Source: Candidatus Peregrinibacteria bacterium
GTDB taxonomy: Bacteria; Patescibacteriota; Gracilibacteria; UBA1369; UBA12463
DNA length: 57,083 bases
Direction of reading: 5' to 3'
Assembly (NCBI GenBank): GCA_026395555.1
Contig: JAPLYO010000017.1
Coordinates: forward strand, 1-57,083
The notes below the pieces were generated by a model. That model was not told where the DNA came from, did not search any database, and saw only the letters and a list, made by a program, of their open reading frames with translations. Of the stretch, positions 1 through 57,083 are shown in pieces. The position numbers were made by a program, and so were the translations under genes. Numbering within the stretch: the first letter of the stretch is position 1; each line of letters starts with the position of its first letter.

Positions 1-135
1 GTTTTGTACATGAATAATATCATTTTATCCGCAGAGAGTAAATGTAAATGACAACATTACAACGTGACAATGCACATAAAAATGATGGAGTACATTTCCC
101 CAGAAAAACGCGCCAAAAAAGACAACCCAAAATCT

Positions 136-900
136 CTACAAATCCGTCTCCTGACCATACTTCCCCGCCGCCTCCCAAGCGAGCTCAAACGTCTGCTTGA
201 ACACTTTGGCGATCTCAGCGCTTTCAATAATAATTCCCAACTTCTCCTTCCAGTCGGCGATCATAATTTTATTATCAAAAAAATTAACCTCGGGAGTAAA
301 ATCAAGCTTATCCTTTGGCAATAATCGACTCTGGCGCAACTCAACACTATCTAACTTGTGACGCTCACGATCCTTCGGCGTATCAGGAAATAATGCCCGA
401 ATAGGAATCTTCTTCTCGGCACGTCGTTTGTAATACTGGGGGAAATACCACGGAATTGCATCTTGATTCGCCTGATCCGAAGCATACGCAAGAATCTCCT
501 CGCTCGACGACAATGTCTCCTCATATACTCGTATCAGACCCTCATCACCTTCATAGAAATACACCTTAGGACGACCAGAAGCACGATAATGAACATTGAG
601 CTCTGGAAGCATCGCCGACGCCTCCTGCGCCAAGTGAGAGAACTTTTCACTCTGCTCTTTCAGATACGCCACGATCTTCTCCGGCGGCAGCGCCTCATAA
701 TACCGACTCGACTTCTTTTTCTGACTAATCACAAGACCCTTCTCGAGCAAAATTTCTAAAATATCATAGGTCGTGGTTCTATTCACTATGGCCTTCTTGG
801 CAATAGTCGAAACCGGCGAACTCACCCCGAGTCCCATGAGGGCCATATACACCGCCACCTCCTTCGAACTTAATCCTAATTTGAGAAGTTGTGCCATCAT
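136..900 (-). CDS. TrmB-family transcriptional regulator
   Basis: This 254-residue protein has an N-terminal winged helix-turn-helix at about residues 5-70 (LGLSSKEVAVYMALMGLG, then VNRTTTYDILEILLEKGLV). A coiled stretch (PPEKIVAYLKEQSEKFSHL) and a C-terminal sensor-like domain of about 150 residues follow. This layout is typical of TrmB-like regulators, which in archaea bind sugars and in other lineages have unknown ligands. The start at 900 is supported by an upstream minus-strand -10 box (TATACT with a TG extension, 943-948), giving a leader of about 36 nt; a second ATG at 897 is equally possible. No neighbouring operon reveals the target, and the gene is transcribed alone. The fold is clear but the ligand cannot be inferred. 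Confidence 0.85.
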   Translation of the reverse strand: MMAQLLKLGLSSKEVAVYMALMGLGVSSPVSTIAKKAIVNRTTTYDILEILLEKGLVISQKKKSSRYYEALPPEKIVAYLKEQSEKFSHLAQEASAMLPELNVHYRASGRPKVYFYEGDEGLIRVYEETLSSSEEILAYASDQANQDAIPWYFPQYYKRRAEKKIPIRALFPDTPKDRERHKLDSVELRQSRLLPKDKLDFTPEVNFFDNKIMIADWKEKLGIIIESAEIAKVFKQTFELAWEAAGKYGQETDL

Positions 901-942
901 GTGCGTGAGAGTAAATTGTGTGGAAATATTTCGTCAGAATAT

Positions 943-948
943 AGTATA
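943..948 (-). promoter_or_regulatory. Extended -10 box for the TrmB-like gene
   Basis: On the minus strand the sequence reads TGATATACT, an extended -10 with the TATACT hexamer. The start codon lies about 40 nt downstream. No convincing -35 is visible. Confidence 0.4.
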
Positions 949-1016
949 TCACAAAAATAAGGCTAATACAAAGCAGAATTTGAAGTACCATCATGTAGAT
1001 TATTTACAACACTTAG

Positions 1017-1044
1017 TTGACACTATGCAATAACACCATACAAT
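1017..1044 (+). promoter_or_regulatory. Sigma70-type promoter for the 1072 gene
   Basis: A consensus TTGACA at 1017-1022 is followed after 16 bp by TACAAT at 1039-1044. The transcription start would fall near 1051. This places the in-frame GTG at 1045 outside the transcript and favours ATG 1072 or 1087 as start. Confidence 0.7.
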
Positions 1045-1071
1045 GTGGCCTTACTTAATAATTATATTTTT

Positions 1072-1569
1072 ATGGAATCAGAAAGAATGACAACTCGTGA
1101 ACACATATATGCTGGCTTAGTTGTCAGCACAATAATCGGTCTTGGAATATATGGAATACATGAACATGATAAGAAAACAATCATAGCAGATTTCACATCA
1201 GAAGTAGATAGTTTATCAGCTTGTCTTTCAAGAAGAGCCGCAGATATTCTGCAAGGAGGAAATGAAATAAAGCCCACATTGCAACATGCCAATATGGAAT
1301 ATCAGATTTCCTACTGCGACCGAGAAGAAGCGAATAAACCTGACTCGCGTCATGGCTGGCATGGAAGTAGAATGGCTAATGTTGGAATGCAAAATTGTCT
1401 CCAGGATCGGGTAGGTGATATTCATGAAGCAAATGCACGATCGTCCGGTGTAAAAGATGTGAAAGATATTATTCAGTATTGTGCCACGCATGTTCAGGAA
1501 AATTTTGATAGCAGTAGACTTGATCATAAAGAAACTGTTAGTGTACCAGAGGGTACATTTGGGAAATAA
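1072..1569 (+). CDS. Small single-pass membrane protein, unknown function
   Basis: I do not recognise this 165-residue protein. It has a short charged N-terminus, one hydrophobic segment at about residues 14-30 (YAGLVVSTIIGLGIYGI), and a soluble domain with four cysteines spaced through its length. This suggests a membrane-anchored extracytoplasmic domain that may form disulfides. The start was chosen because a TTGACA/TACAAT promoter at 1017-1044 puts the transcript 5' end near 1051; ATG 1087 is an alternative and is preceded by the purine-rich AGAAAGA. It lies between a divergent TrmB-like regulator and a Cys-rich protein, which gives no functional clue. Confidence 0.6.
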   Translation: MESERMTTREHIYAGLVVSTIIGLGIYGIHEHDKKTIIADFTSEVDSLSACLSRRAADILQGGNEIKPTLQHANMEYQISYCDREEANKPDSRHGWHGSRMANVGMQNCLQDRVGDIHEANARSSGVKDVKDIIQYCATHVQENFDSSRLDHKETVSVPEGTFGK

Positions 1570-1596
1570 TTATTAAAATAAGACCCATAACTCACC

Positions 1597-3255
1597 ATGA
1601 CTAAAACCTGCACCTCCTGCCAACAAGTATTTGAATTCACTTCTGAGGAACTAACTTTCCTCTTCAAAATCAGGCCAACCTACGGCACAGAAACATTTGA
1701 AATTCCGCAGCCATCCAACTGCCCATCATGCCGGCTCGCCAATCGCACGGCCTACCGCAATGAGCAGTATATGTACCGCAATACGTCCGCAATTACCGGA
1801 AAACCACTCATCGCTCTCTACTCAAAAGATTACAAAATTGTCACGCACGAAGAGTGGTGGAGCGAGAATTGGGATGGACTCACTTACGGCCAGGATTACG
1901 ATTTTAATAGGCCATTTTTCGATCAGTTCCACGATTTATGCCTCAAAATTCCCCATGTAAATCTCATTCAGCTCAACAATGAAAACTGTCCCTACACAAC
2001 CGGAACAGCATTTTGCAAAAACTGCCACCTCATTAACTGCTCAGAAAACTGTGAAGATTGTTATTATGGAAAGTTAGTTCAAACCTCTCGAGACATCATG
2101 GACTCCGATTACGTTTACGACAGCGAGCTTCTCTACGAATGTTTCAACGTCAAAAACTGCAACAACTGTATTTACACATCCTATAGCCAAAATTCATTCG
2201 ACTGCGCCTTTAGCGAAAATCTCAAAGGCTGCAAAAACTGCTTCCTCTGCACCAATCTCAACAACAAAGAGTATTACTTCATGAACGAGTCGTTGAGCAA
2301 GGAAACGTATCAAGAAAAAATAAAAGAGTTCTTTGGCTCACATAATGTTGTACAGAAAGCCAAAGAAATCCTAAAAAATTTACGAGAAAAACGGATTCAC
2401 AAATATTCAAATATCGTAAATAGCGAAAACTCCACTGGTGACTTTCTCTCAAACTGCCGCAACTGCACTGACTGTTATGACACCAACGACAGCGAGGACT
2501 GCAAATATGTTAACGTAGGAGTAAACGTAAAAGACATCTACGATTGCAGTAATATGTACCTCAAGCCCGAGCTTAATTATCAAGTGCTTGGAACGATCGA
2601 GACCTACAATGTCATCTTTTCTCTCTATATTTTTCACAGTCAAAATGTCGCCTACAGTGAGTTTTGCTTTAACTCATCAAATCTCTTTGGCTGCAGCGGG
2701 CTGAGGAAAAAACAGTACTGCATCTTCAACAAGCAGTACACCAAAGAAGAATACGAGGCACTTGTTCCTCAAATCATTAAGCACATGCAGACCACGGGCG
2801 AGTGGGGCAAGTTCTTCCCGATGAACTACTCCCCTTTTGGCTATAATGAAACGGTCGCACAAGATTACATTCCGCTTACAAAAGCTCAAGCTCAAGCCAG
2901 GAACTACAACTGGAAAGATCCGGATCAGAAAGACTATCTCCCGCAATCATACAAAACTCCGGACCGTATTGAAGAAACCACAAACGACATTCTAAGAGAA
3001 ACCCTAGCCTGCGAATCTTGTGGAAAAAACTACAAAATCATTCTCAAGGAGCTTGAGAGACTTCGCCAGCTCAACCTTTCCGTTCCGCATAACTGCCCGG
3101 ACTGTCGCCATGCAGAGCGCATGCTTCTACGTAATCCACCGCACTTATTCGATCGCACATGTGATAAGTGCGCAACTTCAATCCAAACAACCTACTCTCC
3201 AAATCAACCGGAAATCGTTTACTGCGAAAAATGCTATCTTGAAGCGGTCTATTGA
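1597..3255 (+). CDS. Cysteine-rich multi-zinc-ribbon protein
   Basis: This 552-residue protein is built from paired CxxC motifs. The N-terminal ribbon (CTSC at residues 4-7, partner CPSC near residue 42) has the same layout as a ribbon near residues 468-506 (CESC ... CPDC followed by RHAER), so the two ends look like copies. A final ribbon (CDKC ... CEKC) ends the protein. Between them, about residues 130-225 hold irregular C-x-x-C repeats rich in Asn and Tyr that could form a Cys-staple solenoid. Proteins of this type recur in candidate-phyla genomes, often with unreliable annotations. Zinc binding is likely from the motifs. The function is unknown, and there is no signal peptide or operon partner. 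Confidence 0.75.
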   Translation: MTKTCTSCQQVFEFTSEELTFLFKIRPTYGTETFEIPQPSNCPSCRLANRTAYRNEQYMYRNTSAITGKPLIALYSKDYKIVTHEEWWSENWDGLTYGQDYDFNRPFFDQFHDLCLKIPHVNLIQLNNENCPYTTGTAFCKNCHLINCSENCEDCYYGKLVQTSRDIMDSDYVYDSELLYECFNVKNCNNCIYTSYSQNSFDCAFSENLKGCKNCFLCTNLNNKEYYFMNESLSKETYQEKIKEFFGSHNVVQKAKEILKNLREKRIHKYSNIVNSENSTGDFLSNCRNCTDCYDTNDSEDCKYVNVGVNVKDIYDCSNMYLKPELNYQVLGTIETYNVIFSLYIFHSQNVAYSEFCFNSSNLFGCSGLRKKQYCIFNKQYTKEEYEALVPQIIKHMQTTGEWGKFFPMNYSPFGYNETVAQDYIPLTKAQAQARNYNWKDPDQKDYLPQSYKTPDRIEETTNDILRETLACESCGKNYKIILKELERLRQLNLSVPHNCPDCRHAERMLLRNPPHLFDRTCDKCATSIQTTYSPNQPEIVYCEKCYLEAVY

Positions 3256-3268
3256 AATATGTTATAAT
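3239..3268 (+). promoter_or_regulatory. Promoter for a roughly 55-nt transcript
   Basis: TTGAAG (3239-3244), an 18-bp spacer and an extended -10 TGTTATAAT (TATAAT at 3263-3268) predict a start near 3275. The only thing downstream on this strand before the terminator at 3297-3328 is about 20 nt of sequence. It therefore seems to drive a short RNA rather than a gene. The promoter overlaps the stop codon of the preceding gene. The same core, TGTTATAATACAA, also precedes the 42002 gene. Confidence 0.6.
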
Positions 3269-3274
3269 ACAAAC

Positions 3275-3328
3275 GACAGGTCCGGATTCTCAAAAAGAGC
3301 CACTCAGTCTTGAGTGGCTCTTTTCTTT
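3275..3328 (+). ncRNA. Candidate short RNA antisense to the tRNA-like element
   Basis: A strong promoter and a strong terminator bracket about 54 nt. The predicted 5' end is GACAGGTCCGGA (3275-3286). The same 12-mer occurs at 3379-3390, where it is the complement of the anticodon-arm region of the minus-strand tRNA-like element. The RNA would therefore pair perfectly over 12 nt with that arm. This is inference from promoter, terminator and repeat; no homologue is known to me. Confidence 0.35.
3297..3328 (+). terminator. Bidirectional intrinsic terminator
   Basis: GAGCCACTCA (3297-3306), loop GTCT and the perfect complement TGAGTGGCTC (3311-3320) are followed by TTTTCTTT. On the minus strand the stem is followed by TTTTT, so it can also end the transcript of the tRNA-like element. 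Confidence 0.9.
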
Positions 3329-3339
3329 AAAGCCAGGAA

Positions 3340-3410
3340 TGGTGGAGATGACGGGAATCGAACCCGCCTATCCGGAATGACAGGTCCGGAACCTCACCAT
3401 GAGCATCCCC
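3340..3410 (-). tRNA. Atypical tRNA-like gene (Ala-type acceptor, GUC-like loop)
   Basis: Read on the minus strand, the 71-nt element starts GGGGATG and ends CATCTCCACCA, forming a 7-bp acceptor stem with a G3-U70 wobble, A73 and an encoded CCA. A canonical T-arm (GCGGG, loop TTCGATT, CCCGT) precedes the acceptor 3' strand. A 5-bp stem (CCGGA/TCCGG) carries an 8-nt loop, CCTGTCAT, in which GTC would sit after U33. The D-region is reduced to a CTCA/TGAG hairpin, so the element is about 5 nt short of a standard tRNA. G3-U70 with A73 is the known alanine identity set shared by tRNA-Ala and tmRNA, whereas GUC reads Asp codons. It may be a degenerate tRNA, a tmRNA-derived tRNA-like domain, or a functional odd tRNA. 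Flanking 10-nt arms (3332-3341 and 3421-3430) pair with one mismatch. Confidence 0.5.
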
Positions 3411-3514
3411 ACTGCCATGTCATTTCTGGCATCACCCACAATACCATTCACCTCTAACATTCCTCTGAAAAATTATTGAATAATTATTGCTATTTTTCTG
3501 ACATATGCAAAAAC

Positions 3515-3543
3515 TTGAAAGAATAAAGCTAATACTCTACAAT
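3515..3543 (+). promoter_or_regulatory. Promoter of the GITNPQT repeat protein
   Basis: TTGAAA (3515-3520), a 17-bp spacer and TACAAT (3538-3543) predict a start near 3550 and a 33-nt leader. Confidence 0.65.
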
Positions 3544-3582
3544 CTTAGAGAAAAGTATTCATTTTATTAATTCCACCTCACC

Positions 3583-3885
3583 ATGGCAAAAGCAGCTACC
3601 GGATCCGCAACATACAAAAACGCATCATTTATTTATTTCTGGTTGGGACTTCTCACGGGTGCACTCATTATTATCATGACGATTATACTGCAGTCAGCCG
3701 TCAATAACGGACAGGCTTCAATATTCAGCGGCTACAGCGTACGTGGAATTACCAACCCACAGACAGTGAACGGCATCACGAATCCTCAAACAAGAAATGG
3801 CATTACAAACCCTCAGACAAAAACAGGAATCACCAATCCTCAGACACTGAACGGTATTACGAATCCTCAAACAATGGGACAATAA
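3583..3885 (+). CDS. Membrane-anchored GITNPQT tandem-repeat protein
   Basis: This 100-residue protein has one transmembrane segment (about residues 16-38, IYFWLGLLTGALIIIMTIIL) followed by a linker. Five consecutive 9-residue units, each beginning GITNPQT, then run to the stop. The seven core residues are identical in all five units, but the codons differ from unit to unit, so the repeat is kept by selection on the peptide rather than by recent DNA duplication. Its own promoter and downstream terminator show it is transcribed alone. The function is unknown; a surface-exposed spacer or binding tail is plausible. The topology is inferred, with the positive N-terminus inside and the repeats outside. 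Confidence 0.8.
   Translation: MAKAATGSATYKNASFIYFWLGLLTGALIIIMTIILQSAVNNGQASIFSGYSVRGITNPQTVNGITNPQTRNGITNPQTKTGITNPQTLNGITNPQTMGQ
3745..3879 (+). repeat. Five 27-bp coding repeats
   Basis: There are five 27-bp units, each encoding GITNPQT plus two variable residues. Synonymous positions vary freely, for example ACC/ACG/ACA for Thr and GGA/GGC/GGT for Gly. Confidence 0.95.
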
Positions 3886-3914
3886 TACGTCTCTCGGAAA
3901 ATACGAACACACTA

Positions 3915-3950
3915 AAAACGCCCGCAACTAGAATCTGCGGGCGTTTTCAA
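3915..3950. terminator. Terminator between convergent genes
   Basis: A perfect 12-bp stem (AAAACGCCCGCA, 3915-3926, with TGCGGGCGTTTT, 3936-3947) has a 9-nt loop. It has a U-tract in either direction and serves the genes ending at 3885 (+) and 3965 (-). Confidence 0.9.
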
Positions 3951-3964
3951 ATCATCTCAAATTT

Positions 3965-4555
3965 CTATAATCCCATCGAATTAACCTGTGCAATAAAATC
4001 ACCCTTTAACGAGTTACTACCATCGTCGAACTTCATTGTTCCGCAAGCATACTTGCTGTCGAGGTGGCTGATTTCGAGGGCACCATTCTTGTCAAAAACA
4101 CCTCCAGCAAGATTTTTTGAACTTACATTCGCCTCAACAACCTTCATCTTGGCATCAGCCGCCCCTGAATAATTGCCAACGCCGGCAACCTTCGTCACGG
4201 AATCCGTTACTTTCACGACAACAAGAGCATCGCTATCGGTATAAGTATGATCAGCATAAACATTATCCTTAGGAACATCATAGGTGCTAAAAACCAACTG
4301 AGCAGACTCTGGAGTAGTCTTCCAGACCGTGAACCAGTTACTTACAGAAGTGAATGTCGTCTCCTTAAGATCTGAAGTCTTAGCGGTAAGCTTCGTGGAC
4401 TTAGGACATCCTTCCGGCGCATCAGCAAACGTAACAGCCTCAGTAGAAACCGGGGCAACCTTCTCAACGGCCGCAGGAGGCGTCACCGTCTGCGATACGC
4501 AACCCGACAAAGAAACCGCCACCAACATCAACGGAATAATATTTTTTCTATTCAT
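3965..4555 (-). CDS. Predicted lipoprotein
   Basis: Starting at ATG 4555, the 196-residue product begins MNRKNIIPLMLVAVSLSGC, a lipoprotein signal peptide with lipobox LSGC. The longer reading from 4606 adds 17 residues with no support. A Thr/Pro/Ala-rich linker follows, then a globular domain (about residues 55-196) with two cysteines (GCPKS and YACGTM) that could pair. It has no recognisable family. It is expected to be exported and lipid-anchored, facing outside. It is convergent with the repeat protein and shares its terminator. Confidence 0.75.
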   Translation of the reverse strand: MNRKNIIPLMLVAVSLSGCVSQTVTPPAAVEKVAPVSTEAVTFADAPEGCPKSTKLTAKTSDLKETTFTSVSNWFTVWKTTPESAQLVFSTYDVPKDNVYADHTYTDSDALVVVKVTDSVTKVAGVGNYSGAADAKMKVVEANVSSKNLAGGVFDKNGALEISHLDSKYACGTMKFDDGSNSLKGDFIAQVNSMGL

Positions 4556-4630
4556 AGAATATGAAAAATAAAGAAATAAAATACACCAAAAGTGTACTTG
4601 TTTCACTCAAGACGTGCAAATAATGGAGGA

Positions 4631-7600
4631 TTATTTCTCGTCAAAACTATATTGAACCAAGTCACGTGCCTCCAAGAGATCCATCGTCCCCTCAACGGAA
4701 GTCGCCTTGGCTTTTATGGCTTGATCATACGCAGGTGAACGAGCTTTTGTCGGTGTATGCCGCTCTTCATTAAGGGCATGAAGCGAATCAAGAAGACCAG
4801 CATATCCCTTCACATTGAATCCAAGTTTTCTCAACAGTGGATCAAATACATCCTGCGCCTGTTCGCTTTCAAATTGCGTACTTCCAAGAGCCAATCGTGA
4901 CAAACATGGAGCAATATAGAGCGTCCAGTATTCATTAGCCTTTCCATTTGTATCAAGCTTCGTCATGCGCTCAAAAAAAGTAGGAGCCGGAGTCTTACCA
5001 TCAGGTAATAGCTGCGTAGGATTCAAAACTCGTTTCATCGCCTCTCCCAAGAGGAGAAGGACGTCTGGATCTAATGGCTTATTAAAGGCGCTATGAGAAT
5101 TAACCATCGTCTCAATAATATCAAGAATATTCACCATAGCCGTATCGAAATTAGATGAGTGACTAATATCAGCGGTTATGCGAGCGGCCTGCTCGGAATA
5201 CTGATGAGCCTTCTTGAGAATATATTGAAGTGAAGAGAAAACATCCTGATCACCAGGAGCCTCTCCCTGTTCACTACGACGGATCAATGAGGCGATAGAC
5301 ATAATCATCTCTTGAAACTCTCGATTGTCAGGATCTGCGAGAAAGTGTTTGGCCATATTGCTAAGCATCGAGGTCGCTCCATCGGTAATATCCGCGAAAC
5401 GCTCCGGATCACCATAACGATGAGCATCACTACGAGCATCCAAGAACTGCTCCAAAGACTCGTAATACTTTCCGAGCATGCCCAACGTACGAGCAAAGGC
5501 CTGCTTAGCACGATATACCTGTGTTCGATCCATGACCTGGTCAGGAGCATCAGTAGCTTGAGCCAAATAGGAACGGAAAAGTTCTTCTGCGTGTACAAGA
5601 TGCTGATGCATCGAACTCTGAGGATCACGAGAAGAAACCATACAAGACTCCTCATCATCATAAGCAAAAGCGACACCCTCGAGACCAGGAATTTCAGCTC
5701 TATTGAAACCCATAAGCCAACCATTCGCGCCCAAACGGGTAGCTTCAAGATTTAACTTTTGGAAACGTGGATCCTTTTCGGCTCCAGGAAACTCTCGAGA
5801 GAGGTTAACGCAACGCATCTCAAACTGTGAGCCATACATCTCACAAGCCTGCGCATAACGCTGCTGCATATACTCAGCCAACATGAGATAAAACGACTCC
5901 TTGATATCAAAAAACATCCCCTGACGTAATCTAATATCGTTTCTCGCATTGAATAATAAATTTTTCCCATAGCCACTCGCCCACTCCGCAAGCTTCAACA
6001 CGCTCTCGTCACGAAGTTTACGGGCCGTTCCTCTCATGAAGTAAAAAGTACACATGAGATCATAGAGGTGATCTATACGAGAAATAAGAGCTTCATCGTA
6101 CTGCTCAGATGCGTTCAAAAGTTTCAAATATTTTTTCTTGAGATTGTCTCCAAGCGCAATAGCCATCTCCCCCCACTCAGCACGCAACACCGTCATGGAA
6201 TGAAGGATAGAGAGCTGTAATTTTTCATCTTTTTCAATCTCGGCACGAAGTGCAGGATTAGACTGAACGATAGATTTATAGATCTCCAACGTCGCGGCAT
6301 GATCACCTACCTTATAAGCCTCCGTGATAGCCTGAATAGCGTATCCTTCTGCCAATTTAGGCAGACTACCAGATGCAGCAGCATGCGTAACAATAGCTCG
6401 CGGATTACATCGCTCAAGAATTGAGGCCATATGGGGATTTCCTCCACGTCCCGCCTTCATCTGCATATCAAACATGAATCGAGCAATTACCCGATGAGCC
6501 TCTTGATATTGAGGACCATACGATGAACCCTCCTCGGTAAACACTTTTTTCAATCTCGCACCGACAAGCTCTTGGGAAAAAGAAAGCGTAGTATCGCCCC
6601 GATCGCCCATCTGCTGAAGCTCAATAGTTTGCTGATTCGCTAATTTCGTAAATGCATTCGCAAGCTCCGGTTTCTTCAAAACATTCGTCAAAAATTTCAA
6701 AAATAAATCAGCATCACATCCACCCGACTCACGGAAGGCAACCAAATGCACAAGCACCTCTCTATACTGCTCATTCTGCAATAATCGATCGACCTTCGTA
6801 ACGACAATATTGTCAGCCTCACCCGCCTCAGTCCAAGCCATAAAGCGAGTATGATCAATCGTAAGCCTCTCTCCACCCTTCACGGCGATAACACCTTCTT
6901 GCTGCATACTACGAACAACCTCCGTCAACACGCCGGGATTTCCCTGGGCAATTTTCGCAAGTCTCCTGAGATATTCTTTACCGGCAGGAACGTCAAACTC
7001 CGGAACATGGAGGAGATCGGCGACAAAAGCGGATAACATCTTCGTAGGTTCACCATTTTTATCCAAAAAAGCGAGAGGTTTCAAAGAAATCGAATCAGAA
7101 TCTCGTGATTGCATAGCGGACAAAAGGGCTGGACTCATTACCTCATCACCCGTACGAGTGAGATTGAGAACCGCCATATTTCCAAACGTAACATGTTGAG
7201 AGAATATCTTTGTCAAAAAAGCGTTCGACTCGGTATCCGGCCACTGCATATCATCAGGAACGAGCAAAAGTTTTGCAGATGAAGATGGCAAAAGCTGGAA
7301 AAATGAAACAAGCAATGTAGAAAGTGCATTTGGTGACATATCCTCAGCCGTACCATGAACAAAATCTAAAAGCTGTTGATATACCAACGTTTTCGTAATA
7401 TCAGGTCGTTCAGAAAAACCTTCTACAAGTCTCTTGGTAAATGCCTTCGCATAGTGAAATGGATCTGACTTGTGTGTATCCATCGCAGGAGCAAAAACCA
7501 ATGTAGTACCAGGATAATTTTGCTGCACATATCGAACAATTTCCGCAGCCATTCTCGTCTTTCCCATCATCGGATCACCATGAATCGTCAAACTACTATA

Positions 7601-8515
7601 CTTCCCAGAACGCAACGTACTATCAACCCACGCTCGGATTTGCTTCTCTTCGCCTTCTCGTCCGTACTGCTTCTCTGCACCACCGGCACGAATGCTATTG
7701 ATAGCAGGCTGGAGATTCATCGCATAGAAGCGCCTTCCGAGCCATGCTCGAGGCTGCGCTGCGATCTCGCCACCAACATAAACTTTCACACGCGGATGCT
7801 CTACGGCAGATTTAAAAGCCTCATCACCAACAAACACCGGTCTCTCAGTAAGAAGGGGGAAACCGCTACCCGCCTCACGCTCAAAAGTATCCAAAATAGA
7901 AGAGGTATCTTGCTGTTTTCCATAGTGCATAAACATTACCGATGGCTCAGGTAGATCCCGAGAAAGAGATGCTACGCGAACAGCATGGTAAATCTCAGAG
8001 GTAGGAACCGGAGATCTCTCGCCGGAACAAGAATACATCCATACAGTGCCTTTTGCAGAAGTAGAAACTTTCCTGAACGTCTGCGTACTGCGTAGAATAT
8101 GTTGGATCGTAGCGTCATCCAATGTCGTAGAAAAAGCAGCACAAGAGGCGCTCCGCATAGAGAGAGGCTCTCTTTCAAATGCCTGAGCATCAAAAGCCAT
8201 ATCGCCATGAGTTGCATCGACACCGTCCATCGTAGCGGAAACTTGATGAGCTGTACCCAATCGCATAGCCATTTGGAATTGAGAAGCATCACCGCTTCGA
8301 TCTTTCGGAGGTGGAATAACCGTAGGATGTAGAGGCTCGTCAGTATCAATTGCTCCCGGTGCCTGAACAGCATCATCAGGTGATTTTCCTGGAATATAGG
8401 TAGGAGCGGGGAGTCGACCTGTCGCTTTTACAACATCAAAACCTAACTCAGCCGTATCGCTACTAGGGATAGAAAGTGCTGTATCGCTCGGTGATCGTGT
8501 ATTATTTCCTGACAT
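4631..8515 (-). CDS. Very large STAND-type P-loop ATPase with helical repeats
   Basis: Starting at ATG 8515 (MSGNNTRSPSDTA), this product has 1294 residues. About the first 100 are low-complexity and probably disordered. A GREGEEKQI motif then leads into a Walker A motif GDPMMGKT (about residues 313-320) and a Walker B-like KLLLVPDD (about 415-422). This arrangement is that of AAA_16/STAND ATPases found in large signalling proteins and in MalT/LuxR-type regulators. The remaining 700 or so residues are alpha-helical and look TPR-like, a probable partner-binding scaffold. No DNA-binding or enzymatic effector domain is evident. A minus-strand TATACT (8545-8550) gives a leader of about 30 nt. The gene is monocistronic and divergent from smpB. 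The NTPase core is fairly sure; the role is unknown. Confidence 0.7.
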   Translation of the reverse strand: MSGNNTRSPSDTALSIPSSDTAELGFDVVKATGRLPAPTYIPGKSPDDAVQAPGAIDTDEPLHPTVIPPPKDRSGDASQFQMAMRLGTAHQVSATMDGVDATHGDMAFDAQAFEREPLSMRSASCAAFSTTLDDATIQHILRSTQTFRKVSTSAKGTVWMYSCSGERSPVPTSEIYHAVRVASLSRDLPEPSVMFMHYGKQQDTSSILDTFEREAGSGFPLLTERPVFVGDEAFKSAVEHPRVKVYVGGEIAAQPRAWLGRRFYAMNLQPAINSIRAGGAEKQYGREGEEKQIRAWVDSTLRSGKYSSLTIHGDPMMGKTRMAAEIVRYVQQNYPGTTLVFAPAMDTHKSDPFHYAKAFTKRLVEGFSERPDITKTLVYQQLLDFVHGTAEDMSPNALSTLLVSFFQLLPSSSAKLLLVPDDMQWPDTESNAFLTKIFSQHVTFGNMAVLNLTRTGDEVMSPALLSAMQSRDSDSISLKPLAFLDKNGEPTKMLSAFVADLLHVPEFDVPAGKEYLRRLAKIAQGNPGVLTEVVRSMQQEGVIAVKGGERLTIDHTRFMAWTEAGEADNIVVTKVDRLLQNEQYREVLVHLVAFRESGGCDADLFLKFLTNVLKKPELANAFTKLANQQTIELQQMGDRGDTTLSFSQELVGARLKKVFTEEGSSYGPQYQEAHRVIARFMFDMQMKAGRGGNPHMASILERCNPRAIVTHAAASGSLPKLAEGYAIQAITEAYKVGDHAATLEIYKSIVQSNPALRAEIEKDEKLQLSILHSMTVLRAEWGEMAIALGDNLKKKYLKLLNASEQYDEALISRIDHLYDLMCTFYFMRGTARKLRDESVLKLAEWASGYGKNLLFNARNDIRLRQGMFFDIKESFYLMLAEYMQQRYAQACEMYGSQFEMRCVNLSREFPGAEKDPRFQKLNLEATRLGANGWLMGFNRAEIPGLEGVAFAYDDEESCMVSSRDPQSSMHQHLVHAEELFRSYLAQATDAPDQVMDRTQVYRAKQAFARTLGMLGKYYESLEQFLDARSDAHRYGDPERFADITDGATSMLSNMAKHFLADPDNREFQEMIMSIASLIRRSEQGEAPGDQDVFSSLQYILKKAHQYSEQAARITADISHSSNFDTAMVNILDIIETMVNSHSAFNKPLDPDVLLLLGEAMKRVLNPTQLLPDGKTPAPTFFERMTKLDTNGKANEYWTLYIAPCLSRLALGSTQFESEQAQDVFDPLLRKLGFNVKGYAGLLDSLHALNEERHTPTKARSPAYDQAIKAKATSVEGTMDLLEARDLVQYSFDEK

Positions 8516-8544
8516 AGATGGACAAAAGGCTAAATTAAGGCATG

Positions 8545-8550
8545 AGTATA
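8545..8550 (-). promoter_or_regulatory. -10 box for the large ATPase gene
   Basis: TATACT on the minus strand lies 29 nt upstream of the chosen ATG at 8515. Its position supports that start rather than the longer frame from 8587. Confidence 0.4.
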
Positions 8551-8596
8551 TGGTGGCACTACAAAAAAGACAAGACAAAAATACCATAAAGGGAAG

Positions 8597-8625
8597 TTGC
8601 CGCCACGAGCACGAAACGCTACACT
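8597..8625 (+). promoter_or_regulatory. smpB promoter, leaderless arrangement
   Basis: TTGCCG (8597-8602), a 17-bp spacer and TACACT (8620-8625) are followed by only six bases before ATG 8632. Transcription would start at or within 1 nt of the AUG. Confidence 0.6.
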
Positions 8626-8631
8626 CTGTCC

Positions 8632-9090
8632 ATGTCGACCGATATCACTACAAGCTACAACAAAAATAAGAAAGCCTTCGCCTTTTACGAAATTCTCGAC
8701 AAAATTGAAGCTGGAATCCAGCTCACGGGGGGCGAGGTCAAGTCTGTAAAGGCAGGTCATGTTAATCTCAAAGGAAGCTATATCGACATTGGTGATCACG
8801 CCGCCTGGCTCAGAAACGCCAACGTCTCCAAATTCCCCTACGACAATAATCCTCTCGAACCCACCCGCGTGCGCAAGCTTCTTCTGCACAAAGTGCAGCT
8901 CTTGAAGCTGGAGCAGCAGCAGGAAGAAAAAGGAATCACCCTTATTCCCCTTGAGATTTATGGAAAGAAAAACCTCATCAAGGTTCTCATTGGTATATGT
9001 CGCGGAAAGAAAATGCATGACAGACGAGACGACTTAAAGAAAAAAGCACAAGACCTAGACGTCAAGCGCGCCTTGAAAAAATATGAATAA
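8632..9090 (+). CDS. smpB: SsrA-binding protein SmpB
   Basis: SmpB binds tmRNA and delivers it to stalled ribosomes for trans-translation. The 152-residue length is normal. Family hallmarks are visible: the N-terminal NKKAFAFYEILDKIEAGIQLTGGEVKSVKAG, the central LRNANVSKF, the RKLLLHK stretch, and a basic C-terminal tail (GKKMHDRRDDLKKKAQDLDVKRALKKYE) that occupies the mRNA channel. The promoter places the transcript start at the ATG. A downstream promoter for nadE lies inside the 3' end of this gene. A complete tmRNA gene is not found in the window; the tRNA-like element at 3340-3410 has an Ala-type acceptor but no tag-coding region. Confidence 0.97.
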   Translation: MSTDITTSYNKNKKAFAFYEILDKIEAGIQLTGGEVKSVKAGHVNLKGSYIDIGDHAAWLRNANVSKFPYDNNPLEPTRVRKLLLHKVQLLKLEQQQEEKGITLIPLEIYGKKNLIKVLIGICRGKKMHDRRDDLKKKAQDLDVKRALKKYE

Positions 9091-9100
9091 TCAGTAGGAT
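9073..9100 (+). promoter_or_regulatory. nadE promoter inside the smpB end, leaderless
   Basis: TTGAAA (9073-9078), a 16-bp spacer and TAGGAT (9095-9100) lie six bases before ATG 9107, the same spacing as at smpB. Confidence 0.45.
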
Positions 9101-9106
9101 ACGACC

Positions 9107-9901
9107 ATGGACAACAACATCTCACTCCTCCCTATGGATCAGACGCAAATCGCACAAATGTACGAAGAGCTCGTCAGCGGTCTCCAAGAATTTTTCAAAA
9201 AAAATAGCTTTAGTCGAGCCGTTCTCGGCGTCTCAGGAGGTATCGATTCTGCTCTTACGCTCAAAATCGCCGTCGATGCTCTTGGCGAGAACAACGTAAC
9301 CGGCCTTATGATGCCGGAGAAAGGAATTTCCAGCGAACAAAGTGTGTATCACGCCCGTACGCTTTGTGACTTCCTTGGAGTAAAAAATCACACCATACAA
9401 ATCAATAAGTTTGTCATGGACTTCAATACTCTCCCGTGGAAAGGCAACGCCCTCTCAAATATGAACATCAAGCCACGCGTTCGAATGATGCTTCTCTATC
9501 ATTTTGCCAATACGCACGGCGCACTCGTACTCGGCACCTCCAACAAAAGCGAGATGCTCCTAGGATACGGAACGAAATATGGTGATTTTGCTGCGGATAT
9601 CGAGGTTATCGCCGAACTCTACAAAGAAGATGTATACGCACTTTCGAAATACGTCGGACTTCCCGATGAATTGATTTTAAAAAAACCATCTGCCGAACTA
9701 GCCGTGAATCAAACAGACGAGAGCGAACTCGGAGCTACCTATACGGAACTAGATCCTATTCTCAAACAGCACGAACTTGGTTTTGATAAACTCCTAGAAA
9801 AGGGCTTAAATCCAGCGCTTCTCAATAGAACCTTCCGTCGAATCGAGGACAACAAGCACAAAACCAGCCCCATTCCGACGCTGAAGATTACGAGACAATA
9901 A
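9107..9901 (+). CDS. nadE: Ammonia-dependent NAD+ synthetase
   Basis: NadE adenylates nicotinic acid adenine dinucleotide and amidates it to NAD+. The 264-residue protein has the ATP-pyrophosphatase P-loop LGVSGGIDSALT near residue 45, the MMPEKG motif, GTSNKSEMLLGYGTKYGD, and the C-terminal KPSAEL...DESELG. There is no N-terminal nitrilase domain, so it is the ammonia-dependent short form. It is followed after 2 nt by nadM, forming a two-gene NAD-salvage operon. A promoter overlapping the smpB stop gives a likely leaderless start. Confidence 0.96.
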   Translation: MDNNISLLPMDQTQIAQMYEELVSGLQEFFKKNSFSRAVLGVSGGIDSALTLKIAVDALGENNVTGLMMPEKGISSEQSVYHARTLCDFLGVKNHTIQINKFVMDFNTLPWKGNALSNMNIKPRVRMMLLYHFANTHGALVLGTSNKSEMLLGYGTKYGDFAADIEVIAELYKEDVYALSKYVGLPDELILKKPSAELAVNQTDESELGATYTELDPILKQHELGFDKLLEKGLNPALLNRTFRRIEDNKHKTSPIPTLKITRQ

Positions 9902-9903
9902 TT

Positions 9904-10389
9904 ATGTCACTCCCGGCACTCTACATAGGTCGCTTCCAGCCATTTCATCTTGGTCATCTTGATGCAGTACGGCAGATTCTTTCGCATGAAACTTCTGTCA
10001 TCATCGCCATAGGCAGTGCTCAATATAGTAACACAGAAACAAATCCCTATACGTTCGCTACTCGTAAACAAATCATCGAGTCCTCGCTCGCCGAAGAAAA
10101 AATTTCTCCGGAAAAATATATCATCCTCCCTCTCAACGACATCCACGACGATGCACGATGGTGCGATTATGCCGATGAAACACTCCCCCATTATGGAAAA
10201 GTATACACCGGCTCACCCGTGACAAAATCCCTCTACGAAGTCAAAAACAAACACCCCGTCATCGCCCTCGACCTCCGTCTCCCCATCTCTTCTACCGCTA
10301 TCCGCGAGAAAATAAAATCCGGCGGCGAGTGGCGAAAACTGGTCCCACCCGCCTGCTACAAAATTCTAAAAAGCGTCGACTCTATCTAA
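9904..10389 (+). CDS. nadM: Nicotinamide-nucleotide adenylyltransferase, archaeal NadM type
   Basis: This enzyme joins nicotinamide or nicotinate mononucleotide to AMP, making the dinucleotide used by NadE. The 161-residue protein has the nucleotidyltransferase signature GRFQPFHLGHL at residues 9-19. GSAQYSNTETNPYTFATR follows, and the ISSTAIREKI motif is near the C-terminus, the order seen in archaeal-type NadM rather than bacterial NadD. Coupling to nadE fixes the role in NAD synthesis. Its 3' end overlaps that of the convergent HNH gene by 8 nt. NadM-type enzymes are uncommon in bacteria, so acquisition by transfer is possible. Confidence 0.9.
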   Translation: MSLPALYIGRFQPFHLGHLDAVRQILSHETSVIIAIGSAQYSNTETNPYTFATRKQIIESSLAEEKISPEKYIILPLNDIHDDARWCDYADETLPHYGKVYTGSPVTKSLYEVKNKHPVIALDLRLPISSTAIREKIKSGGEWRKLVPPACYKILKSVDSI

Positions 10390-11191
10390 ACCTCATCTCC
10401 TGCACCCTCACATCGATGGCATGTGCAATTTGATGATGTTCCCGACACAGCGGCGCCATGAAGTTCGGATCATGAGATCCATCCATTGCCCATCTTCTCG
10501 TATGATGTGCATGTTGTGACGGCTTCTGGCAGCCATTTTTTGCACATTTCTGTCCATATTCCTTCTTGAGAATATTTCTCACTCTCACCGGGATATACCT
10601 GGAAGACTGCACCGGAAGCGATTCCGTGATTTGTTCTTTTGCTTGCATAATTTCTTCATCCCTTCGATCTAGCGCCTCTCTCAACAGTTGATTGATATCA
10701 ATTCCTTTCTCTTCAAGTTCAATTAATCTCTTCCTTACATCTTCATCAAGATGCAATTCTTGCGCAAATGATAAATTACTTTCTGGCTTCTTCACGTGAA
10801 GATTGCGAACATCACGACTAAATACTTCCAAGGTGCGAGTTGACATGATTTGCACTTTTGCCGCCAATTCACACTCATTTTCTACGGTAGCGATAGACAT
10901 AATCTTGGCAATCTTATTCACACTCACCTCTCCACTCTCAAGTAAATCCCTCAATGCTGGCTTATCCTCCAACCTCAGGGCAATATGAAGCGACTCACTC
11001 ACTTGCTCCTCGCTAAGCCCGGCAAGAATTTTCCCAAAGACGTAAATGGAAGGATATCCCTCTTTGAAATACAACTTCCTCTTCTCTACCTCCGGCAGTA
11101 ACGCTCTGAACTTATTCCTCCACAGCAGCGCCTCCTTTCCAAATTTCACACATCGTTCCAACAATTCCCTATCTGAAAGCTCATGAATCAT
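10382..11191 (-). CDS. HNH-endonuclease-domain protein
   Basis: This 269-residue protein has a helical N-terminal region (about residues 1-190, including ELLERCVKFGKEALLWR) resembling the DUF222-like domains that often precede HNH nucleases. A C-terminal HNH fold follows: CAKNGCQKPSQHAHHTRRW, then NFMAPLCREHHQIAH. Zinc-binding Cys pairs and the catalytic His are present. Such proteins are common in bacterial genomes, and whether they act in defence, recombination or mobility is not established. No methyltransferase or mobile element lies beside it. The upstream 290 bp are AT-rich and without a clear gene. Confidence 0.8.
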   Translation of the reverse strand: MIHELSDRELLERCVKFGKEALLWRNKFRALLPEVEKRKLYFKEGYPSIYVFGKILAGLSEEQVSESLHIALRLEDKPALRDLLESGEVSVNKIAKIMSIATVENECELAAKVQIMSTRTLEVFSRDVRNLHVKKPESNLSFAQELHLDEDVRKRLIELEEKGIDINQLLREALDRRDEEIMQAKEQITESLPVQSSRYIPVRVRNILKKEYGQKCAKNGCQKPSQHAHHTRRWAMDGSHDPNFMAPLCREHHQIAHAIDVRVQEMRFR

Positions 11192-11415
11192 AGAAATAAG
11201 ATGAAAAAATAAAAATAAACGGTAGAAATTATCCCGGCTCCATTTCCCGAAAGAAACGAACCAATGTGTAGGACTTATTCCTTAACCGTTTTGTAGGGCA
11301 ATCATAGCAAAAATAAGCCAAAAAATCGACCAACACCGCTTGAACTCCAAAGATAATTATGTCGAAATAATCCGTCCAAAATGGCTTACTTAAGCCAAAA
11401 AATAAATAAATTATG

Positions 11416-11444
11416 TTGCAACCCCAGGCCAATCATGCTACAAG
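11416..11444 (+). promoter_or_regulatory. Promoter for the phosphohexomutase operon
   Basis: TTGCAA (11416-11421), a 17-bp spacer and an extended -10 TGCTACAAG (TACAAG at 11439-11444) predict a start near 11451, about 31 nt before ATG 11482. Confidence 0.4.
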
Positions 11445-11481
11445 GATAGGGACGCAAAATCACATCAAACTAATACCGCAT

Positions 11482-12924
11482 ATGCACACTTCTCCTATCA
11501 AACCTTACATCTTCCGCGCATATGATATTCGTGGCATAGCTATCACGGAAGACGGCACAACTCCCGACCTCACGCCCCTATCTTCCTATATTATCGGAAT
11601 CGCCACGGGAAAATATATTCTCGAGCATTTCGGGACAAAAGTATTAGTAGGAAGAGACAACCGCCTCACGGGAGAATCGCTACAGAAAGCTTTTATTCAC
11701 GGCCTTCAAGAAGCAGGATGTGAAGTTACCAATGCCGGACTTTGCACATCACCTATGATGTATTGGGGTACGTGCGCGCTACCTTTCGATGCCGGAGTAA
11801 ACATTACGGCCAGCCACAATCCAAAAGAATATAACGGTATCAAGATCGTCGGCAAAGGTGCACACTCGGTTTGCGGCGACGAACTTCAAAAAATTCTCGT
11901 GACCTCACAGGCGACTTATGAAGAAAAAGTCTCAGCGACAAGTGCGGAAAACATCTACACTGAGCCATCTACAACCCTAGAAGAAAAACCAATCGCCTCG
12001 GAATATATTGAAGATCTTCTCCACCGAGCACAACTCAGCCGCCCACTCAAAATTGTTATCGATGCCGGTAATGCCACGGCCGGAGCATTCGCCCCGGAAC
12101 TTTTCAGAAAATTTGGCTGTGAAGTAGTCGAGCTATTCTGTGACCTCGATGGAAATTATCCAAATCACGAAGCTAATCCGGAAGAGGCAAAAAATATGAA
12201 AGACCTCGCGCAAAAAGTCATCGAAACCAAATCCGACCTCGGAATCGCCTTCGATGGTGATGGTGACCGCACCGGAATCGTTGATGAAAAAGGACGCCAT
12301 CACTCAGCCGATTATCTCCTGCTTCTCCTCGCAAAAGATCTTCTTAAGCGCATGCCCGAGTCACAAATCGTCTTCGATGTGAAAGTTTCACAACTACTCA
12401 TTAGCGGTATCAGAGAGGCAAAAGGCATCCCAGTAATGAGCAAAACCGGCCACTCATTTATCGAGTCAAAAATGAAAGAACTTCAAGCGCCACTCGGTGG
12501 AGAAATATCAGGACACTTCTTTTTTGCAGAAAATTACTACGGATTCGACGACGCTTTTGTTGCAGCGCTTAGACTTATATCAATATTCTCACAATCAGAC
12601 AAAGCCGTCTCGCAGTACTTCGACGAACTTCCAAAAATGTCGACTACCCCCGAGTTCAAACTTCACTGTCCCGACGATAAAAAATTCGAAATCGTTCAGA
12701 AGATTACCGATCACTTCACGGCACTTTACCCATGCATCACGCTCGATGGTGTACGAGTAAACTTCGATACGAGCTCATGGGGAGCGATCAGATGCTCTAA
12801 CACAAGCCCTAATCTCACTGCCAGACTCGAAGCTCCTAGCGCAGAACGACTCGCCGCCATCAAAGATATCTTCATCGAAGAGCTCAAAAAATACCCAGAA
12901 ATCGATCTCGCAAACATTCAATAG
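11482..12924 (+). CDS. Phosphomannomutase/phosphoglucomutase
   Basis: This enzyme interconverts hexose 6-phosphates and 1-phosphates, feeding nucleotide-sugar synthesis. From ATG 11482 the product is 480 residues and starts a few residues before the family motif FRAYDIRG. All four active-site loops are present: TASHNPKEYNG with the phosphoserine, DGDGDR for the metal, GEISGHFFF for the sugar, and RCSNTSP for the phosphate. GEISGH and overall similarity point to the bifunctional ManB/AlgC type rather than phosphoglucosamine mutase. An upstream in-frame ATG at 11413 precedes the predicted transcript start. It is followed 5 nt later by a glycosyltransferase, suggesting a surface polysaccharide role. 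Confidence 0.92.
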   Translation: MHTSPIKPYIFRAYDIRGIAITEDGTTPDLTPLSSYIIGIATGKYILEHFGTKVLVGRDNRLTGESLQKAFIHGLQEAGCEVTNAGLCTSPMMYWGTCALPFDAGVNITASHNPKEYNGIKIVGKGAHSVCGDELQKILVTSQATYEEKVSATSAENIYTEPSTTLEEKPIASEYIEDLLHRAQLSRPLKIVIDAGNATAGAFAPELFRKFGCEVVELFCDLDGNYPNHEANPEEAKNMKDLAQKVIETKSDLGIAFDGDGDRTGIVDEKGRHHSADYLLLLLAKDLLKRMPESQIVFDVKVSQLLISGIREAKGIPVMSKTGHSFIESKMKELQAPLGGEISGHFFFAENYYGFDDAFVAALRLISIFSQSDKAVSQYFDELPKMSTTPEFKLHCPDDKKFEIVQKITDHFTALYPCITLDGVRVNFDTSSWGAIRCSNTSPNLTARLEAPSAERLAAIKDIFIEELKKYPEIDLANIQ

Positions 12925-12929
12925 TTCAC

Positions 12930-14543
12930 ATGCAACTCATCAAGACTCACAAATACTGGCGTCTTCTGGAAATTCTTCCGGGGCTACTCACTTGGACAGC
13001 GATTCTCCTTCCAGTTTTTCTTTCTATTTATAGACCCGAGCTCGTATCTATCTTCGTAATTGTCTACACCACCTTCTGGCTCTTCCGATCATTTCGATTA
13101 TCGATAGATCTCATACGTGGCTACAGAAAGACAAAAATCGCTATGGGAACCGATTGGAATGAGATTCTTGATTACGTCGAACACCCTGAGCATCTCGACA
13201 CCGCCATCCAAAATCTCGCCACCAGAAGAACAATAGAAAATCGAAAACTCGAGACGGTATATCGCAACGTCGCCCAAGAAATCAATCACCTCAAAACAAT
13301 TCATCAGTACAAAAAACCCTCGGAAATCATGCACGCGATTCTCTTTGTCACTTATAAAGAGCCTCTCGCCATCGTAAAACAATCAATCAGATCTTACGCA
13401 GAAAGTGTCTACTCATCCAAAAACATAATCCTCGTTTTTTCAGGAGAAGAAAGCGACAAAACGAACGCAGAGCAGTATGCAAAAGAAATCACCAAAGAGT
13501 TCGGAAACTATTTCAAAAAAATAATTACCACTATTCATCCCAAAGGAATGCCCGGAGAAATTCCCGGAAAATCCGCCAACGCCACCTGGGCCGCCAAAAC
13601 GCTCCTCGCCTATATTGATGCAGAAAAAATTCCCTACGAAAACGTCATTCTCTCCAACTTCGATGCCGACACAGTTGTCGACAGGCAATACTTTTCCGAA
13701 CTCACCTTTCGCTATCTGCTAGAGGAAAACCGAGGTATCAAAACCTACCAACCTACACACTTCTATCACAACAATATCTGGGAAGTACCTATGATTATCC
13801 GCATGCTCTCACTCTCTTCAACATTCGTGCGGCTTGCGGAATCCATGGACACCGCCCACTACAAGAGCTTCTCTTCCAGATCAATGGGCCTCCAAAGCGC
13901 TGTAGACTCAGACTTCTGGGATGTAGGAATTATTCCCGAGGACTCACGTCAGTATTGGACTTCCTACACGCGCTACAACGGTCACAACGAGCTCGTACAG
14001 GTCTACACGCCTATCTACATGGACGCCGTTCAGTCAGAAACATTTTGGTCCACCTGTAAGGATCAGTATAAGCAACTCCGCCGATGGTCATGGGGCGTCA
14101 CCGATTTTCCTTTCGTCGTACTTAATCTCAACAATAATAAAAATATTCCATTCATCAAACGTTGGCACGCCATTCTTTCGCTTCTGTTAGATCATTTTTA
14201 TTGGGCCACAACGCCGATTCTTCTCACCTTCACCGGTTGGCTTCCTCAACTTCTCAATAACGACTATCGAGATTCTGTACTCTCGTACAACGTTCCGCGT
14301 CTCGCCGCCGGCATGCTCAATATCGCCGCCGTTGGTATTCTCGTCTCGGCAATCATCACCATACAAATTCTTCCGAAGCGCACCGATATCGGCCTATGGA
14401 AGCGTTTCTCTCTGATCCTCCAGTGGATATTTGTTCCGCTCACCAGTATCTTCCTCGTCTCTATTCCCGCCATCGAGTCCCAAACACGACTCATTCTCAA
14501 TAAGCGTCTCGACTATCAAGTCACTCCAAAAGTTCGAACCTAA
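12930..14543 (+). CDS. Membrane processive GT2 glycosyltransferase
   Basis: This 537-residue integral membrane enzyme probably builds an extracellular polysaccharide. Two N-terminal membrane segments lie at about residues 15-55. A GT-A domain follows with a DxD-type metal site, FDADT (residues 244-248). It also has an acidic catalytic-base region (IIPEDSRQYW) and the QLRRW motif that marks processive family-2 enzymes such as cellulose and hyaluronan synthases. Three more hydrophobic segments occupy about residues 405-505. An extra helical insertion (residues 70-130) precedes the catalytic fold. The gene is coupled to the hexomutase upstream, which could supply its sugar-1-phosphate precursor. 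Donor and acceptor sugars cannot be told from sequence. Confidence 0.88.
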   Translation: MQLIKTHKYWRLLEILPGLLTWTAILLPVFLSIYRPELVSIFVIVYTTFWLFRSFRLSIDLIRGYRKTKIAMGTDWNEILDYVEHPEHLDTAIQNLATRRTIENRKLETVYRNVAQEINHLKTIHQYKKPSEIMHAILFVTYKEPLAIVKQSIRSYAESVYSSKNIILVFSGEESDKTNAEQYAKEITKEFGNYFKKIITTIHPKGMPGEIPGKSANATWAAKTLLAYIDAEKIPYENVILSNFDADTVVDRQYFSELTFRYLLEENRGIKTYQPTHFYHNNIWEVPMIIRMLSLSSTFVRLAESMDTAHYKSFSSRSMGLQSAVDSDFWDVGIIPEDSRQYWTSYTRYNGHNELVQVYTPIYMDAVQSETFWSTCKDQYKQLRRWSWGVTDFPFVVLNLNNNKNIPFIKRWHAILSLLLDHFYWATTPILLTFTGWLPQLLNNDYRDSVLSYNVPRLAAGMLNIAAVGILVSAIITIQILPKRTDIGLWKRFSLILQWIFVPLTSIFLVSIPAIESQTRLILNKRLDYQVTPKVRT

Positions 14544-14556
14544 AAAAAGATTGTGC

Positions 14557-14562
14557 TACACT
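14557..14562 (+). promoter_or_regulatory. Extended -10 before the pilin-like gene
   Basis: TGCTACACT (TACACT at 14557-14562) ends seven bases before ATG 14570, a leaderless spacing. The -35 region is poor (TTCGAA at 18 bp). Confidence 0.45.
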
Positions 14563-14569
14563 AATTTCG

Positions 14570-15910
14570 ATGCACACTCCTCACACATCCACCAAACGTC
14601 CTGCCGTCTCCCTCGTCATCGCGATGGTCATGGTAATGGCTTTTATGTTGATGGCCGCTGATGTGATGCAGGTCATGGCTCGCACGCAAAACATCGCCAA
14701 AGGTTCCAAATTCTCCGACCAAGCTCAGCTCAACGCGCAACTCGGTCTCGAGCTCGGACTCTATGCACAAAACAAACCGGCAGATTTTTCTACGCTCGTT
14801 CAAGATCTCACCGGAAGCCCTCAGGGAGCCGTACAAGATGCGAACGGCAACACGACGATCACCGACGCCAACGGCAACACCACCTCATGGAAAATCGCCG
14901 ATCAGACAACCGGAGGCGAGGCTTGCTATGAAAAAGACTGGAAACAAGGCACCGACAACACCATGGCCGGCTGCGATGCGAATAAATATTTCGTTTATCC
15001 CTATCCGGGCACCGGTACCGCCGGCGGCAAAGACTGCGACATCAAAACCCAACAACTCCGCAAAAACACTCCATGGATGGAGGACATGTACTACCTCATC
15101 TACGGCAAAAAATATTCCGGCGACATCAAAGACGCACAAAATCCCGACAGCACCAACTTCGTTACCAGCACCGGCGACCTCTACGCCCTCGACCACCCCT
15201 GCCTCTGGAACACCCTCTCATCCGGCTCCTCCGCCGAAATCCCCCTCTTCCGCATCGGCCCCGACGGCAAAGAAATCGGCGCCGACACCATCACCGACCT
15301 CTACATCCGCGCAAGACTCCCCTGCAAGAACGGAAACGCATGCTTGGAAGCGAATAGATGGAAGTTGCTGGTAACTCCTGTTAACAAAAATACGAGAGCA
15401 CTCATATGGAATATAGTAGCGAATTGTACAACGGATGGGCTGTGTTATTTGTCGGAGTTAGGAGCGGAAAAAATTCTTAAAGGCATTACGGATTCCGTTA
15501 TCACTTATGATATATTCAACAAACCAAACTATTCGATGAACATTAAAAACTGGATACTTGGCTACCAAGTGGACGGTCAAATCATTAAAGGCCAAGACGG
15601 CTCCAAAGATCAAAACCCGGGTGCCATCAAAAACTTTCTCAACAAATTAGCCCCTTGGGCGACTACCGGTATCAGCAAACCCTACTTCCACCTCTCCATC
15701 GCCGCTCCTCTTGCGGTATCCAATGGAGCCAAGGACCAAACCGTAGATTCTATCGAATATCAAATCATCTATAAGCAGACTGCTACCACTCCGCTCGTTA
15801 CGAATCCATCGGTAATATCTCAAGGCTCAAGTGGAGGCTACACAACAAATCTACAATCCAGCTTAACAAAGCAGACAGGATCCTTCAATTTCAGCTTAGT
15901 GGGTAAATAA
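14570..15910 (+). CDS. Exported PilX-like protein, pilin-type N-terminus
   Basis: This 446-residue protein begins with a short basic segment and a single hydrophobic helix (residues 12-32, VSLVIAMVMVMAFMLMAADV). A region rich in Ala/Gln/Leu follows (QAQLNAQLGLELGLY), the layout of PilX-type minor pilin N-termini. The rest is a large extracytoplasmic domain with several cysteines. Base composition changes inside the gene: about 14560-15345 is GC-rich with C-ending codons, while the rest is AT-rich. This suggests a mosaic origin. The -10 box ends 7 nt before the ATG. No pilus assembly genes are in the window, so assignment to a pilus is tentative. Confidence 0.6.
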   Translation: MHTPHTSTKRPAVSLVIAMVMVMAFMLMAADVMQVMARTQNIAKGSKFSDQAQLNAQLGLELGLYAQNKPADFSTLVQDLTGSPQGAVQDANGNTTITDANGNTTSWKIADQTTGGEACYEKDWKQGTDNTMAGCDANKYFVYPYPGTGTAGGKDCDIKTQQLRKNTPWMEDMYYLIYGKKYSGDIKDAQNPDSTNFVTSTGDLYALDHPCLWNTLSSGSSAEIPLFRIGPDGKEIGADTITDLYIRARLPCKNGNACLEANRWKLLVTPVNKNTRALIWNIVANCTTDGLCYLSELGAEKILKGITDSVITYDIFNKPNYSMNIKNWILGYQVDGQIIKGQDGSKDQNPGAIKNFLNKLAPWATTGISKPYFHLSIAAPLAVSNGAKDQTVDSIEYQIIYKQTATTPLVTNPSVISQGSSGGYTTNLQSSLTKQTGSFNFSLVGK

Positions 15911-15958
15911 AACTTGCCATATTTATCGATACATCGTAAAATAACACCTTACCTTGTA

Positions 15959-15970
15959 ATACGATCGTAT
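15959..15970. promoter_or_regulatory. 12-bp palindrome abutting a start codon
   Basis: ATACGATCGTAT is a perfect palindrome ending at the base before ATG 15971. It resembles the TATCGTACGATA palindrome at 37870-37881 and could be a repressor site. Confidence 0.35.
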
Positions 15971-17881
15971 ATGGCACTCTCACTCAAAGGATTTGCCTCA
16001 TCGGTATCAGGAAAATTACTTACTGGCGCACTCACCCTCGGAGCAGGAAGTGCTATTGCTCGTAGCGCAGAAGCAGTAGAAATCACCACAATCACCAAAG
16101 ATGCTGCAAAATTATGTATTGGCTCAGATTATGCAGGGGCAATCTCTGGGGAAAAAGTAGGATGGAAAGGAACATTAGCAGATGGTCAATCTACCGGGCT
16201 TACGACAACAGATAAGCTGGTTATCTTGGAGCAGGAATACAATACGAATGATACTCTCATTGGCATGCATAGAAATTTTGCCTATACGCAATTTCCAGCC
16301 AATAACGACATTACAGAAGGATATTATCTCTATGATGTTGCGGATGTAAATAATGTCGCAAAATCATTAGTAATCAACAGTACCAATTATCCTGAGTATA
16401 AAGAATTTACTCGTATACATTTTATACAAGGTGCAACGCCAGATCAGGATCGAATGATATTTTTTGGAAACGAGATTTATGTTTATAAATCTCCATTTGA
16501 TCAGGCGGGAAAGATAAAACCTGCATGCAAAACAGGACCGGAAACGCCAGAATTTTCTTATAAATATAGTTTTCCTGCACCCGACGTTAGAGCAACTGGA
16601 AATTTTATTTTTCTTTTAGATGGCCCAAACAATCCAAAAATACAAAAATTAGTAATTGGACAAAACAGCATTACAGATGATAAAACCGTAACACTAAATG
16701 GAATTTCTGCTTCAGGTTGGCCATGGCTATATAATGGCTTCGTAACAACGAAAGATTCCAACGGAAAAGCAACAACTTATCTAGCTGTCCGTGGATACAA
16801 TAATGTTATCCTCGTAAACACTGATGATATAACCAACTACAAAGCATCCGATGCGACTAAGGATATTGTCGTAGAAGACCCTGCAGGACGATTTATATTC
16901 AAAACTATCGACGATGGAGCTGGCAATTATGACATATATGTTTCCGATTCATGGGCAAATCCCAGCACGAGCAAAAAGATTATTTCTGGTGATGCAGAAG
17001 ATACCATCCAGGGAAATCTTGCCTACGCCGATGGATATCCGACGCCAGCGTGGGTACTCTATAAGGATGGCAAAGCCTATCTCATTGAGCTCACTGATAC
17101 GGCGACAATGACCTTCAAAATTACAGAAACTCCCTTCGATGTTTTTACGAAGAAATACATAGGAGGTTTTAAAGCCTGCGTTACTCTTCCCGGACAAGTA
17201 GCGACGGTTGTCAAAACCGGTACACCGTCTGATGCGGGTGATGCGAGCGCGGTAGAGGGTGCAGTGGAGAAAGATCAAGATGCCGGAACGACAGAAGTTG
17301 ATGCGGGTAGTACGGATGCCACAGCGGAAGTAGTTGGAACTCCTGACGCAGGAGCAGAGGTTGATGCGGGTAGCACTGATGCCAACGATGCAATCGACTC
17401 ATGGGTAGATGGAAAAGGAGATATGCAGGATATTTTCCAGGATGATGCCGCACCAGATGCAGCTCCTGATGCAGCCGCAGAGGTAGATGCAGCGAAAGAT
17501 GTCGCCCCAGATCAGTCCGTACAGGAGGTAGATGGGTTCACGGACAAGGATGCACCGGAAGACGCGACGAAGGTTGATGTGAAAATTAACCCACCAGAGG
17601 TAAACACAAACGACAATGGCAATACAGGAACAGACGACGCCACAGCAGACGCAGACAAGGGACCAGACGCCTCTGGCACTGAAACGAAGCCTGGAGTCGA
17701 TGCAGGCTCATCTGACGCATCTCCAACCATCACATCAACTCCTCCTGCAAAAGATCCTGGATGTAACGCAGGGGCAAATGGCGGTAGCGCCACACCAGTG
17801 ACCGTAGCTGCAGGAACACTCCTCGCTATGAGAATGCTTTTGGCACGAAAAAAAGAGGAAGTTGAAGTTGTAGCTGAATAA
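15971..17881 (+). CDS. Secreted protein with Asp/Ala-rich stalk and MYXO-CTERM-like tail
   Basis: From ATG 15971 the product is 636 residues; the longer frame begins at a TTG inside poor context. It starts with a signal-like segment (KLLTGALTLGAGSAIARSAEA). About 400 residues of beta-rich sequence follow, then a low-complexity stalk of about 170 residues dominated by DAG, DAS and DAA units. The end is the striking part: PGC, a short Gly/Asn-rich spacer, a hydrophobic stretch (TPVTVAAGTLLAM), and a basic cluster ARKKEE. This Cys-helix-basic arrangement after a DAG-rich stalk resembles the MYXO-CTERM sorting signals of myxobacteria. Surface anchoring after C-terminal processing is therefore a reasonable inference. 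No obvious sortase or CPBP-type protease gene is nearby. Confidence 0.65.
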   Translation: MALSLKGFASSVSGKLLTGALTLGAGSAIARSAEAVEITTITKDAAKLCIGSDYAGAISGEKVGWKGTLADGQSTGLTTTDKLVILEQEYNTNDTLIGMHRNFAYTQFPANNDITEGYYLYDVADVNNVAKSLVINSTNYPEYKEFTRIHFIQGATPDQDRMIFFGNEIYVYKSPFDQAGKIKPACKTGPETPEFSYKYSFPAPDVRATGNFIFLLDGPNNPKIQKLVIGQNSITDDKTVTLNGISASGWPWLYNGFVTTKDSNGKATTYLAVRGYNNVILVNTDDITNYKASDATKDIVVEDPAGRFIFKTIDDGAGNYDIYVSDSWANPSTSKKIISGDAEDTIQGNLAYADGYPTPAWVLYKDGKAYLIELTDTATMTFKITETPFDVFTKKYIGGFKACVTLPGQVATVVKTGTPSDAGDASAVEGAVEKDQDAGTTEVDAGSTDATAEVVGTPDAGAEVDAGSTDANDAIDSWVDGKGDMQDIFQDDAAPDAAPDAAAEVDAAKDVAPDQSVQEVDGFTDKDAPEDATKVDVKINPPEVNTNDNGNTGTDDATADADKGPDASGTETKPGVDAGSSDASPTITSTPPAKDPGCNAGANGGSATPVTVAAGTLLAMRMLLARKKEEVEVVAE

Positions 17882-17904
17882 CAAAGAAGTTATACAACGC
17901 ACTT

Positions 17905-19641
17905 TTACTTCGTCTGCTTATACGCATTTCCCAAGATACCTTCGAATCCACCGAGGGTACTTGCCGGTGGCTCATACTGCAAGATAACACCTTCTTGATA
18001 ACTGGCAGGATCTCCACCAACTGTTTTGAACTTGGTCGGGTCTGGAAGTTTAACAGTCTTTAACGTACCCACATCGCCAGCAGAAAGCTTCTCCTTAATC
18101 GAGAAGGTAGAATTCGCCGTTGATTGAGAAAGATCTATAAGCTGATTGCTAATTGGATCTTTAATGTACACAGGAAGCCCCTGCTTCGCATTAAAATAAT
18201 CGCTCCACTTAATCGCCTTCTTGCTATCAAACGGATTGGCCGGGACGCTTCTCAGCGCCGACAAATCAGAAGGAACAACATCGGTACCAACAACATAAGA
18301 CCCTGTGTTTCCGGCAACGATCATTCCACGAATATACAACTGTCCGAAGAGAGTATCAGCACCGGCAATGGCGTAATCCGCACCGGATGCCACCTGGTCA
18401 TTCGCATTCGCAGGAAGCACGAAACCATCAGCATACATCTGCACTCGCATCTCACGAACATCAGGACCTACATAAATATTTCCTGTATCGGCCTTGCTCG
18501 CGACATTGCTTTTCAGGGCGATAATACCGAACTGACCGGAAGTAGAATATAAATTATTTTTGATATATACATTTCCATCCTCAACAATGATCGTCTTATT
18601 CCCCTTCCAGTTATTAACCGAAGCATCCAAAACGACATTTCCCTTACAGTAAAACACCTCGTCAGAAGCCGTGAATTTCATCAAGTATGCGCCATTATCA
18701 CCACAGCTCGTCGAAGCAACTTTCTTCCACTTGGCAACATTACGGAAAATAAGATTGCGAACATCGGCCTGTGTCACAGGATTCAACGCTTTAGCACCAC
18801 TAGCATCTGTGTTTGCATTACCAATATAACGTATTTTATTCCACGTCACCGGAAAGTCATCACCTGGATTCACAAGACCAGGCTTCAAAACAATCGCAGC
18901 AGGGTCAGGTAAAACAGGATCAAGAATATCAACAGGTACAAAATCTTTTTCTCGCAAACAGATATCAGGATTCTTCTGTGGGTCCAGACAGTTATCTACA
19001 AGTGTGACCCATGGAACCTTGATACTATCCATCATTACCCATCCAATCGTATCGGACCATGCATAGGTATACGGAAACCATGTTCGATAATTAGCTATGG
19101 GATCAAGAAGATCAACCTTCACCTTGAAAGCGCTTTGAGCACAAATATCTACATCGCCAAATCCGGGAGTCGCCTTGCAGGTCATACGTATCCATCCAAC
19201 AGAGCTCCACGCATATCCGGAAAGATTTCCAAAAGTATCAATACTAACTCCATACTTCACAAAACCGCAGGGAATACCGCGATTCGGCCCACCATCTCCA
19301 GGGCAGTACAAACTCACCCATCCAATATTATCATTCCAATACCATCCTTTTAAATACACCGTATCAGCAACTTTTTGAGCACATGCAGCCATTTCCGGAG
19401 GAGGAAGATAAACCGCTTTATTATCAAAACTCGCCATCGTTCCAGAAAAAAAGTTCTGGCCACTATTATCATTAACATATTGCAAACCCTGAGCATCCTT
19501 CACAATTGATGTGATCACCGTCGTGTCTCCACCAAGACTCTGGCAGTCCGGAGCGGCAGCATGAGCCACATGGGGTGCACCACCCACGAAGATGAGTGAC
19601 AAGAAAAAGAAGAAGAATAGATGTTTTTGTATTTGTTTCAC
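17905..19641 (-). CDS. Secreted protein with W-rich GYAW/NIGW repeats
   Basis: The product has 578 residues from GTG 19641. The longer frame starts at a TTG that lies upstream of the -10 box. A classical signal peptide (residues 6-30, long Phe/Leu core, ending AHAAAPDC) is followed by three imperfect copies of a Trp motif: GWYWNDNIGWVSL, GYAWSSVGWIRMT and YAWSDTIGWVMMD. This motif recurs in predicted surface proteins of candidate-phyla bacteria. The remainder includes a region with IIVEDGNVYIKNNLY that looks beta-helical. The minus-strand extended -10 TGGTATAAT (19647-19652) lies five bases before the GTG, so the message appears leaderless. The function is unknown. Confidence 0.75.
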   Translation of the reverse strand: MKQIQKHLFFFFFLSLIFVGGAPHVAHAAAPDCQSLGGDTTVITSIVKDAQGLQYVNDNSGQNFFSGTMASFDNKAVYLPPPEMAACAQKVADTVYLKGWYWNDNIGWVSLYCPGDGGPNRGIPCGFVKYGVSIDTFGNLSGYAWSSVGWIRMTCKATPGFGDVDICAQSAFKVKVDLLDPIANYRTWFPYTYAWSDTIGWVMMDSIKVPWVTLVDNCLDPQKNPDICLREKDFVPVDILDPVLPDPAAIVLKPGLVNPGDDFPVTWNKIRYIGNANTDASGAKALNPVTQADVRNLIFRNVAKWKKVASTSCGDNGAYLMKFTASDEVFYCKGNVVLDASVNNWKGNKTIIVEDGNVYIKNNLYSTSGQFGIIALKSNVASKADTGNIYVGPDVREMRVQMYADGFVLPANANDQVASGADYAIAGADTLFGQLYIRGMIVAGNTGSYVVGTDVVPSDLSALRSVPANPFDSKKAIKWSDYFNAKQGLPVYIKDPISNQLIDLSQSTANSTFSIKEKLSAGDVGTLKTVKLPDPTKFKTVGGDPASYQEGVILQYEPPASTLGGFEGILGNAYKQTK

Positions 19642-19646
19642 GAGAC

Positions 19647-19675
19647 TATTATACCACAATAAATGAAATTGAGCA
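19647..19675 (-). promoter_or_regulatory. Leaderless promoter of the W-rich secreted protein
   Basis: On the minus strand TTGCTC, a 17-bp spacer and an extended -10 TGGTATAAT are followed by five bases and then GTG 19641. Confidence 0.65.
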
Positions 19676-19732
19676 ATGGAACAAAATAATAAAAAGGGGT
19701 ACGATTGCTCCTTATATACTACCCTTCAAAAT

Positions 19733-21061
19733 ATGCCCAACCAGCCTAACGCTCAATTAGAAGTAAATTTTGACGGTCTCATCGGTCCCTCTCATAATTT
19801 CTCAGGATTATCACCTGGAAATCACGCAAGTGCCGAGAATAAAGACAAGGAATCAAACCCACAGGAGGCCTGCTTACAGGGATTAAACAAAGCCCGAAAA
19901 CTCGCACAACTCGGAGTTCCTCAGGCGGTGTTACCCATACAGGAAAGACCATCATTAGAATATCTCTATGCGCTCGGATACAAAGGAAGAGTAGAAGATA
20001 TATTGCAAGAAGTAGATGCATCAACACTTCCAAACATATATGCCGTATCAAGCATGTGGACGGCAAATGCCGCCACAGTAGCACCAAGTACCGATACGAG
20101 AGATGGACAAATGCACATCGTGCCGGCAAATCTTCACTACCAATTTCACCGCTCCACAGAGGCTCAAGCAACCATGGCGACGTTAGAAAAAATATTCGGA
20201 GGCATGGCAAGGGTACACAATCCCCTTCCCGGCCACGTTCGATTTGGGGATGAAGGAGCCGCAAATCATATGAGATTTACAACGGGACAAGGAGAGCCGG
20301 GAGTCCACTTGTTCGCCTATGGTACCGACGGGATAACAAATAAAGAGGGAAAATTAGTAAACGGACCACAAATAAATCCCGCACGCCAAACCCGTGTGGC
20401 ATCAGAAGCACTCGCACGACTTCTCGATATTCCAACAGAACGAGTCGTCTTCGCGCAAACATCACCACGAGCCATCGACGCCGGCGTATTCCATAACGAC
20501 GTTATATCTACAAACAATGAATCGACCTGGCTTCTGCATGAACAGGCCTATCAAGACACACCACGTGTCATCAGCGACGTCCAACAAGCCTTAGGAAGCG
20601 ACTTATTCGTCTCAATGGCAAAAACCGAAGATCTATCATTACAAGACGCCGTAGAAAGTTACGTATTCAACTCCCAGATCGTCACCCTCCCAGGCGGCGA
20701 AATGATACTAATCGCCCCCCTAGAGGCACAACTCAATCCCCGCTCGCGCGCCTTTATCGAGAAAACTCTCTCCGATCCAAAATGTCCGATATCCAGAGTA
20801 GAATATGTTAATCTACAAGGAAGTATGAAAAATGGCGGAGGACCGGCATGTCTTCGCTTACGTGTAGCCATGTCCGATGTAGAAAAGCAACAAGTTCGCG
20901 GAAGAGTTTTTCTGGATGACGCCCTTTACGGCGATCTCACACAGTGGGTAAAGAGAAACTATCGAGAAACTATGCTTCCAAAAGACCTACGCGATCCAAA
21001 TCTCGTGACGGAATCACTGCGGGCATTCAGTGAATTGCAAAAAATTCTCCAACTCGCATAA
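19733..21061 (+). CDS. astB: N-succinylarginine dihydrolase
   Basis: AstB hydrolyses N2-succinylarginine to N2-succinylornithine, two NH3 and CO2, the second step of the arginine succinyltransferase pathway. From ATG 19733 the product is 442 residues, matching the family. Hallmarks are EVNFDGLIGPSHNFSGLSPGN at the N-terminus, the FHNDVI histidine, and the nucleophile region NGGGPACLRLRV (Cys at about residue 373). An in-frame ATG at 19676 adds 19 residues, but a TATACT at 19715-19720 suggests transcription begins near 19727. The convergent neighbour, 22 bp away, is an AstA-like protein, so both first steps may be encoded here. astC, astD and astE are not in the window. The pathway is best known from proteobacteria, so its presence here is unusual. 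Confidence 0.9.
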   Translation: MPNQPNAQLEVNFDGLIGPSHNFSGLSPGNHASAENKDKESNPQEACLQGLNKARKLAQLGVPQAVLPIQERPSLEYLYALGYKGRVEDILQEVDASTLPNIYAVSSMWTANAATVAPSTDTRDGQMHIVPANLHYQFHRSTEAQATMATLEKIFGGMARVHNPLPGHVRFGDEGAANHMRFTTGQGEPGVHLFAYGTDGITNKEGKLVNGPQINPARQTRVASEALARLLDIPTERVVFAQTSPRAIDAGVFHNDVISTNNESTWLLHEQAYQDTPRVISDVQQALGSDLFVSMAKTEDLSLQDAVESYVFNSQIVTLPGGEMILIAPLEAQLNPRSRAFIEKTLSDPKCPISRVEYVNLQGSMKNGGGPACLRLRVAMSDVEKQQVRGRVFLDDALYGDLTQWVKRNYRETMLPKDLRDPNLVTESLRAFSELQKILQLA

Positions 21062-21083
21062 ATAATGGCAAAAAATCCTTTTA

Positions 21084-22331
21084 TTACGTAGGAGATTTGA
21101 AAGGTAATGTGCGATACGTAATTTCCAAAGGCATTTTACCCAAAACATCTTCCTGTCGAGGAAAATCATTCACTAAAAGTCGCAGAGAATCTCGCGGAAT
21201 ACGAGCAAGACGCTCGGCAAAAATACCAGGAGTAACCACCGCTCTCAAATTTTGCAAAGCTCGTCGCGTACAGTCAATTGGCAGAAGTATCAGTGCTGAC
21301 TGCGAAGAAGGATTGCGATAAACATCCTCTGCCTCTCCATCGTCCAGGATATCCACCGCCACCGTACGATCACCAACCGCACCAAGATGAGTACTTCCGG
21401 CCCAATTTTGTCCGGCATCAACCGGATTATATCCTATACGATTCAAATCCGGATATGCATGTCCCACATTCACTTTTGCCCCTTTCGTTGATTGACCAAA
21501 ATTATCAAAAACGGCACGCATACGACCATGCATCTCGCTCGAGATTTTCAATTCTTTCGGAAAAAAAGCTGAAAAAATATAATTTAAATCTTGAGGTTTA
21601 AGTTGTACTAATAACTGATAGTACAAATGTTCTCGCGTCTGCGCATATACACCATCAAGCGCACGCGCACAGTACTCGGAAATAGGACCAATAAGACCTT
21701 TTTCTTGTAAAGCCGGATACACAACTTCATACCAAAAATTATTTCCAAGGGGTACATCTGTCTTTCCTACTTCTGGAATATCTCCTTTATCTAAAGGCGG
21801 TAAAAAATCTGCATACACACGATGAGGACCAATAAGACCTCCAAATTTTCTCGCCATGAGAGCTCGAAGCATCGTCATAGCAACGCCGATTTCACGTTTA
21901 TCGCCGCCACGATGACCCTCGGCAACATACATACCACCCAGCTCCATAGCATCCTCTCTCAGGGACTCCAAGACTAAACCGTCGGGCGTTTCAGCGTAAT
22001 AATGCTGAGTTCCTTGAGGCGTACTATGATCATGATAAATAACAGAGCCAATAGCGGCCCGTACCAACCGCGGCACATCACCATCGAAACCCTCAAGGTT
22101 TTTTCCAATCAATGTAAAGCGCTCCTTCCCTTCTCGGAAACTATGCAAAGACTCGGCAACAAGATCCTTGGCATGCATAGGATCACCATTATGAGTTCCA
22201 AGCTCCTCCCAAAGCGCAGAAGCATCTTCGAGATCACGATCCGCAACCGGATCAATTCTATATACGCGATGATAAGGATTCGAAAACGGTTCATCAGGTA
22301 CATTCGCAGGCGGAGAGTCGTGAGATGCCAT
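21084..22331 (-). CDS. AstA-like arginine N-succinyltransferase
   Basis: This 415-residue protein looks like a divergent, lengthened arginine/ornithine succinyltransferase. The supporting stretches are a GNAT-type acyl-CoA loop region (GGMYVAEGHRGGDKREIGVAM), a DFLPPLD...NNFWYEVV block comparable to the AstA 'RGVSDEQG..PFWEALG' block, and VDILDDGE near the C-terminus comparable to VDIFDxGPT. Length exceeds the usual 340 residues, mostly through N-terminal and central additions. The call leans on these motifs plus the adjacent astB, so I leave the symbol empty. It is preceded 32 nt upstream by the SpeD-like gene and probably shares its transcript. A pair of TGATATA elements, 11 bp apart, sits in that gap (22343-22360). 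An alternative is another GNAT acting on a related amine. Confidence 0.6.
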   Translation of the reverse strand: MASHDSPPANVPDEPFSNPYHRVYRIDPVADRDLEDASALWEELGTHNGDPMHAKDLVAESLHSFREGKERFTLIGKNLEGFDGDVPRLVRAAIGSVIYHDHSTPQGTQHYYAETPDGLVLESLREDAMELGGMYVAEGHRGGDKREIGVAMTMLRALMARKFGGLIGPHRVYADFLPPLDKGDIPEVGKTDVPLGNNFWYEVVYPALQEKGLIGPISEYCARALDGVYAQTREHLYYQLLVQLKPQDLNYIFSAFFPKELKISSEMHGRMRAVFDNFGQSTKGAKVNVGHAYPDLNRIGYNPVDAGQNWAGSTHLGAVGDRTVAVDILDDGEAEDVYRNPSSQSALILLPIDCTRRALQNLRAVVTPGIFAERLARIPRDSLRLLVNDFPRQEDVLGKMPLEITYRTLPFKSPT

Positions 22332-22363
22332 GGTGAGAATGGTTATGATATAAGCGTGATATA

Positions 22364-23218
22364 TTACCGCGGGAAGTCCTTTCCACGAACAGCTAACACA
22401 ACAGAGCTCTTATCTATCTGCAAACCACGACTTTCAGCAAACTCAAAAAATTTGTTGATATCAAACTCTTTGCAGCTAAAAATATCGAAATAATAATTTC
22501 TATCTTTGTCAGAATGGATCGTAATATGCGACTCAGCAATCACGATCATCCCATCTTTCACTCCTTTCGTTGACCTCACGGATGGGTTAGAAATAGGAGT
22601 CATATCAATAGCCGCCGGTATAGATTTTAAGAATTCATAAATCCAATCCACCGTATCTTGAGTAAAATGCAAAGCCCCTTGGAATGTCACATGAGGACCA
22701 AACGACTCAGGAATCACAGAAGGATCAGCTACTTGATTTTGTCCTCTCACAAACTCATCAATTCTTTTTGGATCGTACGTCGCCCGAATCGCCTCGCGTA
22801 AAATAGGCATCGGATCCTCGCCGGTCTGATCGTCATAAGCCACATCAGCAAAAACAGTCTCTTTCTTGTTAAATGTATGCACGGCCATATGGCCACCCTC
22901 GTAGATAATGGTTCCGCTCACTCCGCTATCCATCGGAATTTTTCCGTTGAAATAAGGAATCACATGGGGCAGATCAAGTGTCTCAAGTTTCAGCGCAGAC
23001 AAAACATCCCGCATCATGCCGTACATATTCGCCATCTGTCCCATCTTATGTTTATTACCATCGTATCCATCAACCATGACATGTCGAAGTCCTCTGCGGG
23101 TCTCTTCGACACCGCTAATCAAACGCGGAAGAGGAGGTTGCTGCAATGTAGTATGTTCCGGCAAGGCGGCCGTTGCATCACGACGTTCGATAATTGTCTC
23201 AGGGGAAACTTTTGTCAT
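22364..23218 (-). CDS. Tandem SpeD-like pyruvoyl-dependent decarboxylase
   Basis: Two copies of the S-adenosylmethionine decarboxylase (SpeD) fold make up this 284-residue protein. The C-terminal copy (about 165-284) has VIAESHITIH, in which Ser230 is the expected self-cleavage and pyruvoyl residue. His235 and Cys249 match the catalytic His and Cys of SpeD, the Cys being one residue closer than usual. The N-terminal copy (about 40-135) aligns over GTIIYEGGHMAVHTF, but has Gly at the serine position and no matching Cys, so it should be inactive. SpeD makes decarboxylated AdoMet for spermidine, but SpeD homologues that decarboxylate arginine or ornithine are known. The AstA/AstB neighbours make an arginine or ornithine substrate plausible. 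The promoter is leaderless. Confidence 0.8.
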   Translation of the reverse strand: MTKVSPETIIERRDATAALPEHTTLQQPPLPRLISGVEETRRGLRHVMVDGYDGNKHKMGQMANMYGMMRDVLSALKLETLDLPHVIPYFNGKIPMDSGVSGTIIYEGGHMAVHTFNKKETVFADVAYDDQTGEDPMPILREAIRATYDPKRIDEFVRGQNQVADPSVIPESFGPHVTFQGALHFTQDTVDWIYEFLKSIPAAIDMTPISNPSVRSTKGVKDGMIVIAESHITIHSDKDRNYYFDIFSCKEFDINKFFEFAESRGLQIDKSSVVLAVRGKDFPR

Positions 23219-23224
23219 AAAAGG

Positions 23225-23254
23225 ACTATAATCACCTTTCGAAAACTACGTCAA
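23225..23254 (-). promoter_or_regulatory. Leaderless promoter of the SpeD-like gene
   Basis: On the minus strand TTGACG, an 18-bp spacer and TATAGT are followed by six bases and ATG 23218. The predicted start is the A of the codon. Confidence 0.7.
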
Positions 23255-23290
23255 ATTTTCCGGAGGTAATTCAAGTAAAAGATGGAAATA

Positions 23291-23320
23291 TTGACACGAG
23301 AAAAATTTCCGTGATACGTT
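23291..23320 (+). promoter_or_regulatory. argS promoter
   Basis: TTGACA (23291-23296), an 18-bp spacer and an extended -10 TGATACGTT (TACGTT 23315-23320) predict a start near 23327, 15 nt before ATG 23342. Confidence 0.5.
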
Positions 23321-23341
23321 GGCACCTAATCCAACAACTCT

Positions 23342-25384
23342 ATGGAGCAACCTATCTCCTATAGCACTACGGACCTTCTCGCCTCTGTCGTCGAAAACGC
23401 AACGGGCATGCGACCTAATATTTTGCGTGCCAATATTCCCGAAGCGGATTATGGATTTAACGCATTTCAACTCAGAGAAGGTAATCAACACATCGATTCA
23501 GTCATATCTGATGCACGGGCAAGAATCTCGAGACTTCTTCCTCAGGGAATTACCGTTTCCACTACCGGAAATTTCATAAATTTCAACATATCCAATGCGA
23601 TGCTCGCACAAACAGCGGGGAACATAGCGGAAAAACCAAATGGCGGAATTGAAATGCCTGATCAACAAAAAACCATGGTGGAGTACTTCTCGCCAAACAC
23701 CAATAAACCGGCTCACCTAGGCCATCTTCGCAACTTAGCCCTGGGAAAAAGTCTCTCTGCCACGCTCGCCTTCCTCGGACATGACGTACTCGAGGCCAAT
23801 CTCACAAACGATCGCGGGGCGCATATCTGCAAGTCCATGCTCGCTTATCAGTTATTCGGCGAAGACTCAACTCCTGAGTCGACAGGAATCAAGGGCGACC
23901 ACTTCGTGGGAGATTATTACGTGAGGTACGAAAAAGCTCTTCAGCAAGAGATCGCGCCGGTCATTGCACGACTTCGAGCAGAACCGGAAAATGCCGCTAA
24001 ACTCAAAAGAAAAGCCGAACTAGAAGAAGAGCTCAGACCAATTATTGAAAAAGAAAAAGCGCAGCAAGAGGCAGATAAAGTAGCCAAAAAAACAGCAAAA
24101 GATACGAGAACTCCTGAAGAAAAAGCGAGAATAAAAGATCTAAAAAAAGAATTGGAAAAGTTAGGAAAAATAAACGATGAGATAAAAGATGAGGCCAAAA
24201 AAGAGTCCTCACTCGAAAAACAGGTAAGCGCCATGCTTATTAAATGGGAGGCGGGAGATCCGGAAACGCGAGCATTATGGGAAAAAATGAACGGATGGGT
24301 ACTAGGTGGATTCCAAGAAACGCTCAAGAGAATGAATGTTCATTTTGACGTGGAATATTTTGAATCGGAAATATACAACATGGGAAGAGACATCGTGATG
24401 GACGGGCTTGCGAAAGGCATTTTCGAACGTGATCCAAGTGGAGCCGTCATTGCCGATCTTCAGAAACTTGGCATTCAAAAGAACGAAGGGAAAAAAGTTC
24501 TGCTGCGCTCCGATGGAACAACTGTATATACCACGCAAGATCTCGCCATCGCCAAAAGAAAAATGGAAGAGCACGGACTCGACAATAGTTTCTACGTCGT
24601 CGCCGGTGAGCAGGATGATCACTTCCGGGCACTCTTCGGCATTCTCAAGGCGCTCGGCTATGAGTGGGTAGACAAGCTCAAACACATGTCTTACGGCATG
24701 GTCGAACTTCCCGAGGGACGTATGAAATCCCGAGAAGGAACCGTCGTGGATGTTGATGACCTGCTCAATGAACTACGCGATAAGGTAAAAGCTATCGCTG
24801 CAGAAAAAGGAAATGAAACCATGAGCGACGAAGACGCAGACAAGATAGGAAAGGCTGCGGCGCAATATTATCTCCTCTCGGTTCGCCCAGAATCAGGTAT
24901 GAAATTTGATCCGGAAGAGTCGGTAAGTTTCGAAGGAAAAACAGGTCCATACATTTTGTATCAGTACGTTCGTACCGGCAAAATACTGGAACAGGCGGGT
25001 CAGCAGATCTGTCCCTCGGGGACGGCCCAGCAGGGTTGTCCCTCGGGGGCGGGTCAGCAGACATCAGAGGCGCCACAACCACAAGATGAACCCAACTTCA
25101 ATCTTCTCCAGGAGCCAATCGAACACGAACTTCTCCTCAAGCTCGTCGAGTTCACGGAAAAAATGCGCGCCGTCCAGAAAACAATGGATCAAACGCTCAT
25201 CGCTACGTATGTCTACGAACTCGCTCAGACCTTCTCTAACTTCTACTCGAAGTGTCCGGTCATCAAAGGCGACAAAACCCCTCCCGAGCTCTCTCAGGCC
25301 CGCCTGAAGCTCGTAGAATACACGCATACACTGCTCAAACAGTCCCTCGACCTCCTCGCGATCGAGACGGTGGAGAAAATGTAA
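23342..25384 (+). CDS. argS: Arginyl-tRNA synthetase
   Basis: ArgS charges tRNA-Arg. The 680-residue protein has an N-terminal Add-1 type domain and the class I HIGH motif as PAHLGHLRN (about residue 125). The KMSK-like loop is GRMKSREG, followed by the DALR anticodon-binding domain from about residue 585. Two unusual insertions are present. A Lys/Glu-rich predicted coiled coil (about residues 205-295) lies inside the catalytic region. A Cys/Pro/Gly repeat (about residues 552-575) lies between the catalytic and DALR domains and is encoded by GC-rich 27-bp repeats. The gene is next to an arginine-metabolism cluster but has its own promoter, and it ends 8 nt from the convergent ybaK-like gene. 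Confidence 0.95.
   Translation: MEQPISYSTTDLLASVVENATGMRPNILRANIPEADYGFNAFQLREGNQHIDSVISDARARISRLLPQGITVSTTGNFINFNISNAMLAQTAGNIAEKPNGGIEMPDQQKTMVEYFSPNTNKPAHLGHLRNLALGKSLSATLAFLGHDVLEANLTNDRGAHICKSMLAYQLFGEDSTPESTGIKGDHFVGDYYVRYEKALQQEIAPVIARLRAEPENAAKLKRKAELEEELRPIIEKEKAQQEADKVAKKTAKDTRTPEEKARIKDLKKELEKLGKINDEIKDEAKKESSLEKQVSAMLIKWEAGDPETRALWEKMNGWVLGGFQETLKRMNVHFDVEYFESEIYNMGRDIVMDGLAKGIFERDPSGAVIADLQKLGIQKNEGKKVLLRSDGTTVYTTQDLAIAKRKMEEHGLDNSFYVVAGEQDDHFRALFGILKALGYEWVDKLKHMSYGMVELPEGRMKSREGTVVDVDDLLNELRDKVKAIAAEKGNETMSDEDADKIGKAAAQYYLLSVRPESGMKFDPEESVSFEGKTGPYILYQYVRTGKILEQAGQQICPSGTAQQGCPSGAGQQTSEAPQPQDEPNFNLLQEPIEHELLLKLVEFTEKMRAVQKTMDQTLIATYVYELAQTFSNFYSKCPVIKGDKTPPELSQARLKLVEYTHTLLKQSLDLLAIETVEKM
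24995..25063 (+). repeat. GC-rich 27-bp repeats inserted in argS
   Basis: About two and a half 27-bp units contain GTCAGCAG and TGTCCCTCGGGG. The core GTCCCTCGGGGAC can fold into a 5-bp GC hairpin. In frame they encode GQQ-CPSG units. The composition is far GC-richer than the surrounding argS. Confidence 0.8.
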
Positions 25385-25392
25385 TGAAAAAT

Positions 25393-25890
25393 CTATACAT
25401 TCCAATCCATCACCTCCATTACCTTATTCGGAAGGCCATGAAAAAGTTTCTGCAAGTCAGAACCCTGAGCCTGAACGGTTTTGGTAGAAAATAACGGACT
25501 AAAAAGAAACCACTCCTGCTTAAACACTGCAGGATCTACAAACAAATCATATACCGCATCAAATCCAAACGGATAAGCACATCCCGGCTCAGCACCAAAA
25601 TGCTCCAGGAGCTCCTCCTTAGATGCTAATCGAACTTTCTTCACGTTCAACACTTCTTTTATTTTATCAAAATTCACTTTCTTTCCCTGGAGGGTAATAT
25701 AAACAATGAATCGATCATCAATCTTCATCACCATACACTTTCCCTCTGTACCGACAAATCCGGCCTCCTGTTGAACTGCGGCGAGGTCTTCATACGTCAA
25801 GGCGGCACGATGAGAAAAGAGCTTATAATCAACAAAATTCGCATCGAGAAGTTCGATAATATGTTCAAAGATTTTTTGAGAATCAATCAT
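25393..25890 (-). CDS. YbaK/ProX-type aminoacyl-tRNA deacylase
   Basis: This 165-residue single-domain protein belongs to the YbaK/EbsC/ProX group, which clears mischarged tRNAs, usually tRNA-Pro. Visible features are the N-terminal FSHRAALTYEDLAAVQ, the KCMVMKID lysine region, and the GAEPGCAYPFGFD stretch (compare the family motif G..pGsv.PfG). It lies 15 nt downstream of topA on the same strand and may be co-transcribed with it. It ends 8 nt from argS on the opposite strand. Which mischarged tRNA it edits cannot be read from sequence. Confidence 0.85.
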   Translation of the reverse strand: MIDSQKIFEHIIELLDANFVDYKLFSHRAALTYEDLAAVQQEAGFVGTEGKCMVMKIDDRFIVYITLQGKKVNFDKIKEVLNVKKVRLASKEELLEHFGAEPGCAYPFGFDAVYDLFVDPAVFKQEWFLFSPLFSTKTVQAQGSDLQKLFHGLPNKVMEVMDWNV

Positions 25891-25905
25891 GGAATGATAA
25901 GCAAT

Positions 25906-28203
25906 TTATTCCGCGCCTGACTCAGTAGGAATCTCTTTTGGAGCTCCCTCGCCACTTACGTCGGCACAACCGCTACATACTAATTTCACATCACCCTCCT
26001 TGGAGGTTTTTTCCGTAATAAGCATGCCACATTTCTTGCACAACTCCCCTGTCGGCTTATCCCAAACCGCGTTCTTACAATCAGGATATTTATTACATCC
26101 ATAGAAAGCTTTTCGTGTCTTCTTGGAAAATCGCTTAATCATCGAACCCTTACCACACTTAGGACACTTGATAGCATTTGGATCATCGATAGAAACGATA
26201 TTTTTACACTTCGGATAGTTCGTACAGCCGAGGAATGAGCCAAAACGACTCGTCTTCACCGCCATATCACTTCCACACTTTTCACACTTCGTGCCTTTTA
26301 ATTTCTCCTCAAGATCCTTCTGCTCCTGTGTTTTTTCTTTAACGACAAGCGGTCTCTTGAACTTGCATTCAGGATAATTAGTACAAGCATAGAACTTTCC
26401 AAATCGTCCGAACTTAATCTGTAGTGCATTTCCACACTCAGGACATTTCTCTTCACTAGCCTCCGTAGTCACATCATCCTTCTTAATCGTCTCATTTTTC
26501 TCAACAATCAACTTATGGAATGGCTCATAGAAGTCACGAATCAATGGCACCCAGGCCTGTTTACCCTCGGCGACCTTATCCAAACCTTCTTCCATTTCTG
26601 CTGTAAATTTATAATCAACAATCTTCGGGAAGTGCTCAACCAAGAGATCGGTCACGAGCATACCCAGATCCGTAGGCTTCAAAACTTTTCCATCTTTCTC
26701 GACATACAAACGTGCAATAATCGTAGAAATCGTTGGAGCATAGGTACTCGGACGACCGATTCCCTCAGACTCAAGCTTCTTTACGAGTGCCGCCTCAGTA
26801 TATCGTGCAGGTGGTTTGGTGAAATGTTGTTCCGGCAAAAGCTCTTTCAAATCTACAGATTCATCTTTCTTCAAAAGAGGTAGAAGCTTTTCTCCATCCT
26901 TTTCATCATCCTCTTCCTGATCATTTCCCTCCATATACACCTTCATGAATCCCGGGAAGACAACCGTCTGGCCCGTAGCACGGAAGTTATACCGCTTGTG
27001 ATTGTCAGGGGTAATATCCGCACCAACTTGCTTCAAAATTGCCTCAGCCATCTGACAAGCAACCGTACGCTTCCATACTAACTCATAAAGATTGAACTGA
27101 TCCTTGCTCAAATCAGACTTCACCTTGAACGGCTCAATCGACATATCTACCGGACGGATAGCTTCGTGAGCCTCCTGTGCACCCTTCTTTGATTTGAACT
27201 TACGAGCAGTAGGGAGAAGATACTCCTTTCCATAGAGCTCAGAGATGACCGCATTCGCCTGCTCAATAGCCACATCAGACAAATTTGTGGAATCAGTACG
27301 CATATAGGTAATGAGCGCTGTAGGCTTCCCATCAACCTCGACACCTTCGTACATCTGCTGCGCCACCATCATCGTCTTCTTTACTGAGAAACCAAGCTTA
27401 CGAGAACACTCTTGCTGCAACGTAGAAGTCGTAAATGGTGCTGCCGGTGAGCGCTTTACATCTTTTTCATCAATATTCGTAACCGTGAAGGTGTCCTTTT
27501 TAATCTCATCATGGATTGCATTAGCCTCCGTTCCGTTCGTAACTTTTGCCTCTTTACCATTAATCTTGGTAAGTGCTGCGCGGAACTTCTCGTCTCTTTT
27601 CGTAAGGAAGTCAGCGGTTAAGCTCCAATACTCATTAGGGACAAAAGCGAGGATTTCTCGCTCTCTATCGACAACCAAACGAGTAGCGACACTTTGTACG
27701 CGACCGGCCGAAAGACCATAACGAACCTTCTTCCATAATAATGGAGAAAGTTCATAACCCACTAATCTATCCAAAACACGTCGAGCCTGCTGGGCATCAA
27801 TCATATCCTGAAAAAGTTGTCGTGGATGTTTGATCGCCTCGAGAATAGCCTTTTCCGTAATTTCATGAAAAACAATTCGCTCTACCTTATTCTTCTTTGG
27901 ATTAATTTTGAGCGCCTCCAATAAGTGCCATCCAATAGCCTCCCCTTCTCGATCCTCATCAGTTGCCACCCAAATATTTGTATCCTTATCTATGAATGAC
28001 TTAAGCTCGGTAATCACCTTTTTCTTATCCGGTGAGATTAAGTATTCAGGCTTAAAATCATGTTCAATATCAACGCCCATCTTCGATTTAGGAAGATCAC
28101 GGACGTGTCCCATGGATGCACGAACCACGAAATTCTTGCTTAAAAAGCGCGAAATCGTCTTCGCTTTTGCGGGGGACTCTACGATAACAAGGTCTTTTGC
28201 CAT
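25906..28203 (-). CDS. topA: DNA topoisomerase I (type IA)
   Basis: TopA relaxes negatively supercoiled DNA. From ATG 28203 the product is 765 residues and starts MAKDLVIVESPAKAKT, the Toprim entry motif; the frame extending to 28239 lies within the promoter. DEDREGEAIGWHLLEAL, GLSAGRVQSVATRLVV and the active-site YMRTDST are present. The C-terminus has four zinc-ribbon units (CPEC/CTNYPEC, CEKC/CTNYPKC, CPKC/CNKYPDC, CKKC/CSGC). TTGACA, 16 bp, TACAAT on the minus strand ends 8 nt before the ATG, giving an almost leaderless message. Confidence 0.97.
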   Translation of the reverse strand: MAKDLVIVESPAKAKTISRFLSKNFVVRASMGHVRDLPKSKMGVDIEHDFKPEYLISPDKKKVITELKSFIDKDTNIWVATDEDREGEAIGWHLLEALKINPKKNKVERIVFHEITEKAILEAIKHPRQLFQDMIDAQQARRVLDRLVGYELSPLLWKKVRYGLSAGRVQSVATRLVVDREREILAFVPNEYWSLTADFLTKRDEKFRAALTKINGKEAKVTNGTEANAIHDEIKKDTFTVTNIDEKDVKRSPAAPFTTSTLQQECSRKLGFSVKKTMMVAQQMYEGVEVDGKPTALITYMRTDSTNLSDVAIEQANAVISELYGKEYLLPTARKFKSKKGAQEAHEAIRPVDMSIEPFKVKSDLSKDQFNLYELVWKRTVACQMAEAILKQVGADITPDNHKRYNFRATGQTVVFPGFMKVYMEGNDQEEDDEKDGEKLLPLLKKDESVDLKELLPEQHFTKPPARYTEAALVKKLESEGIGRPSTYAPTISTIIARLYVEKDGKVLKPTDLGMLVTDLLVEHFPKIVDYKFTAEMEEGLDKVAEGKQAWVPLIRDFYEPFHKLIVEKNETIKKDDVTTEASEEKCPECGNALQIKFGRFGKFYACTNYPECKFKRPLVVKEKTQEQKDLEEKLKGTKCEKCGSDMAVKTSRFGSFLGCTNYPKCKNIVSIDDPNAIKCPKCGKGSMIKRFSKKTRKAFYGCNKYPDCKNAVWDKPTGELCKKCGMLITEKTSKEGDVKLVCSGCADVSGEGAPKEIPTESGAE

Positions 28204-28211
28204 ACCGTCTG

Positions 28212-28239
28212 ATTGTATTGAAAATTGGCGTCCTGTCAA
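28212..28239 (-). promoter_or_regulatory. topA promoter, near-leaderless
   Basis: On the minus strand a perfect TTGACA (28234-28239), a 16-bp spacer and TACAAT (28212-28217) lie 8 nt before ATG 28203. Confidence 0.75.
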
Positions 28240-28277
28240 ATATCTTGTATAAATACAGCTTTAAAAAAGCCCTTAAT

Positions 28278-28306
28278 TTGCCAAAAAATAAGAAATATGT
28301 TAAAAT
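28278..28306 (+). promoter_or_regulatory. Promoter of the 28333 gene
   Basis: TTGCCA (28278-28283), a 17-bp spacer and an extended -10 TGTTAAAAT (TAAAAT 28301-28306) predict an 18-nt leader. Confidence 0.6.
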
Positions 28307-28332
28307 ATAAAAGTACTTCATAATATGTATCG

Positions 28333-28758
28333 ATGAACACTTCCAATGACACTCAAAACACACCGAGCCAGCAAGCAGAAAATGCCGATACGGCAAGATT
28401 TGAAAAAATAATTGATGACTCAATCGGGGAAGGTTTTAGGGACAGGCTCAAAGACTTAAGCCTCAAAGAAGTGAAGGCGATCTGGAAATTAGTGCAGAAA
28501 AGAAAAGCGAACTTATGGTCTCGCGCCACAGCAGATGCCGCAGCTTCGAGAAGATGGCATGCTAAACTACGAAATAGAGTTGGTAGCGTATTGGGAAACA
28601 TACCCGGCCTAGAGCACATTAAAGGTGCACAAAACGAGGCTGCCTATAAAGAAACGAGTGATGTCTTTGGGGATAAATATGTAGGTCTGTACGACACGCT
28701 AGCTTCCCTCGAGGAAGATGCGTTTCAGGAGGCAAGAAGAAAAGGATTGTATTATTGA
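28333..28758 (+). CDS. Small charged alpha-helical protein, unknown
   Basis: I do not recognise this 141-residue protein. A polar N-terminus (about 20 residues, Asn/Thr/Gln-rich) precedes a mostly helical, charged body with a basic patch (WKLVQKRKANLWSRATADAAASRRWHAKLRNR spans residues 51-82). It has no signal peptide, membrane segment or cysteine. It has its own promoter and lies between divergent topA and the aromatic leader. The codon pattern and promoter make it a real gene; a nucleic-acid-binding role is only a guess from the basic patch. Confidence 0.6.
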   Translation: MNTSNDTQNTPSQQAENADTARFEKIIDDSIGEGFRDRLKDLSLKEVKAIWKLVQKRKANLWSRATADAAASRRWHAKLRNRVGSVLGNIPGLEHIKGAQNEAAYKETSDVFGDKYVGLYDTLASLEEDAFQEARRKGLYY

Positions 28759-28789
28759 GTATCAATCTTGGCTTCAAAAAATAATAAAT

Positions 28790-28818
28790 TTGACAAAATG
28801 GCATACAAACGCCAAAAT
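28790..28818 (+). promoter_or_regulatory. Promoter of the aromatic amino acid operon
   Basis: A perfect TTGACA (28790-28795) is followed after 17 bp by CAAAAT (28813-28818), four of six matches. The start would be near 28825, inside or beside the perfect palindrome AAGACGTCTT (28820-28829), a possible operator. The leader peptide starts about 15 nt downstream. Confidence 0.55.
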
Positions 28819-28839
28819 AAAGACGTCTTAAAAACGCAC

Positions 28840-28902
28840 ATGCAACATTCAGTCAACACTTTCGGATATTACTTTTGGAACTTCAACAACGTGAAGGCCT
28901 AG
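28840..28902 (+). CDS. Aromatic-rich attenuator leader peptide
   Basis: ATG 28840 opens a 20-codon ORF ending at TAG 28900-28902. Its centre is FGYYFWNF (28861-28884), so six of 20 residues are Phe, Tyr or Trp, including four in a row. It sits between a promoter and a terminator hairpin and immediately precedes eight genes for aromatic amino acid synthesis. In known attenuators of the pheL/trpL type, ribosome stalling at such codons when charged tRNA is scarce lets an antiterminator form. Here all three aromatic amino acids are represented. There is no Shine-Dalgarno sequence, as elsewhere in this window. The peptide itself need not have a function. Confidence 0.85.
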   Translation: MQHSVNTFGYYFWNFNNVKA

Positions 28903-28908
28903 AGTGTT
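28855..28908 (+). promoter_or_regulatory. Attenuator segments 1 and 2 (pause stem)
   Basis: AACACT (28855-28860), just before the aromatic codons, is perfectly complementary to AGTGTT (28903-28908), just after the stop codon. This stem would sequester the region needed for the antiterminator when no ribosome is present. Confidence 0.5.
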
Positions 28909-28932
28909 ATGCGAAATTTCCACCTCTACGCC
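28896..28932 (+). promoter_or_regulatory. Antiterminator stem
   Basis: GGCCTAGAG (28896-28904, overlapping the stop codon) pairs with CTCTACGCC (28924-28932) in eight of nine positions. The second arm overlaps the 5' arm of the terminator, so the two structures exclude each other. A ribosome finishing the peptide would cover the first arm. Confidence 0.65.
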
Positions 28933-28952
28933 CTCACAAAAGGGCTTTTTTT
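28930..28952 (+). terminator. Attenuator terminator before aroA-aroK
   Basis: GCCCT (28930-28934), loop CACAAA and AGGGC (28941-28945) are followed by seven T (28946-28952). It ends 11 nt before the first structural gene, so any transcript of the operon from the upstream promoter must pass it. Confidence 0.8.
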
Positions 28953-28963
28953 ATGCTTATCTT

Positions 28964-30805
28964 ATGAAACTTATCGTCGAACCAACATTACGAATTGAGG
29001 GGCAAGTTACTCCCCCATCATCCAAATCACACAGCGTGAGAGCGCTTCTATTGGCCACGTTAGCAAACGGCACATCTACGCTAAAAAATATTCTGGATGC
29101 CTCCGACACACGTGCCGCTATCGACGTCTGCAGAAAACTCGGAGCCAAAATTACCTGCATAAAAAATGCAACAGGAGGATTGGACTGCACGGTTGAAAGT
29201 AATGGAACCCCACTTCAAACAGATGAAACCGAACTTTTTTCGGCCAATTCAGGAATAACAACTACATTTACTATTCCTATTTTAGGGCTAAGAAAAGACG
29301 CAAAACAACTGATAACACTCTCATGCGGAGAGCAGATGATGCAGCGACCAATCAATACAATTCTCGATGCCGCTACGAAACTTGGATTAGAAATAAAAAG
29401 TACCAACGGGCACTGTCCGTTAAAAATATCAGGAGCGTTAATCGGTAGTGAAATAGAAATTGACGGAACGAACTCGCAAAACGTATCAGCTCTTCTGCTC
29501 GCCCTTCCTCTCGCTCCAAATACATCCACTATAATAGTAAAAAATCTACAGGAACGCCCATACGTCGAGATGACGCTGCGATGTCTGGATGAACAAAATA
29601 TTGAATACACGCATACTCGCAGTGGAAATATCGATCAGTTCACCATACCTGGGAACCAAATCTACAAGCCATTTGAAAAGACTATCCCGGGTGATTTTTC
29701 ATCAGCATCTTACATTATTGCCGCCTCTGTTTTACTCCCAGGGCATGTGATTATCGATACGATGGATATGACAGATTCACAAGGAGACAAGCGATTAATC
29801 ACGATTTTGCAAGAGATGGGAGCGCACATAAAAATTGAAGGAAAAACAATCGTAATTGACGGTGGACATCCACTCATAGGTCAAGAAATAGACTGTAATG
29901 ATATTCCGGATATGGTGCCAACACTCACGGTTATCGCCACGCAGGCCGAAGGAAAAACAACACTTACAAATGTCGGTCACGCCCGAATCAAAGAAACAGA
30001 CAGATTGAAATCCATGGCCACCGAGCTCAAGAAAATGGGTGCAAATATAGAAGAACACACCACCTCGCTCGTCATATATCGAAGCCGGCTCTTCCGTGCA
30101 TCACTCGACGGATACAATGATCACAGAACCATTATGGCACTCGCCATAGCCAGCCTTCTGCCAACTGACGGAGCAAGCGAGATCACGACAGCAGAGGGAG
30201 TGGACAAGACATTTCCTAACTTCACCACAACTATGAACACTCTCGGCGCAAAAATGCACGCTCTAAGCCCAAAACATCTCATCCTCATCGGCTTCAAAAA
30301 TGCCGGAAAGACGACGATCGGTCAGGATCTGGCCAAAAGACTTGGCCTACCATTCCGAGACCTCGATGAAGAAATCATCGCTCATCACGAAAAAATCTCA
30401 GGCAAAAAACAAAGTTGCAGAGAAATAATGAACGAGTACGGAGAGACATTTTTCAGAGATATGGAACACACCGTCCTAGAAAAAATCACAGCGTCGCCTG
30501 ATATCAGCATCATCGCCCTAGGTGGCGGAACGCCAATAGTAGTAGAAAATCATCCACTACTCACACCCCACCACATCATTCACATTTCCGCCCCAAAGAG
30601 TATCGTGTTCGAGCGGATTATGATTAACGGCAAACCCGCATTCTTCCCTCAAGATCAAGACGCCTTCGTCAGCTTCCAGGAGCTATGGAATTCCAGAGAG
30701 CCAATATTCGAAAAACTTGCTACAATAACGATCCACAATAACGGCTCTATCAAGGAGTCCGTGGAAAACATCCTACGACAACTTGTTACCAAAACCACCA
30801 TATGA
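28964..30805 (+). CDS. aroA-aroK: EPSP synthase-shikimate kinase fusion (AroA-AroK)
   Basis: This 613-residue bifunctional enzyme covers two shikimate steps. Residues 1 to about 430 are 5-enolpyruvylshikimate-3-phosphate synthase, with PPSSKSHSVRALLLA at 17-31, ARIKETDRL and GYNDHRTIMALAIASLL. From about 438 comes shikimate kinase, with Walker A GFKNAGKTT (443-451), DLDEEI, and GGGTP (about 520-524). Shikimate kinase acts just before EPSP synthase, so the fused order is the reverse of the pathway order. The start at 28964 lies 11 nt after the attenuator U-tract; the frame remains open upstream to 28904, but that region is the attenuator. The gene overlaps aroQ by 4 nt. Confidence 0.95.
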   Translation: MKLIVEPTLRIEGQVTPPSSKSHSVRALLLATLANGTSTLKNILDASDTRAAIDVCRKLGAKITCIKNATGGLDCTVESNGTPLQTDETELFSANSGITTTFTIPILGLRKDAKQLITLSCGEQMMQRPINTILDAATKLGLEIKSTNGHCPLKISGALIGSEIEIDGTNSQNVSALLLALPLAPNTSTIIVKNLQERPYVEMTLRCLDEQNIEYTHTRSGNIDQFTIPGNQIYKPFEKTIPGDFSSASYIIAASVLLPGHVIIDTMDMTDSQGDKRLITILQEMGAHIKIEGKTIVIDGGHPLIGQEIDCNDIPDMVPTLTVIATQAEGKTTLTNVGHARIKETDRLKSMATELKKMGANIEEHTTSLVIYRSRLFRASLDGYNDHRTIMALAIASLLPTDGASEITTAEGVDKTFPNFTTTMNTLGAKMHALSPKHLILIGFKNAGKTTIGQDLAKRLGLPFRDLDEEIIAHHEKISGKKQSCREIMNEYGETFFRDMEHTVLEKITASPDISIIALGGGTPIVVENHPLLTPHHIIHISAPKSIVFERIMINGKPAFFPQDQDAFVSFQELWNSREPIFEKLATITIHNNGSIKESVENILRQLVTKTTI

Positions 30806-31248
30806 AAACCATTCTCCTCATCCACGGACCAAATTTAAATCTCTTAGGCAAACGTGATCAGGGTCACTACGGCTCACTCACGCTGAAAAAATTAGAAGAA
30901 ATCGTGAAGGCGGAAGCAAAAGTACTGGGTTATCGAATCCTATCATTTCAATCAAACCACGAAGGAGATCTCATTGATTTTATTCAAAAGAATTCAGAAA
31001 AATCAGATGGAATACTCATCAACCCGGGAGCACTCACGCACTACAGTTACGCGCTCCACGATGCCATAATCGACGCACAGGTGCCGACAGTAGAAGTTCA
31101 TCTCTCGGATATAAACAAACGAGAATCCTGGAGAAAAATATCAGTAACAAAACCGGCCTGCATCGGACAAAAATTCGGCAAGAAAGAAAAAAGTTATCTA
31201 GAGGGACTCACATTACTGCATAAAAAACTGACCACCCAACACTCATGA
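30802..31248 (+). CDS. aroQ: Type II 3-dehydroquinate dehydratase
   Basis: This enzyme converts 3-dehydroquinate to 3-dehydroshikimate. The 148-residue length, GPNLNLLGKRDQGHYGSLTL with the catalytic Arg and Tyr, FQSNHEGDLIDFIQ, INPGALTHYSYALHDA and EVHLSDINKRE are all typical of the type II dodecameric enzyme. It overlaps both neighbours by an ATGA, implying translational coupling in the operon. Confidence 0.97.
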   Translation: MKTILLIHGPNLNLLGKRDQGHYGSLTLKKLEEIVKAEAKVLGYRILSFQSNHEGDLIDFIQKNSEKSDGILINPGALTHYSYALHDAIIDAQVPTVEVHLSDINKRESWRKISVTKPACIGQKFGKKEKSYLEGLTLLHKKLTTQHS

Positions 31249-32291
31249 ACGTTACCATTATTAAACAACTTCCCACGGCGGAAGAAATCATACAGGCATT
31301 CCCTCTTTCCGAGACCGCGCACATGCAAGTGGCACGGGATCAGCAGGAGGTAAAAGATATTATTTCCGGAAAAGATAAGCGCATGATCGTCATCGTTGGC
31401 CCATGCTCGGCATGGCCATTTGACGCGACGCTCGCCTATGCCAAAAAGCTAAAGACACTCGAAGAAAAGCTCAAGCACAAGCTAAAAATCATCATGCGGG
31501 TATACATCCAAAAACCACGAACTAGCAAGGGTTGGACCGGTCCTATCAACCAGCCAAATCCATTCGCAGAACCGGACATTGCAGAGGGCATCCGATACAG
31601 TCGCGACATCATGGTGAGAATTATAGAGATGGGATTACCAATATCGGATGAGTCGGTTTTCACGCACAATGCCAAGGGTTTCAACGAGCTACTCTCATGG
31701 GTGGCAATTGGTGCTCGGAGTACCGAAGATCAAGAACATCGTGTATTTGCATCGTGTATCGACGCTCCGGTTGGCATGAAAAATCCAACCAGCGGCAATC
31801 TGGAGATTGGCGTAAACAGCATCATCGCCGCACAAGCCAAGCACATGGCCGTGTTCCACGGAGCACAAGTACAGACTCACGGAAATCCATATGCACATCT
31901 CGTTTTGCGAGGCGGACTCGATCAACCAAATTATCACGTTGAAGATCTCTACACTGCAAAAAAACAGCTAGAAATAGCCAAAGTAAGCAACCCTGCCGTC
32001 ATCATCGATGCAAGCCATGACAACTGCAAAGTAAAGGGTACAAAAGATCCGGTTCAGCAAATGAACGTCATACGCGAGGTACTTATGACCCTCCGAGAAC
32101 ATCCTGATCTGCAGTCGCTCGTGAAAGGATTCATGGTAGAAAGTTTCATAAAAGGAGGCTGCCAAAAAGTAGAAAAACTCACTCCTGAAACAATAGATCT
32201 TGATGGACTTTCCATCACCGATCCATGTCTCAGCTGGGAACAAACCGAAGAAATTTTAAACACCATCGCCGATGAACACACTATCGATTAA
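31245..32291 (+). CDS. DAHP synthase, type I (AroF/AroG/AroH class)
   Basis: The first step of the shikimate pathway condenses phosphoenolpyruvate and erythrose 4-phosphate. The 348-residue protein carries IVGPCSAWPFDA, MRVYIQKPRTSKGWTG, the GARSTEDQEHR active-site stretch, and DASHDNCKVKG. It belongs to the enterobacterial AroFGH type rather than the short AroF-beta or plant-like class II. In that class, residues near the N-terminus and in the TIM barrel set Phe, Tyr or Trp feedback sensitivity, and I cannot assign which applies. It overlaps aroQ by 4 nt and aroB by 20 nt. Confidence 0.95.
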   Translation: MNVTIIKQLPTAEEIIQAFPLSETAHMQVARDQQEVKDIISGKDKRMIVIVGPCSAWPFDATLAYAKKLKTLEEKLKHKLKIIMRVYIQKPRTSKGWTGPINQPNPFAEPDIAEGIRYSRDIMVRIIEMGLPISDESVFTHNAKGFNELLSWVAIGARSTEDQEHRVFASCIDAPVGMKNPTSGNLEIGVNSIIAAQAKHMAVFHGAQVQTHGNPYAHLVLRGGLDQPNYHVEDLYTAKKQLEIAKVSNPAVIIDASHDNCKVKGTKDPVQQMNVIREVLMTLREHPDLQSLVKGFMVESFIKGGCQKVEKLTPETIDLDGLSITDPCLSWEQTEEILNTIADEHTID

Positions 32292-33399
32292 TGCAAAATT
32301 ACCGCAGCAGAAAGCCATAGAATACCAAGCACACATTGGTACGGGACTGCTGAAGCAAATTCCAAATCTCCTAAAAACACTTACGCCTGTTGCGCGATAC
32401 GTCATTATTACCGACTCGACTATCAAAAATATACTCGGAGTACGGCTTGTAAAAGAACTAAAGAAAGCCAGTCTGGAGGCGGATATAGTCACATTCAGCG
32501 CAGGTGAAAAAAACAAGAATGAGGCAACCCATAGCAAGCTTACGCACGCAATGTTGCAGAAAAAATGCGGAAGAGACACGATGATTCTTGCGCTTGGCGG
32601 CGGTGTCGTTGGTGACATGGCAGGATATGTTGCCGCAACGTACATGAGAGGTATTCCATATGTGCACATTCCAACATCCTTCCTCGCGATGGTAGACAGT
32701 TCGATCGGCGGAAAAGTCGGTGTAGACACAAAATTCGGAAAAAATCTTATTGGCGCTTTTTGGCATCCAGAAGCGGTGATAATCGATATTGATTGCTTGA
32801 AAAAACTTCCACAGGAGCAGCTCATCAATGGTCTCATGGAGTCGATAAAAATCTTTCTTACCTCCGATGCAAAGACGCTCGAAGTAGTAGAAAATAACTG
32901 GAAAAAAATTCTCAAAAAAGACTCTACCCTTCTGCAAAAAATAGTTGCACGATCTATCGAACTGAAAATCGGTGTCGTCACAAGAGATGAGCACGAAGCC
33001 AACGAGCGCATGGTAGTAAACTGGGGACACACGATCGGACACACCATTGAACACCTTAGTAACTTCTCATTTGGTCACGGATACTGCGTAGGATATGGGA
33101 TCCTCGTCGAGAGCAAAATCGCAGAGCTCATGGGAGTACTATCAACAGAAGATTTCGAGAAAGTATGCGAGACAATGCAAGGATTCGGAATCACAAAAAT
33201 AGCGCTCAAAGCAATACTCAAAAAATTCAGTACACAAGCCATTATAAAGCAAACACTTATCGATAAAAAAGCACGAAGTGGAAAGGTAAAATACGTACTA
33301 TTGGAGAAAATTGGAGCGGTAAAAATTACAAAAGAAATGTTCGGACATGAGGTCGACAAAAAAATCGTCACAAAAGCACTCACTTACTTCACAAAATAA
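32272..33399 (+). CDS. aroB: 3-dehydroquinate synthase
   Basis: AroB cyclises DAHP to 3-dehydroquinate using NAD and a divalent metal. The 375-residue protein has [42 protein letters not shown] and the metal ligand region [12 protein letters not shown]. It overlaps the DAHP synthase gene by 20 nt, the deepest overlap in the operon. One change from the common family pattern is ESIKIFL, where AEVIKYG is usual. The otherwise conserved active site suggests a working enzyme. Confidence 0.96.
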
Positions 33400-33403
33400 C
33401 ACT

Positions 33404-34504
33404 ATGTCAGGAAATACATTCGGAAAATTATTCCAAATTACCACATTCGGAGAATCACACGGAGACGGAGTCGGTGTCGTCATCGATGGCTGCCCCGCAG
33501 GACTCGAGATAACTCGTGAAGAAATTCAAAAAGAGCTCGATCGTAGAAGGCCTGGTACAAGCCATTTAACAACACCGCGTCAAGAAAAAGATCAGGTAGA
33601 AATTCTCTCCGGAATATTCGAGGGAAAGACGATGGGTACACCAATCGCACTACTCATTAGAAACCAAGATCAGATTCCAGCAGTCTACGAGCCGATAAAG
33701 GACCTTTACAGACCTGGACATGCAGATGCTACGTATGATGCAAAATATGGCATGCGCGACTGGCGTGGTGGCGGGCGCGCCTCCGCACGGGAGACGATCG
33801 GCCGCGTAGCGGCCGGCGCAATCGCCAAGAAATTACTCGCTCACAGTGGAGTGCAAATCACGGGATATGTGACACAGATTGGAACGGTGAAAATCACGCG
33901 TGTAGATGAAAGTACTATCACGACCAATCTCCTCAACTGCCCTGACGCAACCGTACTCGATGCAATGATTCAGGAGATCGAGACCGCGCGCAAAGACCTC
34001 GATTCCGTTGGCGGAATAGTCGAAATCATCGCGCGCGGGGTCCCCGCAGGCCTCGGCGAACCCGTTTTCGACAAACTCTCCGCCGATCTCGCCCATGGCA
34101 TCATGAGCATCCCGGCCGTAAAAGGTTTCGAAATTGGCGACGGCTTCGCCTCATCATCACGCCATGGCAGCGAAAATAACGACGAGTGGACACTCAAAAC
34201 ATTACACGGAAACAATGGCAATAACACTCACATCGGCACGACCACTAATCACGCCGGCGGCATCATTGGAGGCATCAGTAACGGTGAAGATATCATCTTA
34301 CGTTTCGCCCTCAAGCCGACCTCAAGCATAGCGAAAAAACAGCAAACCGTAGACCGAAATGGCACATCAGCCGAAATCGAAGTACACGGCCGCCACGACC
34401 CATGCGTTGCCCCACGTGCCGTTCCAATCGGTGAGGCCATGGTAGCCCTCGTCCTCGCCGACCACTACCTTAGGAACAAAATAAGCCGAATAGAAAACAT
34501 ATAA
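33404..34504 (+). CDS. aroC: Chorismate synthase
   Basis: AroC converts EPSP to chorismate with reduced FMN. From ATG 33404 the product is 366 residues and begins [20 protein letters not shown], the canonical N-terminus. [38 protein letters not shown] and [13 protein letters not shown] are all present. The frame is open upstream into aroB, but the canonical start at 33404 is 4 nt after the aroB stop. It completes the chorismate branch apart from shikimate dehydrogenase (aroE), which is not in this window. Confidence 0.97.
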
Positions 34505-34518
34505 GATATATACACTTC

Positions 34519-35109
34519 ATGAAAAAGTCTTCATCTCCAGCAACTCTCGCCACTCGCATCTCCGTCTCAGGAGCTCCCGGATCTTTCTCGGAAGAGGCCG
34601 CACTCCTCTACGCACAACGTCATGCCATCACAAATCCGAAAATAATCTTTTCTATCGATATGGAGGGAGTTCTCACATCACTCGACAAAAAACAATCCGA
34701 CATCGGAATTTTTCCAGTAGTGAACTCCCGCGGTGGTCTCGTACAAACCGCATTCAAGGCCATGGGAAAGCATATTTTCACCTATACAGACGAGCTCTGG
34801 CTCGAGGTATACCAGTGTCTCATGACGCAACCTGGCATCACTAAAAAGCAGATCAAGAAAATCGCCAGCCACCCGCAAGCCCTATCGCAGTGCGAACGAT
34901 ACATCAGAAAAGAATTTCCAAATGCTAAACTTATCGAATGGGAAGATACCGCGAAAGCCGCGAAAGACCTCAGTGAAGGCAAGCTCTCAAAAGATACAGC
35001 CGTCATTGCACCCGCCCGATCCGCACAGATTTACAACCTCAAGCTCATAGAAAAAGGAATTCAAGACAATCATCCCAACCTCACAACCTTTATCGTCGTC
35101 ACAAAATAA
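34519..35109 (+). CDS. Prephenate dehydratase domain protein lacking an ACT domain
   Basis: This 196-residue protein corresponds to the catalytic domain of prephenate dehydratase, which makes phenylpyruvate. It has GAPGSFSEEAALLYAQ at the N-terminus, IGIFPVVNSRGGLV where the family has 'xxPxENSxxGxV', ASHPQALSQCERYI, and a C-terminal NLTTFIVV in place of the usual 'NxTRF'. The catalytic Thr is kept, but the following Arg is Thr. The protein ends there, so the regulatory ACT domain that normally gives Phe feedback is missing. The operon context (tyrA downstream) supports the role, though the substituted motifs mean activity should be tested. A gap of 14 nt separates it from aroC. Confidence 0.8.
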   Translation: MKKSSSPATLATRISVSGAPGSFSEEAALLYAQRHAITNPKIIFSIDMEGVLTSLDKKQSDIGIFPVVNSRGGLVQTAFKAMGKHIFTYTDELWLEVYQCLMTQPGITKKQIKKIASHPQALSQCERYIRKEFPNAKLIEWEDTAKAAKDLSEGKLSKDTAVIAPARSAQIYNLKLIEKGIQDNHPNLTTFIVVTK

Positions 35110-35110
35110 C

Positions 35111-36097
35111 ATGAACAACAAGCCAACATTCGGCATCATCGGATTCGGACGTTTCGGAAAATTATGGGCACGCGCTATAGCGCCATTTGGCGAGGTGAAA
35201 ATTTTCGACAAGAAAAATAAGAAAAATACACTCGTCGATACGATTAATTGCGACCTCCTTTTTCTACTCGTCCCAATATCAGAAATAGAATCAATCTGCA
35301 AAAAAATCGCACCTCACCTCAAACCAAATACCATCATTATCGACGCTTGTTCCGTCAAAACACACCCGGTTAAAATGATGAAAAAATGGCTTCCAGCCAA
35401 ACAGCCAATAATCGCCACACATCCCCTTTTTGGCCCGGACTCTATTCAAAAAAATGGCATAGCCAAGCAAAAAATCGCCATCAGTACTATTCGCACATCG
35501 AGCAAAGAATTAGAAAAATTTGAAAATCTTCTCAAGAAACTTCATCTGGAAATTATCAAAACGACACCTCGAGAACACGACAAGCAGATGGCAAGATCAC
35601 AAGCTCTCGTGCATCTTCTCGGGCGCGCCCTTGCGAAACTCCACCTCAAACCACAAGAGATTTCTACGCCGGACTACCAAGCATTAGTTCAAATGAACAA
35701 TATGGTGAATAATGACACGTGGGAGCTCTTTTATGACATGCAGAGAAAGAATCCATACGCAAAAAACATACGAAAAGCGCTCATACGTGCGCTACAGCAG
35801 TTCGAAGACACCATTCAAGAAGGACCAACAAAGTTGAAACCGACTATCGCCTCCCTTCGTAGAAAAATAGACACCCTGGACAAAGAAATAATCGAAACAA
35901 TCAGCAAAAGATTAGCAATAGTGGAGGAAATAGGAGCCCTCAAGAAACAGCAGCAATTAAAGATAAAAGACTCTACGCGCGAAAACAAACTTCACAATCT
36001 TCACGAAATTCTGGCAAAAAAGAGAAACATTGACCCAAAAACAATTCACCATATATTCACCCTCCTCATGAAGGAGTCACGACGCGCACAACTATGA
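35111..36097 (+). CDS. tyrA: Prephenate dehydrogenase-chorismate mutase fusion
   Basis: Residues 1 to about 240 form a prephenate dehydrogenase with Rossmann motif GIIGFGRFGKLWA, ATHPLFGPDS and REHDKQMARSQALVHLLGRAL. Residues about 245-328 are an AroQ-type chorismate mutase (LRRKIDTLDKEIIETISKRL, KDSTRENKL, LLMKESRRAQ). In enterobacterial TyrA the mutase is N-terminal, so the domain order is reversed here. The protein would channel chorismate through prephenate to 4-hydroxyphenylpyruvate and also supply prephenate to the dehydratase encoded upstream. It overlaps the aminotransferase by 4 nt. Confidence 0.92.
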   Translation: MNNKPTFGIIGFGRFGKLWARAIAPFGEVKIFDKKNKKNTLVDTINCDLLFLLVPISEIESICKKIAPHLKPNTIIIDACSVKTHPVKMMKKWLPAKQPIIATHPLFGPDSIQKNGIAKQKIAISTIRTSSKELEKFENLLKKLHLEIIKTTPREHDKQMARSQALVHLLGRALAKLHLKPQEISTPDYQALVQMNNMVNNDTWELFYDMQRKNPYAKNIRKALIRALQQFEDTIQEGPTKLKPTIASLRRKIDTLDKEIIETISKRLAIVEEIGALKKQQQLKIKDSTRENKLHNLHEILAKKRNIDPKTIHHIFTLLMKESRRAQL

Positions 36098-37263
36098 AAT
36101 TCTCCACAAAAGTACAAATTCCGCAGTCCGCAACAGTCACTATCAACTCAATAGCACAGCAAAAAAAGCTCGCAGGAGAGCGCATATTCAATCTCAGCGC
36201 CGGCGAACCCATGATGAATACCGCCCGATACCTGGAAAAGGCCGTGCAAGACGCGATGCAATCGGGCAAAACGCTCTACCCGCCCGTCGCAGGACTTCCC
36301 GAACTCAGAAAAAAAGCATCTGACTGGATGAATACGAATTACCAAACAAGCTACTCCCCTCAAAATACACTTATCACCTGTGGTGGAAAATTTGGCATTT
36401 ACCTGTCACTTCAAGCACTTCTCAACGACGAAGATGAGGTCATAATTATCGCCCCATACTGGGTATCATACCCGTCAATGGTCAGTCTCTTCGGTGGAAA
36501 ACCAATGATAGTCACCACAAAAGAACAAGATCAGTGGAAGGTAAGGCCTGATGATATTCGAAATATCTGCACAGAGAAAACAAAGATGCTCATTCTTAAT
36601 AACGCCTCAAATCCAACAGGCGTGCTCTATACAAAAGATGAATTAATGTTAATACTAGAAGTTGCGAAAGAAAAAAACCTCATCGTGCTCTCCGACGAGG
36701 TTTACAGCGGTCTCACGTATGACGATAAAACATACACATCCTGCGCATCGATCGAAAAGAACAGCGACAACCTCATCGTCATTCAAAGTTGCTCCAAAAA
36801 CTTCGGCATGACCGGCTGGCGCGTGGGATTTGTATTCGCATCAGAAAATTTCATAAAAATGCTCACAAAAATCCAGGGCCAAAGCATCACAGGAACGAGC
36901 ATTATAAGCCAATATGCAGCCATAGCCGCACTAGAGCAATCGGAAATAATTACCCATGAAATTCATAAAGAAATGGAGTCACGTCGCGACTTTTTTTCCT
37001 CTACATTCAACAAAGTATTCCATACAAATATCCCCCAACCGCAGTCATCGCTTTATCACTTCATTCCTCTCTCCGCATTCGGCATTCAAAATTCCGATGA
37101 CATAACATTTTGTGAACAAGTATTAACAAACGGGAATGTAGCACTTGTGCCAGGATCGGCATTTGGCTGCGCAGGATACATAAGAACTTCTTTTGGTGCA
37201 AATAAAAATGAATTAAAAGAAAGTATTGAAGCACTCGCCTCTCATCTCCAGTTTTCAGCTTAG
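36094..37263 (+). CDS. Class I PLP aminotransferase (aspartate/aromatic type)
   Basis: This 389-residue fold type I aminotransferase has the PLP-binding lysine in SCSKNFGMTGWRVGF. It also has ILNNASNPTGVLY, LSDEVYSGLTYDD and the C-terminal RTSFGA arginine. As last gene of the operon, it most likely transfers the amino group to phenylpyruvate and 4-hydroxyphenylpyruvate, finishing Phe and Tyr. It may also act on oxaloacetate like AspC. Prephenate amination to arogenate is an alternative that sequence alone cannot exclude. Confidence 0.9.
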   Translation: MKFSTKVQIPQSATVTINSIAQQKKLAGERIFNLSAGEPMMNTARYLEKAVQDAMQSGKTLYPPVAGLPELRKKASDWMNTNYQTSYSPQNTLITCGGKFGIYLSLQALLNDEDEVIIIAPYWVSYPSMVSLFGGKPMIVTTKEQDQWKVRPDDIRNICTEKTKMLILNNASNPTGVLYTKDELMLILEVAKEKNLIVLSDEVYSGLTYDDKTYTSCASIEKNSDNLIVIQSCSKNFGMTGWRVGFVFASENFIKMLTKIQGQSITGTSIISQYAAIAALEQSEIITHEIHKEMESRRDFFSSTFNKVFHTNIPQPQSSLYHFIPLSAFGIQNSDDITFCEQVLTNGNVALVPGSAFGCAGYIRTSFGANKNELKESIEALASHLQFSA

Positions 37264-37341
37264 ACAAGCCAAAAATGGATTTACATATTTTCACAAATAT
37301 GTCGCAGCAGTACCTTTTTGGCACAAACTAAACAAATTCTC

Positions 37342-37369
37342 TTGCAAAAGAATTCCGCAAAATTATAAT
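37342..37369 (+). promoter_or_regulatory. HU gene promoter
   Basis: TTGCAA (37342-37347), a 16-bp spacer and TATAAT (37364-37369) predict a start near 37376 and an 84-nt leader, the longest leader I can infer in the window. Confidence 0.65.
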
Positions 37370-37459
37370 GCTGGTGAATTAAGCGATGTGGATGGTGTTT
37401 TAAACACTACACATATCTCAACATTCAAAAATATTATTTCTTTTTAACCCAATCATCCT

Positions 37460-37735
37460 ATGACAAAACAGGATTTGGTAAACTCCGCTTCTAACGTCGC
37501 AAGCGTTACGAAGAAAGCAGCTGCAGAGGTTCTCGATGCAGTTCTTGCTCACATCACTAAGTCACTTAAGCGTGGCGAAAGTGTAACAATCACAGGTTTT
37601 GGAACATTCCGTGTTTCAAAGAGACAGGCTCGAACAGGTGTTAACCCACGAAACCCATCACAGAAGATCAAGATCCCAGCTATGAAGCTTCCAGCTTTCA
37701 AGGCCGGCAAATCTCTTAAGGATGCAGTTCGTTAA
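37460..37735 (+). CDS. HU-type DNA-binding protein
   Basis: This 91-residue nucleoid protein has the complete HU/IHF fold: MTKQDLVNSAS, KKAAAEVLDAVLAHI, the GESVTITGFGTFRVSKRQARTG signature and the C-terminal PAFKAGKSLKDAV. In this family the arm reads 'RNPxT'; here it is RNPSQKIKIP. It has its own promoter and a strong terminator 24 nt after the stop. Its codon use is distinct, with many GTT/GCT/CTT codons, consistent with high expression. Confidence 0.96.
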   Translation: MTKQDLVNSASNVASVTKKAAAEVLDAVLAHITKSLKRGESVTITGFGTFRVSKRQARTGVNPRNPSQKIKIPAMKLPAFKAGKSLKDAVR

Positions 37736-37757
37736 ATCGATCTCGATTTCAACTATT

Positions 37758-37787
37758 AAACCCGCCCCCATAAAGGGCGGGTTTTTT
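37758..37787 (+). terminator. HU gene terminator
   Basis: AAACCCGCCC (37758-37767), a 7-nt loop and GGGCGGGTTT (37775-37784) are followed by more T residues. The stem is GC-rich and perfect. Confidence 0.95.
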
Positions 37788-38072
37788 GTTACAGATGTTC
37801 ATGAAGTGATATCACCTGATATCCTTTGGGGCGGTTGGCGGTGTATCTTCTATCCTACTTTTAAAAAGCTATCGTACGATATACAAACCCATAGCAAGTT
37901 GATACTAAAATGCTATCAAATTGATATCCTTTCAAAAGTGACCTATATGATAACCTCCTAAGTGCGTCAAAGAATATCACCTGATATACATCTGCCTGCT
38001 GCAAGGTCATTACAAAAAAACGCATCATTTTCCCTATGACATCAAAGCCAAAACGCGCTACAATGAACCAGC
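37788..38072. promoter_or_regulatory. Non-coding palindrome array upstream of pheS
   Basis: No gene is seen in this interval. It carries four short inverted repeats built from TATCA/TGATA half-sites: GATATCA-CC-TGATATC (37808-37823), TATCGTACGATA (37870-37881), TATCAA-A-TTGATA (37914-37926) and ATATCA-CC-TGATAT (37974-37987). Further single half-sites lie at 37899-37904 and 37948-37952. Centres are about 60, 45 and 60 bp apart. The array lies between the HU terminator and the pheS promoter and looks like a multi-operator or protein-loading site. Confidence 0.6.
38036..38064 (+). promoter_or_regulatory. pheS promoter, leaderless
   Basis: ATGACA (38036-38041), a 17-bp spacer and TACAAT (38059-38064) lie 8 nt before ATG 38073. 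Confidence 0.7.
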
Positions 38073-39113
38073 ATGAAAGACCTAATTTTACAACTCGTCA
38101 AAGAGGCAACACAAGAAATCAACAACACGACAACTCCCGCACAACTTGAGGAGCTCAGAATTAAATATTTGGGGCGCAAAGGGTCGTTCACGAATGTGAT
38201 GCAAAATCTCAAGAGTGTTCCAAATGAAGAAAAGCCTGCCATCGGGCAAGCGCTCAACGCAGCCAAAAATGAACTTGAACAACATCTGACCACCAAGCAG
38301 AAAACGTTAGAAGAAGAAGTTCTCAAGCAGCAACTCTCCGACGACTCCTTCGACACCACTCGTCCGGGAACGCACTATGAAACCGGGCATATTCATCCAC
38401 TTTCACAGGTACAAAAAGAAGTGGAAGAAATTTTCAGTCAGATGGGATTTGCCATTCAGGATGGACCAGAGATTGAATCGGAATATTACAACTTCGAGGC
38501 ATTAAACGTACCAAAAGATCACCCTGCCCGCGATATGCAGGATACGTTTTTCTTGGCGGATAAATCACATGACCACCATGGAAGAATGGTTTTGCGCACG
38601 CAAACATCGCCAGTACAGATTCGAACGATGGAGAAATTTGGCGCACCGCTACGCGTCATCGTTCCGGGAAGAGTATTCCGTTACGAAGCCACGGATGCCT
38701 CGCACGACTCAACCTTTTATCAGGTAGAGGGGCTCCTCATCGATAAAAATATTTCCCTCGCCAATCTCAAAGGAGTGATGACGGAATTTCTCACACGGCT
38801 TTTCAAGAAAGAAACAAAGGTACGATTCAGACCAGGATATTTTCCCTTCGTAGAGCCAGGAATCGAGCTCGATATGTGGTGCCTCCTCTGTAGCGGAATG
38901 GGCTGTCGTGTCTGCAAGCACACAGGATGGATGGAGTTCATGGGCGCAGGAATGGTTCACGCCAACGTTTTGAAAGCCGGCGGCATCGACCCCGAAGTAT
39001 ATCAGGGATGGGCATTCGGATTCGGACTCACCCGTCTCGTGATGATGAAATATGGCATTGATGATATTCGCTTGCTGATGGGCGGCGACCTTAGATTCTT
39101 AGAACAATTTTAG
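38073..39113 (+). CDS. pheS: Phenylalanyl-tRNA synthetase alpha subunit
   Basis: PheS is the catalytic subunit of the alpha2-beta2 synthetase. The 346-residue protein has the N-terminal coiled-coil tRNA arm, class II motif 2 (VFRYEATDASHDSTFYQVEGLLID) and motif 3 (GWAFGFGLTRLVMMKYGIDDIR). A short CxxC-containing loop (CLLCSGMGCRVCKHTGW) lies before motif 3. The start sits 8 nt after a TACAAT box, so it is probably leaderless. pheT follows after 38 nt. The palindrome array upstream may control this operon; no T-box is visible. Confidence 0.97.
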   Translation: MKDLILQLVKEATQEINNTTTPAQLEELRIKYLGRKGSFTNVMQNLKSVPNEEKPAIGQALNAAKNELEQHLTTKQKTLEEEVLKQQLSDDSFDTTRPGTHYETGHIHPLSQVQKEVEEIFSQMGFAIQDGPEIESEYYNFEALNVPKDHPARDMQDTFFLADKSHDHHGRMVLRTQTSPVQIRTMEKFGAPLRVIVPGRVFRYEATDASHDSTFYQVEGLLIDKNISLANLKGVMTEFLTRLFKKETKVRFRPGYFPFVEPGIELDMWCLLCSGMGCRVCKHTGWMEFMGAGMVHANVLKAGGIDPEVYQGWAFGFGLTRLVMMKYGIDDIRLLMGGDLRFLEQF

Positions 39114-39151
39114 CACAGAGCGAAGCTCTCTGATCCCCTGACCCCGATTTT

Positions 39152-41920
39152 ATGAAAATCTCCCTCAACTGGCTCAAAAAATTCGTAGAAATTCCCGTTA
39201 TTGAAAACTATAACAACATGGTTGTAGGAAAAGTAATGGAGCTACAAAAGCATCCAAATGCGGAAAAACTCAATGTTGCCATGGTTGATATCGGAATAGA
39301 GCAAATTCAAATTGTCTGCGGTGGAGTAAATCTAGAGAAAGGACAAACGGTTCCAGTAGCACTTATAGGAGCTATTATGCCAAACGGAATGAAAATAGAA
39401 CCCGTAAATCTTCGCGGGGTAGAAAGTAATGGAATGATCTGTGCAAAAGAAGAGCTCAATCTTGGGCCAAATGGACCAAAAGAAATTATGGTACTGGATT
39501 CAAATCTACAAGCCGGAACGCCGCTTACAGAAGCATTTAAAATGAAAGGGTATACTGTACCGCAACTTCAAGAACTTTTCACCATTCGCACGGCGGAAGT
39601 AGAGGCTATTGAAAAACCGGGCGAAAAATTACAAAATGTAGTAACAGGAAAAATAGTGGCATTTGAAAAAATAGCCGATAGCGACAAGCTTCACCGAGCT
39701 ACTATTGATATTGGCAGCAAAAAAATACAACTTATTTTTGGATCAGTACATGAAGTAAAAACGGGATGGGTTGTCCCAATTGCCCTTCCTGGAGCCATAA
39801 TGGCGAATGGAATAATGATCAAAAAAACAAAAATACATGGCATAGAGTCAGAAGGGATGATTGCAGATGACAAAGAGTTAGGTATCGAAAATACCAGCGA
39901 AGGGTTGACCATATTTCCCCCAAAGACAGCTCTTGGAATGCCAATTGCCGATGCGCTCGACCTTGAAGATACTATATTTATAATGGATAACAAGTCACTA
40001 ACGCACCGTCCAGATCTCTGGGGCCATTATGGAATAGCGCGGGAGTTCTCGGCTATATTAGGAACCAAAATAAAACCATACGAGAAAGCCGTTCAGCTAG
40101 CCAAAGAAAAGGATATTCCAATAATAAAATCTCCTCTTAATATCACGATCGTAGACAAAGAAATTTGCCCACGGTTCACATCATGCATTATAAAAAATAT
40201 AAAAGTAGAAGAGTCTCCGCAGTGGCTAAAAAGCGATCTCGTAAAAGTTGGAATTCGCCCTGTAAATAACATCGTAGATATCACCAACCACATCATGCTC
40301 GGGCTCGGACAGCCGATGCACGCCTATGATAGGAAAATGGTGGAAACCGATACGCTCGAAGTACGATATGCCAAAAAGGGCGAGTTCATCGAGACGATTG
40401 ACCATAAACATCATGACCTCTCAGAAGAAGATCCGATAATTACGAATGGGAAACATGTTCTCACAATAGCGGGAGTAATGGGTGGAGCCTATTCAGAGAT
40501 TTCCGAGCATACGACAGAAATTATTCTCGAGAGTGCGAACTGGCAACCGGCAGTAGTACGAAAAGCATCACAACGTAATGGTTTACGAACCGAAGCCGTA
40601 CAGCGCTTCGAGAAATCCATCGATTCAGAGATGGCAATCACCGGACTTCTTCGCGCAATCGCACTGGTCAAAAAGCTCTGCCCAAAGGCAGAATTAGAGG
40701 GTGGCCTGGTCGATGACTACTCGGAAAAAGTAGCAACAAAAGTTATCGTGGTTCGACCCGAACGCATTCAGCAAAAGATTGGAGCGATCGTGACGACCAA
40801 TGAGATGAAGGACATTCTGAAACGATTAGGATTTGGCGTTGCATCTGCTCCGAATAAATCACTTTCAATCACAGTGCCGTCCTGGCGCGCGACCAAAGAC
40901 ATCGCCACGGAAGACGACATAGTAGAGGAAGTCGCGCGCATGCACGGCTACGAAAACATCCCTACGCCTCTCCCAACCCTTCCAACCAAGCTCCCTGAAG
41001 AAAATATTCTTCGCACCCTCGAACACAAATCCCGGACCATTCTTTCAGGACTTCTCAATATGAACGAGGTTTACAACTACTCGTTCTACAGTGGCGCCGA
41101 TCTCGCAAATGCCCTCCTCCCGGAAGAACTCCACCTCAAACCTCAGAACTTCCTCTCGACCGACCAGACCCATTTGCGCATATCGCTCGTTCCGAACATT
41201 CTCAAAAATATTCACGACAATCTTCGCTTCAAAAAGAGCTTCAGCATCTACGAAATCGGCCACACCTACAATGAAGAACACGCATTTTTCCCACGTGAAG
41301 ACGTCTGGATCACCGGCGCAATCGTGACCAACACAACTGAAAATCCAAATTCAATTCCTCTCCTCGACGCCAAAGGAATCGCAGAAACCTATATGCAAAA
41401 TATCGGGGCACCAATACAAGAGTGGAAGAAAGACGGGTTAACGCTACAACTCGCTCACCCGCACAACTCTCTCGCCATGTTCTCACCTTCAGAGAGACTG
41501 ATAGCCCGTTGCTATGATCTCAATCCCATTATCACGAAAAAATTCGACCTCGAGGGACCGCACAAAATAGCTATATTCGAGCTAAATCTCTCTCAACTTT
41601 CTCAGGAAAAACTCCTCGAAAGAAAATACCAACCAATCCCCCGTCATCCGGGAATCGAGTTCGACCTCGCCATTCTCATCGACAAGAAAATTCCATCCAT
41701 TCAACTCAAAAAGGCAATCGAAAGCGCTATGCCTGAGCTTATCAAATACGCCACACTCTTCGACCAATACGAAGGTCCGAACGTCGACCCTTCAAAAAAA
41801 TCCCTCGCCTACCGCATCCTTCTCCAATCCGACGACCGCACTCTCACCGAGGACGACATGACCAAAGCTCAAAAGGTCATCATGGAAAATATCGCAGCCA
41901 TAGGAGGCATGTTACGCTAA
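39152..41920 (+). CDS. pheT: Phenylalanyl-tRNA synthetase beta subunit with extra tRNA-binding domain
   Basis: PheT binds tRNA-Phe and edits mischarged Tyr-tRNA. At 922 residues it is about 120 longer than usual. The excess is a second EMAPII-like tRNA-binding OB domain: copy one at about residues 22-128 (GKVMELQKHPNAEKL ... RGVESNGMICAKEEL), copy two at 161-270 (GKIVAFEKIADSDKL ... HGIESEGMIADDKEL). Copy one breaks up the normal N-terminal module, whose halves are residues 1-16 and about 142-158, so it is an insertion. Copy two has lost the IVCG motif (it reads LIFG). B3/B4 editing, B5, the class II-like core and the C-terminal FDX-ACB domain are then present in order. Confidence 0.95.
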   Translation: MKISLNWLKKFVEIPVIENYNNMVVGKVMELQKHPNAEKLNVAMVDIGIEQIQIVCGGVNLEKGQTVPVALIGAIMPNGMKIEPVNLRGVESNGMICAKEELNLGPNGPKEIMVLDSNLQAGTPLTEAFKMKGYTVPQLQELFTIRTAEVEAIEKPGEKLQNVVTGKIVAFEKIADSDKLHRATIDIGSKKIQLIFGSVHEVKTGWVVPIALPGAIMANGIMIKKTKIHGIESEGMIADDKELGIENTSEGLTIFPPKTALGMPIADALDLEDTIFIMDNKSLTHRPDLWGHYGIAREFSAILGTKIKPYEKAVQLAKEKDIPIIKSPLNITIVDKEICPRFTSCIIKNIKVEESPQWLKSDLVKVGIRPVNNIVDITNHIMLGLGQPMHAYDRKMVETDTLEVRYAKKGEFIETIDHKHHDLSEEDPIITNGKHVLTIAGVMGGAYSEISEHTTEIILESANWQPAVVRKASQRNGLRTEAVQRFEKSIDSEMAITGLLRAIALVKKLCPKAELEGGLVDDYSEKVATKVIVVRPERIQQKIGAIVTTNEMKDILKRLGFGVASAPNKSLSITVPSWRATKDIATEDDIVEEVARMHGYENIPTPLPTLPTKLPEENILRTLEHKSRTILSGLLNMNEVYNYSFYSGADLANALLPEELHLKPQNFLSTDQTHLRISLVPNILKNIHDNLRFKKSFSIYEIGHTYNEEHAFFPREDVWITGAIVTNTTENPNSIPLLDAKGIAETYMQNIGAPIQEWKKDGLTLQLAHPHNSLAMFSPSERLIARCYDLNPIITKKFDLEGPHKIAIFELNLSQLSQEKLLERKYQPIPRHPGIEFDLAILIDKKIPSIQLKKAIESAMPELIKYATLFDQYEGPNVDPSKKSLAYRILLQSDDRTLTEDDMTKAQKVIMENIAAIGGMLR

Positions 41921-41942
41921 ATAGAGGCACCTGGACGTTAGA

Positions 41943-41971
41943 TTGCTTATTTTATAATATTATGTTATAAT
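41943..41971 (+). promoter_or_regulatory. Promoter of the 42002 gene
   Basis: TTGCTT (41943-41948), a 17-bp spacer and an extended -10 TGTTATAAT (TATAAT 41966-41971) predict a 24-nt leader. The core TGTTATAATACAA is the same as at 3260-3272. Confidence 0.7.
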
Positions 41972-42001
41972 ACAAGCAATAAATCTTTAAAACAAAAAAG
42001 T

Positions 42002-42307
42002 ATGGGCAAAAAGTTCTATATTATTGTCTCAGGCGTTGCCGTCGCGGCAGTCGTCGTAATCGCCATAGTCACACAAGGTGGTCTTCTCAAGGGAAGCTTC
42101 GTTGGTCCATTAAGCGGTCCATGTAACAAGCCCCTTAGTTCACCAGTATCCGGAGAAAGAGGACGTGGCAGCTATCCAGTTTCAAGTACAAACCCATGCT
42201 TACCTAACCTCAGAGACGAGAGAACGATTAACAAATATATCCCACCTCAGGTACCAGTAGAGAAAAAAATTGCGCCTATAAACGTAATTCAGACTCGACG
42301 TAGATAA
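42002..42307 (+). CDS. Small membrane-anchored protein, unknown
   Basis: This 101-residue protein has one N-terminal hydrophobic segment (about residues 6-25, YIIVSGVAVAAVVVIAIVTQ). A Gly/Pro/Ser-rich extracytoplasmic tail follows with two cysteines and a basic end (QTRRR). It resembles the 3583 protein in size and layout, a membrane anchor plus low-complexity tail, though its tail is not a perfect repeat. A strong promoter of the same type precedes both. No family is recognised. Confidence 0.65.
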   Translation: MGKKFYIIVSGVAVAAVVVIAIVTQGGLLKGSFVGPLSGPCNKPLSSPVSGERGRGSYPVSSTNPCLPNLRDERTINKYIPPQVPVEKKIAPINVIQTRRR

Positions 42308-42333
42308 AGAAAAGATACATTTAGGAATTCACC

Positions 42334-43779
42334 TTAGAGCCGTTCATCCAGAAGTCGAACAATTGTATCGATAACCGGGTGAACGGTCATTCCTATTTCC
42401 TCACTAGGAACGTGATGATGGAAGATATGAACACTGAAAAGAATAGTATCGCGACCTCTCGGTATCTTTCCCGATAAACTCGAGGCAAAATCATGGGTAC
42501 CGGTCTTAGCGACAACCTGATCAGGGATTGGAGCGCTTAAAAAACGATATCGAAGAGTTCCCTCGTTGTTTGAAGTAGGAAAAGCATTCCAATAAACATC
42601 TTTCCAGGGCTGTTTATTCACATATTCAAAAAGTCGCAAAATAGCCCTACCCGTAATGCGAGAGGAGGGCGACATACCCGAACCATCACGTCCCACGAAG
42701 TCCTCAGGCGCAATACCGACCTCTTTCATCAGAAACATACGCAAAAGCTCGACTCCCTTTGCCTGACTTCCATTCTCGCGCGACGTTGAATTACTCTCCT
42801 CGCCAAGTGTTCGTATAAGCGTCTCTCCATAGTTATTTTTACTAAAGGTAAGCATGAGTCTCACAATTTCCCGAAGAGGAGCCGATTTATGTTGATACAT
42901 AAGTTTTTTTACAGGATGTTGAGTTAACAGTCTAACCTTGGACTGCGAGCTAATGACGCCGAGCAGTACCAACTCCTGCTTAAATGTTTTAGCTGTTATC
43001 AAGCTCGGGTTTTCCATGTTCACTGACGTGGCAAAATTATTATCACCAGAAGTCTCACCAGAAAGCGTAATAACGCCATCCTTCGACATCACGGTACGCA
43101 CCGTATATGGCGGAGCGTGATTAACAAGAATACGCGTATCCATAACTGGAGAATACTGCTGAAAAGCAGCAGTATTTATGTGTAAATTATTTTTCTTTGC
43201 ACTACCGGTTCCACTGATATAGAGAATATTATCGTCCATCTGAAGGGCCGAAATAGGTACACCGAAATGAATGTCCTTCCACTCGACCTTCCAGTCGGGG
43301 CCGTAAGGTTCGCCATGAAAGAAACTATCATCATAATAAATATCCCCTGTGATGTGCGGATTTATTTTCTGTATATCTTTTGCCATCGCTTGAATATCTT
43401 CCCAGTGAAACGTGGGGTCTCCACGACCCTCGATAATCAAACTTTGTCTACCATGGTCAATAAAAGTATAGAAATTTGTCATAAAAACAAAATCAGCACC
43501 AAGGTAATGAAGGCTTGCAGCTGCGGTTAAAAGCTTATAATTTGATCCAGGATGAATAAGCGACGATGAATTTTCATTGATAACACTATCGTCAGACCCC
43601 TCATATTTTGCATCAACAACGACAGTACTCCCCTCAAATCCAGGAAGAGTTTGAATCTGTTGAATCATACTTTTAATACTCGCGACCTTAACGATAGGAA
43701 TAACAACATAAAAAGATACCCCAACCACAAGAGCAATGACGAGAAATAAGAAAATGCTTCTTTGAACTATTATTTTCAT
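42334..43779 (-). CDS. D-Ala-D-Ala carboxypeptidase/endopeptidase, PBP4 (S13) family
   Basis: This 481-residue enzyme trims peptidoglycan peptides outside the membrane. An N-terminal signal anchor (residues 9-30) precedes the S13 fold. The three active-site motifs are present: SxxK in PGSNYKLL, SxN in FSKNNYGETL and KTG in VAKTGTHD, with GRDGSGMS typical of PBP4/DacB. The domain between the first two motifs is shorter than in E. coli PBP4. It is divergent from the O-antigen-ligase-like gene at 43852 and close to PBP1A, so the region is a cell-wall locus. Confidence 0.93.
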   Translation of the reverse strand: MKIIVQRSIFLFLVIALVVGVSFYVVIPIVKVASIKSMIQQIQTLPGFEGSTVVVDAKYEGSDDSVINENSSSLIHPGSNYKLLTAAASLHYLGADFVFMTNFYTFIDHGRQSLIIEGRGDPTFHWEDIQAMAKDIQKINPHITGDIYYDDSFFHGEPYGPDWKVEWKDIHFGVPISALQMDDNILYISGTGSAKKNNLHINTAAFQQYSPVMDTRILVNHAPPYTVRTVMSKDGVITLSGETSGDNNFATSVNMENPSLITAKTFKQELVLLGVISSQSKVRLLTQHPVKKLMYQHKSAPLREIVRLMLTFSKNNYGETLIRTLGEESNSTSRENGSQAKGVELLRMFLMKEVGIAPEDFVGRDGSGMSPSSRITGRAILRLFEYVNKQPWKDVYWNAFPTSNNEGTLRYRFLSAPIPDQVVAKTGTHDFASSLSGKIPRGRDTILFSVHIFHHHVPSEEIGMTVHPVIDTIVRLLDERL

Positions 43780-43799
43780 AGCAATATAGCGTCAGTGCG

Positions 43800-43828
43800 T
43801 TGACTCCCTTAGTATACTTACCTATGAT
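43800..43828 (+). promoter_or_regulatory. Promoter of the 43852 gene
   Basis: TTGACT (43800-43805), a 17-bp spacer and TATGAT (43823-43828) predict a start near 43835 and a 17-nt leader. Confidence 0.65.
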
Positions 43829-43851
43829 AGACTTAATACAGTAAATATCAT

Positions 43852-45171
43852 ATGAGTATCCTCACTCGGCTACAAGCTACCATTCTCGGCATATTAGTTT
43901 GGGCAGCCGCATTATTTTTTGCGCCGTGGTTTTATATAGATTCTTTTGAGTATCCAAAGGCCATATTCCTTATCATCGCAACTGGGCTGCTTACTGTAAT
44001 CACCTTAGCTCAATTAATATTAGGCAATGCACCTTTTTCATGGAAAAAGATACCAATAGAAATCAAGCTTTTAGGCGGTATGGTTTTCGCTGAGTGTATC
44101 GCCTTCGCATTTTCCACAAATCATTCGCTCTCTCTGGCCGGAGCTCCATATCGATTTCAAGGGCTTATAGGAGAACTTACTCTTGCTGTCTTTTTCCTTA
44201 ATGCCATACATATTTTTAGAAATTTACTAAATGCGCCTGCCCAAAAAAAAACATCTCCTCTCAGGGATTTTTTTGCCTGGGTCGTTGGGTCCGCCGTCAT
44301 AACCTCTTGCGTATCCCTACTACCCTTTTTCATAGATACATCATTTTTAAGCCTAGCCGCATTTAAAAATCGAGCATATGGTACTTTTGGAAATCCAAAT
44401 TATCTTGCAGTGTTCCTCATCGGCCTCACACCATTATTAAGCATATTTTTCGCCTCAAAATACAGAATAGTTCGAGCAATTGCATATATCAGTTTTGCAA
44501 TTATTCTCGTAACATTGTTTTTAACAGGATGCCGAAGTGCCTGGATAGCATTGATAGCAGGGCTTGTTGTAGCGGCTATTCTGACTATTAAAAAAAAGAG
44601 GTCTTATAAAATGTTACTCATCATAAGTATTATTATTGCAATAATGATAAGTATTTTCGTTTTTCAGCGATACAATGAAACAAAAATTTTCCATCGCCTC
44701 TCATTGACAGAAGACAATACGGGATCAGTAACCACTCGTCTATACCTTCAAGAGGCCGGCCTAAAATTATTTCTAACAAGACCAGTGTTTGGCATAGGGC
44801 AAGACACAATCGTTGACCAGATTGAACCTTATCTTCCGGAATACCTAAAAGCGAATAGCGTTTTCTATATCGATAGAACGCACAATGAATTTCTTGATGT
44901 GCTCGTGATGCAGGGAATGGTGGGCTTTCTCGCTTATATATCTTTTTGGGTCGTACTTATTTGGAACGCGATGAAACACTATCTCCATAAAAAATACAAA
45001 AAGGACGAATCCGACAGAGAAAAAATATTCCTTCTCTGTTTAGCTTCAATTTTGGCGATACTTCTCTATTATGCCATGAATTTCGCCACCATTTCAGGAA
45101 ATATTTTGCTCTATTTACTTGCTGGCTACATCATTGCCGAACAGTATATCACCCCCTCTCGACAAAGCTGA
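43852..45171 (+). CDS. O-antigen ligase/polymerase-like membrane protein
   Basis: This 439-residue protein has about 10-12 membrane segments and a large extracytoplasmic loop with the Wzy_C-type motif THNEFLDVLVMQGMVGFLAY. The conserved Arg lies in LTGCRSAWIAL, and GTFGNPNYLAVFL follows the family pattern. Members transfer or polymerise lipid-linked glycans at the outer face of the membrane. In an organism without evident LPS genes it may attach glycans to proteins or wall polymers. A second member of the same family lies at 49722, and a GT2 enzyme lies at 12930. Confidence 0.88.
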   Translation: MSILTRLQATILGILVWAAALFFAPWFYIDSFEYPKAIFLIIATGLLTVITLAQLILGNAPFSWKKIPIEIKLLGGMVFAECIAFAFSTNHSLSLAGAPYRFQGLIGELTLAVFFLNAIHIFRNLLNAPAQKKTSPLRDFFAWVVGSAVITSCVSLLPFFIDTSFLSLAAFKNRAYGTFGNPNYLAVFLIGLTPLLSIFFASKYRIVRAIAYISFAIILVTLFLTGCRSAWIALIAGLVVAAILTIKKKRSYKMLLIISIIIAIMISIFVFQRYNETKIFHRLSLTEDNTGSVTTRLYLQEAGLKLFLTRPVFGIGQDTIVDQIEPYLPEYLKANSVFYIDRTHNEFLDVLVMQGMVGFLAYISFWVVLIWNAMKHYLHKKYKKDESDREKIFLLCLASILAILLYYAMNFATISGNILLYLLAGYIIAEQYITPSRQS

Positions 45172-45232
45172 TACCTCGAGGTACAATCTCACAGGTAACC
45201 AACCGCGACCAGAAGCGGTATATACTTAGAAC

Positions 45233-48148
45233 ATGGACCTACATAAAAAAATCCACGACCGGTACGAAGCCGCGATAGAAAAACGAGGAAGTGATATCTA
45301 CAAATCACACGCAACGCCTTGGCAACGATCCAAGCAGCCATGGAATGCTAAACGAGTCATGGCATGGCTCTTCACTTTGGCAGTCGCCGGAGTAGCAACG
45401 GGCATTTTTCTTTTATTTGCAGCGGTCGCCATTCTCTCTATCGGACTTCCTTCTGTTGATAATATCAGCTCGCAAGCCGCCCGAGCTACGGAAATTTATG
45501 ACCGTAACGGAGAACTGCTCTATACCATCTCAGGAGAAGAGAATAGAAAGTATGTCCCATATGATCAAATCTCTCCCAACCTCATTAACGCGACGATCGC
45601 CGTAGAAGACGATCAGTTTTGGCAGCACAAAGGTTTCGATATGACCGGTATCGCCGCAGCAGGACTATATGAAGTCTTCGGAATTGGCAAACAACGTGGT
45701 GGTTCGACTATCACGCAGCAATACGTAAAAAACGCCTTTCTGACATCAGAGAGAAGTATGACCCGTAAGCTCCGGGAGCTCATTATGGCCGTACGTCTCG
45801 AGCAAAAATATGACAAGAAAAAAATTCTCGAGTTATATCTCAATCAAATCCCGTACGGAAACAGCGCCTATGGAATTCAACGTGCTGCAGAAATTTATTT
45901 TGGGAAAAATGCCGCAGATCTCACACTCGCAGAGAGCGCTATTCTCGCCGGAATTCCACAAGCACCAAGCTACTACAACCCATACAGTACCCATAAAGAG
46001 AGCATTATAACCAAGACGTTTTCGCCTGAAGAGCTTGCATCCAGGAAGCTCTCATCAGCGGAAGATATCAATAAAAATGAGTACGTATACGGCTTGCTCG
46101 GAAAGACAAATATCATCGATGATCAGCACAAAATCTATATGCCTGGACGTGCAGATGTCGTCCTAAGACGTATGTTAGAGTTGGGATATATTACGCAGGC
46201 ACAAAAAGATGCAGCATGGCAAGGAACGCAAACGATCTCCTTCCTCCCATTCAAATACTCCATCAAGGCTCCACATTTCGTCTTCTATGTAAAAGACATT
46301 CTTGAACAGAAATACGGAAAAGAAATTCTCGAACGTGGGGGCTTAAAAGTCTACACAACTCTCGATTGGAAACTGCAACAGGTAGCGGAAAACGCCATAT
46401 CGAGCCGCGCCGAATCGAACGAAAAAAATTACAAAGCCACAAACGCGGCGGCCCTCTTCGCTGATCCTAAAACAGGACAAATCCTGACGATGGTCGGATC
46501 ACGCGACTACTTCAACAAAGACATCGACGGCAACGTCAACGTCACCACGCGCACACGACAACCGGGATCGGCATTCAAACCATTCGTATACGCTCAAGCC
46601 TTCTTGCGCCGTTATACGCCAGCCACCGTGCTCTACGATACACCAACAAAACTAGGTCCCGACACGCCACAAAATTACGACGGAACCTTCCAGGGTCCTA
46701 TGTCGATACGTCGAGCGCTCGGTCAGTCACGCAATATTCCTGCGATCAAGGCGTACTACCTCGGAGGAGAGCAGGGCGCCATTATCGACCTTGCAGAAAA
46801 AATGGGTATTACCACGCTCAGCAGAGATCATGACTATGGATACCCGCTTGCGATCGGAGCAGCAGAGGTGAAGATGACCGATATGGTTACCGCCTTCGGA
46901 ACTTTCGCCAACATGGGAAAGAGACCGGAACTTACACCTATTCTCAAGGTAGAAGATCATGATGGAAACGTTATTGATGAGTGGACACCGGACAGCACCA
47001 AGCAGTGGCAAGATGCCCTCGATCCCGAAGTTTCATACCTCATCGATAGCATTCTTTCCGATACATCAATCAAGCTAAGTCAAAATCTCACGATTCCAAA
47101 TCACACCGTTGCGACCAAGACGGGAACATCGACGAATAAAACAAAATCAAAAGGATCTGCCTATCCAATGGATTTGTGGGTTATGGGATATACACCAAGC
47201 ATCGTAGGATCAGTCTGGGTTGGTAATAACCGTGGCGATCCACTCGGAGCAAACGCCGATGGCTCAAACGTTTCAGCTCCTATCTGGAAAGACATTATGA
47301 CCGCATATCTCAAGGACAAACCCGAGGAGCCATTCCCACGCCCAGAAGGCATCAAAGAGGTAACCGTGTCGTCAGCGACGGGACTTCTTCCAAACGAAAA
47401 CACTCCAAAAGAAAATCTTCGCACGGAAGTATTCGCCAGCTTCGCGATTCCTACGGAGATAGAAAAAGCCTTCTCCAAGGCAAAAATAGACAAACGAAAC
47501 GACCTGCTTGCCAACGACTTCTGTCCTCCTGAGATGGTCGAAGATCGCGTCTTCCAATCACACAGCGACCCAATCGACAGAAAAGACTGGCAAGATGGCG
47601 TCGACCAATATTACGGCAGCATAAAGAAAAAAGCAGAAACACCTGCTGATCCTGCAGATCCAAATGCGCCAGCGGCAGCAATCATTAGCGAATCGACCGG
47701 CTCGGCCCCTACCGAGGCCTCGCCCCTCTGCACCCAAGAAGCCCAGGCCAAGACTCCAACCGTTGCAATCATCTCTCCTTCTGCATTCTCAACCATCGCG
47801 GGCGGCACGATCGACGTAGCGATAACCTACTCAGCCCCAGCCGGCATTCAAGACGTCACCTATATATTCGACAAACTCCCACGAGCCGTAAAAAGCTCCA
47901 AACCTTTCGAGACCGCTACAATCAAAGTTCCTAAGTTCGTAAAACCCGGCACCGTCTACGACCTCAAGGTAAAAGTCACCGACAAGAACCAATACAGCGG
48001 ATACGCCACCATTCAGGTCAAAATCGCCGACGCAAACAATCCAGCAGACAACAACCCTCAAGCCTCCACCTGGCCCATCGCTCCAGCAGGAACCACACTA
48101 ATACCCTCAAGTCCTGCCGACTTGAAGCTCCTGTTCCCAAAACAGTAG
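45233..48148 (+). CDS. Class A penicillin-binding protein (PBP1A-like)
   Basis: This bifunctional peptidoglycan synthase has 971 residues. A cytoplasmic tail and one membrane helix (about 44-70) precede the GT51 glycosyltransferase, with EDDQFWQHKGFD, GGSTITQQYVKN and RKLRELIMAVRLE. The transpeptidase has SxxK in GSAFKPF, SxN in GQSRNIP and KTG in ATKTGTST. An Ig-like or Big-type domain fills the last 110 residues (TVAIISPSAFSTIAGGTIDVAIT...). A TATACT at 45221-45226 ends six bases before the ATG, so the message may be leaderless, although no good -35 is present. A 12-bp palindrome, TACCTCGAGGTA, lies just upstream. Together with PBP4 it makes cell-wall synthesis and trimming a theme of this locus. 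Confidence 0.96.
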   Translation: MDLHKKIHDRYEAAIEKRGSDIYKSHATPWQRSKQPWNAKRVMAWLFTLAVAGVATGIFLLFAAVAILSIGLPSVDNISSQAARATEIYDRNGELLYTISGEENRKYVPYDQISPNLINATIAVEDDQFWQHKGFDMTGIAAAGLYEVFGIGKQRGGSTITQQYVKNAFLTSERSMTRKLRELIMAVRLEQKYDKKKILELYLNQIPYGNSAYGIQRAAEIYFGKNAADLTLAESAILAGIPQAPSYYNPYSTHKESIITKTFSPEELASRKLSSAEDINKNEYVYGLLGKTNIIDDQHKIYMPGRADVVLRRMLELGYITQAQKDAAWQGTQTISFLPFKYSIKAPHFVFYVKDILEQKYGKEILERGGLKVYTTLDWKLQQVAENAISSRAESNEKNYKATNAAALFADPKTGQILTMVGSRDYFNKDIDGNVNVTTRTRQPGSAFKPFVYAQAFLRRYTPATVLYDTPTKLGPDTPQNYDGTFQGPMSIRRALGQSRNIPAIKAYYLGGEQGAIIDLAEKMGITTLSRDHDYGYPLAIGAAEVKMTDMVTAFGTFANMGKRPELTPILKVEDHDGNVIDEWTPDSTKQWQDALDPEVSYLIDSILSDTSIKLSQNLTIPNHTVATKTGTSTNKTKSKGSAYPMDLWVMGYTPSIVGSVWVGNNRGDPLGANADGSNVSAPIWKDIMTAYLKDKPEEPFPRPEGIKEVTVSSATGLLPNENTPKENLRTEVFASFAIPTEIEKAFSKAKIDKRNDLLANDFCPPEMVEDRVFQSHSDPIDRKDWQDGVDQYYGSIKKKAETPADPADPNAPAAAIISESTGSAPTEASPLCTQEAQAKTPTVAIISPSAFSTIAGGTIDVAITYSAPAGIQDVTYIFDKLPRAVKSSKPFETATIKVPKFVKPGTVYDLKVKVTDKNQYSGYATIQVKIADANNPADNNPQASTWPIAPAGTTLIPSSPADLKLLFPKQ

Positions 48149-48198
48149 TAAATAATGGTCTATCTCAAAGCCAACTCAGTTTCAAACTGAGACAGTAT

Positions 48199-48226
48199 TT
48201 GACATATAATAAATATATAATATAAT
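48199..48226 (+). promoter_or_regulatory. Consensus promoter of the 48252 lipoprotein
   Basis: A perfect TTGACA (48199-48204), a 16-bp spacer and a perfect TATAAT (48221-48226) make this the closest match to consensus in the window. A CTCAGT/ACTGAG hairpin lies just upstream. Confidence 0.85.
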
Positions 48227-48251
48227 TAGAAACCTATAATCTACATTATAT

Positions 48252-48782
48252 ATGAAAGGACGACTCGCGACCATCGGGCTTACAGCAATCACGGCACTCA
48301 GCAGCTGTACGCCACAGAGTAGAGGAAATAGACAACAGCTAGAGACAGAAGCTCAGGGTCAGACAGCTCAACTCCTTTTCCAGTGTCAAACGACAAACGA
48401 TAAGTTAATAGGAACAATAAATGACAATAAGAAATTGAGAGAAAAAGAGGAAGCGCTTCAGGGGGAAAAAGAAGAATTACACCTAAGAACACAAGCATCA
48501 ATACTGGGAATTACTGCAAAAATAGCCTCTGACGTCAATCGAGCATGCGATGGAGATTTTTTCTATTTCCAAATAATGAAGGGAGGCACTGAAAATTATG
48601 GAATAAAAAAAAGACACTGGGGATTCATTCGATCCCAGACGATGACAGACCAAGATTACGAATGTATCGGAAAAGCAATTGCCACGGGAAACGCAGATCT
48701 TCAGGCAGAGCTTCCAACCTGCGAAACTAAAATGCAAAACCGGGATGAGGAGCTTGGAATTGCCGTAGAATGCATGTACTAA
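48252..48782 (+). CDS. Predicted lipoprotein with coiled coil
   Basis: This 176-residue protein has a lipoprotein signal with lipobox LSSC at residues 16-19. A Gln/Glu/Lys-rich predicted coiled coil follows (about residues 24-80, including NDNKKLREKEEALQGEKEEL), then a small domain with five cysteines. It should be secreted and lipid-anchored. The perfect-consensus promoter suggests high expression. No family is recognised. It stands alone between PBP1A and a convergent HAD phosphatase, and could belong to the envelope theme. Confidence 0.7.
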   Translation: MKGRLATIGLTAITALSSCTPQSRGNRQQLETEAQGQTAQLLFQCQTTNDKLIGTINDNKKLREKEEALQGEKEELHLRTQASILGITAKIASDVNRACDGDFFYFQIMKGGTENYGIKKRHWGFIRSQTMTDQDYECIGKAIATGNADLQAELPTCETKMQNRDEELGIAVECMY

Positions 48783-48800
48783 AACGCGCGGAATGAGCGA

Positions 48801-49340
48801 TTAAGTCTCTTTCAAAATCCTCTCCACCGCATCCAAAAAACTTTCCGCCTCATAAACATCCGAATCATTTTTCAACTCATCCGGTAACTCAAACCGATCG
48901 GTTTTCAAAAAAATCGGTTTCACTTCTAAATTTTTTCCAAACTCGATATCCGTATCGCGGTCTCCAATCATCCACGAACTCTCCGGCTCCATTTCACAAT
49001 CCCAAATTAAATCTTTGACCAAGCCTATCTCCGGCTTACGGCACTCGCACTGGTCTTCCGGCATATGAGGACAGATACAAACATCAAAAAATCGAATCCC
49101 CTGTTCATCCATTTTTTTCATAAATGCATCCTGCACGAGATCAAAATTTTCCCACGGAAATTCTTCACTTCCAATTCCATTTTGATTCGTAACAATCACT
49201 AATTCATATCCAGCCTCACGCAAGCTGCGTAATCCTTCGAACACGCCAGGCTTGTAAGCTAACTTCGCCAAGGTATCGATTTTTCCATCATCAACCTCCT
49301 CTATAAGGGTTCCATCCCGATCTAAAAAGACTATTTTCAT
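48801..49340 (-). CDS. HAD phosphatase, HisB-N (histidinol-phosphatase) type
   Basis: This 179-residue HAD-IIIA enzyme has FLDRDGTLIEE with the catalytic Asp pair, VTNQNGIG, the zinc loop CICPHMPEDQCECRKPE and GDRDTDIEFG. The IDTLAKLAYKPGV start and FPWENFDLVQDAF stretch are closer to the histidinol-phosphatase half of HisB than to GmhB heptose-bisphosphate phosphatase. No other his genes are in the window, so the physiological substrate is open. On the minus strand TTGCCT, 18 bp, TAGAAT ends six bases before ATG 49340, a leaderless layout. Confidence 0.88.
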   Translation of the reverse strand: MKIVFLDRDGTLIEEVDDGKIDTLAKLAYKPGVFEGLRSLREAGYELVIVTNQNGIGSEEFPWENFDLVQDAFMKKMDEQGIRFFDVCICPHMPEDQCECRKPEIGLVKDLIWDCEMEPESSWMIGDRDTDIEFGKNLEVKPIFLKTDRFELPDELKNDSDVYEAESFLDAVERILKET

Positions 49341-49346
49341 AGCCTT

Positions 49347-49376
49347 ATTCTAAGCTGAATTTGACAAAATAGGCAA
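49347..49376 (-). promoter_or_regulatory. Leaderless promoter of the HAD phosphatase
   Basis: On the minus strand TTGCCT (49371-49376), an 18-bp spacer and TAGAAT (49347-49352) lie six bases before the ATG. Confidence 0.5.
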
Positions 49377-49394
49377 ACTTTTTCCATCCAAAGC

Positions 49395-49423
49395 TAGACA
49401 AAGCTAAACAAAAATGATATAAT
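49395..49423 (+). promoter_or_regulatory. Promoter of the DUF5679 gene
   Basis: TAGACA (49395-49400), a 17-bp spacer and an extended -10 TGATATAAT (TATAAT 49418-49423) predict a leader of about 33 nt. Confidence 0.7.
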
Positions 49424-49462
49424 AGAACCAATCCTTAAAAAGTATCTCTTAATTCTCCTCCT

Positions 49463-49642
49463 ATGATTGCTTTCTGTCCAAAATGCTGGAAGAACACACA
49501 CGGTGCTGAGAGCATGCGTGAAATGAAGGATGTTCAGTTCGTTACCATGAAAAATGGTCGACGAGCCGCAAAGGGTACTTGCTCCGTCTGCGGACGAGGC
49601 ATGTACAAGATTGTAAAAACTTCTGAAGCTCCTGCTGCTTAA
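49463..49642 (+). CDS. DUF5679-type zinc ribbon protein
   Basis: This 59-residue protein begins MIAFCPKCWKN and ends with CSVCGRGMYKIV plus a short Ala-rich tail. The two CxxC pairs, with VTMKNGRRAAKGTC between them, match the DUF5679 pattern (CxxC ... MKNGRxAxKGxCxxCG), common in candidate-phyla and archaeal genomes. It is probably a structural zinc ribbon that binds nucleic acid or a ribosomal partner; this is inference. It has a good promoter and a terminator, and is therefore a free-standing, probably well-expressed gene. Confidence 0.85.
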   Translation: MIAFCPKCWKNTHGAESMREMKDVQFVTMKNGRRAAKGTCSVCGRGMYKIVKTSEAPAA

Positions 49643-49671
49643 GTTTAGAACATTCACAACCAGTATAAAAA

Positions 49672-49700
49672 AGCCTTCATCAAAACATGAGGGTTTTTTT
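49672..49700 (+). terminator. Terminator of the DUF5679 gene
   Basis: CCTTCAT (49674-49680), loop CAAAAC and ATGAGGG (49687-49693) with one G-U pair are followed by seven T. The next gene's -10 begins nine bases later, so terminator and promoter are interlocked. Confidence 0.8.
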
Positions 49701-49705
49701 ATGTG

Positions 49706-49714
49706 TGTTATAAT
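49706..49714 (+). promoter_or_regulatory. Extended -10 for the 49722 gene, leaderless
   Basis: TGTTATAAT ends seven bases before ATG 49722. The -35 position falls in the preceding terminator and has no match, so recognition would rely on the extended -10. Confidence 0.6.
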
Positions 49715-49721
49715 CGCCCCG

Positions 49722-51548
49722 ATGAAAAAAATATTCTCATTATTGCCCGCGATTCTATTTTTCATGCTCCTTATTGTGAGCCTGCTTCACCGAGGAGGCA
49801 TCTCATTCCAAACGCATATTCTCTGGATGATCGTTCTGCTTCCAATAGCTTTGAGCGTTTTCATGATCAAGAAAAATAATGGCCAAATCGTAAGCCGAAC
49901 GCCATCAATGCTGCTTAGCCTCATCCTGCTCCTACTTCTTACTATTGCCGCAGGTTGGGTATATTCGCAGATGCATGACTTTGGGCTCATCTCGATCACT
50001 ACGCTCCTTGGAGGACTAACAACACTTCTGATTATTATAGAAATGGATATAGCCGAATCGGCCATCGAGAAAGCGCTGAATATTCTCTGTGTCGTCGCCG
50101 CACTGCTTTGCATGTTTGGCCTGGGACTCTACTTCCTCACCTCGATCGATAGGCTTTCATCAACCTTCGTGCACCTCCCCTATCTCACCACCTCCTATCC
50201 CAACGCCTTCGCGCTCTTTCTTTTAAGCGTGACGCCTCATGCACTCCTACAATTAAATAGATTTTGCAATCGGCCTTGGCTGATCATCAATGCGCTCACT
50301 CTCTCATCGCTCCTCCTCACCTTCTCTCGTGGAGCGCTAATAATGGGCATCGGAATAATCGTCTTCCTTTTTATTCTCAGAAAAATAAAATTCGATAAGA
50401 AGGCAGCCCTCGTGCTGATTGGCGTTATCGCACTTACCGCCGTATTCCAGCTCATGAGGCCGGATAGCCTAGGGCAGAACTCATTCGAGGATAAATACAC
50501 ATTAAGCTCAGGAGAAAAAGCCTCTTCCGTCTCAGAAAGAATGGACTTCTGGAAAGGAGCACTCAGCATCATCAAAACACACCCGCTCTTCGGCGCAGGT
50601 CCAGACACGTTCAAATATATCTTCCCGCAATACCAAACAAGTCTTCTCTCCAACTCCGACCATCCGCATAATATGTTCCTCAAGCAGGCGAGCGAGTTCG
50701 GCATCCCGTCGACACTTCTGCTGCTAGGGCTAATTATCTACGCCCTTTACGGTCTTCGTAAGACATATCGAACGAATAATATTCATCTCGCGCTCGGATT
50801 AAGTATGTTAGCCATCATGGGTCACAACCTCCTCGACTATAATCTCAACTTCACATCGAATGCATTAATCTTTTATGCCATCTTAGGGGCGAGCATCGGC
50901 CTCACGAGAACAAGCGGACATCAAACTCCGAAACGCGCGCTATGGGTCATCCTGCTGATACTGACGAGCATCATGTTTGTAGGTGGGGCATATGAAGCCT
51001 ATGAACGCATGCTCATTACGCAAACGAGAGATCTTACGGCCTCCGCCGATATATCCAAAAAACAAGAAGCCGAAAATCTCTTCGCAAAAATTCATCCAAT
51101 TTTTTATGAAGATGCCATTCTTCTACGCGCAGAGAATGCCATCGAGATGAAGAACACAAAACTCGCAAAAGAACTTCTCAAGAACACCATTCTTCGTAAT
51201 AGTGCGTATGCGCAGGCCTACAATCTTCTCTCGGAAACGTATACTGGAAGTGCATCCAAGGTGCTAGCAAAAGCCAATAACGCAAGAGCCCTTGAGCTCG
51301 ATCCATGGAACGATCTACGATATTATTTCCAAAAAATTACACTGGACCCGCAGGGAGGAACAGCGAATAAAGACGCATATCAAAAACTTCTCGAGAGCTA
51401 TCTCGCGCTCCTTCAAAATAACGCGCATGAAACGGTGCGCAGTGGCAACCCACATTATGCCATCAAGATTGCAGAGGCACTCTCACTTACAGAGCTAAAA
51501 AATAAACTCACCTCAACCGCCGAATTGGAGAGAAAAAAAATTCACTGA
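49722..51548 (+). CDS. O-antigen ligase-like membrane protein with TPR tail
   Basis: From ATG 49722 the product is 608 residues; the ATG at 49701 lies upstream of the -10 box. About 12 membrane segments cover residues 1-440. The Wzy_C loop carries the motif DHPHNMFLKQASEFGIPSTLLLLGLI and a catalytic-type Arg in TFSRGALIMGIG. A soluble helical C-terminus with TPR-like repeats (about 455-600) follows. This architecture is found in PglL/O-oligosaccharyltransferase-like and teichuronic or exopolysaccharide polymerase proteins. It is the second family member in this region, so two different glycan transfer reactions, or a polymerase plus a ligase, are likely. Confidence 0.85.
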   Translation: MKKIFSLLPAILFFMLLIVSLLHRGGISFQTHILWMIVLLPIALSVFMIKKNNGQIVSRTPSMLLSLILLLLLTIAAGWVYSQMHDFGLISITTLLGGLTTLLIIIEMDIAESAIEKALNILCVVAALLCMFGLGLYFLTSIDRLSSTFVHLPYLTTSYPNAFALFLLSVTPHALLQLNRFCNRPWLIINALTLSSLLLTFSRGALIMGIGIIVFLFILRKIKFDKKAALVLIGVIALTAVFQLMRPDSLGQNSFEDKYTLSSGEKASSVSERMDFWKGALSIIKTHPLFGAGPDTFKYIFPQYQTSLLSNSDHPHNMFLKQASEFGIPSTLLLLGLIIYALYGLRKTYRTNNIHLALGLSMLAIMGHNLLDYNLNFTSNALIFYAILGASIGLTRTSGHQTPKRALWVILLILTSIMFVGGAYEAYERMLITQTRDLTASADISKKQEAENLFAKIHPIFYEDAILLRAENAIEMKNTKLAKELLKNTILRNSAYAQAYNLLSETYTGSASKVLAKANNARALELDPWNDLRYYFQKITLDPQGGTANKDAYQKLLESYLALLQNNAHETVRSGNPHYAIKIAEALSLTELKNKLTSTAELERKKIH

Positions 51549-51582
51549 AAAATATAACATCATCCTCTCACCTCTTTAAAAC

Positions 51583-52185
51583 ATGATACAGCAGCTATTA
51601 ATTGGAACAACCAACAAAGGAAAATTCAAGGAGATCAGTGAAGTTCTGAATACACTTCCTATCGAACTGCTCACTCCGCAGGGGCTCAAAATAATAGGGC
51701 AACCGGAAGAAACCGGGGGAAACTATGAGGAGAACGCACGGATTAAATGCCAATTCTATTATGACCAGTCGGGTCACATGCCTACCCTTGCCGAAGACTC
51801 AGGGATAGAAATTGACGCTTTCCCCGGAGAACTCGGGATGAAAACCAGACGCTGGGGAGCTGGAGAACAAGCCTCAGACGAAGAGTGGCTTACGCACTTT
51901 TTAACAGAATTGAAGAAAAAACCACCAGAAATGCGCACCGCACGGTTCCACTGCACCGCCGCTATGATGTTCGACAGTAAGATATACGTATTTCATGGCA
52001 TATGCCCTGGGATTCTCCACACGGAGCCGCAAACCGAAATTCCTCACGGCATTCCCCTATCTTCATGCTTTCAGCCGGAAGGATTCGACAAAGTCTACAG
52101 CGCTCTCACGCCGGAAGAAAAAAATCAGATCAGCCATCGAGGCCGGGCCATGCACCAAGTAAGAGAGTTCTTACTAGACCGATAA
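51583..52185 (+). CDS. RdgB/HAM1-type XTP/dITP pyrophosphatase
   Basis: This 200-residue enzyme hydrolyses deaminated purine nucleoside triphosphates to keep them out of DNA and RNA. TTNKGKFKEI at the N-terminus binds the triphosphate, LAEDSGIEIDAFPG holds the catalytic Asp, and SHRGRAMHQVREFL is the C-terminal signature. Some internal segments differ from the common type: the usual 'GFGYDPIF' reads SCFQPEGFDKVY, a weaker match. The gene overlaps the convergent sigma-like gene by 12 nt. Confidence 0.85.
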   Translation: MIQQLLIGTTNKGKFKEISEVLNTLPIELLTPQGLKIIGQPEETGGNYEENARIKCQFYYDQSGHMPTLAEDSGIEIDAFPGELGMKTRRWGAGEQASDEEWLTHFLTELKKKPPEMRTARFHCTAAMMFDSKIYVFHGICPGILHTEPQTEIPHGIPLSSCFQPEGFDKVYSALTPEEKNQISHRGRAMHQVREFLLDR

Positions 52186-53433
52186 TACGTGGCTATAAGC
52201 CTTTGGCTGCCAAAGATATTCATAATCAAACGGCTGCTCCTGACGATAAATCGTGAAAGACTCTTTTCCATTTCCCGTAATTTCGAAGGAAACTTGCACG
52301 AACTCCTTATCCTGACGCTGAACTTTTAAGGCGGCATAATCACGCCCCTTAGCCAAAGAAAGAAGAGCCTCTTTTGCGAAATTCTCTTTCTGCTCTTGGC
52401 TAAAATCCGCACTAAACTGTACACGGTTATCAGCAAGCAATCGCTCAACTCGTGCATTTTCGCTAAAGAATTTGAAGTAACCGGTCGTTCCAAGAACAAT
52501 AATCAAGACGAGAACAGCGACACCTTGAAGCTTCCTCAAAAGAATTCGGCCGAGAGAGTCGTCATCGTCAAAAAACTCATCGTCGCTTTCATCGGCAACG
52601 CTCGCCTGCGGCTGAGTGAATGTTGTAGCGCGGGCAGGCTGGGCACGAGGCGGCTGTTGTGGCTCTGTTGGCAAGGTAAAGTCCGGCTCAGGCTGAAGCG
52701 GCTGTGGCCGAGCGGAAGTAGACTGATCCTGTTGAGGCTCTTGAGGTTTATAAAAATTCTGTGCCGAAGCACGAGCAAACTGTTCCATAAATAGTTCTCG
52801 TAAAGAAGTAAGAATTTCCTGATCAATAGCAATGTCTTCATTCTCTCTCGCCTTTTTCAAAAGAGAGGCAGCACTTCCGAAATAAGAAGTGATCTGTGAA
52901 AGAGAGAACCCCTTCTGGTTAGCAGTTGCCGCACCAACGACATCTTTAGCCTTTTTCAAAGAATCATAATAAAGCTTCGTACAATCCTCCTCGCGCATTC
53001 CCATAACGATCGCACGGTCAACGACGCTTATCTCCTCGAAAAAAGTAAGCCACAGGACCTCACGTTCTTTGTAAGCGAGCTGCGTATAGAAGCTCCTGAG
53101 AATCTCTTCACGCCTGATAGAGCGACTACCCGAATTGGTCTTTATGTCATATACATCATGCAAATCGCCGATTTTCTTCGCCGAGTCCCCCTGCTGCATC
53201 GGCTGTGACTGGATGGAAAAAAACTCATATGCCCACTTATACAAATCCAAAAGCGTAATCTCCTCATCCCGCTTCATCTCATCAAAAGCATTCTCATACA
53301 GAGACTTCATGATAAAGGCGATAACCGGCTTCGTCGTAGCCCTTCTCGCGCAATACAGATACAGATGTCCGAAAGACTGATTATACAGCCTCCAAAACTT
53401 CTCTACATACGGATTTTCATTGAGAAATGTCAT
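52174..53433 (-). CDS. Sigma-factor-like membrane protein
   Basis: This is a 419-residue protein of unusual composition. The first 170 residues resemble an ECF sigma factor: a region-2-like helical segment (HLYLYCARRATTKPVIAFIMKSLYENAF) and a region-4-like segment (FYTQLAYKEREVLWLTFFEEISVVDRAIVMGM, then LKKAKDVV). A Gln/Pro-rich linker (about 225-275) and an acidic stretch lead to one membrane helix (about 300-322, GVAVLVLIIVLGTTGYF) and an extracytoplasmic domain of about 95 residues. Fusions of sigma-like and membrane parts occur in some bacteria as tethered regulators. Whether it binds core polymerase is uncertain; an anti-sigma or signalling protein is the alternative. Confidence 0.55.
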   Translation of the reverse strand: MTFLNENPYVEKFWRLYNQSFGHLYLYCARRATTKPVIAFIMKSLYENAFDEMKRDEEITLLDLYKWAYEFFSIQSQPMQQGDSAKKIGDLHDVYDIKTNSGSRSIRREEILRSFYTQLAYKEREVLWLTFFEEISVVDRAIVMGMREEDCTKLYYDSLKKAKDVVGAATANQKGFSLSQITSYFGSAASLLKKARENEDIAIDQEILTSLRELFMEQFARASAQNFYKPQEPQQDQSTSARPQPLQPEPDFTLPTEPQQPPRAQPARATTFTQPQASVADESDDEFFDDDDSLGRILLRKLQGVAVLVLIIVLGTTGYFKFFSENARVERLLADNRVQFSADFSQEQKENFAKEALLSLAKGRDYAALKVQRQDKEFVQVSFEITGNGKESFTIYRQEQPFDYEYLWQPKAYSHVLSV

Positions 53434-53448
53434 GGAAAATATCTAGAA

Positions 53449-54222
53449 TTAAACGTCAATTGGCGAATCGCTATCATGTCCCAAGGGCTTAGGTCGCATA
53501 TGAAGCGGTCTACATGCCTGGGCTGCAGGATGGCTAGACTCCACCCATTCTCCAATACCCATAATATCTTCACTTCTATCGCCCGTCATATAACGTCCAA
53601 GTTTATCTAAATCAATAGAGACATGAGACGGATATTGCCATCGCATGGCAGGGATAATACCATATTTGTCGACACCAAAAGCCTCACCCAATCTACGCTC
53701 TCTCTCGGCGCAAATCTCTCTCGCTGCAGTTTGAAACATTTTTGAATGAATAGCGCTACGGAGTTGACGGGCTACGTCCACCAATTGGGACAAAGGAGAT
53801 GTGCTGGCTTCCGCAAAGGCCTGAGCAACGGCATAGCCATTCCCCAAATCTCTAAAAGTAGACCCGGGGTGAGTCAATAACTCAGCAAGGTGAGTAGTGG
53901 ATGAACTTACCCAGCGATCCACGCTTGCACAATTTCCCGTCAAAGATTCAAGTTCAAAACCATCGCCCCCTGATCTCCTATCAAAGCCCCCTGCCCGACT
54001 CCAGGCGTCAGACCACTTAGCGGCATTATCAGGACTCAAAGCAACTAAACGAGATACGCACTCGATTGCATCGCGCATGCGCGCCTCAGCAGCATTATCC
54101 GGATTAGCAAAAATACTATTCAAAAAGCTGGGATCAGCGATCTTATTAGCCAAAGCATTAGGAGCCTGTGCCTGCATATCCGTACCTACACTATCATTCT
54201 GAGGAGCGTGCAAATTACCCAT
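53449..54222 (-). CDS. Hypothetical soluble protein
   Basis: I do not recognise this protein. Starting at ATG 54222 (MGNLHAPQNDSV) gives 257 residues; the open frame upstream to 54291 includes a minus-strand TATAAT, so it is more likely promoter than coding. The sequence is Ala/Ser/Asp-rich and mostly helical, with RMRDAIECVSRLVALSPDNAAKWSDAWSRAGG resembling a helical repeat. It has no signal peptide or membrane segment. It lies 15 nt from the sigma-like gene on the same strand and may share its transcript. This context is the only hint of function. Confidence 0.55.
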   Translation of the reverse strand: MGNLHAPQNDSVGTDMQAQAPNALANKIADPSFLNSIFANPDNAAEARMRDAIECVSRLVALSPDNAAKWSDAWSRAGGFDRRSGGDGFELESLTGNCASVDRWVSSSTTHLAELLTHPGSTFRDLGNGYAVAQAFAEASTSPLSQLVDVARQLRSAIHSKMFQTAAREICAERERRLGEAFGVDKYGIIPAMRWQYPSHVSIDLDKLGRYMTGDRSEDIMGIGEWVESSHPAAQACRPLHMRPKPLGHDSDSPIDV

Positions 54223-54317
54223 AGAAAAAGTAAAAATTATAAAGGAGTCCATTTTGCCATAATTTCTGCCCGGACACAAGCCAGAGTGCAAAATGCCATT
54301 TTGGTCAAATTTCAGCT

Positions 54318-55298
54318 TTATTTCAGCTTAAGAACTTCCTCAATTTCATCAAAAACCACCTCAACCGCGGCCAAGGTATCGCACTTCATCACTTTTTCCA
54401 CGTACATCTTGGCGCCCTCAAAGCCCTTAATATAGGAAGCAAGATGTTTGCGTAACTCCCTGATGGCCTTCACCTCATTCGATCCCTCCACGGCGAACCG
54501 GACGTGTTGGCGAACCAACGGCAACTTCTCGAGCATACTCACGGGGCGCACATACTTCTCCCCTCTGAATGCGGCCGCAATCTCCGCGATAAGCCAAGGA
54601 TCACCCATGGTAGCTCTTCCAATCATGACACCATCCAAAGTCCCCAATCTCATCTGCGCATCAGCAACGGACTTAATATCTCCATTTCCAAGAATAGTTA
54701 CCCCCAGCTCTTTTTTCACTAAATAAATAGGATCCCAGTTTGCCTCACCGGAAAAAGCCTGCGTCCGAGTACGTCCATGCAGTGACAGCAATTTTGCACC
54801 AGCATCCACAACCCCCGTGCAGAAGCCCAAAAACCGCTTCTCATCGTAGCACTCATATCCCAAACGGGTCTTCACCGAGACCGGGACAGAAACAGCCCTG
54901 CTCAAATTATACACAATCTCTGCGGCCAGCTGAGGACTCTTCAAGAGCGCCGATCCGCACTCATTCGAGGTAACCTTACATGTTGGACAGCCCATATTGA
55001 TATCGATACCAGCGATTCCCATATCCTCCAAAATCTTTCCCGACTCCACGAAAAACTCCGGCTCCTTTCCAAAAAGCTGCATAATAAGCGGAAACTCATC
55101 AGGATGCCATCCGAGCATTCTATACGACTCCTTACTCCCATGGTGAATCGCCGCCACACTCGTAAGCTCAGAAAAACAAACAACGCCCTCCGTGCCCGGC
55201 AACAACTTTACAGCCCTACGATACGCAGAATCCGTATATCCAGCCATAGGCGCCAAAGCAACGATCGGCTTCGGAAATGCATCCCAAGAAAATTTCAT
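54318..55298 (-). CDS. dus: tRNA-dihydrouridine synthase
   Basis: Dus enzymes reduce specific uridines in tRNA D-loops using FMN. The 326-residue protein has LAPMAGYTDSAYRR for FMN binding, INMGCPTCKVTSNECGSALL containing the catalytic region, SVKTRLGYE, LSLHGRTRTQAFSGEANW, and GNGDIKS with GVMIGRATMGDPWL. The fold is complete, including the C-terminal helical tRNA-binding domain. Which position it modifies (A, B or C type) is not certain; overall it is nearest the DusB-like group. Confidence 0.95.
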   Translation of the reverse strand: MKFSWDAFPKPIVALAPMAGYTDSAYRRAVKLLPGTEGVVCFSELTSVAAIHHGSKESYRMLGWHPDEFPLIMQLFGKEPEFFVESGKILEDMGIAGIDINMGCPTCKVTSNECGSALLKSPQLAAEIVYNLSRAVSVPVSVKTRLGYECYDEKRFLGFCTGVVDAGAKLLSLHGRTRTQAFSGEANWDPIYLVKKELGVTILGNGDIKSVADAQMRLGTLDGVMIGRATMGDPWLIAEIAAAFRGEKYVRPVSMLEKLPLVRQHVRFAVEGSNEVKAIRELRKHLASYIKGFEGAKMYVEKVMKCDTLAAVEVVFDEIEEVLKLK

Positions 55299-55328
55299 AG
55301 TGCCGGGAGTATACCACGGGCTTTCGAT

Positions 55329-55357
55329 TTGCCATAAGCCATTTATTCACGTATAAA
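55329..55357 (+). promoter_or_regulatory. Leaderless-type promoter upstream of a 29-codon ORF
   Basis: TTGCCA (55329-55334), a 17-bp spacer and TATAAA (55352-55357) end seven bases before ATG 55365. Confidence 0.6.
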
Positions 55358-55364
55358 ACACTCC

Positions 55365-55454
55365 ATGAATATTCAGAAATTCATCCCGGAAAGCATAAGA
55401 AATATGGACAGGGAAAAAGAGCTAGGAGACGACATTTTGAAGATAGAAATTTAA
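55365..55454 (+). CDS. Candidate 29-residue leaderless small protein
   Basis: ATG 55365 to TAA 55452-55454 encodes 29 residues, highly charged (MNIQKFIPESIRNMDREKEL, then GDDILKIEI). A promoter with leaderless spacing directly precedes it. It lies 63 nt before the amino acid permease gene, with a second promoter between. It may be an upstream regulatory ORF or a free small protein. Its length gives little coding evidence, so confidence is modest. Confidence 0.35.
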   Translation: MNIQKFIPESIRNMDREKELGDDILKIEI

Positions 55455-55464
55455 GGGCCAATAC

Positions 55465-55492
55465 TTTACATTTGAAAACATGAATGTAGAAT
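55465..55492 (+). promoter_or_regulatory. Promoter of the permease gene
   Basis: TTTACA (55465-55470), a 16-bp spacer and TAGAAT (55487-55492) predict a leader of about 19 nt before ATG 55518. Confidence 0.5.
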
Positions 55493-55517
55493 ATCGCGGT
55501 AACGTAATTTTTGTCTC

Positions 55518-57083
55518 ATGCACAACCCGCTCAAGAAACATAAACTCGGAGAAATAGCATCAACCTCGATATGCGGAAACGATATTATGAGTTCGGTATT
55601 ATACGTTTCCGGAATCGCCATCGGGGCCTCGGGAATTTATGCCCCATTTATTCTTCTCGCGATTGGGGGTGTGTTATTGCTTTACAGAGGAGTTTATCGT
55701 GAGGTTGTAGAGTCACTTCCGGTCAACGGAGGAACCTATAACGCCCTGCTCAATGGCACATCAAAAAACATCGCAGCCACAGCGGGAGTTCTCACCATTC
55801 TCTCCTATGTAGCAACATGCGTAATCTCGGGAAAAACAGCCGTAGAGTATCTCGGGACTATTATTAATATTCCTATCATTCCGGTAACGATTGCTGTTCT
55901 CATCTTCTTCGCTGCACTCGTAATCTCAGGAGTAAAAGACTCGGCAAAAGTAGCTATTGGTATCTTCTTCCTTCATCTCACAACACTCGTGGCCTTTGTG
56001 GTCCTGGGGGCCTACTATCTCTACCACAACCCAAATCAATTCCACATAAATCTTGCCCACACGCAGATTCTCACTCGTGACTACACGCTTCCTATCTTAC
56101 TCTTCCTCGGATTTTCCGCATCACTCCTTGGTGTATCCGGCTTCGAAAGCTCAGCTGACTTCATCGAGGAGCAAGAAAAAGGGGTCTTCAAAAAAACACT
56201 CACGAACATGTTGCTTGGAGTGGTTATCTTCAATCCTCTCGTAGCGCTTCTCTGTTTAGGAATTTCTGACATGTCAGAAATTGCAAAATTCTCCAACTTC
56301 CTCCTCGCAGGTGAGGCAAAGATAGTAGGTGGAGCTATCTTCCAATACATCGTCGTAATAGACGCATTCCTCGTACTCTGTGGAGGTGTTTTAACAGGCT
56401 TCATCGGAGTCTCAGGTCTTATTAATCGTATGTCGCAGGACGAGTCCCTCCCTATTTGGTTTGCCAAAAGAAACGCAAAGCGATCATATCCTCGAATCGT
56501 CATAACGTTCTTAATTCTCTGTGTCTCTATTCTCGTATCGACCGGAGGTAATCTCAAAGCTCTCGCAGGCGTCTACGCCATCAGCTTCCTCTCAGTAATG
56601 AGCATGTTCGCTATTGGTAACCTCATCCTCAAAATCACTCGACCAGATCTCCGACGTCTCTACTCATTCCCAATGGGACTCGTTATCCTCGCCTTCGCAG
56701 CAACCTTCACGGGACTTATCGGAAACATCATGATGGATATGAATAATTTATTATTCTTCACCTTCTACTTCTTCCCGGTAATGCTCATCGTTCGAGCTTA
56801 TATCTATCGCGATTATATTGTTTCTTTCTTCTATAATCACACAGCACCCGACACTCTTCTTCATAAAATATTCCGCGTCGTTTTCCGCAATGTAGTGCGA
56901 GGAACGTATATTCTCTTTATTCATCGTGCTGACAGGCTTTTCAATACACTCAAATATATCAACGCCAACGAGGCAGGCCGTCACGTAATTATTCTCCACT
57001 GCAAAGACGAGACCGACGAGGTGAATGACATCGTCTGGCACGACCTCAAAACACTCGTACCACTCATCCCAAAAGCCGGAGTA
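55518..57083 (+). CDS. APC-family amino acid permease, cut by window end
   Basis: The frame is open from ATG 55518 to the last base (522 codons) and has no stop, so the 3' end is missing. The start MHNPLKKHKLGEIASTSICGNDI leads into about 12 hydrophobic segments. The first has the Gly-rich unwound region GIAIGASGIYAPFILLAIGG, and a later one has the GFSASLLGVSGFESSADF stretch, both typical of amino acid-polyamine-organocation transporters. From about residue 470 a soluble domain starts (NEAGRHVIILHCKDETDEVND), which looks like the beginning of a USP-like regulatory tail seen in some permeases. Substrate is unknown. Confidence 0.85.
   Translation, partial: MHNPLKKHKLGEIASTSICGNDIMSSVLYVSGIAIGASGIYAPFILLAIGGVLLLYRGVYREVVESLPVNGGTYNALLNGTSKNIAATAGVLTILSYVATCVISGKTAVEYLGTIINIPIIPVTIAVLIFFAALVISGVKDSAKVAIGIFFLHLTTLVAFVVLGAYYLYHNPNQFHINLAHTQILTRDYTLPILLFLGFSASLLGVSGFESSADFIEEQEKGVFKKTLTNMLLGVVIFNPLVALLCLGISDMSEIAKFSNFLLAGEAKIVGGAIFQYIVVIDAFLVLCGGVLTGFIGVSGLINRMSQDESLPIWFAKRNAKRSYPRIVITFLILCVSILVSTGGNLKALAGVYAISFLSVMSMFAIGNLILKITRPDLRRLYSFPMGLVILAFAATFTGLIGNIMMDMNNLLFFTFYFFPVMLIVRAYIYRDYIVSFFYNHTAPDTLLHKIFRVVFRNVVRGTYILFIHRADRLFNTLKYINANEAGRHVIILHCKDETDEVNDIVWHDLKTLVPLIPKAGV

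Follow-up and report, generated by a model that had tools for sequence, protein, structure and literature searches.

A predicted leader-peptide attenuator with Phe, Tyr and Trp codons upstream of an aromatic amino acid operon in Peregrinibacteria, and similar leaders in other Patescibacteria

An aromatic leader peptide precedes an eight-gene aromatic operon

Based on its leader peptide, its alternative hairpins and their recurrence in related genomes, an eight-gene aromatic amino acid operon of a Candidatus Peregrinibacteria bacterium is very probably controlled by a ribosome-mediated transcription attenuator. The operon lies on a contig stretch of 57,083 nucleotides (the window, numbered from its first letter) in an assembly of 1.2 Mb and 32 contigs. 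Its genes, all on the forward strand, encode an aroA-aroK fusion (EPSP synthase and shikimate kinase; 28964-30805), a type II 3-dehydroquinate dehydratase (aroQ; 30802-31248), an AroFGH-type DAHP synthase (31245-32291), 3-dehydroquinate synthase (aroB; 32272-33399), chorismate synthase (aroC; 33347-34504), prephenate dehydratase for the Phe branch (34519-35109), prephenate dehydrogenase with a C-terminal chorismate mutase for the Tyr branch (35111-36097) and a class I/II aminotransferase (36094-37263). Judged from its position, the aminotransferase likely completes Phe and Tyr synthesis. The operon encodes the entire common pathway together with the Phe and Tyr branches. Among named relatives, those closest to the AroAK protein are from metagenome assemblies of Candidatus Peribacteria and Peregrinibacteria. 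The C-terminal position of the chorismate mutase is the reverse of the domain order in E. coli TyrA. Beyond the operon, between an HU-like gene and the gene that follows it, an exact repeat (ATATCACCTGATAT; 37809-37822 and 37974-37987) occurs with further GATATC half sites and looks like a putative operator cluster.

Upstream of aroA we identified a leader ORF of 20 codons (MQHSVNTFGYYFWNFNNVKA; 28840-28902, forward strand) that starts with ATG at 28840 and ends with a TAG stop codon. It contains Phe codons at 28861, 28873 and 28882, Tyr codons at 28867 and 28870 and a Trp codon at 28876. Under uniform codon usage, the probability of at least six aromatic codons among eight is about 7e-6 per 8-codon frame. 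Like the trpL and pheL leaders, this is a short ORF with clustered codons for end products. The aromatic leader, the terminator and the eight downstream genes described in an earlier sequence-only reading of this DNA are all present; the distance from the leader stop to the aroA ATG (28964), given there as 62 nt, is 61 nt.

Alternative pairings in the leader RNA

An intrinsic terminator (segments 3 and 4; GCCCTCACAAAAGGGC followed by TTTTTTT; 28930-28952, forward strand) lies between the leader and the first gene. Its stem, GCCCT(N6)AGGGC at 28930-28945, has only 5 bp and is followed by seven T (28946-28952), as had been described from the sequence. Formation of this terminator and of an antiterminator would be mutually exclusive. 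The first antiterminator arm (segment 2; GTGAAGGCCTAGAG; 28891-28904) spans the leader stop codon, so that a ribosome at the stop would be expected to mask it, and the second arm (segment 3; CTCTACGCCCTCAC; 28924-28937) shares its last 8 nt with the terminator stem and loop; both overlaps had been recognized in the sequence-only reading. The antiterminator had been given there as 8 of 9 pairs; the pairing is present but longer, with 12 pairs and two mismatches in 14 columns. Scored against shuffled sequences it reaches p=0.010 in the window and p=0.003 in each of two congener loci.

The minimum free energy (MFE) structure of 28840-28952 contains a long interrupted hairpin (28860-28916, forward strand) that encloses the first antiterminator arm as well as every control codon, and that would act as the 1:2 hairpin, or anti-antiterminator. 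The shorter AACACT/AGTGTT pairing previously assigned to segments 1 and 2 is present, but it is this longer hairpin that is found in the MFE structure. Compared with dinucleotide shuffles, the leader folds more stably by 3.2 SD (z -3.2). When the whole leader is folded, the 1:2 hairpin and the terminator are favoured; when folding starts at 28886, excluding segment 1 and the control codons, the antiterminator is favoured.

In the proposed mechanism, RNA polymerase would start near 28825, and translation of the 20-codon leader would be initiated independently of a Shine-Dalgarno sequence. A shortage of charged Phe-, Tyr- or Trp-tRNA would stall the translating ribosome on the codons at 28861-28884, where it would open the 1:2 hairpin and leave segment 2 wholly or mostly free. 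Segment 2 could then pair with segment 3, the terminator would be blocked and the eight genes would be transcribed. With charged tRNAs, the ribosome would reach the stop codon at 28900 and cover segment 2, and the terminator would form. In the absence of leader translation, formation of the 1:2 hairpin would likewise leave segment 3 free to terminate, giving a low basal state. A ribosome footprint of about 12 nt downstream of the A site is established for E. coli and is assumed here for the window organism. With the A site at the Trp codon (28876), such a footprint would stop just short of segment 2; with the A site at the last Phe codon, most of segment 2 would still be free, and at the stop it would be covered. 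This predicted stall and stop geometry is that of classical attenuation, and the operon would respond to aromatic starvation.

Promoter and initiation without Shine-Dalgarno sequences

A sigma-70-like promoter (28790-28818, forward strand) with TTGACA at 28790-28795, a 17-nt spacer and CAAAAT at 28813-28818 precedes the leader, and transcription is predicted to start at about 28825. The promoter proposed from the sequence is thus present with 10 of 12 consensus matches, but its -10 box is weak and the single-site pattern scan is not above chance (1 site found versus 1.1 expected in the region). Among the 59 candidate leaders of the wider set described below, TTGAC occurs at most 90 nt upstream in 43, versus 4.7 expected, and the -10-like hexamer, where detected, mostly ends 7-26 nt before the leader ATG. 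These statistics support a promoter upstream of the leader as a probable feature of the group. Because the hexamer lies so close to the ATG, many of the leaders are probably translated from leaderless or near-leaderless RNA.

Translation without Shine-Dalgarno sequences, also suggested earlier, is borne out. Shine-Dalgarno-like motifs were found before none of 40 window genes, and across the order their frequency before genes (28 of 753) is that of the background (27 of 753 in a control region). The 16S rRNA 3' end in the genus of the window is GGATGGAATACCTCTTTTACAGAG, where the canonical end is GGATCACCTCCTTT (L297:2913-2970, L296:2430-2487, L305:1152-1205). Some 20 genomes of the order (L277-L301) have an anti-Shine-Dalgarno that is directly followed by its own complement (CTCC..GGAG, CTCT..AGAG, TTCCC..GGGAA), forming a covarying hairpin over the anti-Shine-Dalgarno, and CCTCC is lost in two genomes. 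Such a predicted hairpin fits the missing Shine-Dalgarno signals in the order.

Conservation within the genus

According to the sequence-only reading, relatives without the leader or hairpins would refute an attenuator, and conserved aromatic codons with compensatory changes would support one. Applied to related genomes, this test favoured an attenuator. Two congeners keep the leader before aroAK. In one (G003, locus L003) the leader peptide is identical to that of the window. In the other (G002, locus L004) the leader MNNIAKAQNWFYFYNFSHVKA precedes the orthologous aroAK and, although its residues differ, still has three Phe, two Tyr and one Trp. The antiterminator forms 12 of 14 pairs in L003 and 14 of 14 in L004, where the terminator stem is also preserved through a paired change (GCCTTC/GAAGGC). 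A 1:2 hairpin that would block the antiterminator is present in the window and in L003; it is weaker in L004, where the stem differs (an alternative 7-bp version, GCACAG/CUGUGUU) and the full-length MFE structure is the antiterminator. Pair-by-pair covariation from the three orthologous sequences is by itself weak and uninformative. Sequence upstream of the leader is unrelated in the congeners, and the leader and hairpins are retained.

The two other genomes of the genus (G001 and G004; L100 and L101) have a different aromatic locus with another type of DAHP synthase and a distant aroA, and the anatomy-based scan described below identified no aromatic leader at these loci. This difference suggests that the operon may have been replaced within the genus.

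Aromatic leaders across the phylum

A covariance model built from the three genus sequences and searched against 89 genomes of the order matched only those three, and weaker matches in the order looked like AT-rich chance hits. Since the model reached only the genus, we used an anatomy-based scan for the wider set, covering stretches around DAHP synthase and aroA genes at 104 loci, taken from the order and from other classes of the phylum. Leaders were required to start with ATG and to have at least six aromatic residues in 10 codons. They occur before 48 of 87 aromatic-gene heads but before 3 of the 351 other genes that these stretches contain, a comparison that is not blind to the choice of loci and draws its control genes from the same contigs. 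Further leaders in the order and in other classes include MNTLNKIFGFWFYFYSPIAVRTF, MQKVSKQLVGQFWAYFYFTLKA, MVKSTQNFWFFYFTEAQLRLEILS and MQNSSHNFYFYFYFTNPGGARG.

For the 44 leaders with a detectable terminator, pairing between the region of the leader stop and the 5' arm of the terminator was scored against dinucleotide shuffles of each sequence. It is significant in 36 of 44 at p<0.05 and in 28 at p<0.01, and in 32 leaders the stop codon overlaps with the antiterminator arm. By the same procedure, only 5 of 91 terminators after ordinary genes reach p<0.05. About 15 of the 59 candidate leaders lack a terminator by the scan, and several of these show a longer-loop terminator by eye. Leader sequence is not conserved between families; aromatic codon content is. 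Because the leaders cannot be aligned across families and the pairing is nonetheless present, it has persisted through base changes. The arrangement is thus real and far beyond chance by these comparative tests, but it is one of dozens and not unique to this operon.

Control codons and pathway content

Trp operons of the order have Trp-only leaders (WW or WWW) with terminators before a trpE-like gene, for example MMTRNNKNWWWINTSEQLRR, MYKRQIIMNWWWEDHMIRRF and MGKRINQNNVWWWTRLYMQTRR. Such leaders were located at L259:6593, L262:6058, L263:6810, L264:2132 and L273:6338 (listed without a strand mark) and, on the minus strand, at L269:549, L102:3364 and L239:5301. Their position before trp operons indicates that codon identity follows the pathway. 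Leaders before DAHP synthase in the order contain a Trp codon in 20 of 21 genomes with trpC versus 9 of 20 without (Fisher p=0.0005; within-family permutation p=0.013). For instance, G066, which has trpC, encodes the leader KPLQWLVDFYFYF (QWLVDFYFYF), whereas G067, which lacks it, encodes NPFQFMADFYFYF (QFMADFYFYF). In the held-out classes the direction is the same but not significant (a Trp codon in 3 of 4 genomes with trpC versus 6 of 11 without). A prediction fixed before the held-out search, that every leader with a Trp codon belongs to a trp prototroph, failed: six of the nine clear Trp-leader cases lack trpC (G225, a marginal partial hit, is excluded from the nine). Its other half, no trpC where there is no Trp codon, held in 5 of 6.

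The genus of the window is an exception to this trend, keeping the Trp codon with trpC missing from all five genomes. Control by all three aromatic amino acids, as first proposed, therefore describes the leader codons but not the products of the operon. Only the window genome (G000) encodes the alpha subunit of tryptophan synthase (trpA), which is absent from the four congeners; this gene lies at a contig end (L040:4373-5152, contig C22). A chorismate-binding gene of the genus was considered as trpE and rejected, as it looks like pabB and adjoins a pabC-like gene.

With no de novo route to Trp in the genus, the attenuator may in practice sense Phe and Tyr, the single Trp codon being a relic or by-product of the aromatic run. 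We give this reading slightly less than an even chance. The absence of trpC, the confinement of trpA to one contig end, an operon with Phe and Tyr branches only and the tendency of the Trp codon elsewhere in the order to disappear where trpC is lost, as in G066 and G067, all point towards it. However, the Trp codon is retained in both congener leaders, a Trp shortage would stall a ribosome at that codon whatever the genome encodes, and the window genome does have the tryptophan synthase alpha gene.

Terminator and antiterminator pairs also control amino acid genes in T-box, riboswitch and TRAP-like leaders, and this general likeness favours a ligand-, tRNA- or protein-bound RNA beside which the ORF would be incidental. 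We consider such control very improbable. A search of the window and the two congener loci with 4227 Rfam models, including those for Phe_leader, Trp_leader and the T-box, gave no match at gathering score, and around the leader there was a single match at chance level. Moreover, what is conserved across families is aromatic codon content and not sequence, and Trp-only codons before trp operons fit a codon reading and not a shared ligand. Intrinsic terminators are common between genes and a same-strand ORF (28333-28758) ends about 80 nt before the leader, but that the terminator merely ends this gene or blocks readthrough, with the aromatic ORF a chance frame, is the least probable reading of all and was rejected, since an excess of aromatic leaders is seen before aromatic genes only (3 of 351 control genes), ordinary terminators seldom pair with a stop region (5 of 91) and the congeners keep leader and hairpins below unrelated upstream sequence.

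Relation to known attenuators

Attenuation by a leader peptide thus remains the preferred reading, and its mechanism type, classical ribosome-mediated attenuation, is already known from other bacteria. The enterobacterial pheL-pheA, pheST and trpL-trp leaders combine control codons with alternative 1:2, 2:3 and 3:4 hairpins and a stop codon placed so that the terminating ribosome masks segment 2. The window leader shares this hairpin set and stop placement. In contrast, each enterobacterial leader responds to one amino acid and regulates a branch, whereas the window leader has three types of aromatic codon and precedes the whole common pathway, and it has no match to the Rfam families (Phe_leader, Trp_leader) that represent them. 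The ilvGMEDA/ilvB and thr leaders likewise combine, in a single leader, codons for more than one end product of a common pathway; they resemble the window leader in this respect but have branched-chain or Thr/Ile codons and occur in other phyla. Leaders for branched-chain amino acids are covered in PMC13236596.

Among the closest described systems is AroR of Corynebacterium glutamicum, a leader peptide with Phe-Tyr-Phe upstream of the aroF (DAHP synthase) operon, where Phe limitation leads to ribosome stalling and more transcription and Tyr availability has no effect (PMC11802643, citing Neshat et al. 2014). No Trp codon is reported there for AroR, which belongs to another phylum, and the F/Y/W runs of the Patescibacteria leaders are longer, with predicted 5' UTRs that are very short or absent. 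Trp operons of Actinobacteria have classical attenuators with repeated UGG codons, an antiterminator and a terminator, like the WW and WWW leaders of the order, and no attenuators of Phe or Tyr operons were found in that study (PMC1262725). In mycobacteria, polycysteine attenuators have a leader peptide translated from a leaderless transcript (Canestrari et al. 2020, as cited in PMC13236596), as is probably the case for many leaders of the Patescibacteria set; they have cysteine codons and are described there as translation attenuation, whereas the Patescibacteria set has intrinsic terminators.

A literature search without most subscription journals found no paper on attenuation or leader peptides in Patescibacteria or CPR, in agreement with the sequence-only reading, which knew of no described example in candidate-phyla bacteria. 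What appears to be new is the phylum, the predicted three-residue control of the whole aromatic pathway, the probable near-leaderless starts and the recurrence with apparently retuned codons. We lean towards a wider reading, in which Patescibacteria with aromatic pathways share a phylum-wide and so far unreported set of leaderless or near-leaderless attenuators that lack Shine-Dalgarno sequences, with control codons retuned to the end products of each genome: Phe, Tyr and Trp before DAHP synthase, Trp only before trpE, and a Trp codon that tends to vanish with the trp pathway.

Implications for Patescibacteria

The usual picture of Patescibacteria is one of streamlined auxotrophs. The paper on the first complete Peribacteria genomes reported that most amino acid synthesis is absent from them and says nothing of regulation (PMC4736985). 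Classical attenuation in this phylum, if true, would imply tight coupling of transcription and translation in tiny uncultured cells, which would monitor tRNA charging operon by operon. Attenuation with ribosome loading at the RNA 5' end could be tested on these leaders as a model, since they are free of Shine-Dalgarno sequences and many are seemingly leaderless. The set could also serve as an RNA or small-ORF family for annotation. Finally, leader codons would report what a cell needs and what it makes, so that its nutrient supply could be read from genome sequence.
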